Shown here in pieces: positions 1 through 64,000 of a stretch of DNA of 64,000 bases. This DNA is from Rhodoferax sp. (GTDB lineage Bacteria; Pseudomonadota; Gammaproteobacteria; Burkholderiales; Burkholderiaceae_C). The stretch is taken from positions 1,302,001-1,366,000 of the forward strand of contig JAGRPL010000004.1 of NCBI GenBank assembly GCA_019449595.1. The letters are read 5' to 3'. Below the pieces are notes generated by a model. It was not told where the DNA came from. It was given only the letters and a program-made list of their open reading frames with translations, and made no database searches. The first letter of the stretch is position 1. Every line of letters starts with the position of its first letter. The translations under genes and the position numbers were made by a program.

Positions 1-1047
1 AAGCTGCTGATTCTGGACGAGCCCACCGCCAGTCTCAATGAAACCGACAGCGACGCCCTGCTGGCGCTGTTGCTGGCGCTCAAGCAGCAGGGTATTGCCT
101 GCATCCTGATATCGCACAAGCTCAACGAAATATCCAAGGTGGCCGACGCCATCACTATCCTGCGCGACGGTTCCACGGTTGCGTCACTGGACTGCCGGGC
201 TGAGCCCATCCGTGAAGACCGGGTGATCCGTCACATGGTCGGCCGTGAAATGGCGGACCGCTACCCACGGCGCACACCGCAGATTGGCGAGACGGTGTTC
301 GAAATCCGCAATTGGCGGGTCCACCACGCCGAGCATGCCGATCGGGTCGTCATCAAAGACGTGGGTCTGCACGTCAAACGCGGCGAGATAGTCGGCATTG
401 CCGGCCTCATGGGCGCAGGCCGCACCGAGCTGGCCATGAGTATTTTTGGCAGAACCTACGGCCAGGGCATCAGCGGCCAGGTACTGGTCCATGGCAAGGA
501 GGTAGACACCAGCACGGTGCAAAAGGCCATTGACCATGGCATTGCCTACGTGACCGAAGACCGCAAGGGCTACGGCCTGGTGCTCGAAGAGACCATCGCC
601 TGGAATACCACACTGGCCAACCTGACGGGCGTCTCCCGCCAGACCGTCATCGACGAAGGGCAAGAGTTCCGGGTAGCAGAAGACTACCGACGCAAGCTTA
701 ACATCCGCAGCCCCGATGTGTACGCCAAGGTGGTCAATCTGTCGGGAGGCAACCAGCAAAAAGTGGTGCTGAGCAAATGGCTTTTTTCCAACCCCGACGT
801 ATTGATCCTGGACGAGCCCACGCGTGGCATTGACGTAGGTGCCAAGTACGAGATTTACACCATCATGGCCCAGCTCGCGGCCGAAGGCAAATGCGTGCTG
901 ATGATTTCGTCTGAAATGCCGGAATTGCTGGGCATGTGTGACCGGATATGTGTGTTGAACGAAGGACGCTTTGTGGCCGAGTTCACGGCCGCTGAAGCCA
1001 GCCAGGAAAAAATTATGCGATCAATCGTGACCTCCGGAGCCAACTGA
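1..1047 (+). CDS. mmsA: Multiple-monosaccharide ABC transporter ATP-binding protein, 5' end cut by window
   Basis: This is the cytoplasmic ATPase of a sugar importer of the MmsA/GguA (XylG-like) type, which carries two nucleotide-binding domains in one chain. The reading frame is open from base 1, so the N-terminal domain is truncated; the first codons already read a Walker B (LLILDEPT). The second domain is complete: Walker A GLMGAGRT (Arg in place of Lys, usual in the C-terminal domain of this family), signature LSGGNQQKV and Walker B VLILDEPT. One base separates its stop from the permease start, so the two are translated together. The sugar is not decided by the sequence; the GguAB-type permease favours a broad range of monosaccharides such as xylose, arabinose, glucose or galactose. 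Confidence 0.85.
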   Translation, partial: KLLILDEPTASLNETDSDALLALLLALKQQGIACILISHKLNEISKVADAITILRDGSTVASLDCRAEPIREDRVIRHMVGREMADRYPRRTPQIGETVFEIRNWRVHHAEHADRVVIKDVGLHVKRGEIVGIAGLMGAGRTELAMSIFGRTYGQGISGQVLVHGKEVDTSTVQKAIDHGIAYVTEDRKGYGLVLEETIAWNTTLANLTGVSRQTVIDEGQEFRVAEDYRRKLNIRSPDVYAKVVNLSGGNQQKVVLSKWLFSNPDVLILDEPTRGIDVGAKYEIYTIMAQLAAEGKCVLMISSEMPELLGMCDRICVLNEGRFVAEFTAAEASQEKIMRSIVTSGAN

Positions 1048-1048
1048 C

Positions 1049-2245
1049 ATGGACAACCCCTCTGCATACGCGAACACCAGCAAACCGCACAACCGCGGCC
1101 TCGCATTCCTGAAGAGCAATTTGCGCGAATACGGCATGCTGATCTCGCTGGTGGTGATCATGGTGTTCTTCCAGGTCATGACGCACGGCACGCTGTTCCA
1201 GCCACTGAACCTGACCAATCTGATACTGCAAAACAGCTACATCATCATCATGGCGCTGGGCATGTTGCTGGTCATCGTGTCGGGGCATATCGACCTGTCG
1301 GTGGGTTCTGTCTGCGGCTTCATCGGTGCGGTTGCAGCCGTGCTGATGGTGGACTACCACGTGCACTTTGTGCCCGCCAGCATCATCTGCCTGCTGCTCG
1401 GTGGCTTCATCGGGGCGGCCCAGGGTTACTGGGTGGCTTTTTACAAGATTCCCTCGTTCATTGTCACCCTGGCAGGCATGCTGATTTTCAAGGGCTTGGC
1501 ACTGGCCGTGCTGCAAGGCCAGTCGGTCGGGCCTTTTCCTGATGCGTTCCAATTGTTGAGCACAGGTTTCATTCCCGACCCGTTTGAGGGCGAGACCCTG
1601 CGCGTTACCTCGCTGGTCGTCGGCCTGCTCATGGCTGCTGGCCTGCTCTACGCCAAGGTGCGCGCCCGTGCAGAACGCGCCAGGCATGGCATGGACAACG
1701 AGCCCTACGGCATCTTCATCAGCAAGAACCTCGTGTTCACAGCCATGATTGCGGCCTTCAGCTACCTGCTGTCCTCTTACAAGGGCCTGCCGAATGTGCT
1801 GATTGTGATGCTGGCGTTGATGGTGGTCTACGACTTTGTCACCACCAAAACCACCATTGGGCGCCGCGTGTACGCACTGGGCGGCAATGAGAAGGCGGCC
1901 CGGCTGTCGGGTATCAAGACCGAGCGCCTGACGTTCTACACCTTTATCAATATGGGCTTTCTGGCCGCACTGGCCGGGCTGGTTTTTGCTGCCCGCCTGA
2001 ACACCGCCACGCCCAAAGCCGGCCTGGGGTTTGAACTGGATGTGATTGCCGCCTGCTTCATTGGCGGCGCATCGGCCTCCGGTGGCGTCGGGCGTGTTCT
2101 GGGGGCCGTGATTGGCGCCTTCATCATGGGGGTAATGAACAACGGCATATCCATCATGGGCATTGGAATCGACTACCAGCAAGTCATCAAGGGCTTGGTT
2201 CTGCTGGCTGCCGTATGCGTGGACGTGTACAACAAAAACAAGTGA
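1049..2245 (+). CDS. mmsB: Multiple-monosaccharide ABC transporter permease
   Basis: 398-residue inner-membrane permease of the RbsC/XylH superfamily that carries the sugar across the membrane, paired with the upstream ATPase. The sequence is a chain of hydrophobic helices after a short charged N-terminus. It contains the family-typical stretch GMLLVIVSGHIDLSVGSV and, near the C-terminus, the GGASASGGVGRVLGA region. Its length and the N-terminal NLREYGMLISL segment resemble GguB/MmsB more than RbsC (about 320 residues). It starts one base after the mmsA stop. No substrate-binding protein is visible in the window; it would be expected upstream of the left edge. Confidence 0.85.
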   Translation: MDNPSAYANTSKPHNRGLAFLKSNLREYGMLISLVVIMVFFQVMTHGTLFQPLNLTNLILQNSYIIIMALGMLLVIVSGHIDLSVGSVCGFIGAVAAVLMVDYHVHFVPASIICLLLGGFIGAAQGYWVAFYKIPSFIVTLAGMLIFKGLALAVLQGQSVGPFPDAFQLLSTGFIPDPFEGETLRVTSLVVGLLMAAGLLYAKVRARAERARHGMDNEPYGIFISKNLVFTAMIAAFSYLLSSYKGLPNVLIVMLALMVVYDFVTTKTTIGRRVYALGGNEKAARLSGIKTERLTFYTFINMGFLAALAGLVFAARLNTATPKAGLGFELDVIAACFIGGASASGGVGRVLGAVIGAFIMGVMNNGISIMGIGIDYQQVIKGLVLLAAVCVDVYNKNK

Positions 2246-2250
2246 CAGCA

Positions 2251-2277
2251 CCCGTAACCCGGCCCCCACGGGCTTTC
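2251..2277 (+). terminator. Weak candidate terminator after mmsB
   Basis: A short inverted repeat (CCCGT / ACGGG, overlapping a GCCC / GGGC pair) lies six bases after the mmsB stop and is followed by CTTT. The stem is only 4-5 bp and the T-run is poor, so this is a tentative call. Confidence 0.25.
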
Positions 2278-2400
2278 CCCATCTTCATTTGACTTATTGC
2301 CAAAAACACCGATAGTTCGTCTCGCACATGGATTCAGTGCTGCCGGGTCTTGGCACTCCCGGCGCTGCGCCAATGGATCGACTTCTGCAAGGAGACGGAC

Positions 2401-3408
2401 ATGCAAGCTGACAAGGCAACCCTGCTCTGGATGTACGAGAAGATGGTGGAAATCCGCCATTACGAGGAGACCATGGCCACGGTCTACTTGGAAGGCAAGC
2501 TCCCCCCCCACATCCAGAAAGGCCTGGCTTTCGACATCGGCTCGGGGCCCGTACCCGGCGAGATGCACCTGTCAGCGGGGCAGGAACCGGTGGCCGTGGG
2601 CATCTGCGCGCACCTGAAGCAGGAGGACACGGTGGTGGGCACCCACCGGCCGCACCACTTCGCCATCGCCAAGGGGGTTTCGCTGAACCGGATGACGGCC
2701 GAAATGTTCGGCAAGGCGTCCGGGCTGGGCAAGGGCAAGGGCGGGCACATGCACCTGTTCGACCCGGCGCACAAGTTCAGCTGCAGCGGCATCATCGGCG
2801 CCAGCCTGCCGCCGGCCTGCGGCGCAGGCCTGGCAGCCAAGAAACTGGGCAAGGACTGGGTGGCCGTGGCCTTCTTCGGCGAAGGGGCCGCCAACCAGGG
2901 CGCGTTCCACGAATCGCTGAACCTGGCCGCGCTGTGGAAGCTGCCGGTGATCTTCGTCTGCGAGGACAACAAATGGGCCATCTCGGTTCCCAAGACCAGC
3001 GCCACCTCCATCGAGTGGGTTGCCGACCGCGCCGCGGCCTACGGCATGCCGGGCATCAAGGTCGCCCACAACGACGCGCGGGAGGTATACAACGCAGCCA
3101 CCCCTGCCATTGCGCGTGCGCGGCGTGGCGAGGGGCCCAGCCTCATCGAGGTCAAGACCGACCGCTACCTGGGCCACTTCCAGGGCGACCCGGAAACCTA
3201 CCGCCCCAAGGACGAGGTGCCCAACCTGCGCAAGAACGACCCCATCCCCAAGCTGGCGGGCGAACTCAAGGGCCAGGGCCTGATGAGCGACGCCGAGGAG
3301 TCGGCCATCGTGGCGCGCGCCCGGGAGCGCGTGGCCGATGCCTTTGCCTTTGCCCGCAAGAGCCACGACCCGGCGCCGCAGGATGCCCTGCAGGACGTTT
3401 TCGTTTGA
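2401..3408 (+). CDS. acoA: Thiamine-diphosphate dehydrogenase E1 component, alpha subunit (acetoin/pyruvate type)
   Basis: 335-residue alpha subunit of a two-chain E1 that decarboxylates a 2-oxo acid or cleaves acetoin, and loads the acyl group onto a lipoyl carrier. The thiamine-diphosphate motif is GEGAANQG at residues 160-167, closing with the Asn of CEDN near residue 190; KGGHMHLF (113-120) is the usual active-site loop. I chose the ATG at 2401 because AAGGAGA precedes it; a longer in-frame reading starts at 2350 without such a site. The beta subunit follows 25 bases later. Overall it looks closer to AcoA than to branched-chain E1, but the substrate is inferred only. Confidence 0.8.
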   Translation: MQADKATLLWMYEKMVEIRHYEETMATVYLEGKLPPHIQKGLAFDIGSGPVPGEMHLSAGQEPVAVGICAHLKQEDTVVGTHRPHHFAIAKGVSLNRMTAEMFGKASGLGKGKGGHMHLFDPAHKFSCSGIIGASLPPACGAGLAAKKLGKDWVAVAFFGEGAANQGAFHESLNLAALWKLPVIFVCEDNKWAISVPKTSATSIEWVADRAAAYGMPGIKVAHNDAREVYNAATPAIARARRGEGPSLIEVKTDRYLGHFQGDPETYRPKDEVPNLRKNDPIPKLAGELKGQGLMSDAEESAIVARARERVADAFAFARKSHDPAPQDALQDVFV

Positions 3409-3433
3409 GACGCTGCGACAGGAGGAACCCGAC

Positions 3434-4474
3434 ATGAACACCCCCCGCAAACTCACCATGGCCCAGGCTATCGCCGAAGGCGTGGCCCAGGAGATGGAAC
3501 GCGACAGCACGGTCTTCGTCATGGGCGAGGACATCGGCCAGTACGGCGGCATCTTCGGCGCCACCGGCGGCCTGCTGGACAAGTTCGGGCCCGAGCGCAT
3601 CATGGACACGCCCATTTCCGAAACGGCCTTCATCGGCACCGCCACCGGCGCAGCGGCCGCCGGCATGCGGCCCATCGTCGAGCTGATGTTCGTCGACTTC
3701 TTTGGCGTCTGCATGGACCAGATCTACAACCATCTGGCCAAGAACACCTACATGGCCGGCGGCCACATCAAGCTGCCCGTGGTGCTGACCACGGCCATCG
3801 GCGGCGGCTACGGCGACGCGGCGCAGCACTCGCAGTGCCTGTACGCCACCTTTGCCCACATGCCCGGCCTCAAGGTGGTGGTGCCCTCGAACGCCTTTGA
3901 TGCCAAGGGCCTGATGATCCAGGCCATCCGCGACGACAACCCGGTCGTGTTCATGTACCACAAGGGCATCATGGGCCTGCCGTGGATGGCCTACTTCGAG
4001 GGCAGCACCAACGAGGTGCCACAGGCGCCCTACACCCTTCCCTTCGGCCAGGCCAAGGTGGTGCGCGAAGGCAGCGACGCCACCATCGTCACCCTCAGCC
4101 AGATGGTGCACAAATCGCTGCTGGCGGCCGACGAGCTGGCCCGCCAGGGTATCAATGCCGAAGTAATCGACCTGCGCACCCTGGTGCCGCTGGACCGTGT
4201 GACGGTGCTCACGTCGGTGGCCAAGACCGGCCGCCTGCTGGTGGCCGACGAAGACTACCTGGGCTTTGGCCTGACGGGCGAAATCGCGGCCATCGTGGCC
4301 GAGAACCTCGACACCGTGCAGCTCAAGGCGCCGGTGCGGCGGCTGGCCGTGCCCAATGTTCCCATCCCCTACAGCCGCACGCTGGAGCAGTTCGTCATAC
4401 CGCAGGTCGGCAGTATTGTGGAAGCTGTGCAGGGGCTCATGAAGTCGTCGGCCAAGCAAATGGTGGCCGCATGA
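3434..4474 (+). CDS. acoB: Thiamine-diphosphate dehydrogenase E1 component, beta subunit
   Basis: 346-residue beta subunit partnering the preceding alpha subunit. It carries the pyrimidine-binding domain in its first half (MGEDIGQYGGIFGATGG and the SETAFIGTATGAAAAGMRP region, including the conserved Glu of the E1 beta family) and a transketolase C-terminal domain (EVIDLRTLVPLD, about residues 230-245). GGAGGA lies 8 bases before the ATG. Its stop overlaps the start of the lipoyl-domain gene as ATGA, which indicates translational coupling and a fixed stoichiometry with the carrier. Confidence 0.83.
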   Translation: MNTPRKLTMAQAIAEGVAQEMERDSTVFVMGEDIGQYGGIFGATGGLLDKFGPERIMDTPISETAFIGTATGAAAAGMRPIVELMFVDFFGVCMDQIYNHLAKNTYMAGGHIKLPVVLTTAIGGGYGDAAQHSQCLYATFAHMPGLKVVVPSNAFDAKGLMIQAIRDDNPVVFMYHKGIMGLPWMAYFEGSTNEVPQAPYTLPFGQAKVVREGSDATIVTLSQMVHKSLLAADELARQGINAEVIDLRTLVPLDRVTVLTSVAKTGRLLVADEDYLGFGLTGEIAAIVAENLDTVQLKAPVRRLAVPNVPIPYSRTLEQFVIPQVGSIVEAVQGLMKSSAKQMVAA

Positions 4475-4722
4475 CGGACATCATGCTGGCAGCGGACGCT
4501 TGGGAAGGCGTGGATGCGCAAACCGAGGCACTGGTGGACAGCTGGCTGGTCCAGCCGGGCGATGCCGTGCAGCAGGGGCAGCCACTGGCCAATGTGGTGC
4601 TCATCAAGACCAACCTGGAATTGCTGGCGCCGGCGAACGGCCACATCGAACAGATTCTGGTGGCCGCTGGCGACACCTTTGCCCGTGGCCAGGCTCTGGC
4701 CACGCTGAAGGAAACACCGTAG
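4471..4722 (+). CDS. Free-standing lipoyl (biotinyl/lipoyl attachment) domain protein
   Basis: 83-residue protein that is nothing but a lipoyl-type hammerhead domain. The segment VVLIKTNLELLAPANGHI aligns with the beta-turn that presents the modified lysine; Lys46 is the candidate attachment site, although the usual Asp before it is Ile. The GD turn (PGDAVQQGQPL) and the mirrored GDTFARGQALATL repeat are present. It starts inside the E1 beta stop codon (ATGA). In normal dehydrogenase complexes this domain is fused to the E2 acyltransferase; here there is no linker, no E1/E3-binding domain and no catalytic domain. I infer that it serves as a mobile lipoyl carrier for the E1 just upstream. Confidence 0.75.
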   Translation: MTDIMLAADAWEGVDAQTEALVDSWLVQPGDAVQQGQPLANVVLIKTNLELLAPANGHIEQILVAAGDTFARGQALATLKETP

Positions 4723-4772
4723 ACACCGCCGCCCAGGAACAGGCCTGGAACGGCCAGCAGCTCGCCACCCCT

Positions 4773-5411
4773 GTGGCGGCGCCGTGCTTTCACGTCTGGA
4801 CCTACCCGGCGCCCACCGTGGTGCTGGGCTGCTCGCAGCGCAGCCTGCGCGGCGCAATACAGGCCCGCCTGCCAGCCGGGCTGGCTGTGCTGGACCGCCC
4901 CTCGGGCGGCGGTGCGGTGTTGACCGGGCCGTGGCTGGTCAGCGTGTCGGTGGTGCTGCCACCCGGGCACACCTGGGTGCGTGGCAACCTGCCGGACAGC
5001 TACCACCAGCTGGGCCTGTTGCACACGGAGGTTCTGGCGAGCCTGGGTATTGCGGCACAGGCCCTGCCCCCGCCTGCGGTGGCAGAGGCGAACGCGCGCC
5101 TAGGACCAGTGGTGGACTGGGCCTGCTACGGCAGCCTTGCCCCCTGGGAACTGGTGGACACCCAGGGCCGCAAGCTGGTGGGCCTGGCCCAGCGGCGCCA
5201 GCGCAACGGCATCCTGCTGGTGGCCGGCACCCTGGTGAGCACCCCGCCCTGGCCTCTGCTGTGCGAGGCCCTGGACCGCCCGCAGGACGCACCGGCGTTG
5301 CAACGCCGCACCGTGTCCTGCGAGACCCTGGCCGCGAGCCCGTGCGACGCCCAGCGGCTGGCGCTTGCGCTGCAGCAGGCCCTGGAGCACGCGCTGGCAG
5401 TGGCCGACTAG
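4773..5411 (+). CDS. Lipoate-protein ligase A family protein
   Basis: Member of the LplA/LipB fold. The substrate-binding signature RPSGGGAV and the catalytic lysine segment GRKLVGLAQRRQRNG are both present, as is the small-residue strand ILLVAGTL. It is shorter than E. coli LplA and lacks the C-terminal accessory domain, so it could be a ligase or an octanoyl/lipoyl transferase. The start is uncertain: family-like sequence (QEQAWNGQQLATPVAAP) begins right after the carrier gene stop at 4722, but the first standard start codon in frame is the GTG at 4773. An upstream TTG at 4500 would overlap the carrier gene by over 200 bases. Its position suggests it modifies the adjacent lipoyl domain. Confidence 0.7.
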   Translation: MAAPCFHVWTYPAPTVVLGCSQRSLRGAIQARLPAGLAVLDRPSGGGAVLTGPWLVSVSVVLPPGHTWVRGNLPDSYHQLGLLHTEVLASLGIAAQALPPPAVAEANARLGPVVDWACYGSLAPWELVDTQGRKLVGLAQRRQRNGILLVAGTLVSTPPWPLLCEALDRPQDAPALQRRTVSCETLAASPCDAQRLALALQQALEHALAVAD

Positions 5412-5412
5412 C

Positions 5413-5958
5413 TTACATCTCCAAGGTGCACCACTGGCCCCAGGCGGGCGCATCCTTGGGCCACTCGTCGGCACGCTCCAGGGTGCGCCGGCCCTGCGCC
5501 AGGAGGGTGGCGGCACGGATGACGCCGGCATGGGTAATCCACACCGTCGGGCGCTGCAGCGCCCGTGTTGCGTCCCACACCGTGGCCACGCGGGCCATGA
5601 AGCCCTGCACGTTCTCGGCGCCACCACAGCGCCAGGTGGGAAAGGCCGCCGCCCAGCCGTCGAGTTCGGCACGGGCGATGGTCTCCCAGCGCTGGCCCTC
5701 CCATTGGCCAAAGTCCATTTCCCGCAGGCGCGCGTCGGTTTCAGGCATCAAATCGGGCCGCAGACCGCACAGAACCTGCGTGAGTTGCTCACATCTTTGT
5801 AGCGGCGAGTGCCGCAGCGCGAACCCCTGCGGCAAGCCCTGCGCCAGCGCACGGGCCGCGTCCTGCGTGGCCTGGGTGTCGGCCGGTACATCCAGCGCGC
5901 CGTAGCACACGCCCGGCTCCACCAGCGGTTGCGCGTGGCGCACCAGCCAGAGCTTCAT
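5413..5958 (-). CDS. cobC: Alpha-ribazole phosphatase (histidine phosphatase family)
   Basis: 181-residue enzyme that removes the phosphate from alpha-ribazole 5'-phosphate (or from adenosylcobalamin 5'-phosphate) in the last steps of cobalamin assembly. The phosphohistidine signature LVRHAQ is at the N-terminus (His near residue 8), and a second catalytic His is in WITHAGVIRA. The ATG overlaps the cobS stop by four bases. A longer frame exists upstream but runs inside cobS in another frame and is rejected. It is the last gene of the cobalamin region and converges with the lipoate ligase, whose stop is one base away. Confidence 0.85.
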   Translation of the reverse strand: MKLWLVRHAQPLVEPGVCYGALDVPADTQATQDAARALAQGLPQGFALRHSPLQRCEQLTQVLCGLRPDLMPETDARLREMDFGQWEGQRWETIARAELDGWAAAFPTWRCGGAENVQGFMARVATVWDATRALQRPTVWITHAGVIRAATLLAQGRRTLERADEWPKDAPAWGQWCTLEM

Positions 5959-6752
5959 AGCGCCAGGGCCAGTCCGAGGTAAAACGCCAGCTCGCACAAC
6001 TGCTGGGTGGCGCCCAGGCCGTCGCCGGTAAAGCCGCCCAGGCGGCGCCACAGCAAGCGCCACATGTACAGGAACGCCAGCGCCGACGCCAGCAGCGGCG
6101 CCACCAGAATGGCGCCCCGGTGCACCAGCACTACGGGTGCCAGCGCCGCAAGGCACCAGCCCCCGGCCGTCAGCAGGCTGGCGCGGCTGATCTGGTCGGC
6201 CAGCGGCTTGGACTTGGAACCCGCCGCATCCCCCACATGCGGCATCAGGCGGATGTGCAGCAGCGGCCAGGTGCGCGACACCACATGCGCCACAAAGATG
6301 CCCACCACCATGGCGTGCGGGCTGACCGAGCCCACCAACGCCAGCAGCGCCACCTTGGACAGCAGCGCCAGCACCACGGCCAACACGCCGAAGGCACCCA
6401 CCCGGGAGTCTTTCATGATGACCAGGGCGCGGTCCCGGTCCTGGCTGCCACCCAGGCCGTCGGCCACGTCGGCCAGCCCGTCTTCGTGGAAGGCGCCGGT
6501 CACCATCACGCTCAGAACCGTGCCCAGTGCCGCTGCCACCAGCGGCGCAAACGGGCTGGGTGGCAGCAGCACCAGCAACAGGGCCGTGAGCCCCGCCACC
6601 AGCGCGCCCACCAGCACGCCCACACCGGGAAAGTGCCCGGCGCTGGCGCGCAGCAGGGCCGGGCTGAAGCCCACCCAGTCCGCCAGCCGCCCGGTGACCG
6701 GAATGCGGCTGAAAAACTGCAGGGCCAGCAGGTAATGGCGCACAGCGTTCAT
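5955..6752 (-). CDS. cobS: Adenosylcobinamide-GDP ribazoletransferase (cobalamin synthase)
   Basis: 265-residue integral membrane enzyme that joins adenosylcobinamide-GDP with alpha-ribazole (phosphate) to give adenosylcobalamin (phosphate). The N-terminus YLLALQFFSRIPVTGRL and the acidic segment FHEDGLADVADGLGGS, which holds the metal-binding Glu/Asp residues, are diagnostic; the rest is a set of transmembrane helices. Length agrees with the family (about 250). It follows cobT by 20 bases and overlaps cobC. Confidence 0.9.
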   Translation of the reverse strand: MNAVRHYLLALQFFSRIPVTGRLADWVGFSPALLRASAGHFPGVGVLVGALVAGLTALLLVLLPPSPFAPLVAAALGTVLSVMVTGAFHEDGLADVADGLGGSQDRDRALVIMKDSRVGAFGVLAVVLALLSKVALLALVGSVSPHAMVVGIFVAHVVSRTWPLLHIRLMPHVGDAAGSKSKPLADQISRASLLTAGGWCLAALAPVVLVHRGAILVAPLLASALAFLYMWRLLWRRLGGFTGDGLGATQQLCELAFYLGLALAL

Positions 6753-6772
6753 GGGCTCGCGTCTCCTGTGGC

Positions 6773-7852
6773 TCAGGCCGTCACCGCAGGCGCATCTGCC
6801 TTTTCGGACACGCCGGCGGATTCAAAGCTGGCCATCTCACGCAGGATGGCGCAGGCGGATTGCAACAACGGCCAGGCCAGTGCAGCACCGGAGCCTTCGC
6901 CCAGGCGCAGGCCCAGGTCCAGCAGCGCCTGCACGCCCAGGTGCTGCAGCATGAACTCGTGGCCGCGCTCGCCCGAGCGGTGCGAAAACACGCAGCGCTG
7001 CAGCACCTGCGGCGCCAGGGCTTGGGCCACCAGCACGGCGCTGGTGGTGATGAAACCGTCCACCACCACCACGCGGCGCTCTTGGGCGGCCTGCAGCACG
7101 GCACCCACCATGGTGGCAATTTCCAGCCCACCCATGGCGGCCAGCACGTCCAGCGGCGCTGTCACGCCGGCGTGGCGGGCCAGCACCTCGCGCAGCACCT
7201 CGGTCTTGCGCAGCACGGCCGGCGCGTCCAGCCCGGTGCCCGCGCCCGTGCACTGGGCAATGTCCAGGCCGGTCAGGCGGGCCAGCAGCAGGGACGCCGC
7301 CGAGGTGTTGCCAATGCCCATTTCGCCCAGCAGCAACGCATTGCCCGGCAGGCTCTTGACCAGCTCCTGGCCGTTGGCAATGGCCTGCTGGCACTGCGCC
7401 GGCGTCATGGCCGCCTGCACGGACGAGTCCGCCGTGCCCAGCGCCGCCTTGCGCACCTGCAGACCGGGCCGGGTTGCGCCAGCGGGCAGGCCCGCCAGGA
7501 AGTCATGTTTGACGCCGCAGTCCACCACGGTCAGGGCCAGGCCGTACTGGCGCGCCAGCACGCTCACGGCCGCACCGCCGGCCAGGAAGTTCTCCACCAT
7601 CTGCCAGGTCACTTCGCTGGGAAAGGCCGACACACCGCGTGCGGTCAGGCCATGGTCGGCGGCAAACACCACCATCTGCGGCTGCTCCAGCGTGGGCGAC
7701 TCCGTGCCCAGAACCTGGCCCAGCTTGAGCGCCAGGCCCTCCAGACGGCCCAGGGAGCCCAGGGGCTTGGTCTTGTTGTCCAGCTTGTGCTGCAGAGCTT
7801 GGGTCAATGCGGGGGTGGCGATATCGGCCAATTGGGCAATGGAGGTGTTCAT
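6773..7852 (-). CDS. cobT: Nicotinate-nucleotide--dimethylbenzimidazole phosphoribosyltransferase
   Basis: 359-residue cytosolic enzyme that converts nicotinate mononucleotide and 5,6-dimethylbenzimidazole to alpha-ribazole 5'-phosphate. The KTKPLGSLGRLE-like N-terminal motif (here NKTKPLGSLGRLEGLA) and the glycine-rich GEMGIGNTSAASLL segment are the family signatures. It sits directly after bluB, which makes its base substrate, and before cobS, which uses its product after activation. Confidence 0.92.
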   Translation of the reverse strand: MNTSIAQLADIATPALTQALQHKLDNKTKPLGSLGRLEGLALKLGQVLGTESPTLEQPQMVVFAADHGLTARGVSAFPSEVTWQMVENFLAGGAAVSVLARQYGLALTVVDCGVKHDFLAGLPAGATRPGLQVRKAALGTADSSVQAAMTPAQCQQAIANGQELVKSLPGNALLLGEMGIGNTSAASLLLARLTGLDIAQCTGAGTGLDAPAVLRKTEVLREVLARHAGVTAPLDVLAAMGGLEIATMVGAVLQAAQERRVVVVDGFITTSAVLVAQALAPQVLQRCVFSHRSGERGHEFMLQHLGVQALLDLGLRLGEGSGAALAWPLLQSACAILREMASFESAGVSEKADAPAVTA

Positions 7853-7930
7853 GAGAAATAACTTTCGGATAAATGCAAGAGGTTGAAAAAGGAGTTTTGC
7901 GCCGGCAAAGACGATGGCAAGCGAGCGACC

Positions 7931-8695
7931 TCAGGCCGACGCGGCGGTCTGGCGAATACTCTCCGCGGCCGCCTGGTCGCGCTGCAAATGGGCCACGAGC
8001 GGCTGCGCATCGTCGCGCTGGCCCCATTGGTCAAAGTACACCAGCTCCTGCATGGGCAGACGCGGCAGCCAGCCGGCGGTTTCCAGCTCGGGTTTGACGT
8101 GGAAGTGGCTCACATAGCCCACGCACAGGTAGGCAATGGGGGTGATGCCCTTGGGAATGCCCAGTGCCTCTTGCAGGTCCGCCTGGTGAAAGATGCTGAC
8201 CCAGCCCACGCCCAGCCCTTCGGCGCGCGCGGCCAGCCACAGGTTTTGCACGGCGCACACGCTGCTGTACAGATCCATGGTCTTCATGTGGGTGCGCCCC
8301 ACCACCACCGGGCCGGTGCGCTCGCGGTCGCAGGTGATGCAGATGCCAACGGGCGACTCCACAATGCCTTCGAGCTTGAGCTTCTGGTACACGGAGCGTT
8401 TCTCGTCCGCGAACATGTCGGCTGCTTCGGCGTGCGCCTTGGCAAAGGCGTCGTGCACACGGCGCTTGGTCTCGGGCGAGCGCACCACCAAGAAGTTCCA
8501 GGGCTGCATGAAACCCACCGAGGGCGCATGGTGCGCGGCGGTGAGGATGCGGCTGAGCACCGCATCGGGCACCGGCGTGGGCAGAAACTGCCCGCGCACA
8601 TCACGGCGTGAAAAGATGGCTTGGTAGACGGCGTCGCGGGCCTCCTGCGTGAAGGCGTGGACGTCCTGCGCGGCGTGCGCCGGCATGGTATTCAT
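7931..8695 (-). CDS. bluB: 5,6-dimethylbenzimidazole synthase
   Basis: About 254 residues, flavin-destructase of the nitroreductase fold that cleaves reduced FMN with oxygen to form dimethylbenzimidazole, the lower ligand of cobalamin. Family marks visible are FSRRDVRGQFLPTPVPDAVL near the N-terminus, the SVGFMQPWNFLVV strand and the LWLAARAEGLGVGWVSIF segment. I start at the ATG at 8695 (8686 is also possible); the frame remains open upstream into the riboswitch, which is not expected to be translated. A cobalamin riboswitch with a terminator hairpin precedes it, so its expression should fall when cobalamin is plentiful. Confidence 0.88.
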   Translation of the reverse strand: MNTMPAHAAQDVHAFTQEARDAVYQAIFSRRDVRGQFLPTPVPDAVLSRILTAAHHAPSVGFMQPWNFLVVRSPETKRRVHDAFAKAHAEAADMFADEKRSVYQKLKLEGIVESPVGICITCDRERTGPVVVGRTHMKTMDLYSSVCAVQNLWLAARAEGLGVGWVSIFHQADLQEALGIPKGITPIAYLCVGYVSHFHVKPELETAGWLPRLPMQELVYFDQWGQRDDAQPLVAHLQRDQAAAESIRQTAASA

Positions 8696-8711
8696 GGCAT
8701 TCCCCTGTGCG

Positions 8712-8745
8712 TGAATAGAAACAGCGCGGCCTGGCCTTGCCGCGC
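8712..8745 (-). terminator. Riboswitch expression-platform terminator before bluB
   Basis: On the minus strand a perfect 7-bp stem (GCGCGGC / GCCGCGC, 8-nt loop, 8724-8745) is followed by TGTTTCTATT. It lies between the cobalamin aptamer and the bluB start, so it is the likely off-state intrinsic terminator. Confidence 0.6.
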
Positions 8746-8751
8746 ATGGAA

Positions 8752-8915
8752 CTTTCAGGCCGGTCTTCTGGCTTGGATTCATCTGACCCGCCACGCCTTC
8801 CCGGCTTTGGCAGCCAGTGGCACTTCATGGGGGTCATCATCCTTACAGCGTTGGGCACGCGACGGATTCACACCGTCTTCCCGATTCTCCCGTTACCTTG
8901 CGGCAGCGGGCACCT
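8752..8915 (-). promoter_or_regulatory. Cobalamin (B12) riboswitch upstream of bluB
   Basis: Read on the minus strand, the segment shows the parts of the B12 aptamer in order: a GGTGTGAATCC element, CGTGCCCAACGCTGTAAGG, the GCCACTGG box, and near the 3' end GCCGGGAAGGCG followed by AAGCCAGAAGACCGGCC. The 3' boundary is near 8755 and a terminator hairpin follows. A TATCAT hexamer just upstream (about 8927-8932) could be the -10 box. It controls bluB and probably cobT, cobS and cobC. Confidence 0.88.
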
Positions 8916-8953
8916 GAAGCGGGCGATGATAACAGCCCGCGCCAACACCCCGG

Positions 8954-10570
8954 TTACGGTGCCCCGGCGCCAGGAGCAGGCGCAATGAGCGAGGCAAGCA
9001 CACCGGCTTCGAAGTGGTTTCCGATGTAATTCGCCAGCCCGTCAAACACCGCATCCAGCGTGGGCGTGTGGGCGCCAAACAGGGCCTGCAGCACCGCAGG
9101 GTCTTCAAACAGGCCATGCAGGTACACCCCCAGCACGTTGCCCGCGCCATTGCACCAGCCCAGCCCATCGGGCAGCACCGCATGGGCCACATCACCCGCC
9201 TTGGCCATGGCCGGGTGCTGCGCGGTCTGCCCGTGGTGAATTTCGTAGCCCGAAACCGACACCCCGGCAAGCGCCGCCCACGGTGTGGCAACAGCTCCAG
9301 CCCAGCCGCGGTCGGGCAGGTCGGGGGCCGATTTGTGCGCATTTGGCACCATGAGGCCCCCGGCCTGCCCGACTGCGGCGTGCGCACACCACTGCGCAAC
9401 AAAACGCGTGCGCGTATACCGCACCGTCTTCAGAGGATCAAACACGGTTACCAAGGGCAGAAGCCCCAAGCCCGGCGCATTGCCGTCAATGCCGTGGGTG
9501 TCGATCAGCGCCTCCCCCAGCATCTGCAGGCCGCCACAGATACCCAGCACCGCCCCACCCCGCGCCGCATGCCGTGCAATGGCTGCATCCAGCCCTTGCG
9601 CGCGCAGCCATGCCAGATCACCGCTGGTGTGCTTGGAGCCGGGCAGGATGACCCAGTCGGTCGGCGCCAGGCCCGCCAGCTCCTTGGGGCTGCGCACCCA
9701 CTGCAGGCGCACACCGGGGACGTTCTTCAGCGGCTGGAACTCGTCGAGGTTGCTGATGCGCGGGTAGGCAATGACCGCCACCGTGCGCGTCACCGCACCG
9801 GCACTCACCGAACGGTCGTCAAACACACCGTCTTCTTCCGGCAAGCCATGCTGCCACCACATGGGCAGCGTGGCCACGGTGGGCACGCCGGTCAGGTCCT
9901 GCAGCATCTGCGGCGCCGGGGCCAACAGCGCGGCGTCGCCCCGGAATTTGTTGAGCACAAAGCCCTTGATCAGCGCGCGTTCCTCGGACGGCAACAGCGC
10001 CCAGGTGCCGTACAGGTGCGCAAACGCACCGCCGCGGTCGATGTCGGTCACCAGCAGGCACTGCGCGTTGCCGTGCAGGGCCACGCGCATGTTGACGATG
10101 TCGCTACTCGAAAGGTTGATCTCGGCCGGAGAGCCGGCGCCCTCGATCACCACCACGTCGTTCTCGGCACGCAGCGCGTCCAGCGCGGCCGCAATCTGCG
10201 GCCACACGCTGGCACTGCGGCCGCGCCAGGGCATGGCCGAGAGGGCCTCGCTCACCTGCCCCATCAGCACCACCTGGCTGTGGGTGTCGCGCTCGGGCTT
10301 GAGCAGCAGCGGGTTCATGCGCACATCGGGCGTGGCGCGGGCGGCCAGCGCCTGGAAATACTGGGCCGAGCCGATCTCGCCCTGGCCGTTTTCGCTGGCC
10401 ACCACCCGGGCGTTGTTGCTCATGTTCTGCGCCTTGAACGGCGCCACCTTGAGGCCCTGGCGCGCGTAGTAGCGGCACAGGGCGGTGGTGAGCCAGCTTT
10501 TTCCCGCGCCGCTGGTGGTGCCCAACACCATCACGCAGGAGGCCAGGCGGGAAGGAGAAGCAGGTGTCAT
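8954..10570 (-). CDS. cobQ: Cobyric acid synthase (adenosylcobyric acid, glutamine-hydrolysing)
   Basis: 538-residue enzyme that amidates four side chains of adenosylcobyrinic acid a,c-diamide using glutamine. The N-terminal ATP-binding half begins with LGTTSGAGKSWLTTALCR and continues with KAQNMSNNARVV. The C-terminal glutamine amidotransferase half has the nucleophile motif GICGGLQMLG and the catalytic His in GVYLHGLFED. It lies 12 bases after the alpha/beta hydrolase and is the last gene before the bluB riboswitch. Confidence 0.93.
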   Translation of the reverse strand: MTPASPSRLASCVMVLGTTSGAGKSWLTTALCRYYARQGLKVAPFKAQNMSNNARVVASENGQGEIGSAQYFQALAARATPDVRMNPLLLKPERDTHSQVVLMGQVSEALSAMPWRGRSASVWPQIAAALDALRAENDVVVIEGAGSPAEINLSSSDIVNMRVALHGNAQCLLVTDIDRGGAFAHLYGTWALLPSEERALIKGFVLNKFRGDAALLAPAPQMLQDLTGVPTVATLPMWWQHGLPEEDGVFDDRSVSAGAVTRTVAVIAYPRISNLDEFQPLKNVPGVRLQWVRSPKELAGLAPTDWVILPGSKHTSGDLAWLRAQGLDAAIARHAARGGAVLGICGGLQMLGEALIDTHGIDGNAPGLGLLPLVTVFDPLKTVRYTRTRFVAQWCAHAAVGQAGGLMVPNAHKSAPDLPDRGWAGAVATPWAALAGVSVSGYEIHHGQTAQHPAMAKAGDVAHAVLPDGLGWCNGAGNVLGVYLHGLFEDPAVLQALFGAHTPTLDAVFDGLANYIGNHFEAGVLASLIAPAPGAGAP

Positions 10571-10582
10571 GAAACGGTTTTT

Positions 10583-11374
10583 CTAGGGTAATGCCTTGAT
10601 CCAGGCCAGCACCTGGGGCGCGGCAACGTCGGGCGTGCCCATGTGGTCGGCCGGCACCACCAGGTACTGGCTGGATGGATGGGCCGGGGCGTGGCTGAAG
10701 ACGGGTTCCGGGCCACCGGTATTGAGCGGGTCTTGTGTGCCCGCCACCCACAGCAGGGGCACCGGCTTCTTGAAACGGGCGGCCGAGGCAGGCATGTTGC
10801 CCAGACCCTGGGGGTCAAAGTAGCTCAGCAAAACCTGGGCGCTCATGCGCATGCTGCGCCGCTGCCCCATGTTCAGGTCTTCCATGGACAGCATCTCGTC
10901 GCCTTTGCCGGCAGCCACCAGCTCGCGGGCCTGGTCCACGGCATCCTTGCCGATACCCCGGCGGTAACTGCTCTCGGGTGCGTGCCCCGGCGCCAGGGCG
11001 ATGACGCCGTCGACATCACCCACCTCGGCCATGTAGGCCAGCGCCGCATTGGCCCCCATGCTGTGGCCCGCCAGCAGCACGCGCCGGTAGCCCTGGGCCC
11101 GAAAGGCCTTGACCTGCTGCGCAATGTCGCCCAGCGCCACCGCATACGGTTGGTCGTAGCCACGGCGCCGCGACCACGGCATCTCCATGGTCTGGGTGGC
11201 GCAGGTTGGCTCCAGCTGGCGCCCGAAGAAGCCCAGCAACTGCGGGTTGCCCCACTTGCCGTGCAGCAGCAGCACCGCGCAACCTTTGTCCTGTGCCAGT
11301 GCGGCCCCGGCCAGCGCGCCCAGCGCTGCCAGCAGCACCAGCCGTCGTGCCCAACGCATACCGATCAAGTACAT
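10583..11374 (-). CDS. Exported alpha/beta-hydrolase-like protein inside the cobalamin operon
   Basis: 263-residue protein with an N-terminal signal sequence (RRLVLLAALGALAGAALA followed by Q, predicted cleavage near residue 25) and an alpha/beta-hydrolase fold. The nucleophile elbow is GHSMGAN, and the C-terminal HMG in VVPADHMGTP could supply the catalytic His. I chose the ATG at 11374, which overlaps the cobD stop by ten bases; the longer frame upstream runs within cobD. The substrate is unknown. The operon position between cobD and cobQ suggests a link with corrinoid metabolism, but exported enzymes are not part of the known pathway, so this is inference. Confidence 0.65.
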   Translation of the reverse strand: MYLIGMRWARRLVLLAALGALAGAALAQDKGCAVLLLHGKWGNPQLLGFFGRQLEPTCATQTMEMPWSRRRGYDQPYAVALGDIAQQVKAFRAQGYRRVLLAGHSMGANAALAYMAEVGDVDGVIALAPGHAPESSYRRGIGKDAVDQARELVAAGKGDEMLSMEDLNMGQRRSMRMSAQVLLSYFDPQGLGNMPASAARFKKPVPLLWVAGTQDPLNTGGPEPVFSHAPAHPSSQYLVVPADHMGTPDVAAPQVLAWIKALP

Positions 11375-12429
11375 GGTCGTTCTCCAGGAAGTTGCGGGCG
11401 TGCAGAGTGAAGAGAATACTGTGCCACACCCGCGGCCAGCGCGTCTTGCGACGGCGGCGGCTGCACGCTCACGCGCACCAGGCCGGGCAGGCCGAACGAG
11501 GTGGCGTCGCGCAACTTGATGCCCTGGCCGCGCAGATGGGCCAGCAAGGCGCCCAGGTCGTCCGCGCCACGGGCCAGGGCTGGGCGGGCACAAAAAAAGT
11601 TGCTCTCGCTGGGCAGGCAGGTCCAGCCCAGACTGTCCAGCAGGTCGACCTGCCGTGTCTTCCAGGTCCGCAAGGTGCACAGGCTCTGCGCCAGCCAGTC
11701 CTGCACCGCGGGCTGCACCCAGGCCTGCAGCAGTGCCACGCCGTGGGCGCCCAGCGGCCACGAAGCGCACAGGCGCTCAAGCCCCGCCACGGCCGCCTGC
11801 GCTCCCAGCGGGGCAATCACATAGGCGGCACGCACCCCCGTCAGGCCCAGTGCCTTGTTGGGCGTCCACATCTGCCAGACGGCGTCCCGTGCGGTGGCGT
11901 CCAGCGCCGGATGGCCACTCAGGCGCAGGGGCGCATAGGCGCAGTCCAGCACCCGCACGGGGGCTGGTGGCTGCAAGCTATCGGCGTCCAACGTCTGGCC
12001 CAGCGGGCTGGATGGATCGGCAAGCCACTGCAGGCCCGCGGGGCCCGCGGTGACCACCGGCAAGCCCCAGGCGCGCGCGGCCTGGGCGTAGTCGCCATAG
12101 GCATGCGCGGGCACTTGCACCGCCTGCCCGCCCTGCTGCGCCGTCCAGGCGGTGACGCGGAAGATGAACTCGCTGGCGCTGCCCGCCAGCAGCAGGCGCG
12201 ACGCCGCCACGCCATGAAAGTCCGCCAACTGCGCACGCAAGGCGGTGTACGTGGGGTCGGGGTAATGGCCGGGATCACAGGCCTGCAACGCCGCCACCGC
12301 CTGCGGACACGGGCCGCAGGCGTTGCTGTTGGTGGAAAAATCGTGCTGCGGCACGCCCAGTGCGTCAGGGCCGCCGTGCCCCCCCGCGGGCGCCGTCACC
12401 GATGTGGCCAATGGCAGGCTGTGGTTCAT
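11365..12429 (-). CDS. cobD: Threonine-phosphate decarboxylase-like PLP enzyme (CobD/CobC family)
   Basis: 354-residue PLP enzyme of fold type I (histidinol-phosphate aminotransferase-like). It should make (R)-1-amino-2-propanol O-2-phosphate from L-threonine phosphate, the arm used by CbiB. The N-terminal HDFSTNSNACGPCP is the family's substrate-binding opening. The PLP lysine is in WTPNKALGLTGVR, and the arginine near VRVSVQPP is at the C-terminus. It overlaps cbiB by four bases upstream and the hydrolase downstream. It is called CobC in Pseudomonas nomenclature; whether it decarboxylates or acts otherwise cannot be read from the sequence. Confidence 0.85.
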   Translation of the reverse strand: MNHSLPLATSVTAPAGGHGGPDALGVPQHDFSTNSNACGPCPQAVAALQACDPGHYPDPTYTALRAQLADFHGVAASRLLLAGSASEFIFRVTAWTAQQGGQAVQVPAHAYGDYAQAARAWGLPVVTAGPAGLQWLADPSSPLGQTLDADSLQPPAPVRVLDCAYAPLRLSGHPALDATARDAVWQMWTPNKALGLTGVRAAYVIAPLGAQAAVAGLERLCASWPLGAHGVALLQAWVQPAVQDWLAQSLCTLRTWKTRQVDLLDSLGWTCLPSESNFFCARPALARGADDLGALLAHLRGQGIKLRDATSFGLPGLVRVSVQPPPSQDALAAGVAQYSLHSARPQLPGERPCT

Positions 12430-13403
12430 GCGCTACCCCCGAGATAACGCAAGAGTGCTACTGAAAATATAGCTGTCAACGCAATGGATACGAGCGCCAC
12501 AAGCCCATTTGTTGCCAAAAGCAGGGCCCGCTCCGTGTCGGCCGTTTGCGGCGCGCGCCCGGTCCGGTTGAGTGCATAGACGCCGGGTTTGTGCAGGCAC
12601 ACCCCCAGGGCCAGTGCCATGGCCGCCATGGGCCAGCCGCTGTTGGGTGACGGGGTGTGGCCGGCTTCCCGTACCAGGGCGCGGGGCGGCACGCCTCCGC
12701 CCACCAGCGCCAGGGCAGCCGCCGTCAGGCGCGCGGGCAGCCAGCTCAGCCCGTCGTCCACGCGCGCGGCCCATTTGCCAGCCCACTCCCACCGGCGGCC
12801 CTGGTAGACACCGCGGTAGCCCCACATGGCATCGGCCGTGTTGGCCAGGCGGTACAGCGCCGCGCCGGGCAGGCCCAAGAGCACAAACCAGAACAGGGGC
12901 GCCACCACGGAGTCGTTGAGGTTTTCGGCCAGGGATTCGATGGCGCTTTCGCGCACCTGGCTTGCCGTCAGCTGCGACACGTCGCGGCTGACCAGCCAGC
13001 CCAGGCGCTCGCGGCCCTGCTCCAGCGAATCCTGCAAGGCGGCCTCCACCGCCAGCACCTCGGTGCGCAACATGCGCCAGGCCAGCAGGGGCTTGAGCGC
13101 CAGACCCAACAGCACAGCAGCCAGCAGGTCGGGCAGCCGCAGCAGCGCGCCTTGCACCACCCCGGCCACGGCCACCACCAGCACGGCCAGCGCCAGCCAG
13201 GCCACGGCGCCGCGACCAAAGGCATTCCAGTCACGCATGTCTGCCGGCTGCGCCACAGAGGACGGCAGCACCCAGGGCGCACAGCGCTCCAGGGCGTTGC
13301 CCATCCACACCACCGGGTGCCAGCGCGCCGGCGGCTCGCCCCACCAGCGGTCCACGGCCAGGGCTACCAGCAACGCGCCCACCGCAACAAACACACCCGG
13401 CAT
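12426..13403 (-). CDS. cbiB: Adenosylcobinamide-phosphate synthase
   Basis: 325-residue inner-membrane protein that attaches aminopropanol phosphate to adenosylcobyric acid. The opening VDRWWGEPPARWHPVVWMGN is the CbiB/CobD signature, and RESAIESLAENLNDSVVAPLFW is the conserved central motif. The ATG at 13403 starts the conserved region; the open frame further upstream is a shadow of bioB. Its last codons contain a copy of the short GCTA..TAGC repeat, so its C-terminus may have been shaped by that repeat. Confidence 0.9.
   Translation of the reverse strand: MPGVFVAVGALLVALAVDRWWGEPPARWHPVVWMGNALERCAPWVLPSSVAQPADMRDWNAFGRGAVAWLALAVLVVAVAGVVQGALLRLPDLLAAVLLGLALKPLLAWRMLRTEVLAVEAALQDSLEQGRERLGWLVSRDVSQLTASQVRESAIESLAENLNDSVVAPLFWFVLLGLPGAALYRLANTADAMWGYRGVYQGRRWEWAGKWAARVDDGLSWLPARLTAAALALVGGGVPPRALVREAGHTPSPNSGWPMAAMALALGVCLHKPGVYALNRTGRAPQTADTERALLLATNGLVALVSIALTAIFSVALLRYLGGSA
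12457..12473. repeat. Short GCTA-TAGC repeat, copy 1 (3' end of cbiB)
   Basis: 17-mer GCTACTGAAAATATAGC, with a further AGCTGTCAACGCAA flank, matching the other copies at 18324, 33905, 61409 and 62657. Confidence 0.5.
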
Positions 13404-13453
13404 CAGGCAGCGCCTCCGGCCGGCGGAATCATGGCCAAGGCTTCCAAAGCCGT

Positions 13454-14494
13454 TCAGTCCCGCGGCACGGGCTGGCCGGTCTTGAGGCCCAGGCGGTCCA
13501 GCAGCTCCATGTCGCTGTTGCCGCAGGGGTTGGGCGTGGTCAGCAGCTTGTCGCCGTAGAAGATGGAGTTGGCACCGGCCACAAAGCACAGGGCCTGCAC
13601 GGCGTCGCTCATGCTCTGGCGCCCGGCCGACAGGCGCACGCGCGCCTTGGGCATGGTGATGCGGGCCACGGCGATGGTGCGCACGAATTCCAGCGGGTCC
13701 AGATCGGCCTGGTTGGCCATCGGCGTGCCCTCCACCTTGACCAGGTGGTTGATGGGTACCGACTCGGGGTACGGCGCCAGGTTGGCCAGCTCGGCAATGA
13801 GGCCGGCGCGCTGCAGGCGCGACTCGCCCATGCCCACGATGCCGCCGCAGCACACCGAAACGCCGGCATTGCGCACGCGCACCAGCGTGTCCAGACGGTC
13901 CTGGAAGTCGCGGGTGGTGATGACGTCGCCATAGAAATCGGGCGCACTGTCGAGGTTGTGGTTGTAGTAGTCCAGCCCGGCATCGCGCAGGGTTTCGGCG
14001 TGGCCTTCGTCGAGCATGCCCAGGGTGGCGCAGGCTTCCAGGCCGGTGTCCTTCACCGCCTTCACCAGCTCGGCCACGGCCTCCACGTCGCGGTCCTTGG
14101 GCGCGCGCCAGGCGGCACCCATGCAGAAACGGGTGGCACCCGCAGCCTTGGCGGCCAGCGCGGCGTCGCGCACGGCCTCCACGCCCATGAGCTTGCCGGC
14201 CTCGACCCCGGTGTCAAAGTGCACCGACTGCGGGCAGTAGCCGCAGTCTTCGGGGCAGCCGCCGGTCTTGACGGACAGCAGCGTGGCCAGCTCGACCAGG
14301 TTGGCGTCAAAGTGGGCGCGGTGCACGGTCTGGGCCTGGAACATCAGGTCGTTGAACGGCAACTCCAGCAAGGCGGCGATTTCGGCCACGCTCCAGACGC
14401 GCTGCGCCACGGTGGCGCGGGCAGCGGGAGATTTGTGCGGCGCGTGGAAATGCAGGGGCTGCTCAGTGGGCGCAGCATTCACGGTTGTGGACAT
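13454..14494 (-). CDS. bioB: Biotin synthase (radical SAM)
   Basis: 346-residue radical-SAM enzyme inserting sulfur into dethiobiotin. The SAM cluster cysteines are C80, C84 and C87 in [14 protein letters not shown] start at the ATG at 14494, which has GGAG nine bases upstream; a TTG at 14521 would add nine residues. It is placed within the cobalamin operon, 50 bases upstream of cbiB and 159 bases downstream of cobO, apart from any other biotin gene. Nothing in the sequence explains this placement. Confidence 0.93.
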
Positions 14495-14653
14495 GTTCTG
14501 GGTCTCCGGGTATCGGTTCAAGTAAGGCGCCGTGGGTTACGGCTAAGCCGCGCATTCTCATGCGCGCACGGGATTTTGCGCCAACTGCCAGGGCCACCTG
14601 GGCGCCAACGGGGCACAAACGGCATGATTTGCTACGTCTTTGGCGGGGCTCCC

Positions 14654-15223
14654 TCAATCTTCAATGCCGCGCTGGGCGGGTATGCCGGCCTTGAACGCGT
14701 GCTTGACCATGGTCATCTCGGTCACGGTATCGGCCAGCGCAATGATCTCGGGCGGGCAGCGCCGCCCGGTCAGCACCACGTGCACATGGCCGGGGCGGGT
14801 CTTCAGGGTTTCCAGCACGTCGTCCAAAGGCAGCCAGCCATAGATCAGCGGGTAGGTGATTTCGTCCAGCGTGACCATGAAGTAGTCGCCGCTGAGGATG
14901 GCGGCCTTGGCCTTGGCCCAGCCGTCGCGCGCCAGCTGGGCGCTGTGCTCCAGGTCCTGGCTCTTCCAGCTGAAGCCGTCGCCCAGCCCTTCGATGGGAA
15001 TACCGATCTGCTCGAACATGCGGTGCTCGCCAAAGCGGGCACTGGGCACCTTCATGAACTGGAAGATCTTGACGGCCTTGCCGCGGCCATGCGCGCGCAG
15101 GGCCAGACCGAAGGCAGCGGTGCTTTTGCCTTTGCCGTCGCCGGTGTTGACGATGACGATGCCGCGGCGCTCGCCCTCGGCTTTTTCGTAGGGTTTCTCT
15201 TTAGGAGGTGTTTCGATCTGCAT
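14654..15223 (-). CDS. cobO: Corrinoid adenosyltransferase (CobA/CobO/BtuR type)
   Basis: 189-residue ATP:cob(I)alamin adenosyltransferase that puts the upper 5'-deoxyadenosyl ligand on corrinoids. The P-loop is TGDGKGKST at residues 27-35. Other family stretches are [14 protein letters not shown] and the Walker B-like [10 protein letters not shown]. It begins 12 bases after the btuD stop, in line with co-transcription, so imported corrinoids can be adenosylated at once. Confidence 0.92.
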
Positions 15224-15235
15224 GGGAATGCCCGG

Positions 15236-16060
15236 TCAGGATGGAGAAGCCGAATGGGAGGCCACGCGTGGCAGGGCCACCCACTGGCCGTCGATGGAAT
15301 GGATGCTGATGCGCTGGTCAAACACCGCCACCAGCGCCTGGTGGCTGCGGGTGTCGGCCGTGGCGCCATGGTGGGTGACACGGCCCTGGGCCATGACCAC
15401 CATCTGGTCGGCATGCAGGGCCATGCTGATCTCGTGCAGCACACTCACCACGGTGGTGCCCTGCGCCACCAGCGCCTGCACCACGGCCAGCCAGTCGGCC
15501 TGGTGCGGCGGGTCCAGATTGGCCAGCGGCTCGTCCATGAGCAGCACCTGGGCCTGCACCGCCAGGGCGCGGGCCAGCAGCACGCGCTGGCGCTCGCCGC
15601 CGCTCAGTTGCCCCAACGCGCGGCAGCGCCAGTCCCAGGCCTGGGTGGCGCGCAGGGCCTGCTCCACGGCCGCGCGGTCGGCCGCGCTGGGTGTGGCGAG
15701 CCAAGGCAGGTGCGGCAGGCGACCCAGCATGGCCACGTCCCACACCGTGAGATCGTCGGCCGAGGTTTCGTTCTGCCCTAGCCAGGCGAGCTGGCGCGCG
15801 CGCTCGCGGCCGGGCACGCTGTGCAGGTCGCGCCCGAACAGGCGCACCGTGCCGCTGTGGGGCAGCACCCCGGCCAGCACCTTGAGCAGCGTGGACTTGC
15901 CCGCGCCATTGGGCCCGACGATGCTGGTCCACTGCCCTGCGGCAATGTCCAGCGACACACCGTGCAGCACGGCCGTCTTTGCAGGGCCATTTCCGAGGCT
16001 GGCCCGCACGGAATCTGCGGACAGCGCTATCTTTTCAGAAGTAACCGGGGTGTGCACCAT
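15236..16060 (-). CDS. btuD: Cobalamin ABC transporter ATP-binding protein
   Basis: 274-residue ATPase of the FecE/BtuD group. Walker A is GPNGAGKS (49-56), the signature is LSGGERQR, Walker B is VLLMDEPLANLDPPHQ, and the switch His is in VLHEIS. The ATG shares its A with the stop of the permease gene (TGATG); the very long open frame upstream is a shadow of the permease. Its neighbours mark it as the cobalamin rather than a haem or siderophore importer. Confidence 0.87.
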   Translation of the reverse strand: MVHTPVTSEKIALSADSVRASLGNGPAKTAVLHGVSLDIAAGQWTSIVGPNGAGKSTLLKVLAGVLPHSGTVRLFGRDLHSVPGRERARQLAWLGQNETSADDLTVWDVAMLGRLPHLPWLATPSAADRAAVEQALRATQAWDWRCRALGQLSGGERQRVLLARALAVQAQVLLMDEPLANLDPPHQADWLAVVQALVAQGTTVVSVLHEISMALHADQMVVMAQGRVTHHGATADTRSHQALVAVFDQRISIHSIDGQWVALPRVASHSASPS

Positions 16061-17139
16061 CACGCCCTCCCGCTCGCGTGGGACTGCCCACGGTGCATCA
16101 GCCACAGCAGGTAGCCGCCGCCCAGCACCGCGGTGAGCACGCCCACGGGCAGCTCCTGCGGCGCAATCAGGCCGCGCGCCAGGGTATCGGCCGCCATCAG
16201 CAGCACGCCCCCCATCAAGCTGGATAGCAGCATCAGGTGGCCGTGCGTGGTCTTGACCACCGAGCGCACCAGATGCGGCGCGGCCAGGCCCACAAACGCA
16301 ATCAACCCGGTCTGCGCCACGGCGCTGCCCGTGGCCAGCGCCAGCACCGCCACCAGCGCGGCGCGCATGGGTGCCACCGGCAAGCCCAGGCTCACGGCGG
16401 TGGCGTCGCCCAGGCTCAGGCCATCGAGCACCCGCGCCAGCAGCCAGGCCACCAGCACGCACACACACCACACACCCAGCATCAGCAGCGCCGCGGTCCA
16501 GCCCACAAAGGCGGTGGAGCCCAGCATGAAGGCCTGCATGGCCTGCAGCGAATCGGGCGTGAACAGCAGCACCAGATGCGTCATGGCTCCCAGCACCACA
16601 CCCACCACCACACCGGCCAGCAGCAGGCGCAGCGTGTGGCCCACACCGCGCGAGAGCACCAGCGTGAGCAGCACCGCCAGCACCGCGCCGCAGAACGCCG
16701 CACCGGTCAGGCCCAGGCGCACCCACACGCTGCTGGAAAACACGCTCACCGGCACGCTGCCGTTCATCATGCTGGCGCCGCCCAGCATGCCAGCACCCCC
16801 GCCCAGGGCGGCCAGCGCCAGCGCCACGCCCAGCGAGGCACCGGAGGCACTGCCCAGCAGATACGGGTCGGCCAGTGGGTTGCGAAACAGGCCCTGCGCC
16901 ACGGCTCCGGCCAGCCCCAGCAGAGCGCCGGCAGCCCAGGCGCCAAGCGTGCGCGGCAGGCGGATTTCCCACACGATCTGCTGCGCCATGGCGGCGCGTC
17001 CGGGGTCCAGCTCCGGATGCAGCAGCGGCTGCAGCAGGTTCTCGAAACCGGCACTGCCCACACTGATGCCCACCGCAGTCAGCGCCAGTGCGCCCAGCAC
17101 ACCGGCCCACAGCAGCCACCAGGCGCGCGGCTGCATCAT
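16060..17139 (-). CDS. btuC: Cobalamin ABC transporter permease (FecCD family)
   Basis: 359-residue polytopic membrane protein of the BtuC/FecCD family, forming the cobalamin channel with BtuD. Typical segments are the EIRLPRTLGAWAAGALLGLAG region near the N-terminus, the LLLAGVVVG helix, and GLIAFVGLAAPHLVR, the loop that contacts the ATPase. I start at the first ATG of the ATGATG at 17139, which overlaps the btuF stop by four bases; an upstream in-frame start at 17172 would lie deep in btuF. Confidence 0.88.
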   Translation of the reverse strand: MMQPRAWWLLWAGVLGALALTAVGISVGSAGFENLLQPLLHPELDPGRAAMAQQIVWEIRLPRTLGAWAAGALLGLAGAVAQGLFRNPLADPYLLGSASGASLGVALALAALGGGAGMLGGASMMNGSVPVSVFSSSVWVRLGLTGAAFCGAVLAVLLTLVLSRGVGHTLRLLLAGVVVGVVLGAMTHLVLLFTPDSLQAMQAFMLGSTAFVGWTAALLMLGVWCVCVLVAWLLARVLDGLSLGDATAVSLGLPVAPMRAALVAVLALATGSAVAQTGLIAFVGLAAPHLVRSVVKTTHGHLMLLSSLMGGVLLMAADTLARGLIAPQELPVGVLTAVLGGGYLLWLMHRGQSHASGRA

Positions 17140-18137
17140 GGTTTGGCTCCTGGCGCCTTGCTCTCCAGGCAACGGGCCATCAGGCGCGCGGCCTCGGCCA
17201 TGCGCGGTCCGGGGCGCACCAGCACGTCGGCCTGGTCGGCGGGAAAGTCACACACCCGCCGCTCGCGCAGCGCACGGATGCTCTGCCAGCCCGGACGGGT
17301 CTGCAGGGCATCGACGCTACGCTGGCCGATCATGATCAGGTCCGGGTTGGCGCGCACCACGAACTCCGGGTTCAGCTTGGGAAACGGCCCGAGTGCACCC
17401 GGCACCACATTCTTCACTCCCAGACGGGTCAGCGTCTCGCCAATGAACGAGGACTCGCTGGCGGCATACGGCCCCTGGTTCACCTCGAAGTACACCCGCA
17501 CACCCCGCGCATAGGCCGGCAGCGACTGGGCGGCGGCCGACACCCCGGCATCGATGGCGCGCCAGATGCGCTGGGCGTCGGGTACTTCCAGCAGTTGTCC
17601 GATCTTCAGGGTGACGCGCCGTACATCGGCATGGGTCTTGGGTTCCAACGCCACCACCTTGAGGCCCAGCGCCTCCAGCCGGGCGCCGGCACGCGAGGAT
17701 TTGGACATCAGCACCACATCGGGCCGCAGCGCCACGATGGCCTCGATGTTCGGGTCCAGCCCACCGCCCACCTGGGGCAGCTTGCGCAGGCTCTCCGGGT
17801 AGACCGAATAGCGGTCCACGCCCACCAGGCGCTGGCACTGGTCCAGCGCGCACACTGTCTCGGCCAGCGAAGGCAGCAGACTGACGATGCGCTGGGGCGC
17901 GGTCGGCAGCGTGATGGTCACGCCCCGGTCGTCCACGATCTGCAGGGCGTGTGCCGCGCCTGCGAAGGCGAACGCAACAAACAACGCCGCCAGCTGGCGC
18001 AGTGTCAGGGTGTTTTGCGCAGGTAAAGGAGGAGCCCGCAACGCGGGCGGGGGACACGGAGCAAAATGCCCTGGCACTGCGCCTACCAGCAGAAGCACAA
18101 GCCTGCGGAGGAGTCCGCTGAAGGTTGGGTGGTTCAC
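17136..18137 (-). CDS. btuF: Periplasmic cobalamin-binding protein with repeat-modified leader
   Basis: 333-residue substrate-binding protein of the helical-backbone class (BtuF). The mature domain starts near LQIVDDRGVTITLP, and PQRIVSLLPSLAETVCAL is the family's opening strand. A standard signal sequence (RQLAALFVAFAFAGAAHA) precedes it but has no ATG. The nearest good start is a GTG at 18137 whose GTGA overlaps the cobU stop. This gives a leader of over 60 residues that includes PCPPPALRAPPLPAQNT, encoded by a 42-bp repeat core and its arms (17996-18083). I infer that the repeat was inserted into the original leader. Whether export still works is an open question; a TTG near the second signal could be an internal start. 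Confidence 0.8.
   Translation of the reverse strand: MNHPTFSGLLRRLVLLLVGAVPGHFAPCPPPALRAPPLPAQNTLTLRQLAALFVAFAFAGAAHALQIVDDRGVTITLPTAPQRIVSLLPSLAETVCALDQCQRLVGVDRYSVYPESLRKLPQVGGGLDPNIEAIVALRPDVVLMSKSSRAGARLEALGLKVVALEPKTHADVRRVTLKIGQLLEVPDAQRIWRAIDAGVSAAAQSLPAYARGVRVYFEVNQGPYAASESSFIGETLTRLGVKNVVPGALGPFPKLNPEFVVRANPDLIMIGQRSVDALQTRPGWQSIRALRERRVCDFPADQADVLVRPGPRMAEAARLMARCLESKAPGAKP
17996..18083. repeat. Palindromic insertion element, copy 1 (in btuF leader)
   Basis: A 42-bp core (18019-18060) containing the hairpin GCCCGC-AAC-GCGGGC is enclosed by 23-nt arms, 17996-18018 and 18061-18083, which are complementary at 20 of 23 positions. The core recurs at 20209-20250 in inverse orientation with one base difference. 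The arm sequences of the two copies are unrelated except for the innermost few bases. Confidence 0.8.
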
Positions 18138-18718
18138 GTTGCTTCTTTCAAGGTCAAGGGCAATCCGGCGGCCATCAACGTCACGCGCTGGCAGGCGTCG
18201 GCCACGTCCTGGTTCAGCCGCCCCAGCGCATCGACAAAGGCGCGCACCTCGCGCCCCAGGGGGATGACGCCCAGGCCAATTTCGTTGCCCACCAACACCA
18301 CCGGACCGGGCGCCTGCGCGATTGCTATCAAAAGCGTAGCTATCTGCGCAGGTTCCACGGAGGTTGGCGGCGGATTTTGTTCGCAATTTGCCGGCATCAG
18401 GCAATTGGTGAGCCACAGCGTCAGGCAATCCACCACCACCAGCGTCTGGGCGCTGCTGTGGCGCGCAATGGCCTCGGCCAGCGCCAACGGCTCTTCCACC
18501 GTCTGCATACCGGGCACGCGCTGGGCGCGGTCGGCCTGGTGGCGGGCGATGCGCTGGCGCATTTCGTCGTCCCAGGGCTGGGCAGTGGCAATGAGCACGG
18601 CGCGGTGCTCGCTGGACGCGTCCAGCCACTGGCGGGCCAGCAGCTCGGCGCGGCGCGACTTGCCGCTCTTCTGGCCGCCCAGGATCAGCTCGCTCATGGC
18701 AATGGTGCGGATCATCAT
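18134..18718 (-). CDS. cobU: Adenosylcobinamide kinase / adenosylcobinamide-phosphate guanylyltransferase
   Basis: 194-residue bifunctional enzyme that phosphorylates adenosylcobinamide and transfers GMP to it, activating the molecule for CobS. The P-loop is GGQKSGKS (14-21), and later VLVGNEIGLGVIP is the family's GNE motif. The ATG at 18718 overlaps the upstream stop as ATGA; an internal ATG at 18697 is an alternative. Residues about 111-134 form an extra loop containing EPAQIATLLIA, encoded by a dispersed repeat (18324-18352), between the LWLTNCL strand and the GNE motif. The enzyme core looks intact around it. Confidence 0.9.
   Translation of the reverse strand: MMIRTIAMSELILGGQKSGKSRRAELLARQWLDASSEHRAVLIATAQPWDDEMRQRIARHQADRAQRVPGMQTVEEPLALAEAIARHSSAQTLVVVDCLTLWLTNCLMPANCEQNPPPTSVEPAQIATLLIAIAQAPGPVVLVGNEIGLGVIPLGREVRAFVDALGRLNQDVADACQRVTLMAAGLPLTLKEAT
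18324..18354. repeat. Short GCTA-TAGC repeat, copy 2 (inside cobU)
   Basis: 17-mer GCTATCAAAAGCGTAGC followed by CTGCGCAGGTTC. The same arrangement occurs in pgeF at 33905. Read on the coding strand it gives EPAQ-A--LIA in both genes. Confidence 0.65.
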
Positions 18719-19563
18719 GCGAATTGCCCCTTCTGGTCCGCATCCATCCAGCGGGTGACGATGGCGTGCAGCTGCGCCACACCGTCGGTCAGTGCCGCCG
18801 GGCCGGGCTGCAGGATGTCGCAGGACTTGATTTCGAACAGCTGGCCGTGGCGCACCGCATTCACCGCCTGCCAGCCGTCGCGTGCGGCCACGGCCTCCGG
18901 GCGGAACTTCTTGCCGCACCAGGAACCAATGACGATATCGGGGTTGCGGCGCACTGTTTCTCCGCTGTCGGCAATGATGCGCTGCTTGCCCGCACGCTCT
19001 TGCGCCAGTTCGGGGAAACAGTCGTCACCACCCGCCATGCCCAGCAATTCCGACACCCAGCGGATGGCACTGATGGGGGGAACGTCCCATTCTTCGAAGT
19101 ACACCTTGGGGCGCCGGGCGCCGGCGGCCACACGCTGGGCCACGGCTGTTTCGATGGCACCCAGCTGGGCCTGCATGGCGGCGATGCGCTCCAGCCCCTG
19201 CGGCCCCTGCCCCACCATGGCCGCCACCTGGTACAGCATGGAAAAAATCTCGGCCACGCTGCGCTGGTTGAAGATGGTGACCTGCACGCCGCGGCGCACC
19301 AGTTCCGCCGCAATGTCAGCCTGCATGTCCGAAAAGCCCAGCACGCAGTCGGGTTGCAGCTCCAGAATCTTGTCGATCTTGGCGCTGGTAAAGGCGCTCA
19401 CCCGCGGCTTCTCGTCGCGTGCCCGGCGTGGCCGCACGGTGTAACCCGAAATGCCGACGATGCGCGCCTCCTGCCCCAGCAGGTACAGCCACTCGGTGGT
19501 TTCCTCGGTCATGCAGACCATGCGCTGCGGGCCGAGGGGGAAATCCAGCAGGTTCTGCGTCAT
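18715..19563 (-). CDS. BtuF-like cobalamin-binding protein without signal peptide
   Basis: 282-residue protein with the helical-backbone metal/cobalamin receptor fold (RMVCMTEETTEWLYLLGQE as the opening strand, ILELQPDCVLGFSD as the typical middle strand). The N-terminus, starting at the ATG that overlaps the cobB stop (ATGA), has no signal peptide or membrane helix. By contrast the BtuF four genes away does have one. It may therefore bind corrinoids in the cytosol, or be exported by other means. Four-base overlaps on both sides tie it to cobB and cobU. Its function is not established; it is the second solute-binding-like protein in the operon. Confidence 0.7.
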   Translation of the reverse strand: MTQNLLDFPLGPQRMVCMTEETTEWLYLLGQEARIVGISGYTVRPRRARDEKPRVSAFTSAKIDKILELQPDCVLGFSDMQADIAAELVRRGVQVTIFNQRSVAEIFSMLYQVAAMVGQGPQGLERIAAMQAQLGAIETAVAQRVAAGARRPKVYFEEWDVPPISAIRWVSELLGMAGGDDCFPELAQERAGKQRIIADSGETVRRNPDIVIGSWCGKKFRPEAVAARDGWQAVNAVRHGQLFEIKSCDILQPGPAALTDGVAQLHAIVTRWMDADQKGQFA

Positions 19564-20987
19564 GCCGCGCCGTCCTGCGGTGCCGTAAACAGTTCCACCA
19601 CGGCCTCGGGGCACGATGGGAACCAGGCATGGAAATAACTGGCGCGCACGGCGCCCTGCTGCCAGACCGCCTCGCCGTCGTCGGGCAGCGGGTCGCTGTC
19701 CGGACGGGCGGTACGCACGCTGGCCTGCAGCGGGGTGGCCGTGGTCGAATAGTGGAAGGTGTGGCCGCGCAGCGTGCCGCGGGACAGGCGCAGCTGCTGC
19801 GGTCCCAGCGCGGCCAGGCGCTTGTGCATGGTGACCTCACCGGGCAACAGCCCCCACTGCGCATGGCGCGCACCGTCCACCGTCACCAGCGTATCAAACA
19901 GCGCCATCATGCCGCCGCACTCGGCCCACACCGGCTTGCCGGCGGCGATGTGCGCGGCCAGACTGGCGCGCAGCGCGGTGTTGGCGGCGATGGTCTGGGC
20001 ATGCAGCTCGGGGTAGCCCCCCGGAATCCACAGCGCGTCGCACGGCGGCAATGCGGCATCCGCCAGGGGCGAGAAGAACACCAGCTCGGCACCCAGCGCT
20101 CGCAGGGTGTCGAGGTTGGCAGCGTAGATGAAGCAGAAGGCGGCATCGCGTGCCACGGCAATGGTTTTGCCCTGAAGTCCTCGGAGGTTGGGCGACCGAG
20201 CGCTCTGCTCCGTGTCCCCCGCCCGCTTTGCGGGCTCCTCCTTTACCTGCGCAGAACACTCGGTCGCCCGACCTCTTGCCGAGGTCTCTGGTGCGGAAAA
20301 GTCCACGGACCAGCGCTGCAGATCGTCCAGCGTCATCATCCCCAGGGGCGTTGATGCCAGCGCATCGGCCGCCGCATCGAGCCGCTCCATGGCATCGGTC
20401 ACTTCGCTGGCCACGGTCAGGCCCAGGTGCCGCTCGGGCAGGGTCATGGCCGCGTTGCGCATCACGGCACCCATGTAATGCGCCGGGTCGCGCACGCTGC
20501 GCGCCAGCATGTCGGCGTGGCGCGCACTGGCCACGCGGTTGGCCAGCACCCCGGCCCAGGGCATGTTGGGGCGGTAGTGCTGCAGGCCAAAGGCCAGGGC
20601 GCCAAAGGTGCCCGCCATGCTGGAGGCGTCCACCACCGCCAGCACCGGCAGGCCGAAGCGCTGCGCCAGGTCCGCCGCACTGGGTTCGCCATCGAACAGG
20701 CCCATGACGCCTTCCACGATGATGAGGTCCGCCTCCTGCGCGGCCGCATGCAGGCGGGAACGGCAATCGGCCTCACCCGTCATCCACAGGTCCATCTGGT
20801 ACACCGGCGCACCGCTGGCCAGGGTGTGCCAGTAGGGGTCCAGAAAGTCCGGTCCGCACTTGAACACCCGCACCCGGCGCCCCTGGCGCGTGTGCAGACG
20901 CGCCAGCGCCGAGGTGATGGTGGTCTTGCCTTGGCCGGAGGCCGGGGCAGCGATCAGGATGGCGGGGCAGGAAACGGTAGAGGTCAT
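19560..20987 (-). CDS. cobB: Cobyrinate a,c-diamide synthase with an inserted linker
   Basis: 475-residue glutamine-dependent amidase (CobB/CbiA) forming the a,c-diamide, or acting in hydrogenobyrinate/cobyrinate salvage. The N-terminal P-loop is APASGQGKTT (14-23); the amidotransferase nucleophile is in AECGGMMALFD. Between the two domains, residues about 233-272 are a charged, low-complexity stretch (ATECSAQVKEEPAKRAGD) encoded by the second copy of the palindromic element; it separates VDFSAP from KTIAVARDAAF, which would normally be nearly adjacent. The insertion keeps the frame. It starts 19 bases after the btuB stop. Confidence 0.9.
   Translation of the reverse strand: MTSTVSCPAILIAAPASGQGKTTITSALARLHTRQGRRVRVFKCGPDFLDPYWHTLASGAPVYQMDLWMTGEADCRSRLHAAAQEADLIIVEGVMGLFDGEPSAADLAQRFGLPVLAVVDASSMAGTFGALAFGLQHYRPNMPWAGVLANRVASARHADMLARSVRDPAHYMGAVMRNAAMTLPERHLGLTVASEVTDAMERLDAAADALASTPLGMMTLDDLQRWSVDFSAPETSARGRATECSAQVKEEPAKRAGDTEQSARSPNLRGLQGKTIAVARDAAFCFIYAANLDTLRALGAELVFFSPLADAALPPCDALWIPGGYPELHAQTIAANTALRASLAAHIAAGKPVWAECGGMMALFDTLVTVDGARHAQWGLLPGEVTMHKRLAALGPQQLRLSRGTLRGHTFHYSTTATPLQASVRTARPDSDPLPDDGEAVWQQGAVRASYFHAWFPSCPEAVVELFTAPQDGAA
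20179..20284. repeat. Palindromic insertion element, copy 2 (in cobB interdomain linker)
   Basis: The 42-bp core (20209-20250) is bounded by arms 20184-20208 and 20251-20275, complementary at 22 of 25 positions, and by an outer CCTCGG / CCGAGG pair. All three differences in the arms are transitions. The core orientation is opposite to copy 1. Confidence 0.8.
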
Positions 20988-21006
20988 GGCAATCCGGGTG
21001 CGGGGC

Positions 21007-22857
21007 TCAGGGCGCCCACTTCAGGTTCACATACAGGCTGCGGCCCGGAGTGACATAGGTGTTGGCGAGTTGGTACACCGCATCGTTGGCATTGTCCACG
21101 CGCAGCAGCAAGGTCCAGTCGTGGGCCAGACGTTTCTGCGCCGAGAGGTTGAGAATGGCATAGGCCGGCAAAACCGTGGTGTTGGCCGCGTCGTCATAGC
21201 GCAAAGCCGACAACTCCATATCCGCACCGACCGTCCAGTTGCCGAGGCGGGTGTCCACGCCAACCACCGCATGGTGGGTGGCGCGGCGGGCCAGCAGCTT
21301 GCCGGTGATGCTATCACGGGGGTCCTGCAGGTCCAGTGAGCCGTGCCACTGGTACGCCCCCAGCGTGTGCTCGGCCGCAAAGGTCACGCCCCGGTACTGG
21401 GCCTCGGCCGTATTGGCATAGCAGCCCCGGGACAGCAGTGGCACCGAAGCCTGGCCGTTGGCACAGCTGCCGTTGCCCGACACGTAGGTGATCAGATTGC
21501 TCACCCGGTTGAGGTAGGTGGTGACGGAAAACAGGCTGTTTCCCTGGGCGTAGCGCACGCCAAGCTCCACGTTGCGGCTGCTCTCGGGTTGCAGATCCGG
21601 CGTGCCGTAGGTGCTGAAGCGCTGGAACAGGGTCGGTGCGCGGAATGCCGTTCCGACCGAAGCCGTGGCCCGCCACTGGGGCGTCAGGGCCAGCCCCCAG
21701 GCCGCACTGCCGGTGTTTTGCGCGCCGAACTCGCTGTCCTGGTCTTGCCGCACATTGAGTTGCACCGTGTGCAGGGAGCCGCGCCAGCCATATCCCAGGG
21801 CCAGCGCATTCTGGGAGCGGCTGGTATCCCGGGGTGCCGTGCTGGCATTGTTCAGGTTGTCCTCGCGCCGCTCCAGTGCGCCCGTGAGCAGGTGATTGCC
21901 CTGGCGGTATTCGTTCTGGAACAGGTAGCCCCGCAGCCGGGTGGTGGACAGGTAGACGCTGGGCGTTGTCTGGTAGCGGTCCAGCGTATCCGTCACGCTC
22001 ACGGTGGTGCTGTAGGCATCGCTCCAGCGCCCTTTCCAGTTCAAGCCCGTGGTTTGCAACAGATGCAGACTCAGGTCGTCCTTGGTGGGCGAGCTGTCGT
22101 ACTGCGACGTCAGGTCGCTGTACAGCAGCGTACCCTCCAGATGGTGCTGGGGACTTACATTGAGCCCGACCCGCAGGTTGCCCGACTGGTTGCGGTAGCC
22201 GTCGTCATCGGGGTTGGCAGTTGCCGTCGAGCGCGAGTTGTACCCACGGCTGCTTTCGGCGGCAGCACCCAGTGCGTAGTCCCACTCGCTGGTGGCGCCA
22301 CTGAACCCCATGTTCAGGGAGCTCGTGCCATAGGTGCCGGCCCCCACTGCCACAAAGGGCGAGAAAGCGCCTTCGCCCTTGCGGGTGAAGATCTGGATCA
22401 CCCCGCCCAGCGAGTCCGAGCCATACACCGCTGCGGCGGGGCCGCGCAGTACTTCGATGCGGTCGATCTGCGCCAGCGGCAGGCCTTCCCAGCTGGCTCC
22501 GCCCGTCGATTGCGAATCCACTCGCACGCCATCGACGTACACCGCCGTGAACCGCGTTTCGGCACCGCGAAGGTAGATGCTGGTGGTGCCACCGATTCCG
22601 CCATTGCGGACCATCTCGACGCCCGGCAGGCGACGCAGCACATCCCCCACGCCGGACACGCCACTGCGCTCGATGGCATCACGGTCCACGATGGTGACAT
22701 CGGCCACCAGGTCACTCAACGGCTGCGCGACCCGGGTCGCGGTAACCACCACCTCTTTCAGCATCACAGGAGATGCCACTTGCGCCTGCGCGGAAAACCA
22801 CGCAGACAAAACTACGGTAACGGCGTATGAACGCACGCGGACTGGACACAATTTCAT
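21007..22857 (-). CDS. btuB: TonB-dependent outer-membrane cobalamin receptor
   Basis: 616-residue outer-membrane transporter. A signal sequence is followed by a TonB-box-like LKEVVVTATR and the plug domain with VLRRLPGVEMVRNGG, the IYLRGAETRFTAVYVDGVRV strand and RIEVLRGPAAAVYGSDSLGG. The rest is a 22-strand-type barrel ending in an aromatic-rich C-terminal strand (SLYVNLKWAP). The ATG at 22857 follows a minus-strand T-run and GGGAGAG. A cobalamin riboswitch in its leader represses it when the vitamin is sufficient. It is the first gene of the operon reaching to cobQ. Confidence 0.92.
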   Translation of the reverse strand: MKLCPVRVRSYAVTVVLSAWFSAQAQVASPVMLKEVVVTATRVAQPLSDLVADVTIVDRDAIERSGVSGVGDVLRRLPGVEMVRNGGIGGTTSIYLRGAETRFTAVYVDGVRVDSQSTGGASWEGLPLAQIDRIEVLRGPAAAVYGSDSLGGVIQIFTRKGEGAFSPFVAVGAGTYGTSSLNMGFSGATSEWDYALGAAAESSRGYNSRSTATANPDDDGYRNQSGNLRVGLNVSPQHHLEGTLLYSDLTSQYDSSPTKDDLSLHLLQTTGLNWKGRWSDAYSTTVSVTDTLDRYQTTPSVYLSTTRLRGYLFQNEYRQGNHLLTGALERREDNLNNASTAPRDTSRSQNALALGYGWRGSLHTVQLNVRQDQDSEFGAQNTGSAAWGLALTPQWRATASVGTAFRAPTLFQRFSTYGTPDLQPESSRNVELGVRYAQGNSLFSVTTYLNRVSNLITYVSGNGSCANGQASVPLLSRGCYANTAEAQYRGVTFAAEHTLGAYQWHGSLDLQDPRDSITGKLLARRATHHAVVGVDTRLGNWTVGADMELSALRYDDAANTTVLPAYAILNLSAQKRLAHDWTLLLRVDNANDAVYQLANTYVTPGRSLYVNLKWAP

Positions 22858-22943
22858 GGAAAAAAACCCGACTGGAAACTCTCCCTGGCTTCCCCGCCTG
22901 GGCATGAGCACTACAGCGGTGCGCACAGCGCACCTCCACCTCG

Positions 22944-23140
22944 TTGGCCGGTATCCGGGCTGGTGGAGCAACTCCCATCGCCTTCCCAAGCGCGTGTTCA
23001 AAACGCTCAGTGGCTGTGATGGGAGCGAAATCGCGGGGATTCGTCCACTTACCGTTGCGGGGGCAGCGCAGGTTAGGTTGGCTGGCGACAGCGTCTCCCT
23101 CCTGCTTCCCGTTGAACTGCGGTGTGTGAACCACACCGCG
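22944..23140 (-). promoter_or_regulatory. Cobalamin (B12) riboswitch upstream of btuB
   Basis: Minus-strand reading shows the classical order: GGGAAGCAGG, CTGCCCCCGCAACGGTAAG, ACGAATCC, CAGCCACTG, GGGAAGGCGATGGGA and the 3' CAGCCCGGATACCGGCC. A perfect hairpin, GGTGCGC / GCGCACC, follows at 22918-22934 and is a candidate part of the expression platform. With 19-base or smaller spacings down to btuC, it may govern the whole operon. Confidence 0.92.
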
Positions 23141-23185
23141 AGCACCAACCCGCGCATTTTACGCCGCTCTGGCTTGCGCAAACCC

Positions 23186-23191
23186 TACAAT
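23186..23191 (+). promoter_or_regulatory. Candidate -10 box of the zapB-like gene, possibly leaderless
   Basis: TACAAT lies only ten bases before the ATG at 23201. A transcript from it would start within a few bases of the start codon, and no ribosome-binding site is visible. Confidence 0.4.
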
Positions 23192-23200
23192 GCGCAATCT

Positions 23201-23425
23201 ATGGCGAATCCGACCCACATCGACCAAATTGCCGAGCGCGTTGAGCGCCTGCTGGTGCGCTACGACGAACTGCAGCGCACCAACGCCCTGCTCGCCCGCC
23301 AGGTGGAAGCCCTGACGCAGGAGCGTGACACCCTCAAATCGCGCCTGGGCGCAGCCCGTGCGCGGGTGGACGCCTTGCTGGACAAACTGCCCGAAGCGGC
23401 CGCAACGCCCAAGGACACACCATGA
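23201..23425 (+). CDS. ZapB-like coiled-coil cell-division protein
   Basis: 74-residue, highly charged protein predicted to be one coiled coil (ERVERLLVRYDELQRTNALL with regular hydrophobic heptads). It resembles the small proteins encoded before zapA in beta- and gammaproteobacteria that are thought to act at the Z-ring. The gene overlaps zapA as ATGA. The start codon has no Shine-Dalgarno sequence and a TACAAT box stands close by, so the message may be leaderless. Confidence 0.65.
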   Translation: MANPTHIDQIAERVERLLVRYDELQRTNALLARQVEALTQERDTLKSRLGAARARVDALLDKLPEAAATPKDTP

Positions 23426-23751
23426 AACAGCTTGAAGTTCAAATCATGGGACAGAGCTACCTGCTGGGCTGTCCCGAGGGCGGCGAAGCCCGCCTGCTCG
23501 AAGCCGTGGAGCGTGTGGACACCGCCATGTGCAAGATTCGCGACGCCGGCAAGGTGCGCGCACGCGACCGCATTGCGGTGCTGGCCGCCCTGAACCTGGC
23601 GTTCGACGTGGCCGACCAGCCACCCGCACCGGCAGCACCCGCCGCCGAAGCCGCCCCTGCCGGCGGGTCGACCGGCGACGCCGACGGACAGCTGCTCTCC
23701 CTGATGGAGCGGCTGGACCTGGCCCTGGGCGAAGACGGCCGCCTGCTGTAA
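23422..23751 (+). CDS. zapA: Cell division protein ZapA
   Basis: 109-residue FtsZ-associated protein that bundles FtsZ filaments. The N-terminal KQLEVQIMGQSYLLGCPEGGEARLLEAVERVD region is the ZapA head; the second half is helical. A short Ala/Pro-rich linker (residues about 70-85) is longer than in E. coli. Its start lies inside the upstream stop codon. 6S RNA follows, the same order as in many proteobacteria. Confidence 0.87.
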   Translation: MKQLEVQIMGQSYLLGCPEGGEARLLEAVERVDTAMCKIRDAGKVRARDRIAVLAALNLAFDVADQPPAPAAPAAEAAPAGGSTGDADGQLLSLMERLDLALGEDGRLL

Positions 23752-23785
23752 CGCACACCTCGCACCCACACGCCGCGGGCCGTTG

Positions 23786-23979
23786 CGCCTACAATCGGCA
23801 GTGTCTGCGGTGCATGCCGGGCTTTATATTTCCTTGAACCAATGCTCATTGAGCCCGGGCTTGGAACATTGCCCTGCTAGCGTGATCATCTCGCGTCAGA
23901 TGAACCCAAAGCTGGTGCTGACCTCGCCCACCTGAACCCCCGGTTCAGGATGCCGGTCCGGTGGCATTCGCAGACACCT
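23786..23979 (+). ncRNA. ssrS: 6S RNA (RNA polymerase regulator)
   Basis: A stretch of about 180 nt between zapA and the next gene. Its ends are complementary: GTGTCTGCGGTGCATGCCGG at the 5' end pairs with CCGGTGGCATTCGCAGACAC at the 3' end. The middle holds the expected long, interrupted open-promoter-like duplex. A TACAAT -10 box at 23790-23795 puts the 5' end of the RNA near 23802; I include the box in the range. Length, pairing and the zapA neighbourhood all fit 6S RNA, which binds sigma-70 RNA polymerase in stationary phase. Confidence 0.82.
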
Positions 23980-23987
23980 TATTCCCC

Positions 23988-24800
23988 ATGCCCACCCCCC
24001 TCCTGATCGTCGAATTGGCCGCGCTCGGCCTGGTCACCGGTTTTCTGGCGGGCTTGCTGGGCGTTGGCGGCGGCATGCTGATCGGTCCGTTCATGACCCT
24101 CATCTTGTCGGCGCAGGGCGTCTCAGCCGACCTGGCAGTCAAGATGGCCATTGCCACCTCCATGGCCACCATCATGTTCACCTCGATCTCCAGCGTGCGC
24201 GCCCACCACCAGCGCGGCGCCGTGCGCTGGGACATCGTCAAGGGACTCGCGCCGGGCATCGTGCTGGGAGGTGCCATCGCCGGAGCCGGCGTCTTCGCGC
24301 TGCTCAAGGGCACCACGCTCGCCATCTTCTTTGCCCTGTTTGTCAGCTTCTCCGCCACCCAGATGTTCCTGGACCGCAAACCCAGGCCGGGGCGGCAGAT
24401 GCCGGGTACTGCCGGTCAACTGGCGACGGGCAGCCTCATCGGTTTCCTGTCGGGCCTGGTGGGCGCGGGCGGCGGCTTCATCAGCGTGCCGTTCATGGTG
24501 GCGCACAACGTTGCCATCGTCAACGCGGTGGCGACCAGTGCGGCGCTGGGTTTTCCGATTGCGCTGGCCAACACCGTGGGTTATGTGGTCAGCGGCACGG
24601 CCGTTGCGGGCCTGCCCAGCGGCGCGCTGGGCTATGTCTGGCTGCCGGGCCTGGTCGTCATTGCCAGTTGCAGCGTGCTCACGGCGCCGCTGGGCGCCCG
24701 AACCGCGCACCGCCTGCCGGTGGCCCAGCTCAAGCGGGTGTTTGCCGTGCTGCTGTACAGCCTGGCCGCCTACATGCTGTGGAAGGGCCTGCGCGGCTAG
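23988..24800 (+). CDS. TSUP (TauE/SafE) family membrane transporter
   Basis: 270-residue membrane protein with the TSUP repeat signature twice: GFLAGLLGVGGGMLIGP near the N-terminus and GFLSGLVGAGGGFISVP in the second half. This family exports sulfite, sulfoacetate or other organic anions; the substrate is unknown here. I start at the ATG at 23988 because the longer frame (from 23961) would run into the 3' end of 6S RNA. It converges with the c-di-GMP gene, with a four-base overlap of stops. Confidence 0.8.
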   Translation: MPTPLLIVELAALGLVTGFLAGLLGVGGGMLIGPFMTLILSAQGVSADLAVKMAIATSMATIMFTSISSVRAHHQRGAVRWDIVKGLAPGIVLGGAIAGAGVFALLKGTTLAIFFALFVSFSATQMFLDRKPRPGRQMPGTAGQLATGSLIGFLSGLVGAGGGFISVPFMVAHNVAIVNAVATSAALGFPIALANTVGYVVSGTAVAGLPSGALGYVWLPGLVVIASCSVLTAPLGARTAHRLPVAQLKRVFAVLLYSLAAYMLWKGLRG

Positions 24801-27214
24801 TACGTGCTGTCCGGCACGAGGGCGCTGGAGAGCAGCGCCTCAAACTCCGGCGCCGGCAGACCCGGTGCGCACAGGAAGCCCTGGTACGAGTCGCAGGACA
24901 GACCCTGCAGGTAATCGTGCTGCGCGGCGGTTTCCACCCCTTCGGCCACCACTTTGAGCTTGAGGGCGCGCGCCATGGCCACAATGGCCTCCACAATGGC
25001 GCGGTCGCTCTCGTCCTGCGGCAGACCCATCACGAAGGTGCGGTCGATCTTGAGCTTGGAAATCGGGAAGCGCTTGAGGTACGCCAGGCTGGAGTAGCCC
25101 GTGCCGAAGTCGTCAATGGCCAGACTCACCCCCAGCGCCGCCAGGGCATGCAGGCGGGCCAGCGCCTCGTTGGCGTCCTTGAGCAGGATCGACTCCGTGA
25201 GTTCGAGCTCCAACAGGGCCGGATTCAGGCCGGCGCTGCGAATGGCCAGGTCCACACCGGCGACAAAGTCGGTCTGCTGAAACTGCAGGGCCGACACGTT
25301 GACCGAGACCACCACCGGCTGCCCGGCCTGCTGCCAGCGGGCCGCCTGGCGCACCGCCTCGCCCATGACCCAGTTGCCAATGGGAATGATGAAACCCGAC
25401 TCCTCTGCCAAGGGAATGAAGACACCGGGCGGCACCTGGCCCAGCTCGGCATCGTTCCAGCGCAGCAGCGCCTCGGCGCCCTGCAGCCGCCCATCGGACA
25501 GCGACACCTGGGGCTGGTAGTGCAGCCGGAACAACCCCTGTTCCAGGCCCAGGCGCATGGCATGGTCCATCTTCATGCGCGAGAACAGGTCCACGTTCAT
25601 CTGGGGCTGGTAGAACCGGAAATTGCCACGGCCGCGATCCTTCACGCGGTACATGGCGGTGTCGGCGCACTGGATGAGGTCGTCGGGCGTGCCGCCGTCT
25701 TCGGGGCCCATCGCCACCCCGATGCTGCACCCCAGCGAGAAGGTCATGGTCTCGATCTGGAACGGCTGGGCCATCGCCTGCAGAATGCGCCTTGCCACCA
25801 CCTCGGCGCCCAGCGCATCGGCATCCGGCAGGTAGCCGACAAACTCGTCACCGCCCAGGCGGCACAGCGTGTCCACCTCCCGCAGGCTGGATTTGATGCG
25901 TTCGGCCACCTCCACCAGCACCCGGTCGCCAAAGGCGTGGCCCAGCGAATCATTGATCTGCTTGAAACGGTCCAGGTCAATGAAGAGAACGGCAAATGTG
26001 CCACCGTTGCGCAACGCCATGCGCAGGGCGCAGGCCATCTGCTGCCCCAGCATCAGCCGGTTGGGCAGCCCCGTGAGTGCGTCGGTGTAGGCCAGGGTTT
26101 CGATGCGTTTCTGTGCCTCCAAGCGCTCGGTGAGGTCCTTGAAGAACGCCACCGTGTGCTGCACGTCGCCCTGCTCGTCGCGCAGGGCCACCCAGGACAG
26201 CTCCACGGCGCAGGGCCGCTCGTTCACCATGCGCCAGACCTCGCCCGACCACAGACCGTTGATGGCCAGCCCCAGCTCCACCTGGTTGAAGAAGTCGGGT
26301 TGCTGTGGGTCATGGAACAGCGTGCGGGCCGAGCTGCCCACCAGCTGTGCCTGCGGGCAACCCGTCAACCGTTCACAGTGCGGGTTGACCTGCACGATCT
26401 CGAACGCCGCGTTGGTGATGAACACGGCGTCCGGGCTGAAATCAAACACCTTGGCGGCCAATCGCAAACGCGTCTGGTCTTGCACCTGCCGGGTGATGTC
26501 GCGGAAGGAGTACACCCGCCCCAGGGCGCGGCCCCGGCCATACTGCGGCAGGGTGACGCGCTCCAGCACGCGACCTGACCGCAACTGCAGGACATCGGTG
26601 GCCTCCAGCAGCAGTTCCCCGTTGATCTGGTGCAGGCGCTTCTGGTACGCCACGGGGTCCTGCACGCAGGCTGCCAGGTGCGCATGCAGCGCCCGGTGGT
26701 CACCGGACTCCAGAACGGCCGGCGGAATGTCCCACAGCTGCGCAAAGTGCCGGTTGTAGTTGCGCACGGCACCCATCAGGTCGGTCACCAGAATGCCATC
26801 CCCCGTGGACTCCAACGTGGCCCGCAACTCCGCCAGGCGCAGTTCCAGCTCGCTTTCGGTGCGCTGCTGGGGCCGCAGATCGCGCAAGCCCACCAGGAAT
26901 ACCGGCTCCTGCGGGTTCAGCCACACCCGGCTCACCCGGCGCTCCACGGGCACCGCAACCCCGTCGGCACATCGCAGCAGGGTATGGGACTGGATGAAAT
27001 CCGTCAGCCCCGCCGCCACGTCTTCCCAGAAATACAAATCCTCGGGCGTAGCGGTCAACTCGATGGCGGGCTTGCCCACCAGATCGCTGCTGGCCATTCC
27101 CACCAGCGTGGAGGCCACCTGGTTGACCGCCAGGATACGCAAGCTTTGGGGGTCAACCACCCAGACGGCCTCCAGCATGCCGTCGAGCAGGTTGGTCCAC
27201 CCAAAGGCGGTCAT
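24797..27214 (-). CDS. PAS-GGDEF-EAL cyclic-di-GMP protein
   Basis: 805-residue cytoplasmic regulator with several PAS domains in the first half (for example VWVVDPQSLRILAVN at the start), then GGDEF (CRLGGDEFVGYL, intact) and EAL (GAEALLRWND and DDFGTGYSSLAYL, intact). Both catalytic motifs are complete, so it could make or degrade c-di-GMP. No membrane helix or signal peptide is seen. Its ATG overlaps the stop of the HD-GYP gene (ATGA), giving a two-gene c-di-GMP operon. Confidence 0.88.
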   Translation of the reverse strand: MTAFGWTNLLDGMLEAVWVVDPQSLRILAVNQVASTLVGMASSDLVGKPAIELTATPEDLYFWEDVAAGLTDFIQSHTLLRCADGVAVPVERRVSRVWLNPQEPVFLVGLRDLRPQQRTESELELRLAELRATLESTGDGILVTDLMGAVRNYNRHFAQLWDIPPAVLESGDHRALHAHLAACVQDPVAYQKRLHQINGELLLEATDVLQLRSGRVLERVTLPQYGRGRALGRVYSFRDITRQVQDQTRLRLAAKVFDFSPDAVFITNAAFEIVQVNPHCERLTGCPQAQLVGSSARTLFHDPQQPDFFNQVELGLAINGLWSGEVWRMVNERPCAVELSWVALRDEQGDVQHTVAFFKDLTERLEAQKRIETLAYTDALTGLPNRLMLGQQMACALRMALRNGGTFAVLFIDLDRFKQINDSLGHAFGDRVLVEVAERIKSSLREVDTLCRLGGDEFVGYLPDADALGAEVVARRILQAMAQPFQIETMTFSLGCSIGVAMGPEDGGTPDDLIQCADTAMYRVKDRGRGNFRFYQPQMNVDLFSRMKMDHAMRLGLEQGLFRLHYQPQVSLSDGRLQGAEALLRWNDAELGQVPPGVFIPLAEESGFIIPIGNWVMGEAVRQAARWQQAGQPVVVSVNVSALQFQQTDFVAGVDLAIRSAGLNPALLELELTESILLKDANEALARLHALAALGVSLAIDDFGTGYSSLAYLKRFPISKLKIDRTFVMGLPQDESDRAIVEAIVAMARALKLKVVAEGVETAAQHDYLQGLSCDSYQGFLCAPGLPAPEFEALLSSALVPDSTY

Positions 27215-28500
27215 GCGTGGGTCTCTCGCATATGCGAGTCCACCGAGCGTTCAAAGAAGTAGGAAATGCGCTGGCGTGGCGCAAGGTATTCCAGCGCCGC
27301 GTTGGGCAGGCTCGTCGGCTTGACGCTTCGGCGGATGCTGACATGGGGGGTGCTCTCCATGTCCAGGATCAGCGCCTCGTGGCTGGGAACGGCCGGCTCG
27401 TGCACGATGACGCGGGGCTTGAGGGGCCGCGCCGAGTTGACCGATACCACCAGGGCATACCGGTCATCGAGCAGCTGCACCACCGACCCGGGGGGATAGA
27501 CCCCCATCATGCGGATGAACGCACTCAGGGTGGCTGCGTCATAACGGGACTTGAGCTGCGCAAAGATGAGCGCCAGCGCCTCGTGCGGCGTCATGGCCAC
27601 GCTGGGACGACTGGGATTGCACAGGTTGTCGTAGCGGTTCACCAGCGCCAGGATGCGGGCGCCCGCAGTCATGCCTGCGCCCTCAATCTGGCAGGGAAAG
27701 CCGCTGCCGTCCACCAGCTCGTGGTGCTGCGCCATGGCCAGCAGGGCACCCCGGGCCAGGTCCATGGTTTCGCCCATCTGCACGCCCTGCTCCACATGCT
27801 CCTGGTAGCGCCTGTAGTCCGCCGCGGCGGGCGTTTCCCCCAGCCAGCGCACGTGTTCGGGCAAATGCACCTTGCCGATGTCATGCAGGAAGGCCGCCAT
27901 GCCCAGGTCGACCAGATCGCTCTGGTGCATGCCCATGGCGCGCCCCAACAGGAGCGAGAGGACGGTGACGTTGACCGAGTGCATGGACGATTTTTCGCCC
28001 GCAGCCTCGCTCAGCAGCCGGATGGCGGATTCGCCGTCGGCCAGCATTTCCTGAACGAAACCGCGCACCATGGCCTGGCACTGGTTGGCCGCCATCTTGG
28101 GGTAGGCCTGTACCTGCTTGAGGGTGTTGCGGTACTGGTGCATGGCCTCGCCAAAGCGGCGCTCGCACACGGCCAGGCTGCGCTGCTGGGCGCGCAGCAG
28201 CCGGGCACGCTGTTCACGCGCATCGAGTTCCCGCTGCCGTGCGGCCAATGCGGCCTCCACGTCGGCGGCGTCCTGGGGCGACTTGGTGTCCACGGGAATC
28301 AGCGAATCGGGGTCGCTTTTCCCCATGTAGTGCCGCACCTGCCCCAGACCGAGTCCGGCAATGATGGCGAGCTGGCGCTCCGAGGTGATCCGGAAACTGC
28401 CGGTGGGAAAGGGATGCGCCATCCACCCCACGCCCAGGTCCACGAACATGCCGACCCGCAACTGGGCCACGTCAATCAACTCGAACGCTTCACTCTTCAT
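27211..28500 (-). CDS. HD-GYP cyclic-di-GMP phosphodiesterase with DUF3391-type N-terminus
   Basis: 429-residue protein. The N-terminus (IDVAQLRVGMFVDLGVGWMA) is the DUF3391-like domain common before HD-GYP domains. The HD motif is in FLHDIGKVHLPEH, and the second motif is HHELVDGSGFP, with Phe where Tyr is usual. The family hydrolyses c-di-GMP to GMP. I start at the ATG at 28500. It is followed, with overlap, by the PAS-GGDEF-EAL gene, so the two probably act in one circuit. Confidence 0.85.
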   Translation of the reverse strand: MKSEAFELIDVAQLRVGMFVDLGVGWMAHPFPTGSFRITSERQLAIIAGLGLGQVRHYMGKSDPDSLIPVDTKSPQDAADVEAALAARQRELDAREQRARLLRAQQRSLAVCERRFGEAMHQYRNTLKQVQAYPKMAANQCQAMVRGFVQEMLADGESAIRLLSEAAGEKSSMHSVNVTVLSLLLGRAMGMHQSDLVDLGMAAFLHDIGKVHLPEHVRWLGETPAAADYRRYQEHVEQGVQMGETMDLARGALLAMAQHHELVDGSGFPCQIEGAGMTAGARILALVNRYDNLCNPSRPSVAMTPHEALALIFAQLKSRYDAATLSAFIRMMGVYPPGSVVQLLDDRYALVVSVNSARPLKPRVIVHEPAVPSHEALILDMESTPHVSIRRSVKPTSLPNAALEYLAPRQRISYFFERSVDSHMRETHA

Positions 28501-28575
28501 ATACCGCTTACCAACGAACCCAGACACCAGGCCACTCTGCGGTTGCCTTTGTTATTCAAACCCACCGTTTCCGCG

Positions 28576-29532
28576 CTAGATAGCATACCCGGACACAATC
28601 TGCTGGCATTGAACCTGCGCGACAAGCCGGTGCACGTCGTCCGCAGCGCACAGGCCGGTTCCCGAACTCATCAGCGCGGCGCTGGCGCAGGCCACACCGT
28701 AGCGAAACGCCTGCACCACATCCTGGCCGGCCGCCAGCGCCCAGACCATGCCGGCAACAAAGCTGTCCCCCGCCCCCACGGCACTGACCACGGTCACGGG
28801 CAGGGGCGGCGCAAACACGCATTCGCCGGCCGTGACGAGCAGGGCCCCCTGTTCGCCCAGCGAGACCACCACCACTTCGGCGCGGCCCGCCCGTATCCAG
28901 TCCTGCGCCGCATGCTGCAATTCACCCATGGTGCCCAGCGTGCGTCCGGTGAGGTCGCGGATTTCCCGCAGGCTCGGCTTGACCAGGAAAACCCCCTGCT
29001 CCAGCGCCTTGGCCAGCGCCGGACCGGATGTGTCCACCACCAGCCGTGCGCCCGCAGCCCGTGCCCACTGGCCCAGGCGGGCATAAAAATCGTCCGGCAC
29101 GCCAGGCGGCAGACTGCCGCTACCCACCACGAAACCGGGTACGGGGTGCAGGGCCGCCACCCGGTCCAGACAGGCCTGCCACTCGGGCGCCGACAGGGTA
29201 GGCCCTGGCAACACAAACCGGTACTCCTGCGCACTGCTGCTTTCCGCCACCGTGAAGCTCTCGCGGGTGTGCCCGGCAATGGGCACCGGCAGACCGGGCA
29301 CGCCCTCCTCGCCCAGCAGCGCCGCTAGCATCTGGCCGGTTGAGCCTCCCAGGGTGTAGAGCGCGGACACCCGGGCCCCCAGGCGATGCAGCACGCGTGC
29401 CACATTCACCCCACCGCCCCCCGGGTGCCGCTGCACCTGCTGGCAGCGCAGCTTGTGGGCTGGGCGCACCTGCGCGGTGCTGGCCGACACGTCCAGCGCC
29501 GGGTTGATGGTGACTGTCAGGATTTCAGCCAT
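28576..29532 (-). CDS. PfkB-family sugar kinase (phosphofructokinase-like)
   Basis: 318-residue ribokinase-fold kinase. The N-terminal TVTINPALDVSAS and PGGGGVNVARVLHRLGA form the substrate-binding part; GAGDSFVAGMVWAL carries the catalytic Asp and anion hole. The start resembles PfkB/FruK/LacC (ITLTxNPAxD), so fructose 6-phosphate or fructose 1-phosphate is the likely substrate. It ends close to the HD-GYP gene and lies 32 bases after phaB, in the same direction, so it may be co-transcribed with the polyhydroxybutyrate genes. Confidence 0.82.
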   Translation of the reverse strand: MAEILTVTINPALDVSASTAQVRPAHKLRCQQVQRHPGGGGVNVARVLHRLGARVSALYTLGGSTGQMLAALLGEEGVPGLPVPIAGHTRESFTVAESSSAQEYRFVLPGPTLSAPEWQACLDRVAALHPVPGFVVGSGSLPPGVPDDFYARLGQWARAAGARLVVDTSGPALAKALEQGVFLVKPSLREIRDLTGRTLGTMGELQHAAQDWIRAGRAEVVVVSLGEQGALLVTAGECVFAPPLPVTVVSAVGAGDSFVAGMVWALAAGQDVVQAFRYGVACASAALMSSGTGLCAADDVHRLVAQVQCQQIVSGYAI

Positions 29533-29564
29533 GGGGCAATGGGACGCAGTACCGGCCAGGTCCG

Positions 29565-30302
29565 TCAGCCCATGTGCAAGCCGCCGTTGACCGAGAAATC
29601 CGCGCCGGTGGAGTAACCCCCTTCGTTGGATGCCAGCCAGGCAATGATGGAAGCAATCTCGCTGGGCTCGCCCAGGCGCTTGACAGGCACGGTCGCCACG
29701 ATCTTGGCCAGCACGTCTTCCCGGATGGCCTTGACCATGTCCGTGCCGATGTAGCCGGGGCTGACGGTATTGACCGTCACGCCCTTGGAGGCCAGCTCCT
29801 GCGCCAGCGCCATGGTGAAACCGTGCATGCCCGCCTTGGCCGCCGAATAGTTGGTTTGTCCGGCCTGGCCCTTTTCGCCGTTGACCGAGGAAATGTTGAT
29901 GATGCGACCCCAGCCTTTTTCCACCATGTCCGCCACCACCTGCTTGGTGACGTTGAACATGCTGTTGAGGTTGGTCTCGATCACGGCGTCCCAGTCTTCG
30001 CGGGACATTTTCAGGAACATGCGGTCGCGGGTAATGCCGGCGTTGTTCACCAGCACGTCAATGGTCCCGTGCTCGGCCTTGGTCTTGGTGAACGCCTCGA
30101 CGGTGGAATCCCAGTTGCCCACATTGCCCACCGAGGCGTAGAAGGTGTATCCCAATGCCGCCTGCTCGGCAATCCATTTGCCGTGGTCACGGGTCGGGCC
30201 GCAGCCGGCCACCACCTTGAATCCCTCCTTGAACAGGCGCTGGCAAATGGCGGTACCGATGCCACCCATGCCACCGGTCACGTAGGCTACTTTTTGACTC
30301 AT
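29565..30302 (-). CDS. phaB: Acetoacetyl-CoA reductase
   Basis: 245-residue short-chain dehydrogenase that reduces acetoacetyl-CoA to (R)-3-hydroxybutyryl-CoA with NADPH. The nucleotide motif is TGGMGGIGTAI, the active-site Ser is in NISSVNGEKGQAGQTNYSAAK, and Tyr/Lys of YSAAK complete the triad. The GEKGQ-GQTNYSAAK stretch is specific for PhaB. ATG at 30302; it is downstream of phaA, completing the set for PHB. Confidence 0.94.
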   Translation of the reverse strand: MSQKVAYVTGGMGGIGTAICQRLFKEGFKVVAGCGPTRDHGKWIAEQAALGYTFYASVGNVGNWDSTVEAFTKTKAEHGTIDVLVNNAGITRDRMFLKMSREDWDAVIETNLNSMFNVTKQVVADMVEKGWGRIINISSVNGEKGQAGQTNYSAAKAGMHGFTMALAQELASKGVTVNTVSPGYIGTDMVKAIREDVLAKIVATVPVKRLGEPSEIASIIAWLASNEGGYSTGADFSVNGGLHMG

Positions 30303-30386
30303 GTTTGACTCCTCGTTGTTTTCTTGCTTGAAACCTCGCGGGGCGAACCGCCATGCGGCACCGCCCCGCCCCTCCATGTGTGGCGC

Positions 30387-31565
30387 TCAGCGCTCGATCG
30401 TCAGGGCCACGCCCATGCCACCGCCGATGCACAGGCTGGCAATCCCCTTCTTCGCGTCGCGACGCTGCATTTCGTGCAGCAGGGTGACCAGAATGCGGCA
30501 ACCGGACGCGCCAATCGGGTGGCCAATGGCAATGGCGCCGCCATTGACGTTGACCTTGCTGGTGTCCCAGCCCATCGCGTTGTTCACGGCGCAGGCCTGG
30601 GCGGCAAAGGCCTCGTTGATTTCCAGCAGGTCCAGGTCCTGGGCCTTCCAGCCGGCACGGGCCAGCGCCTTTTGCGACGCCGGCACAGGGCCCATGCCCA
30701 TCAGCGCCGGGTCCAGCCCGCTGGTGGCAAAGCTGGCAATGCGTCCCATGGGCTTGAGGCCCAGGGCGGCGGCCTTCTTGGCCGTCATCACCATCACGGC
30801 AGCCGCGCCGTCATTGATGCCGGAGGCGTTGCCCGCCGTCACCGCACCAGCCTTGTCGAACGCCGGGCGCAGGCCTGCCAGCGCCTCGGCTGAGGACTTG
30901 CGGTTGAGGTACTCGTCGGCCGCAAACACCAGGGGGTCGCCCTTCTTCTGCGCAATGCTGAACGGCACGATCTCGTCCTTGAACTTGCCGGCGTCCTGTG
31001 CGGCGGCGGCCTTCTGCTGGCTGGCCAACGCCAGGGCGTCCTGCATCTCGCGGGTGATGCCGTACTTCTTGGCCACGTTCTCGGCAGTGATGCCCATGTG
31101 GTACTGGTTGTAGACGTCCCACAGACCGTCGACGATCATGGAGTCGATCATTTTCCAGTCGCCCATGCGCTGGCCGTCGCGCGAGCCCAGCAGCACATGC
31201 GGGCTGGCGCTCATGTTTTCCTGGCCACCGGCAATCACGATCTCGCTGTCACCGTAGGCGACCGCCTGCGCGGCCAGCATGACGGACTTGAGGCCGGAGC
31301 CGCACACGGCGTTGATGGTCAGCGCCGGCGTCTCCTGCGGCAGCCCGCTCTTGATCAGGGACTGGCGGGCCGGGTTCTGCCCCACACCCGCGGCCAGAAC
31401 CTGGCCCAGAATCACTTCACCCACCTGTTCGGGGGCCAGGCCGGTGCGCTCCAGCAGGCTCTTGATGACGGCAGCGCCCAGGTCAGTGGCCGGGGTCTTG
31501 GCCAGGGTGCCACCGAACTTGCCCACGGCGGTACGGGCGGCTGAAACGATAACGATGTCTTCCAT
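30387..31565 (-). CDS. phaA: Acetyl-CoA acetyltransferase (beta-ketothiolase)
   Basis: 392-residue thiolase condensing two acetyl-CoA to acetoacetyl-CoA. The acyl-accepting Cys is in INAVCGSGLKSV, the catalytic His in GGAIAIGHPIGASG, and the second Cys in SLCIGGGMG. Length matches biosynthetic thiolases. It sits between phaC and phaB on the same strand, the usual order in this group. Confidence 0.93.
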   Translation of the reverse strand: MEDIVIVSAARTAVGKFGGTLAKTPATDLGAAVIKSLLERTGLAPEQVGEVILGQVLAAGVGQNPARQSLIKSGLPQETPALTINAVCGSGLKSVMLAAQAVAYGDSEIVIAGGQENMSASPHVLLGSRDGQRMGDWKMIDSMIVDGLWDVYNQYHMGITAENVAKKYGITREMQDALALASQQKAAAAQDAGKFKDEIVPFSIAQKKGDPLVFAADEYLNRKSSAEALAGLRPAFDKAGAVTAGNASGINDGAAAVMVMTAKKAAALGLKPMGRIASFATSGLDPALMGMGPVPASQKALARAGWKAQDLDLLEINEAFAAQACAVNNAMGWDTSKVNVNGGAIAIGHPIGASGCRILVTLLHEMQRRDAKKGIASLCIGGGMGVALTIER

Positions 31566-31598
31566 GCTTCTCTCCAGGGATGCGATAACTAAAAGGGC

Positions 31599-33317
31599 TC
31601 AGGCGCGGACCTTGACATAGCTGCCAGGTGCCGGCTGCAAAGCCTTGTATTTTCCCTTACCGTAGGTCTTGGGTGCCGCGACCTGCTTGCCGGCATGGCT
31701 CTTGAGCCAATGTGCCCAATCCGTCCACCAGCTGCCGGGGTGCTCCACAGCCCCGTCCAGCCAGGCGGCATGGGTTTTGGGGAATTTGCCGTCGCTGCGA
31801 ATCCAGTGGCTGCGCTTGTTCTTGGCCGGCGGGTTGATGACCCCGGCAATGTGGCCCGAGGCCCCCATGACAAAGCGTTTCTTGCCCGGCAGCACCTGGG
31901 TGGAGGCGTAGGCGCCGCCAATGGGCACGATGTGGTCTTCCCGCGAGCCGTAGATATAGACGGGGATGTCCACCCGGCCCAGGTCGATCTTCTGCCCGCA
32001 CACGGTGGCGGCGCCGGGCTTGACCAGGTTGTTTTCCAGGTAGGTGTTGCGCAGGTACCAGGCGTACCAGGGGCCGGGCAGGTTGGTGCTGTCGGAGTTC
32101 CAGTACAGCAGGTCAAACGGGGGGGGTGTTTCGCCCTTGAGGTAGTTGCCCACCACGTAGTTCCACACCAGGTCGTTGGGCCGCAGGAAGCTGAAGGTGG
32201 AAGCCAGGTCCTTGCCCTTCATGAGGCCTCCGTGGCCCATTTCCTTCTCGCGGTACTGCACGAAGGCTTCATCGATGAAGACATCCAGGACACCGGTGTC
32301 GGAAAAGTCCAGGAACGACGTCAGCAGGGTGGCGCTGGCCACCGGCTGTTCGCCGCGCGCGGCCAGCACGGCCAGCGCCGTGCCCAGCATGGTGCCGCCC
32401 ACGCAGAAGCCCAGGGTATTGATGGCCGGTGCGCCGCTGATCTCGCGCACCACGGAAATGGCCTTGATGACCGCGTGTTCGATGTAATCGTCCCAGGTGG
32501 CCTGCGCCAGCGAGGCATCCGGGTTGCGCCAGCTCACCACGAAGGTACGGTGGCCCTGCTCCACGGCGTAGCGCACCAGCGAGTTATCGGGCTGCAGGTC
32601 CAGGATGTAGAACTTGTTGATGCACGGCGGCACCAGCAGGAAGGGTTTCTCGTAGACCTTGGCAGTAAGCGGCTTGTATTCGATGAGTTGGAAGTACGGG
32701 TTTTCAAACACCACCGCCCCTTCGGTGGTGGCCACGTTGCGGCCCACCTCGAACAGGCTCTCGTCGGTCATGGAGACATGGCCCTGGCGCAGGTCGTGCA
32801 CCAGGTTGTGCAGGCCCTTGGCAATGCTTTCGCCCTGTGTCTCCACGGCCAGCTTCTGTGCCTCGGCGTTGAAGGCCAGGAAGTTGCTGGGGGCGGCAGC
32901 CGCCATCCACTGCTCCACGGCAAAACGGATACGGTTGCGGGTCTTGGGGTCGGTTTCCACGGCGTCGACCAGCCCCATCAGGGTGCGGGCGTTGAGCAGA
33001 TACACGGCCGCGGAAAAGGCTGCCAGGGGGTTGCTGTTCCAGGCCGCGTCGGCAAAGCGCCGGTCCGAACCCGGCACCGGTGCGGCAAACCCCTGGCTGA
33101 ACAAGCCGAACGCGTCCTGCAGGTACTGCTGCTGCAGGGCCTGCAGCTTGTCCGGCGCAAAGCGGATCTCGGGAGGTTTGCAACCCGACGCCGCGGAGGC
33201 TGCGCCCCCCAGGTCTATGGCCTGAAACGACTGCAGGGCATGGGCCCAGCTGTCCGTCATGGATTGCTGGAACTGATGGGCCGCCTGGGTCCAGAAATCG
33301 GAAGCGTTCTGCGTCAC
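31599..33317 (-). CDS. phaC: Class I poly(3-hydroxyalkanoate) synthase
   Basis: 572-residue polymerase. The lipase-box-like motif GFCVGGTMLG holds the catalytic Cys, and the alpha/beta-hydrolase core is followed by SGHIAGVINPP with the catalytic His region. The start is a GTG at 33317 preceded by AAGGG; the open frame further upstream reads through the intergenic palindrome and is rejected. It heads the phaC-phaA-phaB operon and is divergent from a small membrane-protein gene. Confidence 0.93.
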   Translation of the reverse strand: MTQNASDFWTQAAHQFQQSMTDSWAHALQSFQAIDLGGAASAASGCKPPEIRFAPDKLQALQQQYLQDAFGLFSQGFAAPVPGSDRRFADAAWNSNPLAAFSAAVYLLNARTLMGLVDAVETDPKTRNRIRFAVEQWMAAAAPSNFLAFNAEAQKLAVETQGESIAKGLHNLVHDLRQGHVSMTDESLFEVGRNVATTEGAVVFENPYFQLIEYKPLTAKVYEKPFLLVPPCINKFYILDLQPDNSLVRYAVEQGHRTFVVSWRNPDASLAQATWDDYIEHAVIKAISVVREISGAPAINTLGFCVGGTMLGTALAVLAARGEQPVASATLLTSFLDFSDTGVLDVFIDEAFVQYREKEMGHGGLMKGKDLASTFSFLRPNDLVWNYVVGNYLKGETPPPFDLLYWNSDSTNLPGPWYAWYLRNTYLENNLVKPGAATVCGQKIDLGRVDIPVYIYGSREDHIVPIGGAYASTQVLPGKKRFVMGASGHIAGVINPPAKNKRSHWIRSDGKFPKTHAAWLDGAVEHPGSWWTDWAHWLKSHAGKQVAAPKTYGKGKYKALQPAPGSYVKVRA

Positions 33318-33356
33318 AACGTTACCCTTTAATAGAACACATCTTGCAACGTAGTA

Positions 33357-33386
33357 TGTCAGGATAAGTCCTTCGATATCCTGACA
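33357..33386. promoter_or_regulatory. Perfect inverted repeat between phaC and a divergent gene
   Basis: Arms TGTCAGGATA and TATCCTGACA (10 bp, perfect) flank a 10-nt spacer. It lies between divergent start codons (33317 and 33406) and has no T-run, so an operator is more likely than a terminator. The regulator is not known. Confidence 0.5.
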
Positions 33387-33405
33387 CACCTCAATCGGAA
33401 ACCCT

Positions 33406-33678
33406 ATGTACCTCATTCCCATCGGCTGGCTGTATGTGGCCCTCATGATGAGCGTGGCCGAGGCCACCAACAGCAACGGCACCGTGCTGGGCGCGGTCTT
33501 CACTTTCCTGCTGTACGGGCTGCTTCCGGTCGGGCTGCTGCTCTATTTCATGGGCACGCCGGCGCGCAAGCGCGCCATCCGGGCGCGGGAGGCCGCCGAA
33601 CGACAGGCCTCACTCCAGCCAGATGCAGGCAGCCTGACGGCCGCTGACACGGTCCCGCCGGTAGGAAAAGAACCGTGA
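33406..33678 (+). CDS. Small two-helix membrane protein of unknown function
   Basis: 90-residue protein with two hydrophobic segments (about residues 3-17 and 28-48), a positively charged stretch (ARKRAIRAREAAERQ) and an Ala/Pro-rich tail. I do not recognise a family with certainty. Its 3' end overlaps the pgeF 3' end by 69 bases (convergent), which is unusually long and could mean that the tail is not essential. It is divergent from phaC across a palindrome, so it may be regulated with polyhydroxybutyrate synthesis. Confidence 0.6.
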   Translation: MYLIPIGWLYVALMMSVAEATNSNGTVLGAVFTFLLYGLLPVGLLLYFMGTPARKRAIRAREAAERQASLQPDAGSLTAADTVPPVGKEP

Positions 33679-34407
33679 GGGGTTGCCCACGGTGCACCAG
33701 GCAGGGCTGCTGTCGTTGCCATAAACCTGCGAAACCCCCGCGGCCTGCAGGCGCTGGCGTGCCAGCGCCGGCAAGTTCGCCAGCCATTTGCCCTCCGGCA
33801 GCGGCCTGAAACAGGCTGCGGCCTGCGGGGCCGCCGCGGTGAAGGCGTCGCGCACCTCGGAGCCCACTTCAAACGCCTGCGGACCGATGCACGGGCCCAG
33901 CCACGCTATCAATTCAATAGCTGCCTGCGCAGGTTCTGCGACGCCTTGAGCCATAAATTGCTGGTAAATCGTCTCCACCACGCCCGCCCCGCCGCTACCG
34001 GCCAGCCCGCGCCAGCCAGCATGCACCGCCGCCACCATGGTGCCGCGGGTGTCGCACAGCAAAATGGGCAGGCAGTCGGCCACCATCATGGTGCAGGCCA
34101 GCCCGCGCGCGCGGGTGAAGGCGCCATCGGCCTCCAGCCCGTCAGGCGTCTGCGGCCCCAGCGCCTGCATGTGCGCCCCGTGCACCTGGTTCAGGAACAC
34201 CGGCCGGGCCCCCAGGGCCGCCTGGAGCAGCGCCCGGTTGCGGGCCACGCAGGCGGCATCGTCCCCGACATGGGTACCCAGGTTCAGCGTGTCATAGGGC
34301 GGGGCCGAAACCCCGCCAGCCCGGGTGGTGCACACCGCCCGCACGCCCGCCGGGGCGGGCCACTGCGGCACCAGCCAGTCGGACGCAAAGAGGACGGAGG
34401 GATGCAT
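33610..34407 (-). CDS. pgeF: Peptidoglycan editing factor / multicopper purine nucleoside phosphorylase family (YfiH)
   Basis: 265-residue DUF152/laccase-domain protein; family members act in peptidoglycan editing or as zinc-dependent purine nucleoside phosphorylases. The metal-site sequences are visible: FLNQVHGAHM, ADCLPILL and AAVHAGWRGLAGSG. Residues around EPAQAAIELIAWLGP are encoded by the same dispersed repeat found in cobU, inserted just before the CIGPQAFEVG motif. It converges with the small membrane-protein gene. Confidence 0.88.
   Translation of the reverse strand: MHPSVLFASDWLVPQWPAPAGVRAVCTTRAGGVSAPPYDTLNLGTHVGDDAACVARNRALLQAALGARPVFLNQVHGAHMQALGPQTPDGLEADGAFTRARGLACTMMVADCLPILLCDTRGTMVAAVHAGWRGLAGSGGAGVVETIYQQFMAQGVAEPAQAAIELIAWLGPCIGPQAFEVGSEVRDAFTAAAPQAAACFRPLPEGKWLANLPALARQRLQAAGVSQVYGNDSSPAWCTVGNPSRFFSYRRDRVSGRQAACIWLE
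33905..33935. repeat. Short GCTA-TAGC repeat, copy 3 (inside pgeF)
   Basis: 17-mer GCTATCAATTCAATAGC followed by TGCCTGCGCAGGTTC; closest partner is the cobU copy at 18324. Confidence 0.65.
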
Positions 34408-34481
34408 GCGGACAAGGATAAACCAAGCCCGTTAATATGGGCGCCTTTGCCGCATAAACCAACCCTCTGCCGGAGCCTTCC

Positions 34482-34784
34482 ATGATTCTCGAACTCGCTG
34501 ACATCCGCATCCAACCCGGCCAGAACGCCGCCTTTGAAGAAGCCATCCAGCGCGGCCTGGGCACCGTCATCGGTGCGGCCAAGGGATTCCAGGGCTACAA
34601 GGTGAACAAGGGCATCGAAAGCCCGGAGCGCTACGTGCTGCAGGTCTTCTGGGACACGCTGGAAGACCACACCGTGGGCTTTCGCCAGTCCGACGCCTTC
34701 ACCCAGTGGCGCGCCATTGTGGGACCGTTCTTTGCCGCCCCCCCGGTGGTGGAGCACTTTGAGCTGCTGACCAAGTCGGCCTGA
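34482..34784 (+). CDS. Antibiotic-biosynthesis-monooxygenase (ABM) domain protein
   Basis: 100-residue protein of the dimeric alpha/beta-barrel fold. The opening ILELADIRIQPGQNAAFEEAI and the strand RYVLQVFWDTLEDHTVGFRQS are typical of ABM-domain proteins such as YgiN and the haem-degrading IsdG family. No catalytic residue can be assigned. It is 14 bases upstream of the fumarylacetoacetase-family gene and probably co-transcribed with it. Confidence 0.7.
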   Translation: MILELADIRIQPGQNAAFEEAIQRGLGTVIGAAKGFQGYKVNKGIESPERYVLQVFWDTLEDHTVGFRQSDAFTQWRAIVGPFFAAPPVVEHFELLTKSA

Positions 34785-34798
34785 CCGGAGCCCCCTGC

Positions 34799-35497
34799 AT
34801 GTCCTACGTCTTTACGCCCCCCGCCCCCGTGGGCGTGCCCGTGGTGGGCCAGGCTGCGCTGTTTCCGGTGCACCGCATCTACTGCGTGGGCCGCAACTAC
34901 GAAGAGCACGCTCGGGAAATGGGCCACAGCGGCGGCCGCGAAGCGCCGTTTTTCTTCATGAAACCGGCCGATGCCGTACTGGTGGCCCCGGCCGGCAGCA
35001 CCGCCGTCATGCCCTACCCCACGCTCACGACCAACCTGCACCATGAAGTGGAGCTGGTGGTGGCCATCGGCGTGGGCGGCTCCCATATCCGCGCCGCCGA
35101 TGCCCTGCGCCACATCTACGGCTACGCCGTGGGCCTGGACATGACCCGCCGCGACCTGCAAAACGACATGAAGAAGCAGGGCCGCCCCTGGTGCATTGGC
35201 AAGGGCTTCGACCACTCGGCCCCCATGGGCCCCATCACCCCGGCCGCGCAGGTGCCCGACATCGCCCGCGCCGGCATTTACCTACAGGTCAACGGGCAGG
35301 ACCGCCAGCGCAGCACCGTGGCCAAGCTGATCTGGAGCGTTGCCGAAACCATCGAGCAGCTGTCGGCGGCCTGGACGCTGCAGCCGGGTGACCTGATCTT
35401 CACCGGTACGCCCGAAGGCGTGGGCGCCGTAGTGCGCGGCGACACCCTGGTGGGCGGCGTGGACGGCCTGCAGCCCCTGTCGGTGCGCGTGGAATAG
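34799..35497 (+). CDS. Fumarylacetoacetate hydrolase family protein
   Basis: 232-residue single-domain FAH-family enzyme. The signature NYEEHAREMG and the metal-binding acidic residues in HHEVELVVAIG are present, as are GFDHSAPMGPI and LIFTGTPEGVG. Members hydrolyse or decarboxylate oxo acids (for example acylpyruvase or oxaloacetate decarboxylase). The length matches FAHD1-like acylpyruvases; the substrate remains open. Confidence 0.82.
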   Translation: MSYVFTPPAPVGVPVVGQAALFPVHRIYCVGRNYEEHAREMGHSGGREAPFFFMKPADAVLVAPAGSTAVMPYPTLTTNLHHEVELVVAIGVGGSHIRAADALRHIYGYAVGLDMTRRDLQNDMKKQGRPWCIGKGFDHSAPMGPITPAAQVPDIARAGIYLQVNGQDRQRSTVAKLIWSVAETIEQLSAAWTLQPGDLIFTGTPEGVGAVVRGDTLVGGVDGLQPLSVRVE

Positions 35498-35501
35498 GAA
35501 T

Positions 35502-36803
35502 TTACGGCGCCGCCGTGGCTTCGTCCACGGGCTGATCGCCCCCCGCCACCAGCGCGTCCACCTGCTCCAGCCACTGCAGCAGCGCCTCGGGGTACTGCTC
35601 GTCCTGCACCAGGCGCCAGCGCCGGCGCGCTTGCCGCGCCAGGGCGCGCAACTGCCACGCGGCTTCGGCCGCAATGAGCGTGAGTTCCTGCTGCAGCAGG
35701 CTGTCCAGCGGCTCGCTGCCCAGATGCGCGAGCTGGTCGGGTGTCACGCCCACGGTCGCCAGCGTGCGGCACAGTTGCGCCACCTGCCCGGCCAGCCGCT
35801 CCAGCCCCTCACGGCGGTTGGCCCCCAGACCGGCGCTGTGCTGCAGGTCGGCAGGCCAGCCCGTGATGAGACGGTCGATTTCCCGCAGGCGCCCCACCGG
35901 GTCCGGCAGCAGCACAACGCCGCCGCCCTGGGCATCGCATTCCGGCTTGATCAGCTGCATGACCTTGAGCACCAGGGTCTCGTCGTAGCGGTGCCAGTTC
36001 ATGCGCAGGATCACGGACAGGCGCAGTTCAGGGGCCCGCCGCCCTGGCGCGAACATGGCCGTGATCACTTCGGTCAGCGACAGGATGCGCCCCAGCCCGC
36101 TGAGCGCGGCTCCGGCAAGGTTGCGCGGATAGCCCGACCCGTCAAGGTATTCATGGTGCTCCAGCACCGCGCGCACCACCTCCTTGGGGTACTCGTGGTG
36201 GCGTTCCATCAGTGCCTGCGACACCAGGGGATGGGAGTAGAGCTGACGCCGCTGCTCGCGGCTGAGATGCCCCCCGGGCTGCAGCAGTGACGGGTCCACG
36301 TGCAGCATGCCGATGTCGTGCAGCAGCCCCGCCGCCGCCGCCATGCTGAGGTCAAACCGCGAACCCAGGGGCACCTGAGCCAGCCAGGCCGCTGTCAGCG
36401 CAGCGCACAAAGCTTGCTGGTAGAGCGCGGGGCGCACCTCACGCGCCAGGGTCAGCTGAAACGCCATGGGGTCGGGTAGCGGCACCTTGGCGACCGCATC
36501 GAGCAAGGTGCTGCGGGCCTTGGGCTCGCCAGCCATGCGCGTGAAAAACGGGGAGCTGTCCAGAATCTCCTCGGCTCCGCTGCGCAGCACCGCCCCCGTC
36601 ACTGCCGGGGCGCTGGTCACGGAATCCTCCAGGGGTTCGGACAGCTGGTGCTGCATCAGGCGCTCGTATAGGCCCAGGTTGATGCGGGCCCCCTTGTCGA
36701 TGATCTTGGTGCCCTGGACATTGAAGATGGCACGGGAAGCGAGCACGGGGCGCGCCTCGCCCAGTTCGGTCACGGTCCTGGTGAAATATTGGCTGTCGGT
36801 CAT
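35502..36803 (-). CDS. HD-GYP domain protein
   Basis: 433-residue protein. The HD motif reads LLHDIGMLHVDPSLL, with Met where many HD-GYP enzymes have Lys, and the second motif HHEYLDGSGYP is intact. The N-terminus (residues 1-60) resembles the starting domain of regulatory HD proteins (SRAIFNVQGTKIIDKGARIN), and the C-terminal 130 residues are helical. It is likely a c-di-GMP phosphodiesterase or a degenerate sensor. It converges with the FAH gene, five bases apart. Confidence 0.78.
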   Translation of the reverse strand: MTDSQYFTRTVTELGEARPVLASRAIFNVQGTKIIDKGARINLGLYERLMQHQLSEPLEDSVTSAPAVTGAVLRSGAEEILDSSPFFTRMAGEPKARSTLLDAVAKVPLPDPMAFQLTLAREVRPALYQQALCAALTAAWLAQVPLGSRFDLSMAAAAGLLHDIGMLHVDPSLLQPGGHLSREQRRQLYSHPLVSQALMERHHEYPKEVVRAVLEHHEYLDGSGYPRNLAGAALSGLGRILSLTEVITAMFAPGRRAPELRLSVILRMNWHRYDETLVLKVMQLIKPECDAQGGGVVLLPDPVGRLREIDRLITGWPADLQHSAGLGANRREGLERLAGQVAQLCRTLATVGVTPDQLAHLGSEPLDSLLQQELTLIAAEAAWQLRALARQARRRWRLVQDEQYPEALLQWLEQVDALVAGGDQPVDEATAAP

Positions 36804-36812
36804 GGGTAACGG

Positions 36813-37886
36813 TTACGGCTCACGCGCCATGCCGGCATCGTGGGCATGGCGGTGGTGGATATCCGGAAAATGGGGATGCTTGTGGGTGATGGCCGTGTGT
36901 TCGTGCCAATGGGTGTGCGGCCTGCCCGCTTCCCAGGCAAAGTCGTGCGCATGCTGATGGTGCGCGTCGTGCACATGGCGGTGGCTGTGCGCCATGGGTT
37001 CATGGGTGTGCACATGCGTGTGCTGCTCTGTCAGGTGCAGGTAGACGCCCAGCCCCATCAGGGCAGCGGCCAACCCGAACGCCGGCGTGGGATGTTCCCC
37101 CAACAGCAGCAGGGCCAGGGCAGCACCCAGAAAGGGCGCGGTGGAAAAATAGGCTCCGGTGCGCGCGGTGCCCAGCCCCCGCAACGCCAGCACGAACAGC
37201 ACCAGACTCACGCCATAGCCCAGCAGACCCACCAACATGGTGGTCAGCACGGTGGAGGTGCCCGGCAGCGCCGCCCCCAGCGCCAGCGCCAGCACCGTGT
37301 TGAAGGCCCCGGCCATCAGGCCTTTGCTGCTGGCAATGAACAGCGCATCCGATGCGGAAACCTTGCGCGTCAGGTTGTTGTCAATGGCCCAGCACACGCA
37401 GGCCGCGGCAACCGCCAGGGGCCCGGCCCAATCGGACGCCCCGGTGGGGCCTTGCGGCCAGGACAGCACCACACTCCCGGCCACGATGGCCGCCATGCCC
37501 AGGACAATGCGCCGGTCCGCGTTCTCGCGAAAGACCAGCCAGGCGATGAGTGCGGTCAGAACCGCCTCGAGGTTGAGCAACAGCGACGCCGTCGAGCCGC
37601 TGGTGTGCGCCAGCCCAACCAGCAAAGCCACCGGCCCCATGACGCCACCGAAAAAAATGGCCCCCAGCAGCCAGGGCCACTCCCCGCGTGCCAGACCGGA
37701 GGACGTCCAGCCTCGGTCCCGCACCAACCGTGCCACGCCCAGCCCCAGTCCGCTGCCCAGATACAGCAGACCGCCCAGCAGAACGGGAGAAAGGTCACCG
37801 ATCAGCAGCTTGGCAAACGGCGTGCTGGCACCGAACAGGGCGGCCGCCAGCAAGGCGTACAGGACGTTGCGGTTCATCTCCGGCAA
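36813..37886 (-). CDS. DMT (EamA) transporter with histidine-rich C-terminal tail
   Basis: 357-residue membrane protein. The first 285 or so residues are two EamA repeats of ten helices (LLAAALFGASTPFAKLLIGD at the start). The last 72 residues hold 23 histidines in HxH and HH patterns (HTHVHTHEPMAHSHRHVHD and onward), which looks like a cytosolic or periplasmic metal-binding tail. Standard EamA proteins are about 290-300 residues. The next gene, seven bases away, is RcnB-like, so metal (nickel, cobalt or zinc) handling is a reasonable inference, not shown. Confidence 0.8.
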   Translation of the reverse strand: MPEMNRNVLYALLAAALFGASTPFAKLLIGDLSPVLLGGLLYLGSGLGLGVARLVRDRGWTSSGLARGEWPWLLGAIFFGGVMGPVALLVGLAHTSGSTASLLLNLEAVLTALIAWLVFRENADRRIVLGMAAIVAGSVVLSWPQGPTGASDWAGPLAVAAACVCWAIDNNLTRKVSASDALFIASSKGLMAGAFNTVLALALGAALPGTSTVLTTMLVGLLGYGVSLVLFVLALRGLGTARTGAYFSTAPFLGAALALLLLGEHPTPAFGLAAALMGLGVYLHLTEQHTHVHTHEPMAHSHRHVHDAHHQHAHDFAWEAGRPHTHWHEHTAITHKHPHFPDIHHRHAHDAGMAREP

Positions 37887-37892
37887 CAGGAC

Positions 37893-38375
37893 TCAGGGGG
37901 CCATCAGGTCTTCAATGGCGTCCACCACCATCAGGGTTCCCACCGTCACCAGCAGCACGTCGTTGGCCACCCGGACATAGCGGTACCCGGCCGGCGGGAC
38001 GCCGATCCGCACCCGCACCTCCCGCGGCAGCGGATAGAACACCACATCGCGCGGCAGGGGCTGGCCCATCTGCCATTTCCTGGCCTGGCCCGGAGGCAGG
38101 CAGCCGTTGTGTTTCTTTGCCAAGCCGGGCGGGCACTTACCGGCGGCGCGCTGCCGACCGTAGTAGTCGGAAATCGCCGCGCGCTGGGGGTCCGCAAACC
38201 GGACTTCGACGCGGGACTGCACCGCGTCGGCATCCCGGTGCTTGTTCTTGTTGCCATTGCCGTCGCCCGCCCATTCGGGTTTTCCAGCCAGGGCTGCGGT
38301 ACTGGCGCACGCCACCGCCAGCAGGCAGGAAAGCAAGCGGATGCGGCGCACGGCAGGGGTCTGTGGGAGGTTCAT
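37893..38375 (-). CDS. RcnB-like periplasmic protein
   Basis: 160-residue exported protein. The signal sequence ends at ASTAALA, then a basic, Gly/Asn/Lys-rich stretch leads to CPPGLAKKHNGCLPPGQARK and a C-terminal domain (GYRYVRVANDVLLVTVGTLMVV) typical of the RcnB/CigR family. RcnB in E. coli helps nickel/cobalt balance. I start at the ATG at 38375 because AGGA stands upstream; a GTG at 38396 would add seven residues. It is followed by the histidine-rich DMT transporter. Confidence 0.75.
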   Translation of the reverse strand: MNLPQTPAVRRIRLLSCLLAVACASTAALAGKPEWAGDGNGNKNKHRDADAVQSRVEVRFADPQRAAISDYYGRQRAAGKCPPGLAKKHNGCLPPGQARKWQMGQPLPRDVVFYPLPREVRVRIGVPPAGYRYVRVANDVLLVTVGTLMVVDAIEDLMAP

Positions 38376-38566
38376 GGCATTTGCGTCCTGTGCCACGCCG
38401 TGGCCACTGGCGAATCCAGTGGCGCCGGAGTGGCTATGCCCCGATTATGGGCCGCGGCAACCGGTGGCGCCACCCGCTGCGCGCAAGGCGCCCCTGCACC
38501 CGGTGCAGTACAGTTGCAGGCTGTATGGCTGCCAACCTATGACCCCACGACAAACCTGAACCGGAC

Positions 38567-39118
38567 ATGAGCATGTTCCATACCCCCATCAAGCACTGCA
38601 AGCAGTGCGGAACCCCCGTGGTCTACCGCCTGCCGGACGACGGCGACACCCGGGAGCGGGCCGTATGCCCGGCCTGCGCCACCATCCACTACGAAAACCC
38701 GCTCAACGTCGTGGGCACGGTGCCACACTGGGGCGACCAGGTGCTGCTGTGCAAGCGCAATATCGAGCCGCGCTGGGGCAAGTGGACGCTGCCGGCCGGT
38801 TTTCTGGAGCTGGGCGAGACGACAGCCGAGGGTGCGGCACGTGAGACCGATGAGGAAGCCGGCGCCCAGTTCGAGATGCAGGGGCTGTTCTCGCTGCTCA
38901 ATGTGGCGCGGGTGGGCCAGGTCCACCTGTTTTACCGGGCGCGGCTGCTGAGCGATCAGTTCAAGCCCGGCACCGAAACCATCGAGGCCCGGCTGTTCCA
39001 CGAGCACGAGATTCCCTGGGACGAGATTGCGTTTCGCACCGTCAAGGAAACGCTGGAGCGCTACTTTGCCGACCGCCACGCCGGGCACTACCAGATCCAC
39101 ACGGTGGATATCGCCTAG
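38567..39118 (+). CDS. NUDIX hydrolase with N-terminal zinc ribbon
   Basis: 183-residue protein. Cysteines 11, 14, 34 and 37 form a zinc ribbon, and the NUDIX box is GFLELGETTAEGAARETDEE with AGA following, all catalytic residues in place. The family with this zinc ribbon includes NADH pyrophosphatase-like and ADP-ribose hydrolases. A second ATG two codons in is an alternative start. It is followed three bases later by an EcsC-like gene. Confidence 0.85.
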   Translation: MSMFHTPIKHCKQCGTPVVYRLPDDGDTRERAVCPACATIHYENPLNVVGTVPHWGDQVLLCKRNIEPRWGKWTLPAGFLELGETTAEGAARETDEEAGAQFEMQGLFSLLNVARVGQVHLFYRARLLSDQFKPGTETIEARLFHEHEIPWDEIAFRTVKETLERYFADRHAGHYQIHTVDIA

Positions 39119-39121
39119 GCC

Positions 39122-39766
39122 ATGTCCCACCGCCACCCGCTCCCCGCACCCGGCGCCGCCATTCTGGACCTGGTGTTGCATGTGCCGCCCAGCCAGGAGC
39201 CGCCCCAGGACAACCCCGCGGCGCGCGCCCACAGCATTGCTCGCGCGGCCGCCCGCAAGGCCAGCCTGCTCTCGGGCTCCATGGCCCTGCCACCCGGCCT
39301 GCTGGGCTGGCTCACGGTGATGCCCGAGTTGCTGGGGGTGTGGAAGCTGCAGGCGCAGATGGTGTCTGATATTGCCGGGGTCTACGGCCAGAGCCGGACC
39401 CTGGGGCGCGAGCAGATGCTGTACTGCCTGTTCCGCCACGTGTCCGCCCAGCTGTTTCGCGACATGGTGGTGCGCGTGGGCGAACGGGTCATGGTCCGGC
39501 AGACCTCGCTCAACGTTCTGCAGGCGCTGGCGCAAAAAGTGGGCGGGCTGGTGATCAAGGCCGTGCTGCGCAAGGGCGCTACGCGCTTCGTGCCGCTGCT
39601 GGGCGCCGTGGGCGTGGGCGCCTACGCCTACTACGACACCCTGCAGGTGGCCCACACGGCGGTGGAGCTGTTCGAGCGCGACATCATCCTGGACGCCGAC
39701 ACCCTGACAGAGCCCCCAGCCGACACACCGGTCACCCCGGTCACTCCGAAAAAAAGAACAAAATAG
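39122..39766 (+). CDS. EcsC-family protein
   Basis: 214-residue protein with the layout of EcsC-domain proteins: a helical first part (ARAHSIARAAARKASLLSG), a glycine-rich hydrophobic middle (GSMALPPGLLGWLTVMPELLG), and a second hydrophobic stretch (FVPLLGAVGVGAYAYYDTLQVA). The C-terminus is Thr/Pro-rich and basic. The molecular function of the family is not known. It is tightly spaced after the NUDIX gene. Confidence 0.65.
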   Translation: MSHRHPLPAPGAAILDLVLHVPPSQEPPQDNPAARAHSIARAAARKASLLSGSMALPPGLLGWLTVMPELLGVWKLQAQMVSDIAGVYGQSRTLGREQMLYCLFRHVSAQLFRDMVVRVGERVMVRQTSLNVLQALAQKVGGLVIKAVLRKGATRFVPLLGAVGVGAYAYYDTLQVAHTAVELFERDIILDADTLTEPPADTPVTPVTPKKRTK

Positions 39767-39786
39767 GCCGCCAGGCGGCATGAACG

Positions 39787-39816
39787 CTGCGCAGACAGCT
39801 ATGAATAACGGAGCAA
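39787..39816. repeat. Short GCTA-TAGC repeat, diverged copy 4 (intergenic)
   Basis: CTGCGCAGACAGCTATGAAT matches the coding-strand form of the cobU/pgeF copies but the second half has decayed. It lies between the EcsC gene and the PAP2 gene. Confidence 0.4.
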
Positions 39817-39820
39817 CGGC

Positions 39821-40714
39821 TTGAATTTCCTGCACGACCTGCAGTGGGTGCTCCCCCTGCGCACCCCGGCCCTGACGCAACTGGCCCTGGCCCTGTCGTG
39901 GCTGGGCTATTCCACCTTCATCATGTTCTTCATGGCCATTGGCTACTGGACGTGGAGCAAGGCCGTCTTCTTTCGGCTACTGGTTCTGGTGGTCATCAAC
40001 GCCGCGCTCAACGCCTATGTGAAAGACTGGGTCCAGGACCCCCGCCCCCCGCTGGCCCTGCGGCTGGACGACCAGATCGGCGCCAGCTACGGCCTGCCCA
40101 GCGGTCACGCGCAGATGGCCGTGGTGATGTGGATGTGGCTAGCCTGGGAACTGCGTCGCGCCTGGGCCTGGGTGCTGGGCAGCGTGATTGTGCTGGGCGT
40201 CATCGCCAGCCGCCTGTACCTGGGGGTGCATGACCTGGAGGACGTGCTGGTGGGCGCAGCGCTGGGCGGCGCCAGCCTGCTGGTGTTTGAGCGGGTGCGC
40301 CGCCGGCACTGGCGCTGGCAGACCCGGCTGGGCTGGAGCGTGGCGCTGATCGCCCTGGCAACCGCGCTGGTGCTGGCCAGCTGGCCGGGCAACGCCCCCG
40401 AGTACATCCCCACCCTCGCCGGCTGGCTGGCCGTGGCCATCTGGAGCCTGCAGGTGGAGCAGCGCCACATCGACAGCGCGCCGCCCGCCACAGCTTGGCG
40501 CCGCGTGGCGGTGGGCCTGCTGGGGGCCGCGTGCTTTCTGGGCGAGCAGAAGCTGCTCAAGTTCACCGGCGCGCACCTTGTGCTGCCACCGCTGCTGTGG
40601 GCACTGGCCAAGGGCGTGGTCAGCGGCGCTTTCGTGTCACTGCTGATGCCCTGGGTCTTTGTCCGCCTGCGGCTGGTGCCGGCCTTGGCCCGGCGCCTGC
40701 CGCAGGGGGCTTAA
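39821..40714 (+). CDS. PAP2-family membrane phosphatase
   Basis: 297-residue integral membrane phosphatase. The three PAP2 motifs are KDWVQDPRP (K-x6-RP), the PSGH of GLPSGHAQ, and SRLYLGVHDLEDV. Substrates in the family are lipid phosphates such as undecaprenyl pyrophosphate or phosphatidate. The start is a TTG at 39821 with GGAG upstream. Its stop overlaps the stop of prpE by four bases (convergent). Confidence 0.85.
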   Translation: MNFLHDLQWVLPLRTPALTQLALALSWLGYSTFIMFFMAIGYWTWSKAVFFRLLVLVVINAALNAYVKDWVQDPRPPLALRLDDQIGASYGLPSGHAQMAVVMWMWLAWELRRAWAWVLGSVIVLGVIASRLYLGVHDLEDVLVGAALGGASLLVFERVRRRHWRWQTRLGWSVALIALATALVLASWPGNAPEYIPTLAGWLAVAIWSLQVEQRHIDSAPPATAWRRVAVGLLGAACFLGEQKLLKFTGAHLVLPPLLWALAKGVVSGAFVSLLMPWVFVRLRLVPALARRLPQGA

Positions 40715-42606
40715 CCAACCACCAGATCGCGGATCTGCTGCAGCGCGGCGGGGTCTTCCATCGTCGTCAGGTCGCCGGCATCGCGTCCCTCGCACACCGC
40801 CTGGATGGCGCGGCGCAACAGCTTGCCGCTGCGCGTCTTGGGCAGGACCGACACAAAGCGCACCCGGGCCGGACGGCCCACGGCACCAATGGTGTTGTCC
40901 ACCACCTTCATCACCTCGGCCTCGAGCTTGGCGCGCGCAGCGTCGTCCACCAGCACGCTGGCGTCCTTGGCCACGGCAAAGGCCATGGCCACCTGGCCCT
41001 TGAGCGCGTCGGCCACGCCCACCACCGCCACTTCCGAAATATTGGGGTGGCTGGAGATGCTCTCCTCGATCTCGCGGGTGCCCAGGCGGTGGCCGGCCAC
41101 GTTGATCACGTCGTCGGTGCGGCCCAGGATGAAGAAGTAGCCGTCCTGGTCACGCACGCCCCAGTCAAAGGTGCTGTACACCAGCTTGCCAGGGATGCTG
41201 TTCCAGTAGGTCTTGACGAAGCGCTCGTCATCGCGCCAGATGGTCTGCATGCAGCCGGGAGGCAGCGGCCCCTCGATGGCGACCACGCCCTTCTGGTTGG
41301 CACCCGTGAGTTCTTCGCCGGTGTTTTCGTCGATCAACTTCACGTTGTAGCCGTACATGGCCACGCCGGGGCTGCCGAACTTGCTGGGCGCCTTTTCCAC
41401 GCCATTGGCCAGACCCAGGATCGGCCAGCCGGTTTCGGTCTGCCAGTAGTTGTCGATGATGGGCTTCTTCAGGCTGTCGCTGATCCACTGCGCCGTGGGC
41501 TCGTCCAGCGGCTCACCGGCCAGGAACAGCGCGCGCAGGCTGGAGAGGTCGTACTTGGAGAGCAGAGCCGGGTCCTGTTTCTTCAGCACGCGCACGGCGG
41601 TGGGGGCGCTGAACATGACGGTGACCTTGTATTTCTCCACCAAGCTCCACCAGATGCCGCCGTCCGGGCGGGTGGGCAGGCCTTCGTACATGATGGTCGC
41701 CATGCCGGCAATCAGCGGGCCGTAAATGATGTAGCTGTGGCCCACCACCCAGCCGATGTCGCTGGTGGAGAAGAAGGTTTCTCCCGGCTTGCCGCAGTAG
41801 ATGTGCTCCATGCTGGCGGCCAGCGCCACGGCGTAGCCGCCGGTGTCGCGCTGCACGCCCTTGGGCTTGCCGGTGGTGCCGCTGGTGTACAGCGTGTAGC
41901 TGGGGTGGGTGGACTCCACCCACTCGCAGTGCACGGTGGTGTTGAGGTGCTTGTCCCGCAGGGCGCCCCACAGGTGGTCGCGCCCGGCCACCAGGTTCAT
42001 GGCGTGGAGCTTGCGGTCCACCAGCAGCACGCCGTCGGGCTTGTGGCTGGACAGCGCAATGGCTTCGTCCAGCAAGGGCTTGTAGGGCACCACCTTGCCG
42101 CTGCGCGAGCCGGCGTCGGCGCTCACGATCAGGCGGGGCGACGCGTCTTCGATGCGCGACGCCAGCGAACCCGAGGCAAAGCCGCCAAACACCACCGAGT
42201 GGATGGCGCCAATGCGCGCGCAGGCCAGCATGGCAAAGGCCGCCTCGGCAATCATGGGCATGTAGATCAGGACCCGGTCGCCCTTCTTCACGCCCAACTC
42301 CAGCAGGCAAGCGGCCATGCGCTGCACTTCGGCGTGCAGCTGCGCAAAGCTGTAGACCTGCTCGGTATTGGTTTCGGTGGAAACCGCAATCAGCGCAGGC
42401 TGGTTGGCGCGGGTCTTCAGGTGGCGGTCAACCGCGTTGTGGCAGAGGTTGGTCGTGCCGCCGACAAACCAGCGCGCAAACGGCGGGTTGCTGTAATCAC
42501 AGACCTGCTGCGGCGGCGTCTGCCAGTCCACACGCTGCGCCTCCTGCGCCCAAAAACCATCCCGGTCGTCAATGGAGCGGCGATAAAAATCTGCGTAGGC
42601 GGTCAT
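40711..42606 (-). CDS. prpE: Propionyl-CoA synthetase
   Basis: 631-residue AMP-forming acyl-CoA synthetase. Adenylate motifs are YTLYTSGTTGKPKGVQRD, NYWQTETGWP and the hinge in FILGRTDDVINVAGHRLGTREIEE; the catalytic and acetylatable Lys is in KTRSGKLLRR at the C-terminus. The GGFASGSLASRIEDASP region and the RDTGG after the P-loop are typical of PrpE rather than Acs. No prpBCD genes are nearby; it stands alone and converges with the PAP2 gene. Confidence 0.88.
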   Translation of the reverse strand: MTAYADFYRRSIDDRDGFWAQEAQRVDWQTPPQQVCDYSNPPFARWFVGGTTNLCHNAVDRHLKTRANQPALIAVSTETNTEQVYSFAQLHAEVQRMAACLLELGVKKGDRVLIYMPMIAEAAFAMLACARIGAIHSVVFGGFASGSLASRIEDASPRLIVSADAGSRSGKVVPYKPLLDEAIALSSHKPDGVLLVDRKLHAMNLVAGRDHLWGALRDKHLNTTVHCEWVESTHPSYTLYTSGTTGKPKGVQRDTGGYAVALAASMEHIYCGKPGETFFSTSDIGWVVGHSYIIYGPLIAGMATIMYEGLPTRPDGGIWWSLVEKYKVTVMFSAPTAVRVLKKQDPALLSKYDLSSLRALFLAGEPLDEPTAQWISDSLKKPIIDNYWQTETGWPILGLANGVEKAPSKFGSPGVAMYGYNVKLIDENTGEELTGANQKGVVAIEGPLPPGCMQTIWRDDERFVKTYWNSIPGKLVYSTFDWGVRDQDGYFFILGRTDDVINVAGHRLGTREIEESISSHPNISEVAVVGVADALKGQVAMAFAVAKDASVLVDDAARAKLEAEVMKVVDNTIGAVGRPARVRFVSVLPKTRSGKLLRRAIQAVCEGRDAGDLTTMEDPAALQQIRDLVVG

Positions 42607-42653
42607 GGTGTGTCTTCCTGCGGGTCGTTGAAACTGAATTCATAATTATGGAT

Positions 42654-42681
42654 AGACAGCTTGCAAATAGCTGACTTGCGC
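42654..42681. repeat. Short GCTA-TAGC repeat, diverged copy 5 (intergenic)
   Basis: On the minus strand GGCGCAAGTCAGCTATTTGC matches the first half of the repeat. It lies between prpE and the isochorismatase gene. Confidence 0.35.
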
Positions 42682-42733
42682 CGCCGCCCCCTGCCGCGTC
42701 TCGCTCCGACCGGCGTGCCGGCCCCTGGCGCTG

Positions 42734-43345
42734 TTATTTGATGAGCGCCTGCGCCGCCTTGAAATCCGGGTGCTCGGCACTGCGAATCCACTCGAACGCC
42801 ACCATTTCGGTCGTTACCAGCTCCACGCCGGCGCCGGCCAGGCGGTCGAAGGCGGCGTCGCGGTTGCGCTCGGTACGCGAACTGCAGGCGTCCGTGACCA
42901 CCCACACGTCAAACTCGTCTTCCAGCAGGTCCAGAGCCGTCTGCAGCAGACAGACATGGGCCTCACAGCCGGCCAGCACCACCGTGCCGCGCTCGGGCCC
43001 CGCCGCGGCTTTCTGCAAATGCTTGGGCAGGCTGCGCGCATTGCCCTGCACCGACTTGGCCGGCGGACGCAACCATTCGCCCAGCCCTTCTTCTACCGCG
43101 CTGAACTGCATCTTGGACAGCACCCGGGCCCCGGCCTGCTGCAGGGCGGCCTGCAACTCAGGCACGCTGGCTCCCAGCTTGGAAGGGTTTTGCTCTGTCA
43201 CGAAGGTCGGCACCCGCAACAAGGCGGCCAGCTGTGCCAGCCGCACGGCATTGGCCAGCACGGCAGGGGCCTCAAACAGGGCGGGCATCAACCGGGCCTG
43301 GTAATCCACCAGCACCAGCTGGGACTCTTCGACTTCTAGCAACAT
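42734..43345 (-). CDS. Isochorismatase-family cysteine hydrolase
   Basis: 203-residue protein with the catalytic triad of the family: Asp14 (LVDYQ), Lys77 (VLSKMQF) and Cys126 (LAGCEAHVC). It resembles YcaC-type hydrolases whose substrates are uncertain. It is in the same direction as prpE with a 127-base gap holding a diverged short repeat, so joint transcription is not certain. Confidence 0.82.
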   Translation of the reverse strand: MLLEVEESQLVLVDYQARLMPALFEAPAVLANAVRLAQLAALLRVPTFVTEQNPSKLGASVPELQAALQQAGARVLSKMQFSAVEEGLGEWLRPPAKSVQGNARSLPKHLQKAAAGPERGTVVLAGCEAHVCLLQTALDLLEDEFDVWVVTDACSSRTERNRDAAFDRLAGAGVELVTTEMVAFEWIRSAEHPDFKAAQALIK

Positions 43346-43494
43346 GGATAACTTTCAATAGTGGGAAAGGCAAGCATAACCAATCGCCGCGGTCTTGCCA
43401 AAGGCCTGCCTGCGGTGTCTTTTGATGCAGCTGAAATACCGAAAAATGTCATAAATTCAAAGTGTTACAAATGATTCTTCATTTTTCACCTTGA

Positions 43495-43523
43495 CTTGAC
43501 AGCAGCCCCGAACCCGGGTTAAG
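43495..43523 (+). promoter_or_regulatory. Candidate promoter of the NlpC/P60 gene
   Basis: TTGACA followed at a 17-nt spacing by TTAAGC, shortly before the ATG at 43533. The preceding 50 bases are AT-rich. Confidence 0.35.
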
Positions 43524-43532
43524 CTGGCCGCC

Positions 43533-44138
43533 ATGCGAATCGTTTCCCTTCTCGTCACCCTGCTGCTGGCCAATGTGGCGCACGCCAATCCGGCCGGCTC
43601 CGGCGACGACATGAACCGTTTCCTGGCCGAGCGCGGCCTGCTGGCACGTATCGGCGAAGTCCGCGACCAGGTCGAAGCCAAGGCCTCCGAGCTGGTGCTC
43701 CACTCCATGGCTTTCCTGGGCGTTCCCTACCGGCGCGGCGGCACCAATGCGGAAACCGGTTTTGACTGCAGCGGCTTTGTCCGCGCCATTTACGAACAAA
43801 CCGCCGGTCTGGTCCTGCCACGCAAGGCCGAACAGCAAGCCGCCGCCACCCAGAAAATTGACCGCACCGACCTGCAGCCCGGTGACCTGGTGTTTTTCAA
43901 CACCATGCGACGCGCCTTCAGCCACGTGGGCATTTACGTCGGCGACGGCAAATTCATCCACTCGCCCAGGCCCGGCGCCGAGGTGCGCGTGGAAAGCATG
44001 GGCATAGCCTACTGGGCCAAGCGCTTTGACGGAGCCCGCCGGGTAGCCACCTCCAATGGCACCGCGGCCGAAACCCCGGCTGCCGCTACGCTGCCTGCCG
44101 ACGTACAGGCTTTGGCCGCACCCGCACCCCTGCGGTAA
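43533..44138 (+). CDS. NlpC/P60 peptidoglycan endopeptidase
   Basis: 201-residue exported protein. A signal peptide of about 18 residues ends at NVAHA. The catalytic Cys79 is in GFDCSGFVRA, His131 in SHVGIYVGDGK, and a third His in FIHSP. This family cleaves D-gamma-glutamyl bonds in the cell-wall peptide. The C-terminal 30 residues are Ala/Pro-rich and probably disordered. No SH3 or LysM anchoring domain is present. Confidence 0.88.
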   Translation: MRIVSLLVTLLLANVAHANPAGSGDDMNRFLAERGLLARIGEVRDQVEAKASELVLHSMAFLGVPYRRGGTNAETGFDCSGFVRAIYEQTAGLVLPRKAEQQAAATQKIDRTDLQPGDLVFFNTMRRAFSHVGIYVGDGKFIHSPRPGAEVRVESMGIAYWAKRFDGARRVATSNGTAAETPAAATLPADVQALAAPAPLR

Positions 44139-44172
44139 CCGCCCCCCCACCGGCAAGACCGCCGCAGCCGAC

Positions 44173-45093
44173 TCAGTCGGGTGCCCGGTAAACCAGCACC
44201 TTGAGCGAACGGTCCGCCGACACATCGGCAAACGCGGCCGGATTGGCCACCCGCTCGACCCACTCCAACTCGGGAGCCAGTTCCCGCATCTGGTCCTGCA
44301 GGAAGGCCACCCCCAACTCGGGCGCATTCAGGCACAGCAGCGCATGGCCCCCAGGCATCAGCAAATCCGGCAGACGGCGCATCAAGCGTGCGTAGTCCTT
44401 GGTGGCGACGAAGCTGCCTTTCTGGTAGCTGGGCGGGTCCACAATGATCAGGTCATAGGGCCCACTGCGGGTGATCTTGCCCCAGGTGGAAAAAATGTCG
44501 TGGGGCAAAAAACTCGCTCCGGCCACAAGGCCGTTGAGCCGGTGGTTCTGCTGCCCGATGGCGATGGCGCCGTGGCTCATGTCCACGTTGACGACCTGCC
44601 TGGCACCGGCCTGCAGGGCAACCACCGAAAAGGCGCAGGTGTAGGCAAACAGATTGAGCACCCGAAACCGCGCGCGGCCGGCCACGTGCGCACCCACCCA
44701 ACGCCGGCCTTCGGCCATATCCAGGAACAGCCCGTGGTTCTGCCCTTTAAGCACATGCACCAGAAAACGGGCGCCCTGCTCTGTCACCACATGCGGCTCG
44801 GGCACGCTGCCGGCCATCAGCCGGGTTCCGGTGTGGCCCTCGGCGCGGCACTGGTAAACCCAGTTCAACGGCTGTCCTGGGGCCAGCACCTGCCAGCGCT
44901 GCGCCAACGCGGCGCCGACCGCCGTCAGTTCGTCGTCGGTGGCAGGCTGAAAGCTGGTGAGCACAAAAACGGGGGGAAAGGCGTCCAGCGCCCAGTGCTC
45001 GCAGCCCGGGTACAGGCCGCCCCGGCCATGGAACACGCGCCGGGCGTCGGTGGATAGGTCCATCGTGGCGATGGCATTAAGCAAAGCTTGCAT
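44173..45093 (-). CDS. RlmI-like SAM-dependent methyltransferase
   Basis: 306-residue class I methyltransferase of the group that includes RlmI/RlmK (23S rRNA cytosine-C5). The SAM motif is LNLFAYTCAFSVVALQAGA followed by the acidic VNVDMSH, and the catalytic-type motif is DLIIVDPPSYQKGSF. It lacks the N-terminal PUA domain of RlmI, so another RNA, or a small molecule, could be the substrate. Confidence 0.75.
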   Translation of the reverse strand: MQALLNAIATMDLSTDARRVFHGRGGLYPGCEHWALDAFPPVFVLTSFQPATDDELTAVGAALAQRWQVLAPGQPLNWVYQCRAEGHTGTRLMAGSVPEPHVVTEQGARFLVHVLKGQNHGLFLDMAEGRRWVGAHVAGRARFRVLNLFAYTCAFSVVALQAGARQVVNVDMSHGAIAIGQQNHRLNGLVAGASFLPHDIFSTWGKITRSGPYDLIIVDPPSYQKGSFVATKDYARLMRRLPDLLMPGGHALLCLNAPELGVAFLQDQMRELAPELEWVERVANPAAFADVSADRSLKVLVYRAPD

Positions 45094-45238
45094 GGGAAAG
45101 GCGCTGTTAAGTTGCTAGCGATTCTAGTAAGGCCACCACCGGCGCCCTGGCCGGAACCGGGTGCGGTCACCCATGTGACGCATCCCCCCCTTTCAGGGCC
45201 GGTCCATCCCCATAATTGCTCCAAAGGAGCCACACCCC

Positions 45239-46216
45239 ATGAAAACCCGTATCACTGAGCTTTTTGGCATTGAACACCCCATCATCCAGGGCGGCATGCA
45301 CTTTGTCGGCTTTGCCGAACTGGCCGCAGCCGTGTCCAACGCCGGCGGTCTGGGCATGATCACCGGTCTGACCCAGCGTTCGGCCGCGGACCTGGCCAAC
45401 GAAATCCGCCGCTGCCGCGAGATGACCGACAAGCCCTTTGGCGTGAACCTCACTTTCCTGCCCACCGTCAGCTCGCCCGACTACCCGGGCTACATCCAGG
45501 CCATCATCGACGGTGGCGTCAAAGCCGTGGAGACCGCCGGCAACAACCCGCAGAAGTACCTGCCCGCGCTGCACGAAGCCGGCATCAAGGTAATCCACAA
45601 ATGCACCTCGGTGCGCCACGCGCTCAAGGCACAGTCTATCGGCTGCGACGCGGTGAGCGTGGACGGCTTCGAGTGCGGCGGCCACCCGGGCGAGGACGAT
45701 GTGCCCAACTTCATCCTGCTGCCCCGTGCCGCCGACGAACTGGAGATTCCGTTCGTCGCCTCCGGCGGCATGGCCGATGGGCGTTCACTGGTGGCGGCCC
45801 TGTCGCTGGGGGCCGAAGGCATCAACATGGGCACGCGCTTCATCGCCACCCAGGAAGCCCCCGTGCATGCCAACGTCAAGCAGGCCATCGTGGCGGCGTC
45901 CGAACTCGACACCCGCCTGGTGATGCGCCCCCTGCGCAACACCGAACGCGTGCTGCGCAACGCCGCCGTGGACCGCCTGCTGGAAAAGGAGCGCACCCTG
46001 GGTGCCGCCATCAAGTTCGAAGACATCATGGAAGAAGTGGCCGGCGTGTACCCGCGCATCATGAAGGACGGCACTATGGACGCCGGTGCCTGGTCCTGCG
46101 GCATGGTGGCCGGGCTCATCCACGACGTGCCCACCGTCAAGGAACTGGTCGAGCGCATCATGCGCGAAGCCGAAACCATCATTGCCCAGCGCCTGCGCGG
46201 CATGCTGGGCGCCTGA
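45239..46216 (+). CDS. Nitronate monooxygenase / NPD-family flavoprotein
   Basis: 325-residue FMN TIM-barrel enzyme (2-nitropropane dioxygenase type). The start KTRITELFGIEHPIIQGGM and the phosphate-binding VDGFECGGHPGEDD and GINMGTRFIAT segments are typical; His in GGHPG corresponds to the catalytic base region. AAAGGAG precedes the ATG. The acyl-CoA synthetase starts 40 bases after its stop, so the pair may function in the breakdown of a CoA-linked acid. Confidence 0.83.
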   Translation: MKTRITELFGIEHPIIQGGMHFVGFAELAAAVSNAGGLGMITGLTQRSAADLANEIRRCREMTDKPFGVNLTFLPTVSSPDYPGYIQAIIDGGVKAVETAGNNPQKYLPALHEAGIKVIHKCTSVRHALKAQSIGCDAVSVDGFECGGHPGEDDVPNFILLPRAADELEIPFVASGGMADGRSLVAALSLGAEGINMGTRFIATQEAPVHANVKQAIVAASELDTRLVMRPLRNTERVLRNAAVDRLLEKERTLGAAIKFEDIMEEVAGVYPRIMKDGTMDAGAWSCGMVAGLIHDVPTVKELVERIMREAETIIAQRLRGMLGA

Positions 46217-46255
46217 ACTTCACACCCCTAGAACCCTGACAAGAGGAGACACCCC

Positions 46256-47878
46256 GTGTTGCAACCTGGCCTGATGATGGACCGTCCCCTGCTGCTCTCC
46301 AGCGTGATTGAACACGCCGCCGCGCAGTATGGCGACGCCGAAGTCGTATCCCGCGAGACCCATGGTCCGCTGTTTCGCTACACCTATTCCGAGTGCGCCG
46401 CCCGCGCACGCAAACTGGCCAATGCGCTGGCCGGCCTGGGCCTCCAGGGGGGCGATGCCGTGGGTTCCATTGCCTGGAACAACCACCGCCACCTGGAGGC
46501 GTACTACGCGGTGTCGGGCAGTGGCATGGTCATGCACACCTGCAACCCGCGCCTGCACCCGCAGCAGCTCATCTACATCATCAACCACGCCGAAGACCGC
46601 GTGGTGCTGTTCGACGCCACGTTTGCGCCGCTGGTCAAGGGTATTGCCGCGCATTGCCCGAACGTGCGGACCTGGGTGTGTCTGGCCGACGCGGCCAACA
46701 CACCCGCCATCGAAGGCGTGGCCAACGTGCTGGCCTACGAGGAACTGATCGCCCCCTGCAGCGAGGACTTCACCTGGCCCGAATTCGATGAACACACCGG
46801 TGCCGCCCTGTGTTACACCTCGGGCACCACGGGCAACCCCAAGGGCGCCCTGTATTCGCACCGGGCCATTGTGCTCAATGCCATGTCGGGCTGCCTGCCC
46901 GGGGTCCTCTCGCTCTCGCCGGCGGAGACCATCCTGCCCGTGGTTCCCATGTTCCACATCAACGCCTGGTGCATTCCCTACGCGGCGCCCATTGCCGGCG
47001 CCAAGCTGGTGCTGCCCGGCCCCCGCCTGGACGGACAGTCGCTGTACGAGCTGATGGAATCCGAAGCCGTGACCGTCAGTGCCGGTGTACCCACCATCTG
47101 GCAGGCGTTGCTGGGCCATGTGGAGCAGCATGGCTTGCGTTTTTCCACCATGTACAGAACGGCAGTCGGCGGCTCGGCCATGCCGCAGGCCCTCATCGCC
47201 AAGTTCATGGACACCTATGGCGTGGAAGTGCGCCACGGCTGGGGCATGACCGAAACCACGGCCGTTGGCACCATGGGTACCCTGATGCCCAAGGCCAAGA
47301 ACTGGACTTCCGAGCAGAAGCAGGCCTTGCTGGCCAAGCAAGGCAAGAGCACCTTTGGCGTCGAAATCAAGGTGGTCGACGAACAGGGCAACACCCTGCC
47401 GCGTGACGGCACCTCCCAGGGCGAACTCATGGTGCGCGGCCACTGGATCATGGCCTCGTACTACAAGGGCGAGCGCTCGCCCCTGGTGGACGGCTGGTTC
47501 CCCACCGGCGACATTGCCACCATCGACGCCGAAGGCGTGATGCAGATCCGTGACCGCACCAAGGACGTGATCAAGACCGGCGGCGAATGGATCAGCTCCA
47601 TCGACCTGGAAAGCGCGGCGGTGGCCCACCCCGCGGTGGCCATGGCCGCCGTCATCGGCGTCAAGCACCCCAAGTGGGACGAGCGCCCCCTGCTCTTCGT
47701 CGTGCGCAAGCCCGGCCAGACGCTGAGCAAGGAAGAAATCCTCGCCTTCCTGGCCGAGCGCGTGGCCAAGTGGTGGGTCCCGGACGACGTGATTTTCCTC
47801 GACGCATTGCCCGTTGGCGGCACCGGCAAGGTGCAGAAAAGCGACCTGCGCAAGCAATACGGCGGCGTGTTCAGCTAG
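46256..47878 (+). CDS. Acyl-CoA synthetase (fatty-acyl / methylmercaptopropionyl type)
   Basis: 540-residue AMP-dependent ligase. Motifs are CYTSGTTGNPKGALYSHR, HGWGMTETTAVGT and the DGWFPTGDIATID hinge; the C-terminal Lys lies in GTGKVQKSDLRKQY. It starts at a GTG with AGAGGAG upstream. Sequence style is close to DmdB/FadD3-like ligases for medium-chain or sulfur-containing acids, but the substrate is inferred only. Confidence 0.8.
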   Translation: MLQPGLMMDRPLLLSSVIEHAAAQYGDAEVVSRETHGPLFRYTYSECAARARKLANALAGLGLQGGDAVGSIAWNNHRHLEAYYAVSGSGMVMHTCNPRLHPQQLIYIINHAEDRVVLFDATFAPLVKGIAAHCPNVRTWVCLADAANTPAIEGVANVLAYEELIAPCSEDFTWPEFDEHTGAALCYTSGTTGNPKGALYSHRAIVLNAMSGCLPGVLSLSPAETILPVVPMFHINAWCIPYAAPIAGAKLVLPGPRLDGQSLYELMESEAVTVSAGVPTIWQALLGHVEQHGLRFSTMYRTAVGGSAMPQALIAKFMDTYGVEVRHGWGMTETTAVGTMGTLMPKAKNWTSEQKQALLAKQGKSTFGVEIKVVDEQGNTLPRDGTSQGELMVRGHWIMASYYKGERSPLVDGWFPTGDIATIDAEGVMQIRDRTKDVIKTGGEWISSIDLESAAVAHPAVAMAAVIGVKHPKWDERPLLFVVRKPGQTLSKEEILAFLAERVAKWWVPDDVIFLDALPVGGTGKVQKSDLRKQYGGVFS

Positions 47879-47958
47879 GGCTATGATGATCAAGGATCGT
47901 GCGCGTAAAACACAACCAACTGATGCTTCGCGCATGAGACTGAATCAGGAGAACCGCC

Positions 47959-48276
47959 ATGAAATCTCTTGCAATTACCAGCGTTGTACTCGCCGGCCTG
48001 TTGACCAGTGGCGCGGTGTGGGCGGATACCGGGTGCAACGTGCCCCTGACCGGTTGGCAGCCGCGTGAAGTTTTACGCAAACAGCTGGAGCAGCAGGGTT
48101 TGCAGGTGCACCGCATCAAGGTGGACGACGGTTGCTATGAGGTACGCGGTGTCGATGCGCAGGGAAAACGCTTCAAAGCCAAATATGCGCCCGATTCCCT
48201 GAAGGCTCTCAAAATGGAAACCAAAGAGGATGAGCGCGGTGAAAGGCGCCGCGAGCGTGGTCAAGACTCCAGATAG
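47959..48276 (+). CDS. PepSY-domain periplasmic protein
   Basis: 105-residue exported protein with a signal peptide ending at AVWA and a PepSY-like domain (REVLRKQLEQQGLQVHRIKV, then CYEVRGVDAQGKRFKAKY). Two Cys residues (in TGCNVP and DGCYEV) may form a disulfide. The C-terminus is rich in Arg/Glu. It is the first gene of the flavin redox group. PepSY domains often accompany membrane electron-transfer proteins; no catalytic role can be read from it. Confidence 0.75.
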   Translation: MKSLAITSVVLAGLLTSGAVWADTGCNVPLTGWQPREVLRKQLEQQGLQVHRIKVDDGCYEVRGVDAQGKRFKAKYAPDSLKALKMETKEDERGERRRERGQDSR

Positions 48277-48351
48277 ATAGCTTCGCGTTAAGCTGGCCTT
48301 CATGTAGCGAGCCCAAAATACCCTCCATACGCATTTTCCGAGGACTGAACG

Positions 48352-48822
48352 ATGAATAAGCTAACTTCTGCGCTCTGCATGGCGGGTATCTTGGCACTGC
48401 CTGGCTTGGCGCAGGCCCGCCCCGTGACTTTGACGACCCAATTGCAAAGCTACTCTGGCAACGGTGCCTATCTGGCCATCTATGTCACTGATGCCGCCGG
48501 GCAATACAAAAAAACGCTCTGGGTGGCCGGTAAAAAGACCAAGTACTACAAACATTTGCGTGACTGGGCGCGCGGCAGCGGCATGAAATCCAGCGAATTT
48601 GATGGCGTGAGCGGCGCCAGCGTGGGCAATGGCCGCAGCTTGAAGGTCACGGTGGAACTGGCCGATGCCTTGATTGACGCGGGCTACGAGATCCGCATCG
48701 ACACGGCTGTTGAAGATCAGCGCGACAACCCTGCCGAGGTGCGCGTGCCATTGACCACCAAGGACAAGAGCAAGCCGGTAGCAGGACGCGGCTATATCAA
48801 ATCCTTCACTTACGACCTGTAA
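48352..48822 (+). CDS. DUF2271 periplasmic protein with predicted FMN attachment site
   Basis: 156-residue exported protein with a signal peptide ending near LAQA. It contains DGVSGAS at residues 84-90, which fits the D-x-x-S/T-G-A-S/T motif to which ApbE links FMN; Ser90 is the predicted site. Membership of DUF2271 is judged from the overall pattern (TLTTQLQSYSGNGAYLAIYV at the start). The PepSY-reductase gene follows 5 bases later and apbE after it, so the protein likely carries a covalent flavin that accepts electrons from the membrane reductase. Confidence 0.75.
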   Translation: MNKLTSALCMAGILALPGLAQARPVTLTTQLQSYSGNGAYLAIYVTDAAGQYKKTLWVAGKKTKYYKHLRDWARGSGMKSSEFDGVSGASVGNGRSLKVTVELADALIDAGYEIRIDTAVEDQRDNPAEVRVPLTTKDKSKPVAGRGYIKSFTYDL

Positions 48823-48827
48823 TCGGT

Positions 48828-51050
48828 TTGCGTAGGCTGCATTCTTTTTTGGGGTTGCTGGTCGCCTTGCTGGCGGTGGTTCTGGCCATCAGCGGCGCCA
48901 TCCTGTCGCTCGATCCTGCGTTGGAAAGACTGGGCAGCGCCATCCCAGCCGACGGCCAGATTAGCGTTGCAACGCTGGCCGGTCGGGTAGCGCAGCATTA
49001 CCCGGGAGTGGAGCAGATTCAACGGTCGCCGTCCGGTGCTGTCATCGTGTACTACAACCGGGATGGGCAAACCGGGGTGGACCGCATCGACCCGCAAACG
49101 GGACAGGGCATCGCACCGCACGTCGTTTCGCCGTTCTCGCGTTGGATGAAAGATTTGCACCGCTCCTGGCTACTCGACACCCCGGGGCGGATGGTCTCGG
49201 GTTTGGTTGCGCTGACCATGCTGGTGCTGTCGGTGTCCGGTGCAGTGCTACTGGCGAAGCGCGTGGGAGGGTGGCGACATCTTGCCGATCCACTGCGTGG
49301 CAACCTGATTCAGCGTTGGCACACCCAGGTAGGGCGCATAGTGGTTCTGGGCTTGCTGCTGTCGGCTCTCACCGGCATGTACATGTCGGCAGCCACCTTT
49401 ACCCTGGTCCCCGATGGCATGCAGGACGAGCCGGATTTTCCGACTAACGTGGTGGGCGGGCCGTCCGCACCGATAACGGCTTTACCCGCGCTTGTTGCGG
49501 CCGACTTGAACAACCTGCGCGAACTGGTTTACCCCAGCCCCGGCGACCCCACCGGGGTGTATTCGCTGTCCACAGACCTGGGCGAGGGCTATGTGGACCC
49601 CAGCAGCGGCGTACTGCTGTCGTACCGGCCATATGGCGGTTTTCGCCAAACCTATGAGCTGATCTACAAGCTCCACACCGGTGAAGGACTGTGGTGGCTG
49701 GGTCTGCTGTTGGGTGTGTGCGCGCTCAGTGTGCCCCTACTGAGCGCCACAGGGGCTTTGACGTGGTGGCAGCGACGACAGTCGATGCCGCGCATTGTGG
49801 GCAACAGCGCAGCGCACTCGGCCGACACCGTCATTTTGGTCGGAAGCGAAAGCAACAGCACCTGGGGCTTTGCCAATACGCTGCATGAGGCCCTGCGCAA
49901 AGCCGGGCTGCGTGTGCATACAGCGGCGATGAACCAGCTGGCCACCGAATACCCAAAAGCCGAGCGCCTTTTCGTCCTCACGGCAACTTATGGCGACGGC
50001 GATGCCCCCAGCTCAGCCAACCAGTTTCTGGCACGGTTGGGCAAGGTCAAAGCCCCTTCCAAAACCGGGTTTTCCGTACTGGGTTTTGGTGACCGGCAGT
50101 TTCCCAAGTTTTGCAAGTTTGCCTACGATGTAGAAGCGGCCCTGCTCGCGCAGGGGTGGAGCCGATTGCTGGACATCGACACCATCGACCGACAATCGGG
50201 ACAAGCCTTCACGCGTTGGGGTAACACCGTAGGGCAACTGATCAACCACGAGTTGAACCTGGTACACACGCCCAGGCGCCCGCGAACCGACGCCTTTGCG
50301 TTGATCGAGCGGGCCGATTATGGGGAGGCCGTGCAGGCTCCTACGAGCATCTTGCGATTTACGGCCATTCCGCCACAGGGCTTCAAAGGCCAGTTGATGC
50401 GGTTGTTCGAAGGCCATGGACTGCCGCATTTTGAAGTGGGCGATTTGCTCGGGGTTGTGCCACCCGGCAGCGCTATTCCCAGATTTTATTCGTTGGCCAG
50501 CAAGTCGAGCGATGGGTTCCTGGAGATTTGCGTACGCAAGTTGGAAGGTGGCCTGTGCTCGGAGTTTCTGCATGGTCTGCAGCCGGGCGGGCGCATGGAC
50601 GCCTTCATTCAACTGCATCCAGACTTTAGACCCGTTGCTGGCAACGCGCCCGTGATCCTGATCGGTTCGGGCACAGGAATAGGCCCATTGGCCGGCTTTA
50701 TCCGCAACAACACGGGCAAGCATCCGATGTTCCTGTACTGGGGTGGGCGTGACCCGGCATCCGATTTTTTGTACAAACCGGAGCTTGATACATATCTGGC
50801 CGATGGTCGCCTGACGGGCCTACATGCCGCTTTTTCACGCGTCCAGAATGGCGCCTATGTGCAAGACCGCGTGCTGGCCGATGCCACGCAATTACGCCAA
50901 TTGCTGGAGCAGGGGGGGCAGGTTCTGGTGTGCGGCAGCCGGGCCATGGCCAAGAGCATTGCACAGGCGCTTGATGATGTGCTGGCCCCGTTGAACCTCA
51001 CCGTGGCAACCCTCAAAACGCAAGGGCGTTACCGTGAAGATGTCTTCTGA
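48828..51050 (+). CDS. PepSY-TM / flavodoxin / NADPH-flavin reductase fusion
   Basis: 740-residue membrane protein made of an N-terminal PepSY-associated membrane region (helices near residues 5-30, 125-150, 170-195 and 310-330 with a periplasmic PepSY loop) and a cytosolic sulfite-reductase/P450-reductase-like part. The flavodoxin starts at VILVGSESNSTWGFANTL; FAD binding is RFYSLASKSSDG; NADPH binding is VILIGSGTGIGPLAGF and VLVCGSRAMA. It can pass electrons from NADPH through FMN/FAD to the periplasmic side. The start is a TTG six bases after the DUF2271 stop. It overlaps apbE by 17 bases. Confidence 0.85.
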   Translation: MRRLHSFLGLLVALLAVVLAISGAILSLDPALERLGSAIPADGQISVATLAGRVAQHYPGVEQIQRSPSGAVIVYYNRDGQTGVDRIDPQTGQGIAPHVVSPFSRWMKDLHRSWLLDTPGRMVSGLVALTMLVLSVSGAVLLAKRVGGWRHLADPLRGNLIQRWHTQVGRIVVLGLLLSALTGMYMSAATFTLVPDGMQDEPDFPTNVVGGPSAPITALPALVAADLNNLRELVYPSPGDPTGVYSLSTDLGEGYVDPSSGVLLSYRPYGGFRQTYELIYKLHTGEGLWWLGLLLGVCALSVPLLSATGALTWWQRRQSMPRIVGNSAAHSADTVILVGSESNSTWGFANTLHEALRKAGLRVHTAAMNQLATEYPKAERLFVLTATYGDGDAPSSANQFLARLGKVKAPSKTGFSVLGFGDRQFPKFCKFAYDVEAALLAQGWSRLLDIDTIDRQSGQAFTRWGNTVGQLINHELNLVHTPRRPRTDAFALIERADYGEAVQAPTSILRFTAIPPQGFKGQLMRLFEGHGLPHFEVGDLLGVVPPGSAIPRFYSLASKSSDGFLEICVRKLEGGLCSEFLHGLQPGGRMDAFIQLHPDFRPVAGNAPVILIGSGTGIGPLAGFIRNNTGKHPMFLYWGGRDPASDFLYKPELDTYLADGRLTGLHAAFSRVQNGAYVQDRVLADATQLRQLLEQGGQVLVCGSRAMAKSIAQALDDVLAPLNLTVATLKTQGRYREDVF

Positions 51051-52020
51051 GCCGCCTAGCGCGAAAGTGATGGCACCTGCCTTGCAGCGCCACGCCTTGA
51101 ACGGCGAAACCATGGGCACCCGTTACAGCGCCGTGTTTTTTGCACCGGCCAACACCGACCTTGGTGCCGTCGGCGCGGCCTTGTTGGCCGCCGTCGACCA
51201 GGTGGACCGGCAGATGTCCACCTGGAAACCCGATTCTGACCTGAACCGCCTCAATGCGGCGCCATTACACCAGTGGCACACCGTACCGGCAGAGCTATTG
51301 GCTGTATTGGATGCTGCCGTGCGCGTTGGCATCGAATCCCGGGGTGCATTTGACATCGGCGTGGGGACGCTGGTTAACGCCTGGGGCTTTGGGCCGACCA
51401 GACATGAACCCGATGCGCAGCAGATCCGTACCCTGGGGCAGCGTGCGCACCGCGCCACCAGCGAGGTGCTGGAAGTCGACCTGACCCAGCAACGCGTGCG
51501 CAAGAATGAAACCGTTGCACTGGATCTGTCGGGCATCGCCAAGGGCTATGGCGTGGATGCGCTGGCCCGGTGCCTCGACCGCTTCGGCATTACCCGTTAC
51601 CTGGTTGGCATCGACGGAGAAATGCGCGCCAAGGGCAACAAACCCGATGGCCAGGCCTGGGCCGTCGCTATCGAGAAACCCGTGCGCCATGTGCGTGAAG
51701 TGATGGGGGTGATGGAACTGGTCGATGCTGCCATTGCAACCTCAGGTGACTACCGCCATTGGGTCGAAGTGGCGGGCCAGCACTTTGCCCACACCATGGA
51801 TCCGCGCAGCGGACGGCCCGTGGACAACCACCTCGCATCGGTAACGGTGGTGATGCCGACTTGCATGCTCGCCGACGCTTGGGCCACCGCCTTGCTGGTT
51901 ATGGGCGTGCCGGCGGCAACGGAGCTGGCACAGCAGCGGGGTATGACAGCCCTGCTGGTTTTGCGAGAGGGAGATGTGTTTGAAGAGATATCCATCTTGG
52001 ATGGACAGCTTCAACCATAG
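51034..52020 (+). CDS. apbE: FAD:protein FMN transferase
   Basis: 328-residue enzyme that transfers FMN from FAD to Ser/Thr of target proteins. Family marks are GETMGTRYSA, the DLSGIAKGYGVDALAR segment, and HTMDPRSGRPVDN with the metal-binding residues. No lipobox or signal peptide is seen, so it may act in the cytosol or be exported in another way. A GTG start within the preceding gene shows translational coupling. The likely target is the DUF2271 protein of the same operon. Confidence 0.9.
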   Translation: MKMSSEPPSAKVMAPALQRHALNGETMGTRYSAVFFAPANTDLGAVGAALLAAVDQVDRQMSTWKPDSDLNRLNAAPLHQWHTVPAELLAVLDAAVRVGIESRGAFDIGVGTLVNAWGFGPTRHEPDAQQIRTLGQRAHRATSEVLEVDLTQQRVRKNETVALDLSGIAKGYGVDALARCLDRFGITRYLVGIDGEMRAKGNKPDGQAWAVAIEKPVRHVREVMGVMELVDAAIATSGDYRHWVEVAGQHFAHTMDPRSGRPVDNHLASVTVVMPTCMLADAWATALLVMGVPAATELAQQRGMTALLVLREGDVFEEISILDGQLQP

Positions 52021-52126
52021 AGCGGGCTGCGTTGGCTATTGAGATTCAGTCTTTCGTCTGCCGCAAGCCGGACAGCGCCGCCTGCGCTGCGCCCACTAAC
52101 GCCGCCAGATCGGTACACTTTCTATT

Positions 52127-52157
52127 TCAAATGCAAATAAGAACTGTTATCATTTGA
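52127..52157. promoter_or_regulatory. Fur-box-like palindrome upstream of the DUF1513 gene
   Basis: A 31-bp site has perfect TCAAATG / CATTTGA ends and an AT-rich, Fur-like interior (AAATAAGAACTGTTATCATT). It lies 33 bases before the start at 52191 and after the apbE stop. Iron repression is inferred from resemblance only. Confidence 0.55.
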
Positions 52158-52190
52158 AGATAGATTCACCCAGGACGGGTGAACGCTTGA

Positions 52191-53357
52191 ATGGAAACGG
52201 AGCGGATAGTGGGCCAAGGAATGAATCGCCGGCACTGGCTGGCATCACTGGGGGCGGTGGGCATGCTGCCCAGGTTTGGGCTGGCGGCAGCCTTGGCGGA
52301 TACGGCGGCGCCGTCGGTCCTGATCGGCGCGAGCTGGCGCGGTCCGAACGCGGACGACGCGCATTTCGCCGGCGTGCTGGCGGCAAACTGGGAACAGAAA
52401 ACCCTGCAGATACGCCACGCCGTGCCCCTGCCCACCCGCCCTCACGGGCTGTTGGCCGAAGCCGATGGCAGCCTGCTGGTGACCGGTGTGCGCCCCGGCA
52501 CGTGGCTACTGCGCTGCGACGACCGGGGGCGGGTAACGCAACACACCACGCTCGCGAACGAAGCTTCCAGCGTGCGCCTGAGTGGCCATGCCGATGGCCT
52601 GCGCGATGGCCAAGTGATCTACACCACCGAAACCGACTACAAAAGCGGGCGCGGCCGCATTGGCGTACGCGACCGCCAGAGCCTGCGCAAGCTCGACGAG
52701 TGGGATAGTCACGGCGTGGAGCCCCACCAACTGGTGCTTGACCAGGACGGCCACCTGCTGGTGGCCAATGGCGGCGTGCCACGCACCCTGGCGGACCAGA
52801 AATACGACCTGCACCGCATGGACGCCTCGCTGGTGCGGCTGGATGGCCAGAACGGCCGCCTGCTGCGCCAATGGAAGCTCGACGACCGCCGCCTGAGCCT
52901 GCGCCACCTGGCCTGGAGCCACTCGTTCACGCAGGACAAGACCTATCTGGGCGTGGCCATGCAGGCCGAGCACGACGACCCCGCCCAACGCGCCCAGGCG
53001 CCCGTTCTGGCGGTCCTCGATGGCAACCAGCTCCAGGTGCCCACCCCCAAGGGCGACGGATACGGCTACGCCGGCGACATCGCGGCTGCCTACAACGGCG
53101 GCTTTTTTCTCTCCAGCAACAAGGCGGGCGTGGCCCAGATCTGGCTGCAGGACAGGCCCACGGAGCTGTCTCCCGTCGTCAAGCTGAAAGAGGCCTACGC
53201 GCTGGCCAGCTGGAATGGCCCCAACCCGGGCGGCGGTGTACTGGTTGCCACGGCGGCCGGACTGGTGCGCTGGCATCCGACGGCGCCACCGGTGGTATTG
53301 CCCTGGCCCCAGCCCATGGCGCTGGACAACCACTGGGTCCTGATGGGCGCGGCGTGA
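52191..53357 (+). CDS. DUF1513 protein with Tat signal
   Basis: 388-residue exported protein. The N-terminus has a twin-arginine signal (NRRHWLASLGAVGML). The rest reads like a beta-propeller (repeated motifs of the type PHGLLAEADGSLLVTG, HQLVLDQDGHLLVANGG). DUF1513 genes usually stand with imelysin and di-haem peroxidase genes in iron-regulated operons; here the gene is alone, behind a Fur-like box. The ATG at 52221 (starting directly at MNRR) is an equally possible start. Function unknown; a periplasmic role in iron uptake is inferred. Confidence 0.72.
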   Translation: METERIVGQGMNRRHWLASLGAVGMLPRFGLAAALADTAAPSVLIGASWRGPNADDAHFAGVLAANWEQKTLQIRHAVPLPTRPHGLLAEADGSLLVTGVRPGTWLLRCDDRGRVTQHTTLANEASSVRLSGHADGLRDGQVIYTTETDYKSGRGRIGVRDRQSLRKLDEWDSHGVEPHQLVLDQDGHLLVANGGVPRTLADQKYDLHRMDASLVRLDGQNGRLLRQWKLDDRRLSLRHLAWSHSFTQDKTYLGVAMQAEHDDPAQRAQAPVLAVLDGNQLQVPTPKGDGYGYAGDIAAAYNGGFFLSSNKAGVAQIWLQDRPTELSPVVKLKEAYALASWNGPNPGGGVLVATAAGLVRWHPTAPPVVLPWPQPMALDNHWVLMGAA

Positions 53358-53382
53358 ACGTGACCCTTGCCGCCTTTCTAAA

Positions 53383-54006
53383 TCACGTCATGGTCACTAC
53401 GGCGTCACGCCGTACGGCCCACCAGGCCACCCGCGTCAACCAGCCCACGGCCAACAATGCCGCCGTGGTTACCAGCCACTGGCCCAGACGGGCCTGATCG
53501 TCCAGCAGGTAGGCGTTGCACAGGCGCAGCGGGCTGTCGATGTACAACTGCCCGACCACAGCGGTCATGGGCAGCATGTTGCCCAGAAAAAACCCCTGCA
53601 CCACCAGCCCTGCAGGCCGCCAGGACACCCACAGCGCCGCCCCGGCCAGCAGCAGCGCTGTGCATTTGGCCGCTTCGAGAGACGACGACACCAGCACCAG
53701 GTCGAGCACGCGCGGCACCATCAGCACGGCCAGCACCACAGCGGCGCCTACCAGCCCACTGATGCCATAGGCATTCCAGCGTGCCACGCGGACCCGTGCT
53801 GCTGGCGACAGGCCCGCTGCCAGCAAAGCACCCACCAACATCCACAGCGGATACTGCAGCACCATGTGCCGCCACATGCTGGCCGTGAGCCACTGGCGCA
53901 GCGCGGGCACCAGCAGCAAAGCCAGCAGGGCCAGGGCCAGCAGCACTGGGTGTCTGGGCGTGCACCGGGCCATCACCGCGGTGGCTGGCAGATGCGGCCC
54001 CTTCAC
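53383..54006 (-). CDS. Polytopic membrane protein linked to the oxidase operon
   Basis: 207-residue protein with about five hydrophobic segments (for example HPVLLALALLALLLVPAL and VGAAVVLAVLMVPRVLDLVL). I cannot assign a family with certainty; it resembles small membrane proteins found with cytochrome oxidase assembly genes. It overlaps the SCO gene by four bases (ATGA) and is the last gene of the oxidase operon. Its length and context suggest oxidase assembly or stability. Confidence 0.6.
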   Translation of the reverse strand: MKGPHLPATAVMARCTPRHPVLLALALLALLLVPALRQWLTASMWRHMVLQYPLWMLVGALLAAGLSPAARVRVARWNAYGISGLVGAAVVLAVLMVPRVLDLVLVSSSLEAAKCTALLLAGAALWVSWRPAGLVVQGFFLGNMLPMTAVVGQLYIDSPLRLCNAYLLDDQARLGQWLVTTAALLAVGWLTRVAWWAVRRDAVVTMT

Positions 54007-54641
54007 AACCGCCCCCCGTTGGCCAGATGGCGTGCATAGTCCAAAGCCAGTTGCTGCTCGGCCACATCGAACACGCGCAGCAAGCGGCCCTGCGCATCCA
54101 GCACCAAAAAGGCGGCATTGTGTTCGTAGTCCCCTCGCCCATCGGGAATCACCACCACGCCCAGGCGCTGCAGCAGCACTTGCTGCTGCGCCATATCAGG
54201 CACACGCACCCAGGTCCACAGCGTTGGGTCAGCCTGCAAGGTGCGCGCATAGGCCTGCAATACGGCCGGCAGATCGTGTGCGCCGTCGAAGCTGATGGAC
54301 AGCAGCCGCACCCCTGAGCCGCCCCCCGCAGCGCGGTCCGCCTGCAGAACCGCTTGCAACTGCTGAAAGCTGTTGCCCAGTGACAGGCACACGGTCTGAC
54401 AACGGGTGTAGACGAAGTCGACCAGGGTAATGCGGCCGCCCTGCGCCAACAGCGTGGGCAGGCTCTGCGCGGCGATGCCCGGGCCTTCAACCGTGACCGA
54501 CGGCACGGATACCGGTTGCTGCGCGACTTCCATCCGGCGCGCACCTTCTGCGGTCCAGACCTGAAAATCGTGTGTCAACCATGCGGCGCTGGCATACCCG
54601 GCCAGCACCAGCACCAACGCCAGCAAAGCGGTGCGCAGCAT
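54003..54641 (-). CDS. SCO1/SenC-family copper chaperone
   Basis: 212-residue membrane-anchored protein. A single N-terminal helix (LLALVLVLAGYASAAWL) is followed by a thioredoxin-like domain with the copper-binding CxxxC in VYTRCQTVC and the His in YEHNAAFLVLD. SCO proteins deliver copper to oxidases. The ATG at 54641 has GGAG upstream; another ATG is 21 bases earlier. It follows the cytochrome c gene by 23 bases. Confidence 0.85.
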   Translation of the reverse strand: MLRTALLALVLVLAGYASAAWLTHDFQVWTAEGARRMEVAQQPVSVPSVTVEGPGIAAQSLPTLLAQGGRITLVDFVYTRCQTVCLSLGNSFQQLQAVLQADRAAGGGSGVRLLSISFDGAHDLPAVLQAYARTLQADPTLWTWVRVPDMAQQQVLLQRLGVVVIPDGRGDYEHNAAFLVLDAQGRLLRVFDVAEQQLALDYARHLANGGRL

Positions 54642-54664
54642 GGCAGGCGGCTCCTGAACCAATG

Positions 54665-55273
54665 TCAGTCGGGCTTTGCCGCCAGCGCCTGGAGCGCGGC
54701 ACCGCCTTCAAAGGGCGTGGTGCGCGTGCTGGTCTTGCGCTCTTGCTCAAACAGCGTGGCCGACAAGGCGGGCGCCTTGTTGGACCAGGTGCTGCGCACA
54801 TGGCTGGCCACCGCAGCCAGTTCGGCATCGCTGAGCTGCTGGAACGACGGCATGGCACCGCTGTACTCGGCGCCCGCCACGCTGATCTTGCCGTTGATGC
54901 CGTGCAGCAGAATGTTGGCCACGGTGCGCGCATCTCCCTGCACCCACTCTGAGCCATCGAGCGGCGGGAACACGCCCGGCAGTCCTTTGCCAGTGGCCTG
55001 GTGGCAGGCGGCGCACTGTGCGGCAAACACGGCCTTGCCATCGACGGCAGTCCCCGCAGCGGCAGGCACCGGCCCCGACAGGTCAGCCACGGTGCGTCGG
55101 TCGCCCAGGCCGACATTGCCAAAGGGCTCGGAGATGAAGATATAGACCACCCCAAACAGCACCATGGCCAGCGTGATGGCGGCAGCGGCCAGTGGCACGG
55201 GGCGGATGCGTTCCTCGGGCTCGGCGTTTTCGCGCTCCTGCGCCTGGTGGGAGGTATCGATTTCTGAAGTCAT
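54665..55273 (-). CDS. Membrane-anchored mono-haem cytochrome c
   Basis: 202-residue protein with one transmembrane helix (about residues 27-47) and a class I cytochrome c domain. The haem motif CAACH is at residues 87-91, and the likely axial Met is in YSGAMPSFQQL. It takes the place where ccoP would be in a cbb3 operon, but CcoP has two haems and this protein has one. The C-terminal 30 residues are unusual (TSTRTTPFEGGAALQ). It is probably the electron entry of the oxidase below. Confidence 0.85.
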   Translation of the reverse strand: MTSEIDTSHQAQERENAEPEERIRPVPLAAAAITLAMVLFGVVYIFISEPFGNVGLGDRRTVADLSGPVPAAAGTAVDGKAVFAAQCAACHQATGKGLPGVFPPLDGSEWVQGDARTVANILLHGINGKISVAGAEYSGAMPSFQQLSDAELAAVASHVRSTWSNKAPALSATLFEQERKTSTRTTPFEGGAALQALAAKPD

Positions 55274-55289
55274 GAGAGCCTCGCGGGGT

Positions 55290-55916
55290 TCAGGAAGCAG
55301 GCGTTGCGGGAGTCGGGGTTGCCGGAGTGGCCTGCACGGCGGGCGGCAGCACCGGATAGGTGTGGTTCAGGCCCTGCAGGTACTTCACCAGGTCCAGCGC
55401 TTCGGGCCGTGCCACCACCACCTGCCCTGCCGGTCCCTGACCGGGCGGAAGCTTCACGACCTCATCGCCGGGCTCGGCGACGGCCTTGGTCTCGAACAGA
55501 TAGGGATAGGACGGCATGATCGAACCCGGCACGTAGGCGCGCGGCTGGTAGATGTGGCCCAGGTGCCAATCCTTGCTGGACTGGCGTGCCCCGATATTGA
55601 ACAGGTCGGGCCCCGTGCGCATGCTGCCCAGCAGGTGCGGCTTATCGTAGAAATAGTCGCCTGGCACCGAAGCCCGACCCCAACCCCGCTCGGCGTCAGG
55701 GCCGAAGTTGCGGTCGCGTGGTTGCTGGGAATGGCAATACACACACCCGTTGGCGATGTACACCTGCCGCCCGCGCAGTTCGGCGCTGCTGTAGGGCTTG
55801 AGGCCCACGGGCGGCGTGACGTCACGCACCTGCATATACGGCATGACCACCAGCGCAGCCGTGGCCACAGCCAGTGCGACCATGGCACCAGCGGCGAGCT
55901 TGACTTCATTCTCCAT
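55290..55916 (-). CDS. ccoO: cbb3-type cytochrome oxidase subunit II (CcoO)
   Basis: 208-residue membrane-bound mono-haem c subunit. One N-terminal helix (AMVALAVATAALVVMPYM), then RQVYIANGCVYCHSQQPR with haem-binding C58/C61/H62, followed by the CcoO signature GPDLFNIGARQ and SIMPSYPYLF. The ATG lies inside the ccoN 3' end (11-base overlap). The C-terminus is Ala/Pro/Thr-rich. Confidence 0.9.
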   Translation of the reverse strand: MENEVKLAAGAMVALAVATAALVVMPYMQVRDVTPPVGLKPYSSAELRGRQVYIANGCVYCHSQQPRDRNFGPDAERGWGRASVPGDYFYDKPHLLGSMRTGPDLFNIGARQSSKDWHLGHIYQPRAYVPGSIMPSYPYLFETKAVAEPGDEVVKLPPGQGPAGQVVVARPEALDLVKYLQGLNHTYPVLPPAVQATPATPTPATPAS

Positions 55917-57561
55917 GTGCGAACTCCATTGCCTTGGCGGGTCGTGTGAACAGGGCTGCACCCGTGCGCGTGGGGCCAAAGCGCAGCGCCATCGCCAGGA
56001 AATGCCCCACAAAGATGAGATGGCTGGCCACCATCAGCGAGCCACCCACACTGCGCCACTGCAGGTAGGGAATCGTCACGGCCACCGAATCCATGAACGG
56101 CCGCGTGGCATCCAGCATCGCAAGCCCCTGCAGCCAGCCACCGATGGACAGGCCGGTGAAGTAGATACCGATACCGATCACCGCCAGCCAGAACTGCAAG
56201 GTGATGAGGCGCGGGTACGGCCACTCCCAGTGCAGCACGCGCGGCATCATGAAATAAATGGCGCCAAACAGCACCATGGTGACAAAGGCATAGGCGCCCA
56301 GGTGGGCGTGCGCCACCGTGAAATGCGTGAAGTGCGTCACCTGGTTGATGCTGCGCAGCGCCTCCAGCGAACCCTGCACCGACGACAGCATGTACATGAA
56401 ACCGCCAAACATCATGAAACGCAGCGTGGGTGAATAGCGCGCCAGGTGCATACGCCCCCACATGGTGCCGGCCATGTTGATGGTGAAAGCCGCCACGGGA
56501 ATGATCATCATCATGCTTTGCACGATGGACAGCGTGGTCAGCCAACCGGGAATCGGCCCGCCAATGAGATGGTGGCCGCCCACCTGGCCATAGAAGAAGG
56601 CCAATGTCCAGAAGCCGAGGATGGAGAGGTTGTACGAGCGCACAGGCCGCCCGATGATCTTGGGCAGAAAATAATAGATGGCCCCCACGCTGATGGGTGT
56701 GAACCACAGGCCCAACACGTTGTGGCCGTACCACCAGTTGGTGGTGGCCTGCTGCACGCCGGTGTGAACACCTGGCATCTTGGCCACAATGAACAGCAGT
56801 GCAATCCACAGCAGCGCCGCCACCATGTACCAGACACTCACGTACAGCGACTCAACCTTGCGGTTCACCAGCGTGTAGAGCACCGGGCCAATGATGCAGA
56901 CGAAACCGGCCACGATGAACAGACCGATTTGCCACGGAATTTCCAGGTATTCCATGCCGTCGGTCCAGCCCGAGCCAATGGCGCCAATGGCACTGGCAAT
57001 GCCAGTGTTGATGAGCGCGCCGCCCAGCATCACCCACATGGCCCCCACCAGGTGCGTGCGCAGCAGACGCGGCAGCAGCCAGATGATGACGCCCAAAGCA
57101 GCATTGGTGATCCAGCCGTACAGCACCGCCGTGAGGTGGATGGTGCGGATGCGCCCGAAGGTCTGCCAGGCCTCACCCACCAGCAAGTCGGGCATGTGCA
57201 GCTTGAGGGACGCCGTGAGCCCCGCCACCGAACCCAGCAAAAGCCAGAAGCAGGCAAAGGCAATGAACATGAACACCGGAAACGCACTGGAGTGGTCAGC
57301 CTCGATGCGGTTGCGCAACTCATCGGGGTCGTCCACATGCTCGTGTTCGCCCGGCCCCGCTGCAGCGCCCTGCAGACGCGCCCTGGCGTTGCCGTGCAGC
57401 ACCGGGTCATCGACCTTGCCCAGCTCACCTGGCGCAAAAATGACCGACGCGGCCCGGGGGTTTTCGACCAGCAGGCCCTTGCGCATCGACCAGATGAAGA
57501 CAAACAGTCCCATGATCGAGAGCAGAAAAGCCCCCAACAAACTCAATACTGCACTATCCAT
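55906..57561 (-). CDS. ccoN: cbb3-type cytochrome oxidase catalytic subunit with CcoS-like N-terminus
   Basis: 551-residue haem-copper oxidase subunit. Conserved histidines are visible in TIHLTAVLYGW, WWYGHNVLGLW, GGHHLIGG and THFTVAHAHLG, as expected for low-spin haem, CuB and haem b3. The first 60 residues form an extra helix and basic linker (LLSIMGLFVFIWSMRKGLLV) resembling the small CcoS protein, fused to the oxidase. ATG at 57561 with AAAGG upstream. It heads an operon with ccoO, a mono-haem cytochrome, SCO and a membrane protein; ccoP, ccoQ, ccoG and ccoI are not here. Confidence 0.88.
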   Translation of the reverse strand: MDSAVLSLLGAFLLSIMGLFVFIWSMRKGLLVENPRAASVIFAPGELGKVDDPVLHGNARARLQGAAAGPGEHEHVDDPDELRNRIEADHSSAFPVFMFIAFACFWLLLGSVAGLTASLKLHMPDLLVGEAWQTFGRIRTIHLTAVLYGWITNAALGVIIWLLPRLLRTHLVGAMWVMLGGALINTGIASAIGAIGSGWTDGMEYLEIPWQIGLFIVAGFVCIIGPVLYTLVNRKVESLYVSVWYMVAALLWIALLFIVAKMPGVHTGVQQATTNWWYGHNVLGLWFTPISVGAIYYFLPKIIGRPVRSYNLSILGFWTLAFFYGQVGGHHLIGGPIPGWLTTLSIVQSMMMIIPVAAFTINMAGTMWGRMHLARYSPTLRFMMFGGFMYMLSSVQGSLEALRSINQVTHFTHFTVAHAHLGAYAFVTMVLFGAIYFMMPRVLHWEWPYPRLITLQFWLAVIGIGIYFTGLSIGGWLQGLAMLDATRPFMDSVAVTIPYLQWRSVGGSLMVASHLIFVGHFLAMALRFGPTRTGAALFTRPAKAMEFAHGE

Positions 57562-57581
57562 GGGGTGAGCTGCCTTTCTTA

Positions 57582-57595
57582 TTGATGTAATGCAA
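57582..57595. promoter_or_regulatory. FNR/Anr-like half-conserved box before ccoN
   Basis: TTGATGTAATGCAA resembles the FNR box TTGAT-N4-ATCAA with an imperfect second half. It sits about 20 bases before the ccoN start, which is closer than usual for an activator site. A patch rich in TATATA (57655-57682) lies upstream. Confidence 0.35.
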
Positions 57596-57759
57596 CATCC
57601 CACCTCAGAATCTCTGCTAGGGGGACGCGGGCAGGATTCTAAAAGCCATTTCAAGTATATATTTAGGCAAATCTATATATCCCTGCCCCGTACCAGTGAT
57701 ACCCGACCGGGCGGAACACTCAGGCAACATTTGCCGTAGGAAAAGAATTGCCTCGCCCG

Positions 57760-58536
57760 TTACGGACTTGCCACCGGTTGCGTGGCCAGTCCGGCAGGCA
57801 TGGTGACGCGGGTGAAGCCACCGTTGTAGGGGTTGGTGTGCATCGCCAGCTGCCACAAGGCCAGCGTGGTTGCGATGGAAAACACCACCAGCACCATGCG
57901 CCCGGCGGGTGGGCGATCCAGATGCACTGCGGCAATCATGAGGTGTGCAAAGAACGCCAGCCCCACCACCACCCACCACTGGTTGTCGTCCGTGTGGTCG
58001 CTGCCAATGAACAGGCGCCGAAGCCGGGCGTCCTCCAGGTCATCCACCGCCTTGAACCACTGCGCCACCATCGCGGCGGGCACGCCATCGCGGCTCAGGC
58101 GCACGGCCTGCAGCCGCAGCTCACGCAGCGCCAGCGCCGCGCCAGGACTGGCCTGGTGGTTGAAATGCACGCCCCACTCTTCCGTGGACACGGCATTGCG
58201 GTAGGCCGCCAGCAATGGCGCGGCACGCGGAACATCCAAGGCTGCGGGTGCCATCAACTCACTGAGCCGCATGACTGCCGTGACCTCCTTGGATGCCGCA
58301 TCAATCGCCATTCTCTGCTGCGTCCAGATGTCGACCGCCAGAAAGCTCAGGAACAACGCAAACACGGTAGCCACCGGTGTGAAGGCGGGGCCCACGGGCA
58401 GCAGCTTGGGCACGCTGGCAAAGCGCCGGTTCAGCCAGCCCAGCCACACAAAGCTGGTGGCCAGCATCAGCGCCGACAGCACGCCGAGCACCAGCAATTG
58501 CAGAAAAGCAGATAAATCAAAAAAAGCGTCAAGCAT
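57760..58536 (-). CDS. DUF4239 (bestrophin-like domain) membrane protein
   Basis: 258-residue protein. Two hydrophobic segments at the N-terminus (LLVLGVLSALMLATSFVWLG and ATVFALFLSFLAVDIW), a long soluble middle with the QRMAIDAASKEVTAVMRLSE stretch, and two at the C-terminus (VVGLAFFAHLMIAAVHL, VVFSIATTLALWQLAM) match DUF4239 proteins. The molecular role is unknown. I start at the ATG at 58536. It is followed by the ccoN promoter region. Confidence 0.7.
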   Translation of the reverse strand: MLDAFFDLSAFLQLLVLGVLSALMLATSFVWLGWLNRRFASVPKLLPVGPAFTPVATVFALFLSFLAVDIWTQQRMAIDAASKEVTAVMRLSELMAPAALDVPRAAPLLAAYRNAVSTEEWGVHFNHQASPGAALALRELRLQAVRLSRDGVPAAMVAQWFKAVDDLEDARLRRLFIGSDHTDDNQWWVVVGLAFFAHLMIAAVHLDRPPAGRMVLVVFSIATTLALWQLAMHTNPYNGGFTRVTMPAGLATQPVASP

Positions 58537-58573
58537 GGTCACTTCAAGTGCAGTTTGTGTGCACGTAATGTAC

Positions 58574-60097
58574 CTAGTTGCGCGCAGACGGCACATCCGT
58601 GTCGCTGCCCTGCGCTGCCATGCCCGGGCTGTGCGCCTGTACCCGGTTGCGGCCTGCCTTCTTGGCCGCGTAGAGCGCAGCGTCGGCGCGCGCAACAAGA
58701 TCCTTACCCGTGTCGCCCGCCACGTAGCACGACACGCCCATGGTGGCGCTGACGTGCTGCACGTGCGCGAATGGATGGGTGTCGATGGTGGCGCGCACGC
58801 TCTCGGCCAGGGACAGCGCTCCTTCCAGCGTGGTGTTGGGGCAAATCACGATGCATTCCTCGCCCCCCCAGCGCCCGGCCATGTCGGTTTCGCGGGTTCT
58901 CAGTCGCAGCAGTTCCGCCAGCGCGACCAGTACCTGATCGCCAACCTGGTGGCCGAACGCGTCGTTGACCTGCTTGAAGTGGTCCACATCCAGCATGATC
59001 ACGCTCAAGGGCTGACCGGTGCGCTGCGCACGCTGGATTTCGGCATCCAGGGTCTGATCGATCTTGAGCCGGTTGTACAGTCCGGTGAGCTGATCGGTGA
59101 CCGACAAGCGGGCCAGCTCCCGGTTCAAGCGGCTGAGCTTGCGGTTCCAGTAGAAGGCCATCAGCAACAGCACTGCGGCCGCAGCCACCACTTGCCAGAG
59201 CAAGCGGTAGTCAATGCCCTGCTGCACGTTAACCGCCACATGGCGGTTGGATATGGCTTCGCGCTCCTGCGGCGTGATGGTACGCACGCCCTTGTCCAGA
59301 ATGGCGTGCAGCAGCGTCTCGTCCTTCAGCACGCCGATGCGCAGCTGGTTGGTGAACTGGGGCACCTGGCCCGCAATCTTCAGGTTGAACAAGCCTTCTT
59401 TCTTGATTGCATAGGCGGCCACGATCAGCGAGCGGATCGTCAAATCCGCCTTGCGCGCCGACACCAGCGCCACCGACTCATCCTCGCTACCGGTCAGGAT
59501 CACGTTCAGGTTAGGAAATTCGCGCCGGATGCGTTCCTCCACCATGGTGCCGCGCGGCAGCGCCACGCTTTCGTTGGACAGCCCCCGCAGGTCACCCACA
59601 TAGGGATGCTCTTCGCGCGTCACCAGGATGTTGGGATCGTAAAAAATGGGCTCGGTAAAGCGCAGCCACTCCTCGCGCTTGGGGGTCTGGTTCAGAAAAC
59701 TCATGATCTGACAGCGCCCGGCCTTGGAGGCCGCCAGACTTTCGTCCCAGTTTTTTACCGGGTAGAGATCGATGCGCAAGCCCACCCGTTGCGCCACCAG
59801 CTGCACCAGGTCGGCGGCAATACCCTCGTGTCGCCCATCGGGCGTGATGCGCTCAAACGGGACCCAATCCGGGTCCACGCACATCTTGATGCCCATCGAC
59901 TGCCGGATGTAAGCCACTTCATCGGGCGTGAACGCAATGGCTGCCGTTTGCGCCGATGCACCCGAGACCACCGCCAGCAGCATGGCAAACAGCGTGGCCG
60001 GCAGCGGAAATGTCCGCCCCTTGCGCATCTGCACCAAGTGGGGAACCGCCGACAGTGCCGTGGAGTGCTGATCTGGAGATAGGAAACGCAACCGCAT
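58574..60097 (-). CDS. Diguanylate cyclase with periplasmic solute-binding sensor domain
   Basis: About 507 residues. A signal sequence (PLPATLFAMLLAVVSGASA), a type-3 solute-binding domain (YIRQSMGIKMCVDPDWVPFE onward), a transmembrane helix (LLWQVVAAAAVLLLMAFYW) and a GGDEF domain. The active-site loop reads GGEEC rather than GGEEF, and the inhibitory I-site RETD precedes it by the usual spacing. So the enzyme may make c-di-GMP in response to an amino acid-like ligand. The start is uncertain: 60028 would put the signal sequence at the N-terminus, while 60097 or 60121 adds about 25-30 residues. Confidence 0.83.
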   Translation of the reverse strand: MRLRFLSPDQHSTALSAVPHLVQMRKGRTFPLPATLFAMLLAVVSGASAQTAAIAFTPDEVAYIRQSMGIKMCVDPDWVPFERITPDGRHEGIAADLVQLVAQRVGLRIDLYPVKNWDESLAASKAGRCQIMSFLNQTPKREEWLRFTEPIFYDPNILVTREEHPYVGDLRGLSNESVALPRGTMVEERIRREFPNLNVILTGSEDESVALVSARKADLTIRSLIVAAYAIKKEGLFNLKIAGQVPQFTNQLRIGVLKDETLLHAILDKGVRTITPQEREAISNRHVAVNVQQGIDYRLLWQVVAAAAVLLLMAFYWNRKLSRLNRELARLSVTDQLTGLYNRLKIDQTLDAEIQRAQRTGQPLSVIMLDVDHFKQVNDAFGHQVGDQVLVALAELLRLRTRETDMAGRWGGEECIVICPNTTLEGALSLAESVRATIDTHPFAHVQHVSATMGVSCYVAGDTGKDLVARADAALYAAKKAGRNRVQAHSPGMAAQGSDTDVPSARN

Positions 60098-60173
60098 GCG
60101 TCCAAGTATCCCACCACACATCAGTCCCAGATGGGCTAATCTACTGTTCCAGTGGGTCTTCCGTTTCTTCCTT

Positions 60174-60193
60174 CAGCTTCTCTTTTGATAGCA
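60174..60193. repeat. Short GCTA-TAGC repeat, diverged copy 6 (intergenic)
   Basis: CAGCTTCTCTTTTGATAGCA keeps the TTTTGATAGCA half found in cobU. It lies between map and the diguanylate cyclase gene. Confidence 0.4.
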
Positions 60194-60215
60194 CTTCCGC
60201 TGCGCGAACAAAGTC

Positions 60216-61007
60216 TCAAATGGGCGGATAAGCCCCCGTGCCACCGGGCCACGCGGTCAGCACCTCATACCCATCCTGTGTGACCGCCACCATGTGCTCC
60301 CATTGGGCCGAGAGGGATCGGTCTTTGGTCACCACGGTCCAGCCGTCGGCAAGCTGCTTGGTTTCGCGGCCGCCGGCGTTGAGCATGGGCTCAATCGTGA
60401 AGACCATGCCCGGCTCCAGGGTGAGGCCGTGGCCACGCTGGCCATAGTGCAGCACGTTCGGTTCATCGTGGTAGATCTGGCCGATGCCGTGGCCGCAGTA
60501 TTCGCGCACCACGCTGAAGCGCTCGCGGTGGGCCACCGACTGAATGGCATGGCCCACATCGCCCAGCGTGGCGCCGGGCTTGACCTGCCGGATGCCGGCG
60601 CACAGGGCCTCGTACGTGGTGTCGACCAGACGGCGGGCCAGCACGCTGGGTTCCCCCACGCAGAACATGCGGCTGGTGTCCCCAAACCAGCCGTCCTTGA
60701 TGACGGCCACATCGATGTTGACGATGTCGCCATTTTTCAGAATCTTGTCCGTCGAGGGAATGCCGTGGCACACCACCTGGTTGACGGAGGTGAGGATGGT
60801 CTTGGGATAGCCCTGGTAACCCACGTTCGCAGGAATGGCGCCCTGCACGTTCACGATGTAGTCGTGGCAGAGCCGGTCCAGCGCCTCGGTGCTGACGCCG
60901 GGCACCACGTGGGGCTCGATCATGGCCAGCACCCCGGCGGCCAGCTGGGCAGCACGGCGCGACATTGCCAGCTCTTCGGCAGACTTGATGGGAACGTCGT
61001 GCCCCAT
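60216..61007 (-). CDS. map: Type I methionine aminopeptidase paired with a ParD-like protein
   Basis: 263-residue enzyme that removes the initiator Met. All five metal ligands are visible: the two Asp in VNIDVAVIKDGWFGDTSR, His in CGHGIGQIYHDEP, Glu in FTIEPML and Glu in QWEHMVAV. The ATG overlaps the stop of the ParD-like gene (TGATG). This is not the usual rpsB-adjacent map locus, so the organism probably has another copy elsewhere. The TA-like arrangement suggests an accessory role, not proven. Confidence 0.9.
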   Translation of the reverse strand: MGHDVPIKSAEELAMSRRAAQLAAGVLAMIEPHVVPGVSTEALDRLCHDYIVNVQGAIPANVGYQGYPKTILTSVNQVVCHGIPSTDKILKNGDIVNIDVAVIKDGWFGDTSRMFCVGEPSVLARRLVDTTYEALCAGIRQVKPGATLGDVGHAIQSVAHRERFSVVREYCGHGIGQIYHDEPNVLHYGQRGHGLTLEPGMVFTIEPMLNAGGRETKQLADGWTVVTKDRSLSAQWEHMVAVTQDGYEVLTAWPGGTGAYPPI

Positions 61008-61261
61008 CAGTGCTTCTCGGCCACGGACGCGCTGGCCTTGCCCAGTTGCCCTGCCACCGCCCCGGCAATGTCCAGCCCCCCGGCGAGTTCCGCCTGAATG
61101 AGCAGTTGGCAGATTTCCCGGTGGTTGAGCTCCGGGTGCATTTCAATGAGCATGCCGACCCGCATCCAGTGCTCGGCCTGCGCGTTGATCGACCGGCTCA
61201 ATGCACTGCCTGCCACGCGCAGGTTCTCATGCATCTGGTCTGAAATTTTGACAATGCCCAT
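61007..61261 (-). CDS. ParD-like antitoxin-family protein
   Basis: 84-residue protein. The start VKISDQMHENLRVAGSALSR is of the ribbon-helix-helix type, followed by SINAQAEHWMRVGMLIEMHP, the typical core of the ParD-like antitoxin family. It precedes map with a one-base overlap, the order and coupling typical of toxin-antitoxin genes. Its promoter carries a palindrome over the -10 box, fitting autoregulation. I chose the ATG at 61261; the in-frame ATG upstream lies within the promoter. No RelE/ParE-type toxin gene is present; map takes that position. Confidence 0.72.
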   Translation of the reverse strand: MGIVKISDQMHENLRVAGSALSRSINAQAEHWMRVGMLIEMHPELNHREICQLLIQAELAGGLDIAGAVAGQLGKASASVAEKH

Positions 61262-61279
61262 TGAGCGACTCCATACGAA

Positions 61280-61300
61280 ACGTATACAAATTATATACGT
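61280..61300. promoter_or_regulatory. Palindromic operator over the parD-like/map promoter
   Basis: Arms ACGTATA and TATACGT (7 bp, perfect) with a 7-nt spacer. On the minus strand it covers TATAAT (61290-61295), and TCGACA lies 16 bases further upstream (61312-61317), giving a good sigma-70 promoter for the ParD-like gene. Confidence 0.6.
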
Positions 61301-61372
61301 ATCACATATTTTGTCGATCACATCAACACAAGAGCCGACACCGCAATGCCGCCACTGCCAAATCAGATATAG

Positions 61373-61406
61373 AAAAGCCGCGCAGCCCTCACGGAATCTG
61401 CGCGGC
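61373..61406 (-). terminator. Intrinsic terminator after the truncated lpdA copy
   Basis: Minus-strand stem GCCGCGCAG / CTGCGCGGC (9 bp, 12-nt loop, 61377-61406) followed by TTTTCTAT. A nearly identical hairpin follows the intact lpdA. Confidence 0.75.
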
Positions 61407-61408
61407 CA

Positions 61409-61425
61409 GCTACTGATTCAGTAGC
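61409..61425. repeat. Short GCTA-TAGC repeat, copy 7 (beside terminator)
   Basis: Near-perfect palindrome GCTACTGATTCAGTAGC preceded by CTGCGCGGCCA, which is also the arm of the terminator. Confidence 0.5.
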
Positions 61426-61455
61426 AACATCGGGCGAGTGGCTTATTTACTTCCG

Positions 61456-61700
61456 TTACTTGCGTGCCGGCGGCACGTCCGTGCAGCTGCCGTGCGCCAC
61501 TTCCGCCGCCATGCCCAGGCTCTCGCCCAGCGTGGGGTGGGGGTGGATGGTCTTGCCGATGTCCACGGCATCCGCGCCCATCTCGATGGCCAACGCAATC
61601 TCGCCGATCATGTCGCCAGCGTGGGTGCCGACCCCGCCGCCGCCCAGAATCTTGCCATGGCCGTGCACTTCAGGAGATTCATCAAACAGGAGTTTCCGAT
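61456..61700 (-). pseudogene. Truncated 3' end of lpdA (dihydrolipoyl dehydrogenase)
   Basis: Only the last 80 or so codons of lpdA remain: [20 protein letters not shown] through to the stop with [10 protein letters not shown]. They match the intact lpdA 3' end at 62694-62950 closely, with a few substitutions such as GGGG in place of GGGI. No start codon or upstream lpdA sequence exists; beyond about 61700 the sequence changes to unrelated AT-rich DNA. It is followed by its own copy of the lpdA terminator. Confidence 0.85.
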
Positions 61701-61738
61701 TGAACTAAGGAAAATCCAGGAGGACTTGAGACACAAGA

Positions 61739-62323
61739 CTACGTATCCGAAATTGACATAGGATCACGAATAGTAATTTGAGAAAATTTCTTCCACGAGA
61801 TCTGCAATAACATAGCCATGCACACTGCACAGGCCGTGAACTGCAGATGCTCAACGCTTTTTGCTCGCTCACCGTGAGCACTGATTGCAGATTGATACAC
61901 CTTTGAATGCTCCGCCCACCTCACAAGTTGGTGAACCCGTTGCTTTTGTCGATTTGAAGACAGCGTTTCATCATCAAGCCCGTGAGCAAAGTCATTCCGA
62001 ATACGCCGTAATATTTGCAACGCGTGCTCAAAGCCGGGATCGATCGCACCGAGGCGATAGGCAAACAGAATCTTTGCAGAAAAGGTTCCAAGCATACGGT
62101 CCCCATCAAATAGTGGATCGTTACCTCCCGGATGTGGAACCAGTAACTGTCTCAGCAATTTCTCTAAATCGACATCGAGGCGTGCCGCAGCCAAAATAAC
62201 TGCTGCACGCTCACTCTCGTTCAATAGTGAATTTGTTAGCTTGAAAGAATCTGTTATGACATCAATCACAAACTCTTTAGTTCCTGGTGGATAAGTTGCA
62301 GGATCTGTACTCAATCTCTTCAC
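61739..62323 (-). CDS. MtlR-like (mannitol repressor family) protein, probably inserted
   Basis: 194-residue protein. The central sequence SERAAVILAAARLDVDLEKL, GTFSAKILFAYRLGAIDPGFEH and LRRIRNDFAHGL follows the pattern of the MtlR family, in which the final motif (RNDFAH) is highly conserved. There are no DNA-binding motifs, and no mannitol genes are near. Base composition is clearly lower in GC than its neighbours, and the gene is bracketed by two lpdA 3' ends, so I infer acquisition by transfer. Function unknown; a role in defence or in RNA binding cannot be judged. Confidence 0.65.
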   Translation of the reverse strand: MKRLSTDPATYPPGTKEFVIDVITDSFKLTNSLLNESERAAVILAAARLDVDLEKLLRQLLVPHPGGNDPLFDGDRMLGTFSAKILFAYRLGAIDPGFEHALQILRRIRNDFAHGLDDETLSSNRQKQRVHQLVRWAEHSKVYQSAISAHGERAKSVEHLQFTACAVCMAMLLQISWKKFSQITIRDPMSISDT

Positions 62324-62428
62324 TCCGTGGTCTATTCACTGTATGAGTATGCACGACGTGTACTATGGTTGCCATAGCTAGGTGCAGTTCGAGGATGCCA
62401 TCAAGCTTCGGTAGCGGTGGCTCCGTGC

Positions 62429-62605
62429 CTAGGTGATGTGCGGCGCGTGCGTCTCGACTTTGACGTGATGTAGAAACTTGTGAATTTCTTCACTGAAAGC
62501 GTTGAGAGTGATGATGCGCTTCTGGCCCACGCGCAGCGGGCCAATCATTCGAAACCCCGCACAGATAAGGACAATCGGCTCGGCGCTATTTGCAAACTGG
62601 CGACG
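62429..62605 (-). other. Unrecognised short reading frame, possible remnant
   Basis: A minus-strand frame open from about 62605 to the stop at 62429 reads SRRQFANSAEPIVLICAGFR, then IGPLRVGQKRIITLNAFSEE and ends THAPHIT. An ATG at 62548 would give 39 residues. I do not recognise it; it may be the tail of a gene disrupted when the segment between the two lpdA ends was acquired. The remaining bases from 62324 to 62428 show no clear feature. Confidence 0.3.
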
Positions 62606-62618
62606 GGAAAATAAGAAT

Positions 62619-62654
62619 AAAAAAGCCGCGCAGCCCTCACGGAATCTGCGCAGC
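62619..62654 (-). terminator. Intrinsic terminator of lpdA
   Basis: Minus-strand stem (62625-62654) like the one at 61377-61406, followed by six T residues. It lies 40 bases after the lpdA stop. Confidence 0.8.
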
Positions 62655-62656
62655 CA

Positions 62657-62673
62657 GCTACTGATTTAGTAGC
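62657..62673. repeat. Short GCTA-TAGC repeat, copy 8 (beside terminator)
   Basis: GCTACTGATTTAGTAGC, one base different from copy 7. It belongs to the block duplicated with the lpdA 3' end. Confidence 0.5.
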
Positions 62674-62693
62674 ACCCGAATTTCGGGCCTGTC

Positions 62694-64000
62694 TTACTTC
62701 CGCGCCGGCGGCACATCCGTGCAGCTGCCATGCGCAATCTCCGCCGCCATGCCGATGCTCTCGCCCAGCGTGGGGTGCGGGTGGATGGTCTTGCCGATGT
62801 CCACGGCGTCCGCGCCCATCTCGATGGCCAGCGCGATCTCGCCGATCATGTCGCCGGCGTGGGTGCCGACGATGCCGCCGCCCAGGATGCGGCCGTGGCC
62901 GTGCGCCTCGGGGCTGTCATCGAACAGCAGCTTGGTGAAGCCCTCGTCGCGGCCGTTGGCAATGGCGCGGCCCGATGCCGTCCAGGGGAACAGGCCCTTT
63001 TTCACCTTGATGCCCTGCGCCTTGGCCTGGTCTTCGGTCAGGCCCACCCAGGCCACTTCGGGGTCGGTGTAGGCCACGCTGGGGATGACGCGGGCGTTGA
63101 AGGCCGTGCTGGCCAGTTCCGCGTTGCCCTGCAGTTCGCCGGCAATCACCTCGGCCGCCACATGCGCCTCGTGCACCGCCTTGTGCGCCAGCATGGGCTG
63201 GCCCACGATGTCGCCAATGGCAAAGATGTGCGGCACGTTGGTGCGCATCTGGATGTCGACGTTGATGAAGCCACGGTCCGTGACGGCCACGCCGGCCTTC
63301 TCGGCGGCAATCTTCTTGCCATTGGGCGTGCGGCCCACGGCTTGCAGCACCAGGTCGTACACCTGCGGTGCGGGGGCCGTACCACCCTCCTCGGCTGGCG
63401 CAAAGGTCACCTCAATGCCTTCGGACGTGGCCTTGGCGCCCACCGTCTTGGTCTTGAGCATGATGTTGTCAAAGCGCTTGGCGTTCATCTTCTGCCACAC
63501 CTTGACCAGGTCGCGGTCGGCGCCCTGCATCAGGCCGTCGAGCATTTCCACCACGTCCAGGCGTGCGCCCAGCGTGCTGTAGACCGTGCCCATTTCCAGG
63601 CCGATGATGCCGCCGCCCAGGATGAGCATGCGCTTGGGCACATCCTTCAGGGCCAGCGCGCCGGTGGAGTCCACCACGCGCGGGTCATTGGGCATGAAGG
63701 GCAGGCGCACGGCCTGGCTGCCCGCCGCGATGATGGCCTTTTTGAAGGCGATGACTTTCTTGGCGCCGGTCTTGTCTTGCGAGGTGCCGGTGGTTTCTTC
63801 CACCTCCACGTGGTTCGCACCCACGAAGGCGCCGTAGCCGCGCACCACGGTGACCTTGCGCATCTTGGCCATGGCCGCCAAGCCACCGGTGAGCTTGCCC
63901 ACCACTTTTTCCTTGTGGCCGCGCAGCTTGTCGATGTTGACCACGGGTTTGCCGAAGTCCACACCCAGGTCGGCCATGTGGCCCACTTCGTCCATGACCG
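62694..64000 (-). CDS. lpdA: Dihydrolipoyl dehydrogenase, 5' end outside window
   Basis: At least 435 codons of the E3 subunit of 2-oxoacid dehydrogenase complexes. The NAD-binding motif is LILGGGIIGLEMGTVYSTLG, the FAD-interacting motif is IFAIGDIVGQPMLAHKA, and the C-terminal His-Glu region is [10 protein letters not shown]. The redox-active disulfide region would lie in the missing N-terminus. The gene runs off the right edge. Its 3' end and terminator are duplicated at 61373-61700. It is likely part of a pyruvate dehydrogenase operon to the right and could also serve the E1 cluster at 2.4 kb, but the sequence does not show this. Confidence 0.92.
   Translation of the reverse strand, partial: VMDEVGHMADLGVDFGKPVVNIDKLRGHKEKVVGKLTGGLAAMAKMRKVTVVRGYGAFVGANHVEVEETTGTSQDKTGAKKVIAFKKAIIAAGSQAVRLPFMPNDPRVVDSTGALALKDVPKRMLILGGGIIGLEMGTVYSTLGARLDVVEMLDGLMQGADRDLVKVWQKMNAKRFDNIMLKTKTVGAKATSEGIEVTFAPAEEGGTAPAPQVYDLVLQAVGRTPNGKKIAAEKAGVAVTDRGFINVDIQMRTNVPHIFAIGDIVGQPMLAHKAVHEAHVAAEVIAGELQGNAELASTAFNARVIPSVAYTDPEVAWVGLTEDQAKAQGIKVKKGLFPWTASGRAIANGRDEGFTKLLFDDSPEAHGHGRILGGGIVGTHAGDMIGEIALAIEMGADAVDIGKTIHPHPTLGESIGMAAEIAHGSCTDVPPARK

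Follow-up and report, generated by a model that had tools for sequence, protein, structure and literature searches.

A dispersed palindromic repeat with a conserved core and covarying arms, frequently inserted in frame in genes of Burkholderiales

Why should two different genes of one Rhodoferax sp. chromosome carry the same short core, in opposite orientations and each within its own pair of complementary arms? Both copies lie in the window, that is, the whole stretch of 64,000 nucleotides that was analyzed. The core of copy 1 (18019 to 18060, plus strand) is antisense to btuF and consists of a 5' purine strand, a 6-bp tip hairpin and a 3' purine strand; its outer stem is formed by a 5' arm (17996 to 18018) and a 3' arm (18061 to 18083), both read on the plus strand, in the leader region of a btuF-like substrate-binding protein frame (17136 to 18782, minus strand) that has its true start at some internal codon. 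The frame matched the BtuF model NF002894 over residues 290 to 538 with 63.6 bits, below the curated cut-off of 234, and the TroA_like model NF038402 with 48.6 bits, above the cut-off of 30. Copy 2 is in cobB (cobyrinic acid a,c-diamide synthase; 19560 to 20987, minus strand; NF002204, 430.8 bits with a cut-off of 254), with its 5' arm at 20251 to 20275, its core at 20209 to 20250 and its 3' arm at 20184 to 20208, all on the minus strand, the core being sense to the gene and inside the peptide AQVKEEPAKRAGDTEQ. The near identity of the two cores, proposed in the initial annotation, was confirmed (18019 to 18060 and the reverse complement of 20209 to 20250 are identical at 41 of 42 bases). Its figures for arm complementarity, 20 of 23 and 22 of 25, turned out to be the Watson-Crick counts. 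With G·T pairs included, all 23 positions of the 23-nt arms are paired in copy 1 (20 Watson-Crick and 3 G·T), compared to 24 of 25 for the 25-nt arms of copy 2 (22 Watson-Crick, 2 G·T and one mismatch). The proposal that both insertions preserve the frame, one in a linker and the other in a leader, was also upheld. The cobB linker that holds copy 2 is short in orthologues, and copy 1 is upstream of the btuF part matched by substrate-binding protein models.

The core sequence of the window copies recurs in 122 copies with full flanks among the matches listed, out of at least 125 cores matched by pattern in the source genome and other Burkholderiales. The unit is ca. 90 to 125 nt long (95 positions in our model) and combines a conserved, purine-rich core that folds on itself with a small tip hairpin (AAGGNGGAG-hairpin-GGRGGACA) and an outer stem of ca. 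19 to 30 bp, in which pairing is kept and sequence is largely free. At least 117 of the sampled loci were selected by the core pattern, and core conservation within pattern-matched loci is therefore biased. An alignment (A4) from 59 of 69 loci retained at a stricter cut-off served for counts and models; the 69-locus set (A3) contained reverse-strand matches to the palindrome and was excluded from both.

The element is a dispersed repeat of Burkholderiales chromosomes, frequently found in frame within ordinary genes. Six copies are present in the source genome, for which the model gave nine matches, as model match counts may include the reverse strand of the palindrome. Genomes with a model match amounted to 82 of 200 in the family of the source genome, 12 of 150 in family f21 and 9 of 11 in f13. 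Copies within genes, among them mutL, mpl and cobB, are in frame in either orientation; those of one genome (G125) are single according to gene calls from a crude script, and intergenic copies often form head-to-head pairs with a spacing of ca. 45 nt. A search with a 48-base Rhodoferax core against 72,556 plasmid and 50,697 phage records gave no match at an E value of ≤0.01. Among 74 viral contigs matching a looser core pattern, which doubled as a control for the pairing of arms, a script detected the stem in four, one of them weak and within a coding frame, and spread of the element by plasmids or phages was rejected on these results.

Pairing of the arms goes far beyond chance, since all six copies of the source genome have paired arms and 120 of the 122 pattern-matched copies, among the matches listed, have at least 18 of 22 arm positions paired. 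The expectation that arms at other loci would pair while differing was thus borne out: the two arms of a copy form on average 21.2 of 22 pairs, versus 16.3 when the left arm of one copy is crossed with the right arm of another. In an alignment of 85 copies, which was fitted to the model, all 23 pairs of the outer stem covary, 97.2% of the cells are paired and the covariation score is 0.894 versus 0.195 after shuffling. Left arms agree between copies at a mean of 14.3 of 22 positions and cores, which were chosen by pattern among the matches listed, at 41.7 of 44. The initial description of the arms as unrelated in sequence apart from the innermost bases needs qualification, as a weak consensus runs across copies and groups of them, including near-identical copies in one genome, have arms in common. 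Covariation extends into the core. In 379 copies, for which the pattern fixed most core letters, required the stem and left free only the covarying letters reported here, one pair is A·G in 349 copies, G·A in 17, C-G in 3 and something else in 10, and the adjacent position has G opposite C in 277 copies, A opposite T in 87 and other combinations in 15.

The stem also has a strand. Read on the strand of the element, G·T outnumbers A·C by 198 to 28 in the 122 copies among the matches listed, compared to 300 to 166 for crossed arms. The ratio was 58:6 in sense copies, 63:7 in antisense copies and 70:9 in intergenic copies, a count that relies on gene calls from a crude script and leaves out 19 copies near sequence ends and two duplicates. 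The wobble pattern thus goes with the strand of the element rather than with the mRNA. Selection on mRNA structure was rejected, the wobble rule being independent of the gene strand. A kept core and a kept fold, together with a free stem sequence and insertion either way round, are unusual for a DNA repeat.

The initial annotation knew of no described element with this arrangement, which is probably wrong. The element is probably the one named “BRE” in 2011 (Betaproteobacterial repeat element; Hot et al. 2011, PMC3110155), likened here by description and not by sequence. In the available part of that source, BRE measures ca. 90 bp, close to our 95-position model, or 40 to 60 bp in partial matches, the size of the core here, and its G+C content is 69.0% (63.7 to 78.9%), versus 69.8% (60.6 to 79.8%) in our 122 full-flank copies among the matches listed. 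The genera given are Rhodoferax, Polaromonas, Bordetella, Acidovorax, Delftia, Verminephrobacter and Azoarcus, some copies lie within coding sequences and mobility was suspected (PMC3110155). Occasional in-gene copies and the first two hosts were seen here as well (29 model matches in Rhodoferax TH121 and 3 in Polaromonas CF318), whereas no hit could be assigned to the other five genera. However, tandem repeats are reported for BRE and head-to-head pairs are found here, and the part of the description available to us (PMC3110155) says nothing of arms that covary, of a rule for the strand, of a folded core or of sites that invert. A BRE copy is located beside lexA in Bordetella (PMC3110155); 30 lexA loci, none of them from a genome known as Bordetella, showed no convincing adjoining copy of the element (best R2 match with an E value of 0.25). 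Palindromic repeats in frame in protein-coding genes are also described for Rickettsia (Rickettsia palindromic elements [RPE]; PMC3733652). By description, our element resembles them in being in frame within cobB and mpl and absent from some orthologues, although it belongs to another bacterial order. Nematomorpha mitochondria likewise have perfect inverted repeats inside protein-coding genes, with arms that encode conserved protein, but the abstract of that study mentions no common core or dispersed family (PMC6649704). Miniature elements derived from insertion sequences (MITEs) have terminal inverted repeats of constant sequence and target-site duplications; the arms here vary in sequence.

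Could the fold be that of an RNA? The strand of the element might give rise to a small RNA, or be one domain within longer transcripts, with selection on that RNA keeping the fold, and the strong stem covariation, the covarying core positions and the tolerance of G·T would all suit this. If BRE is the same element, so would the BRE region of Bordetella pertussis found by RNAz, for which a transcript of 70 to 80 nt on Northern blots is reported (PMC3110155). However, the wobble ratio is nearly equal in sense, antisense and intergenic copies, and the same coding sites are occupied in both orientations, so that we regard a structured RNA as unlikely, if still deserving attention. Of the reading as a structured RNA with covarying stems, the covarying stems are strongly supported; the RNA label was not carried over because the wobble follows the element's own strand. 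The window copies gave no Rfam match at the gathering score, and for the six loci of the source genome, with E values up to 1, only microRNA families appeared, far below their gathering scores. A known RNA family was rejected, no Rfam family being above its gathering threshold.

REP, BIME and REPIN sequences are short dispersed chromosomal palindromes, often arranged head to head, and REPs are palindromes of 20 to 40 nt with a GTAG-type tag at their foot. Our element shares the head-to-head pairing of units but differs in its long outer stem of free sequence, its folded conserved core and its common in-frame insertion in genes. A host Y1 HUH transposase (RAYT) might move it as single-stranded DNA, as the palindromes, the head-to-head pairs and the fold on one strand would suggest. 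Y1 matches were found in all 12 genomes inspected, which had been picked as element bearing, and in 67 of the 82 genomes with the element versus 80 of the 118 without it, counted by hand on the assumption that two listings cover the same 200 genomes. This is only a weak association, and no Y1 match was obtained in 15 of the 82 element genomes, including the near-complete G011 (13 model matches) and G020 (10 model matches). While REP/BIME systems with RAYTs have a linked or required Y1 transposase, no copy of our element was within ca. 1.5 kb of the 24 Y1 (RAYT-type) transposase matches, and mobilization by a linked RAYT was rejected on that ground. We consider RAYT-driven movement in general rather improbable. 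No mobilizing or binding protein for the element was found.

Orthologous sites allow the element to be followed in place. The btuF, cobB and mpl sites are each seen in both orientations, in different species. The mpl set, fetched by protein, comprised 30 loci of 101 genomes. Of the 29 loci that were parsed, 17 carry the core (the 15 in sense orientation were used), six have another stretch and no core, and six are empty; additional mpl genomes are known from match rows alone. Among the 15 orthologues, the mpl core differs on average at 1.8 of 44 positions (4%), whereas the difference at the gene's fourfold sites is 41%. In the gene tree of mpl (45 rows, 16 of them core selected, with two identical row pairs and a third pair joined at zero length), the antisense state requires at least five gains or losses, four of which are forced by well-supported branches. 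In cobB, the 5' arm of copy 2 is absent from seven orthologues (L169 to L173, L175 and L176), and two more (L167 and L174) lack the core, yet have a linker longer than the shortest.

Opposite orientations at one site could be explained by independent insertions. Alternatively, template switching during replication might copy arm onto arm and flip the core with no selection on the fold, pairing and inversion being mutational by-products. This would give a single cause for the pairing of the arms and for a site being occupied in both orientations, and inversion of hairpin loops through template switching is known from plastids. Nevertheless, it predicts about equal numbers of G·T and A·C, where 198 and 28 were observed, and leaves core conservation at fourfold sites and covariation within the core without an explanation. 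Given the wobble asymmetry, template switching is disfavored as the whole explanation and appears very unlikely in that role, although it may be the route of inversion. The idea of the initial annotation that an inserted core leaves an inverted copy of the adjoining host sequence, attractive for window arms that look unrelated yet pair, is hardly credible, because both arms are missing at the empty cobB and mpl sites (the two tested, so that comparison with core-less orthologues found neither arm as the original one), arms have a weak consensus over many loci and near-identical copies in one genome have common arms.

We therefore favor, as probable, the reading that both sites in the window are copies of a non-autonomous dispersed palindromic repeat whose fold on one strand is recognized by a putative factor. 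Such a trans-acting factor would recognize the hairpin that one strand forms (GCAGGTAAAGGAGGAG...GGGGGACACGGAGC). It would more likely meet this hairpin in single-stranded or cruciform DNA than within a host mRNA, and recognition would spread, flip and homogenize the copies. Inside a gene, an insertion would be expected to survive only where it falls in a linker or leader and leaves the frame intact. The mode of working would thus resemble that of REP/BIME sequences, with in-frame insertion of the Rickettsia type in addition. Against this explanation, neither a mobilizing or binding protein nor linkage to the 24 Y1 matches was found, the core is conserved in place beyond what a merely dispersing repeat predicts, and the lack of any match to the Rhodoferax core in the plasmid and phage records is odd for something mobile. 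A bolder version, to which we give somewhat less than an even chance, sees a strand-specific folded motif of chromosomal DNA that is actively maintained site by site and repeatedly inverted in place, rather than a decaying selfish insert. It rests on the core being conserved at fourfold sites, on a stem that is compensatory in either orientation and on the repeated inversion. This would be a structure-recognized repeat system with a putative recognition protein, engaged either in homing or in some cellular function at DNA that is single stranded or cruciform.

The stem keeps its structure while its sequence changes, and the core keeps its sequence even inside host genes. With many sites at which the orientation of the host gene is known, the element is a natural experiment that sets selection on mRNA structure against selection on the strand of the element. 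In conserved genes such as mutL, mpl and cobB, among others, a foreign peptide is tolerated, and either strand of the same insert can encode it. If maintenance is active, a reader of DNA folds on one strand would be there to be discovered in a widespread environmental order.

The two-copy feature in the window is real. The cores at 18019-18060, in the leader of a btuF-like gene, and at 20209-20250, in the linker of cobB, agree at 41 of 42 bases in opposite orientation, as the initial annotation had claimed. The self-complementarity of their arms also held, with 23 of 23 positions paired around the first (20 Watson-Crick, 3 G·T) and 24 of 25 around the second (22 Watson-Crick, 2 G·T, 1 mismatch). 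Host genes were named by protein-family models, the btuF-like one scoring below the curated cut-off of the BtuF model. Both sit between two cobalamin riboswitches (8741-8932 and 22929-23163, minus strand), consistent with cobalamin genes.

Six copies of the element were found in the window's genome: antisense in btuF; sense in cobB, in mpl and mutL (named by protein-family models) and in what we take, from its sequence, to be a thiG-like N-terminus (no ThiG match in NCBIfam); and one outside genes according to a crude gene finder. Against these six copies, the covariance model R1 of the element gave nine matches in this genome, inspected in part. A core-pattern scan of public genomes returned at least 117 stretches (at least 125 copies with the own-genome six added), and the matches listed came from Rhodoferax, Hydrogenophaga, Curvibacter, Polaromonas, Macromonas and other Burkholderiales. 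Covariance-model matches were present in 82 of 200 genomes of the window's family, 9 of 11 of family f13 and 12 of 150 of family f21. A stricter pass with R1 (E up to 1e-4) gave 12 of 399 genomes of the order, and one of its matches in the window's genome is a known copy read from the opposite strand. In named genomes, matches ranged from 33 in R. ferrireducens A7, 32 in Rhodoferax TS-BS-61-7 and 29 in Rhodoferax TH121 to 19 in Hydrogenophaga pseudoflava, 3 in Polaromonas CF318 and 1 in Macromonas bipunctata.

Each element consists of an outer stem of about 19 to 30 bp enclosing a 5' core strand that ends in AAGGAGGAG, a tip hairpin variable in sequence and length, and a 3' core strand, GGGGGACA. 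Arms pair at the other core matches too: among the matches listed, with own-genome copies, at least 18 of 22 outer positions were paired in 120 of 122 copies, the exceptions being L041 (14) and L080 (12). In a set of 85 copies drawn from three families, each of the 23 outer pairs had changed on both sides, 97.2% of cells were paired, and the covariation score reached 0.894, compared with 0.195 after shuffling and no more than 0.137 when partners were slid; this alignment was fitted to the model and hence biased towards it, and unfitted pairing counts concur. The core looks folded as well as the stem. In 379 deduplicated copies, the bases X (in AAGG[X]GGAG) and Y (in GG[Y]GGACA) combined as A·G (349), G·A (17; several genera and families f1, f13 and f21), A·A (8), C-G (3), G·G (1) and A·C (1), and a neighbouring position joined G with C in 277, A with T in 87 and other combinations in 15. 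Of the earlier proposal of a structured RNA with covarying stems, the covarying structure stands and the RNA is unproven.

Across 20 stem positions of 122 copies, G·T occurred 198 times and A·C 28 times, compared with 300 and 166 when arms were crossed between copies; other mismatches numbered 70 against 530. A·C is therefore avoided almost like other mismatches, G·T far less. The wobble rule tracks the element's own strand, G·T:A·C being 58:6 in sense copies within genes, 63:7 in antisense copies and 70:9 between genes (at the mpl site alone, 13:0 sense and 20:2 antisense; in its nonredundant set, 19:2 and 17:1). Mainly because this rule is the same whatever the strand of the host gene, the structure is probably selected at the level of the element, as single-stranded or cruciform DNA. 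That the selected molecule is RNA transcribed from the element strand alone seems to us rather unlikely. Selection on mRNA would have reversed the ratio in antisense copies, which resemble sense ones.

Empty sites bear on how the element arrives. In cobB, L169-L173, L175 and L176 have a short linker with no element and neither arm, L161 and L163-L166 are filled in sense, L162 and L168 in antisense, and the linkers of L167 and L174 are of other kinds, with no core. In mpl, linkers measured 18 bases at the six empty sites fetched and 102-126 bases, always divisible by three, at 17 filled sites of the protein-fetched set; six further sites had a different linker stretch lacking the core. Neither arm occurs at the empty cobB and mpl sites; therefore the arms arrive and leave with the core, and a templated snap-back of host DNA is contradicted at these two sites. 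Some relatives (L377-L380 and L382) have such coreless mpl linkers, 54-78 bases long; that of L378, with a GTTTTGCC/GGCAAAAC stem by eye, may be a remnant that has lost the core.

Units in other genera and families are often paired head-to-head between genes. In the f21 genome G746, pairs lie near open-frame ends with spacers of 35-54 nt, and near-identical pairs share arms by subfamily, so the arms travel with the unit. Many such pairs occur there (L341-L360), with a spacer of about 44 nt self-complementary by eye and outer ends often close to GGTTAA and GCGCAC.

Orientation varies. In the gene tree of mpl, at least five gains or losses of the antisense state are needed, four of them forced by well-supported branches, a count that fits inversion in place and independent insertion alike. 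In the btuF leader, the element lies antisense in the window and in Polaromonas CF318 (L107) and sense in L095 and L113; L099 has none there. The leader of L095 (Curvibacter) apparently carries two opposite copies in one reading frame. The mutL linker and thiG-like N-terminus are recurrent sites, all sense in the sample examined. Pooled in-gene copies were 41 sense and 32 antisense, unlike genome G125 (L242-L261), with 10 of 11 sense by a crude gene finder that missed the cobB copy.

No mobilising or reading protein was found. The candidate mobiliser, Y1 (RAYT-type), matched in 67 of 82 genomes with the element and 80 of 118 without, tallied by hand from two listings assumed to cover the same 200 genomes. 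No copies lay near Y1 matches at 24 places examined, and Y1 was absent from G011 and G020 despite 13 and 10 element model matches. The Rhodoferax core had no match in plasmid and phage collections.

Among open-licence PubMed Central papers, the only earlier description found that probably concerns this repeat was that of the Betaproteobacterial repeat element, BRE (Hot et al. 2011, PMC3110155). Compared by description only, the repeat is probably this already named BRE, which it resembles in size, G+C (69.0% versus 69.8% here), two genera and occasional in-gene position. Section 14 of that paper gives no account of stems that covary, a folded core or a strand rule, nor of conservation or inversion in place, and we found no description of the repeat's structural and evolutionary behaviour among open-licence PubMed Central papers. 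By behaviour, REP/BIME and Rickettsia palindromic elements are the nearest kinds.

The 15 mpl orthologues with a sense copy, retrieved by protein rather than by the core, differed from one another on average at 41% of the gene's fourfold sites (15-60%), by 33% in the element stems and by 1.8 bases in the 44-base core, with fourfold sites inside the core different in 73 of 724 comparisons. Where arms indicated a shared insertion (L368/371/373/374/381 and L365/366/376), cores differed by 0-3 bases, stems by 1-7 of 38 and fourfold sites by 20-40%. Core conservation is not absolute, since the cobB copies L165 and L166 have some core changes. Simple decay after insertion is at odds with near-constant mpl cores beside diverged fourfold sites; either nucleotide-level selection at each site or an active process keeping the copies uniform would be at work.
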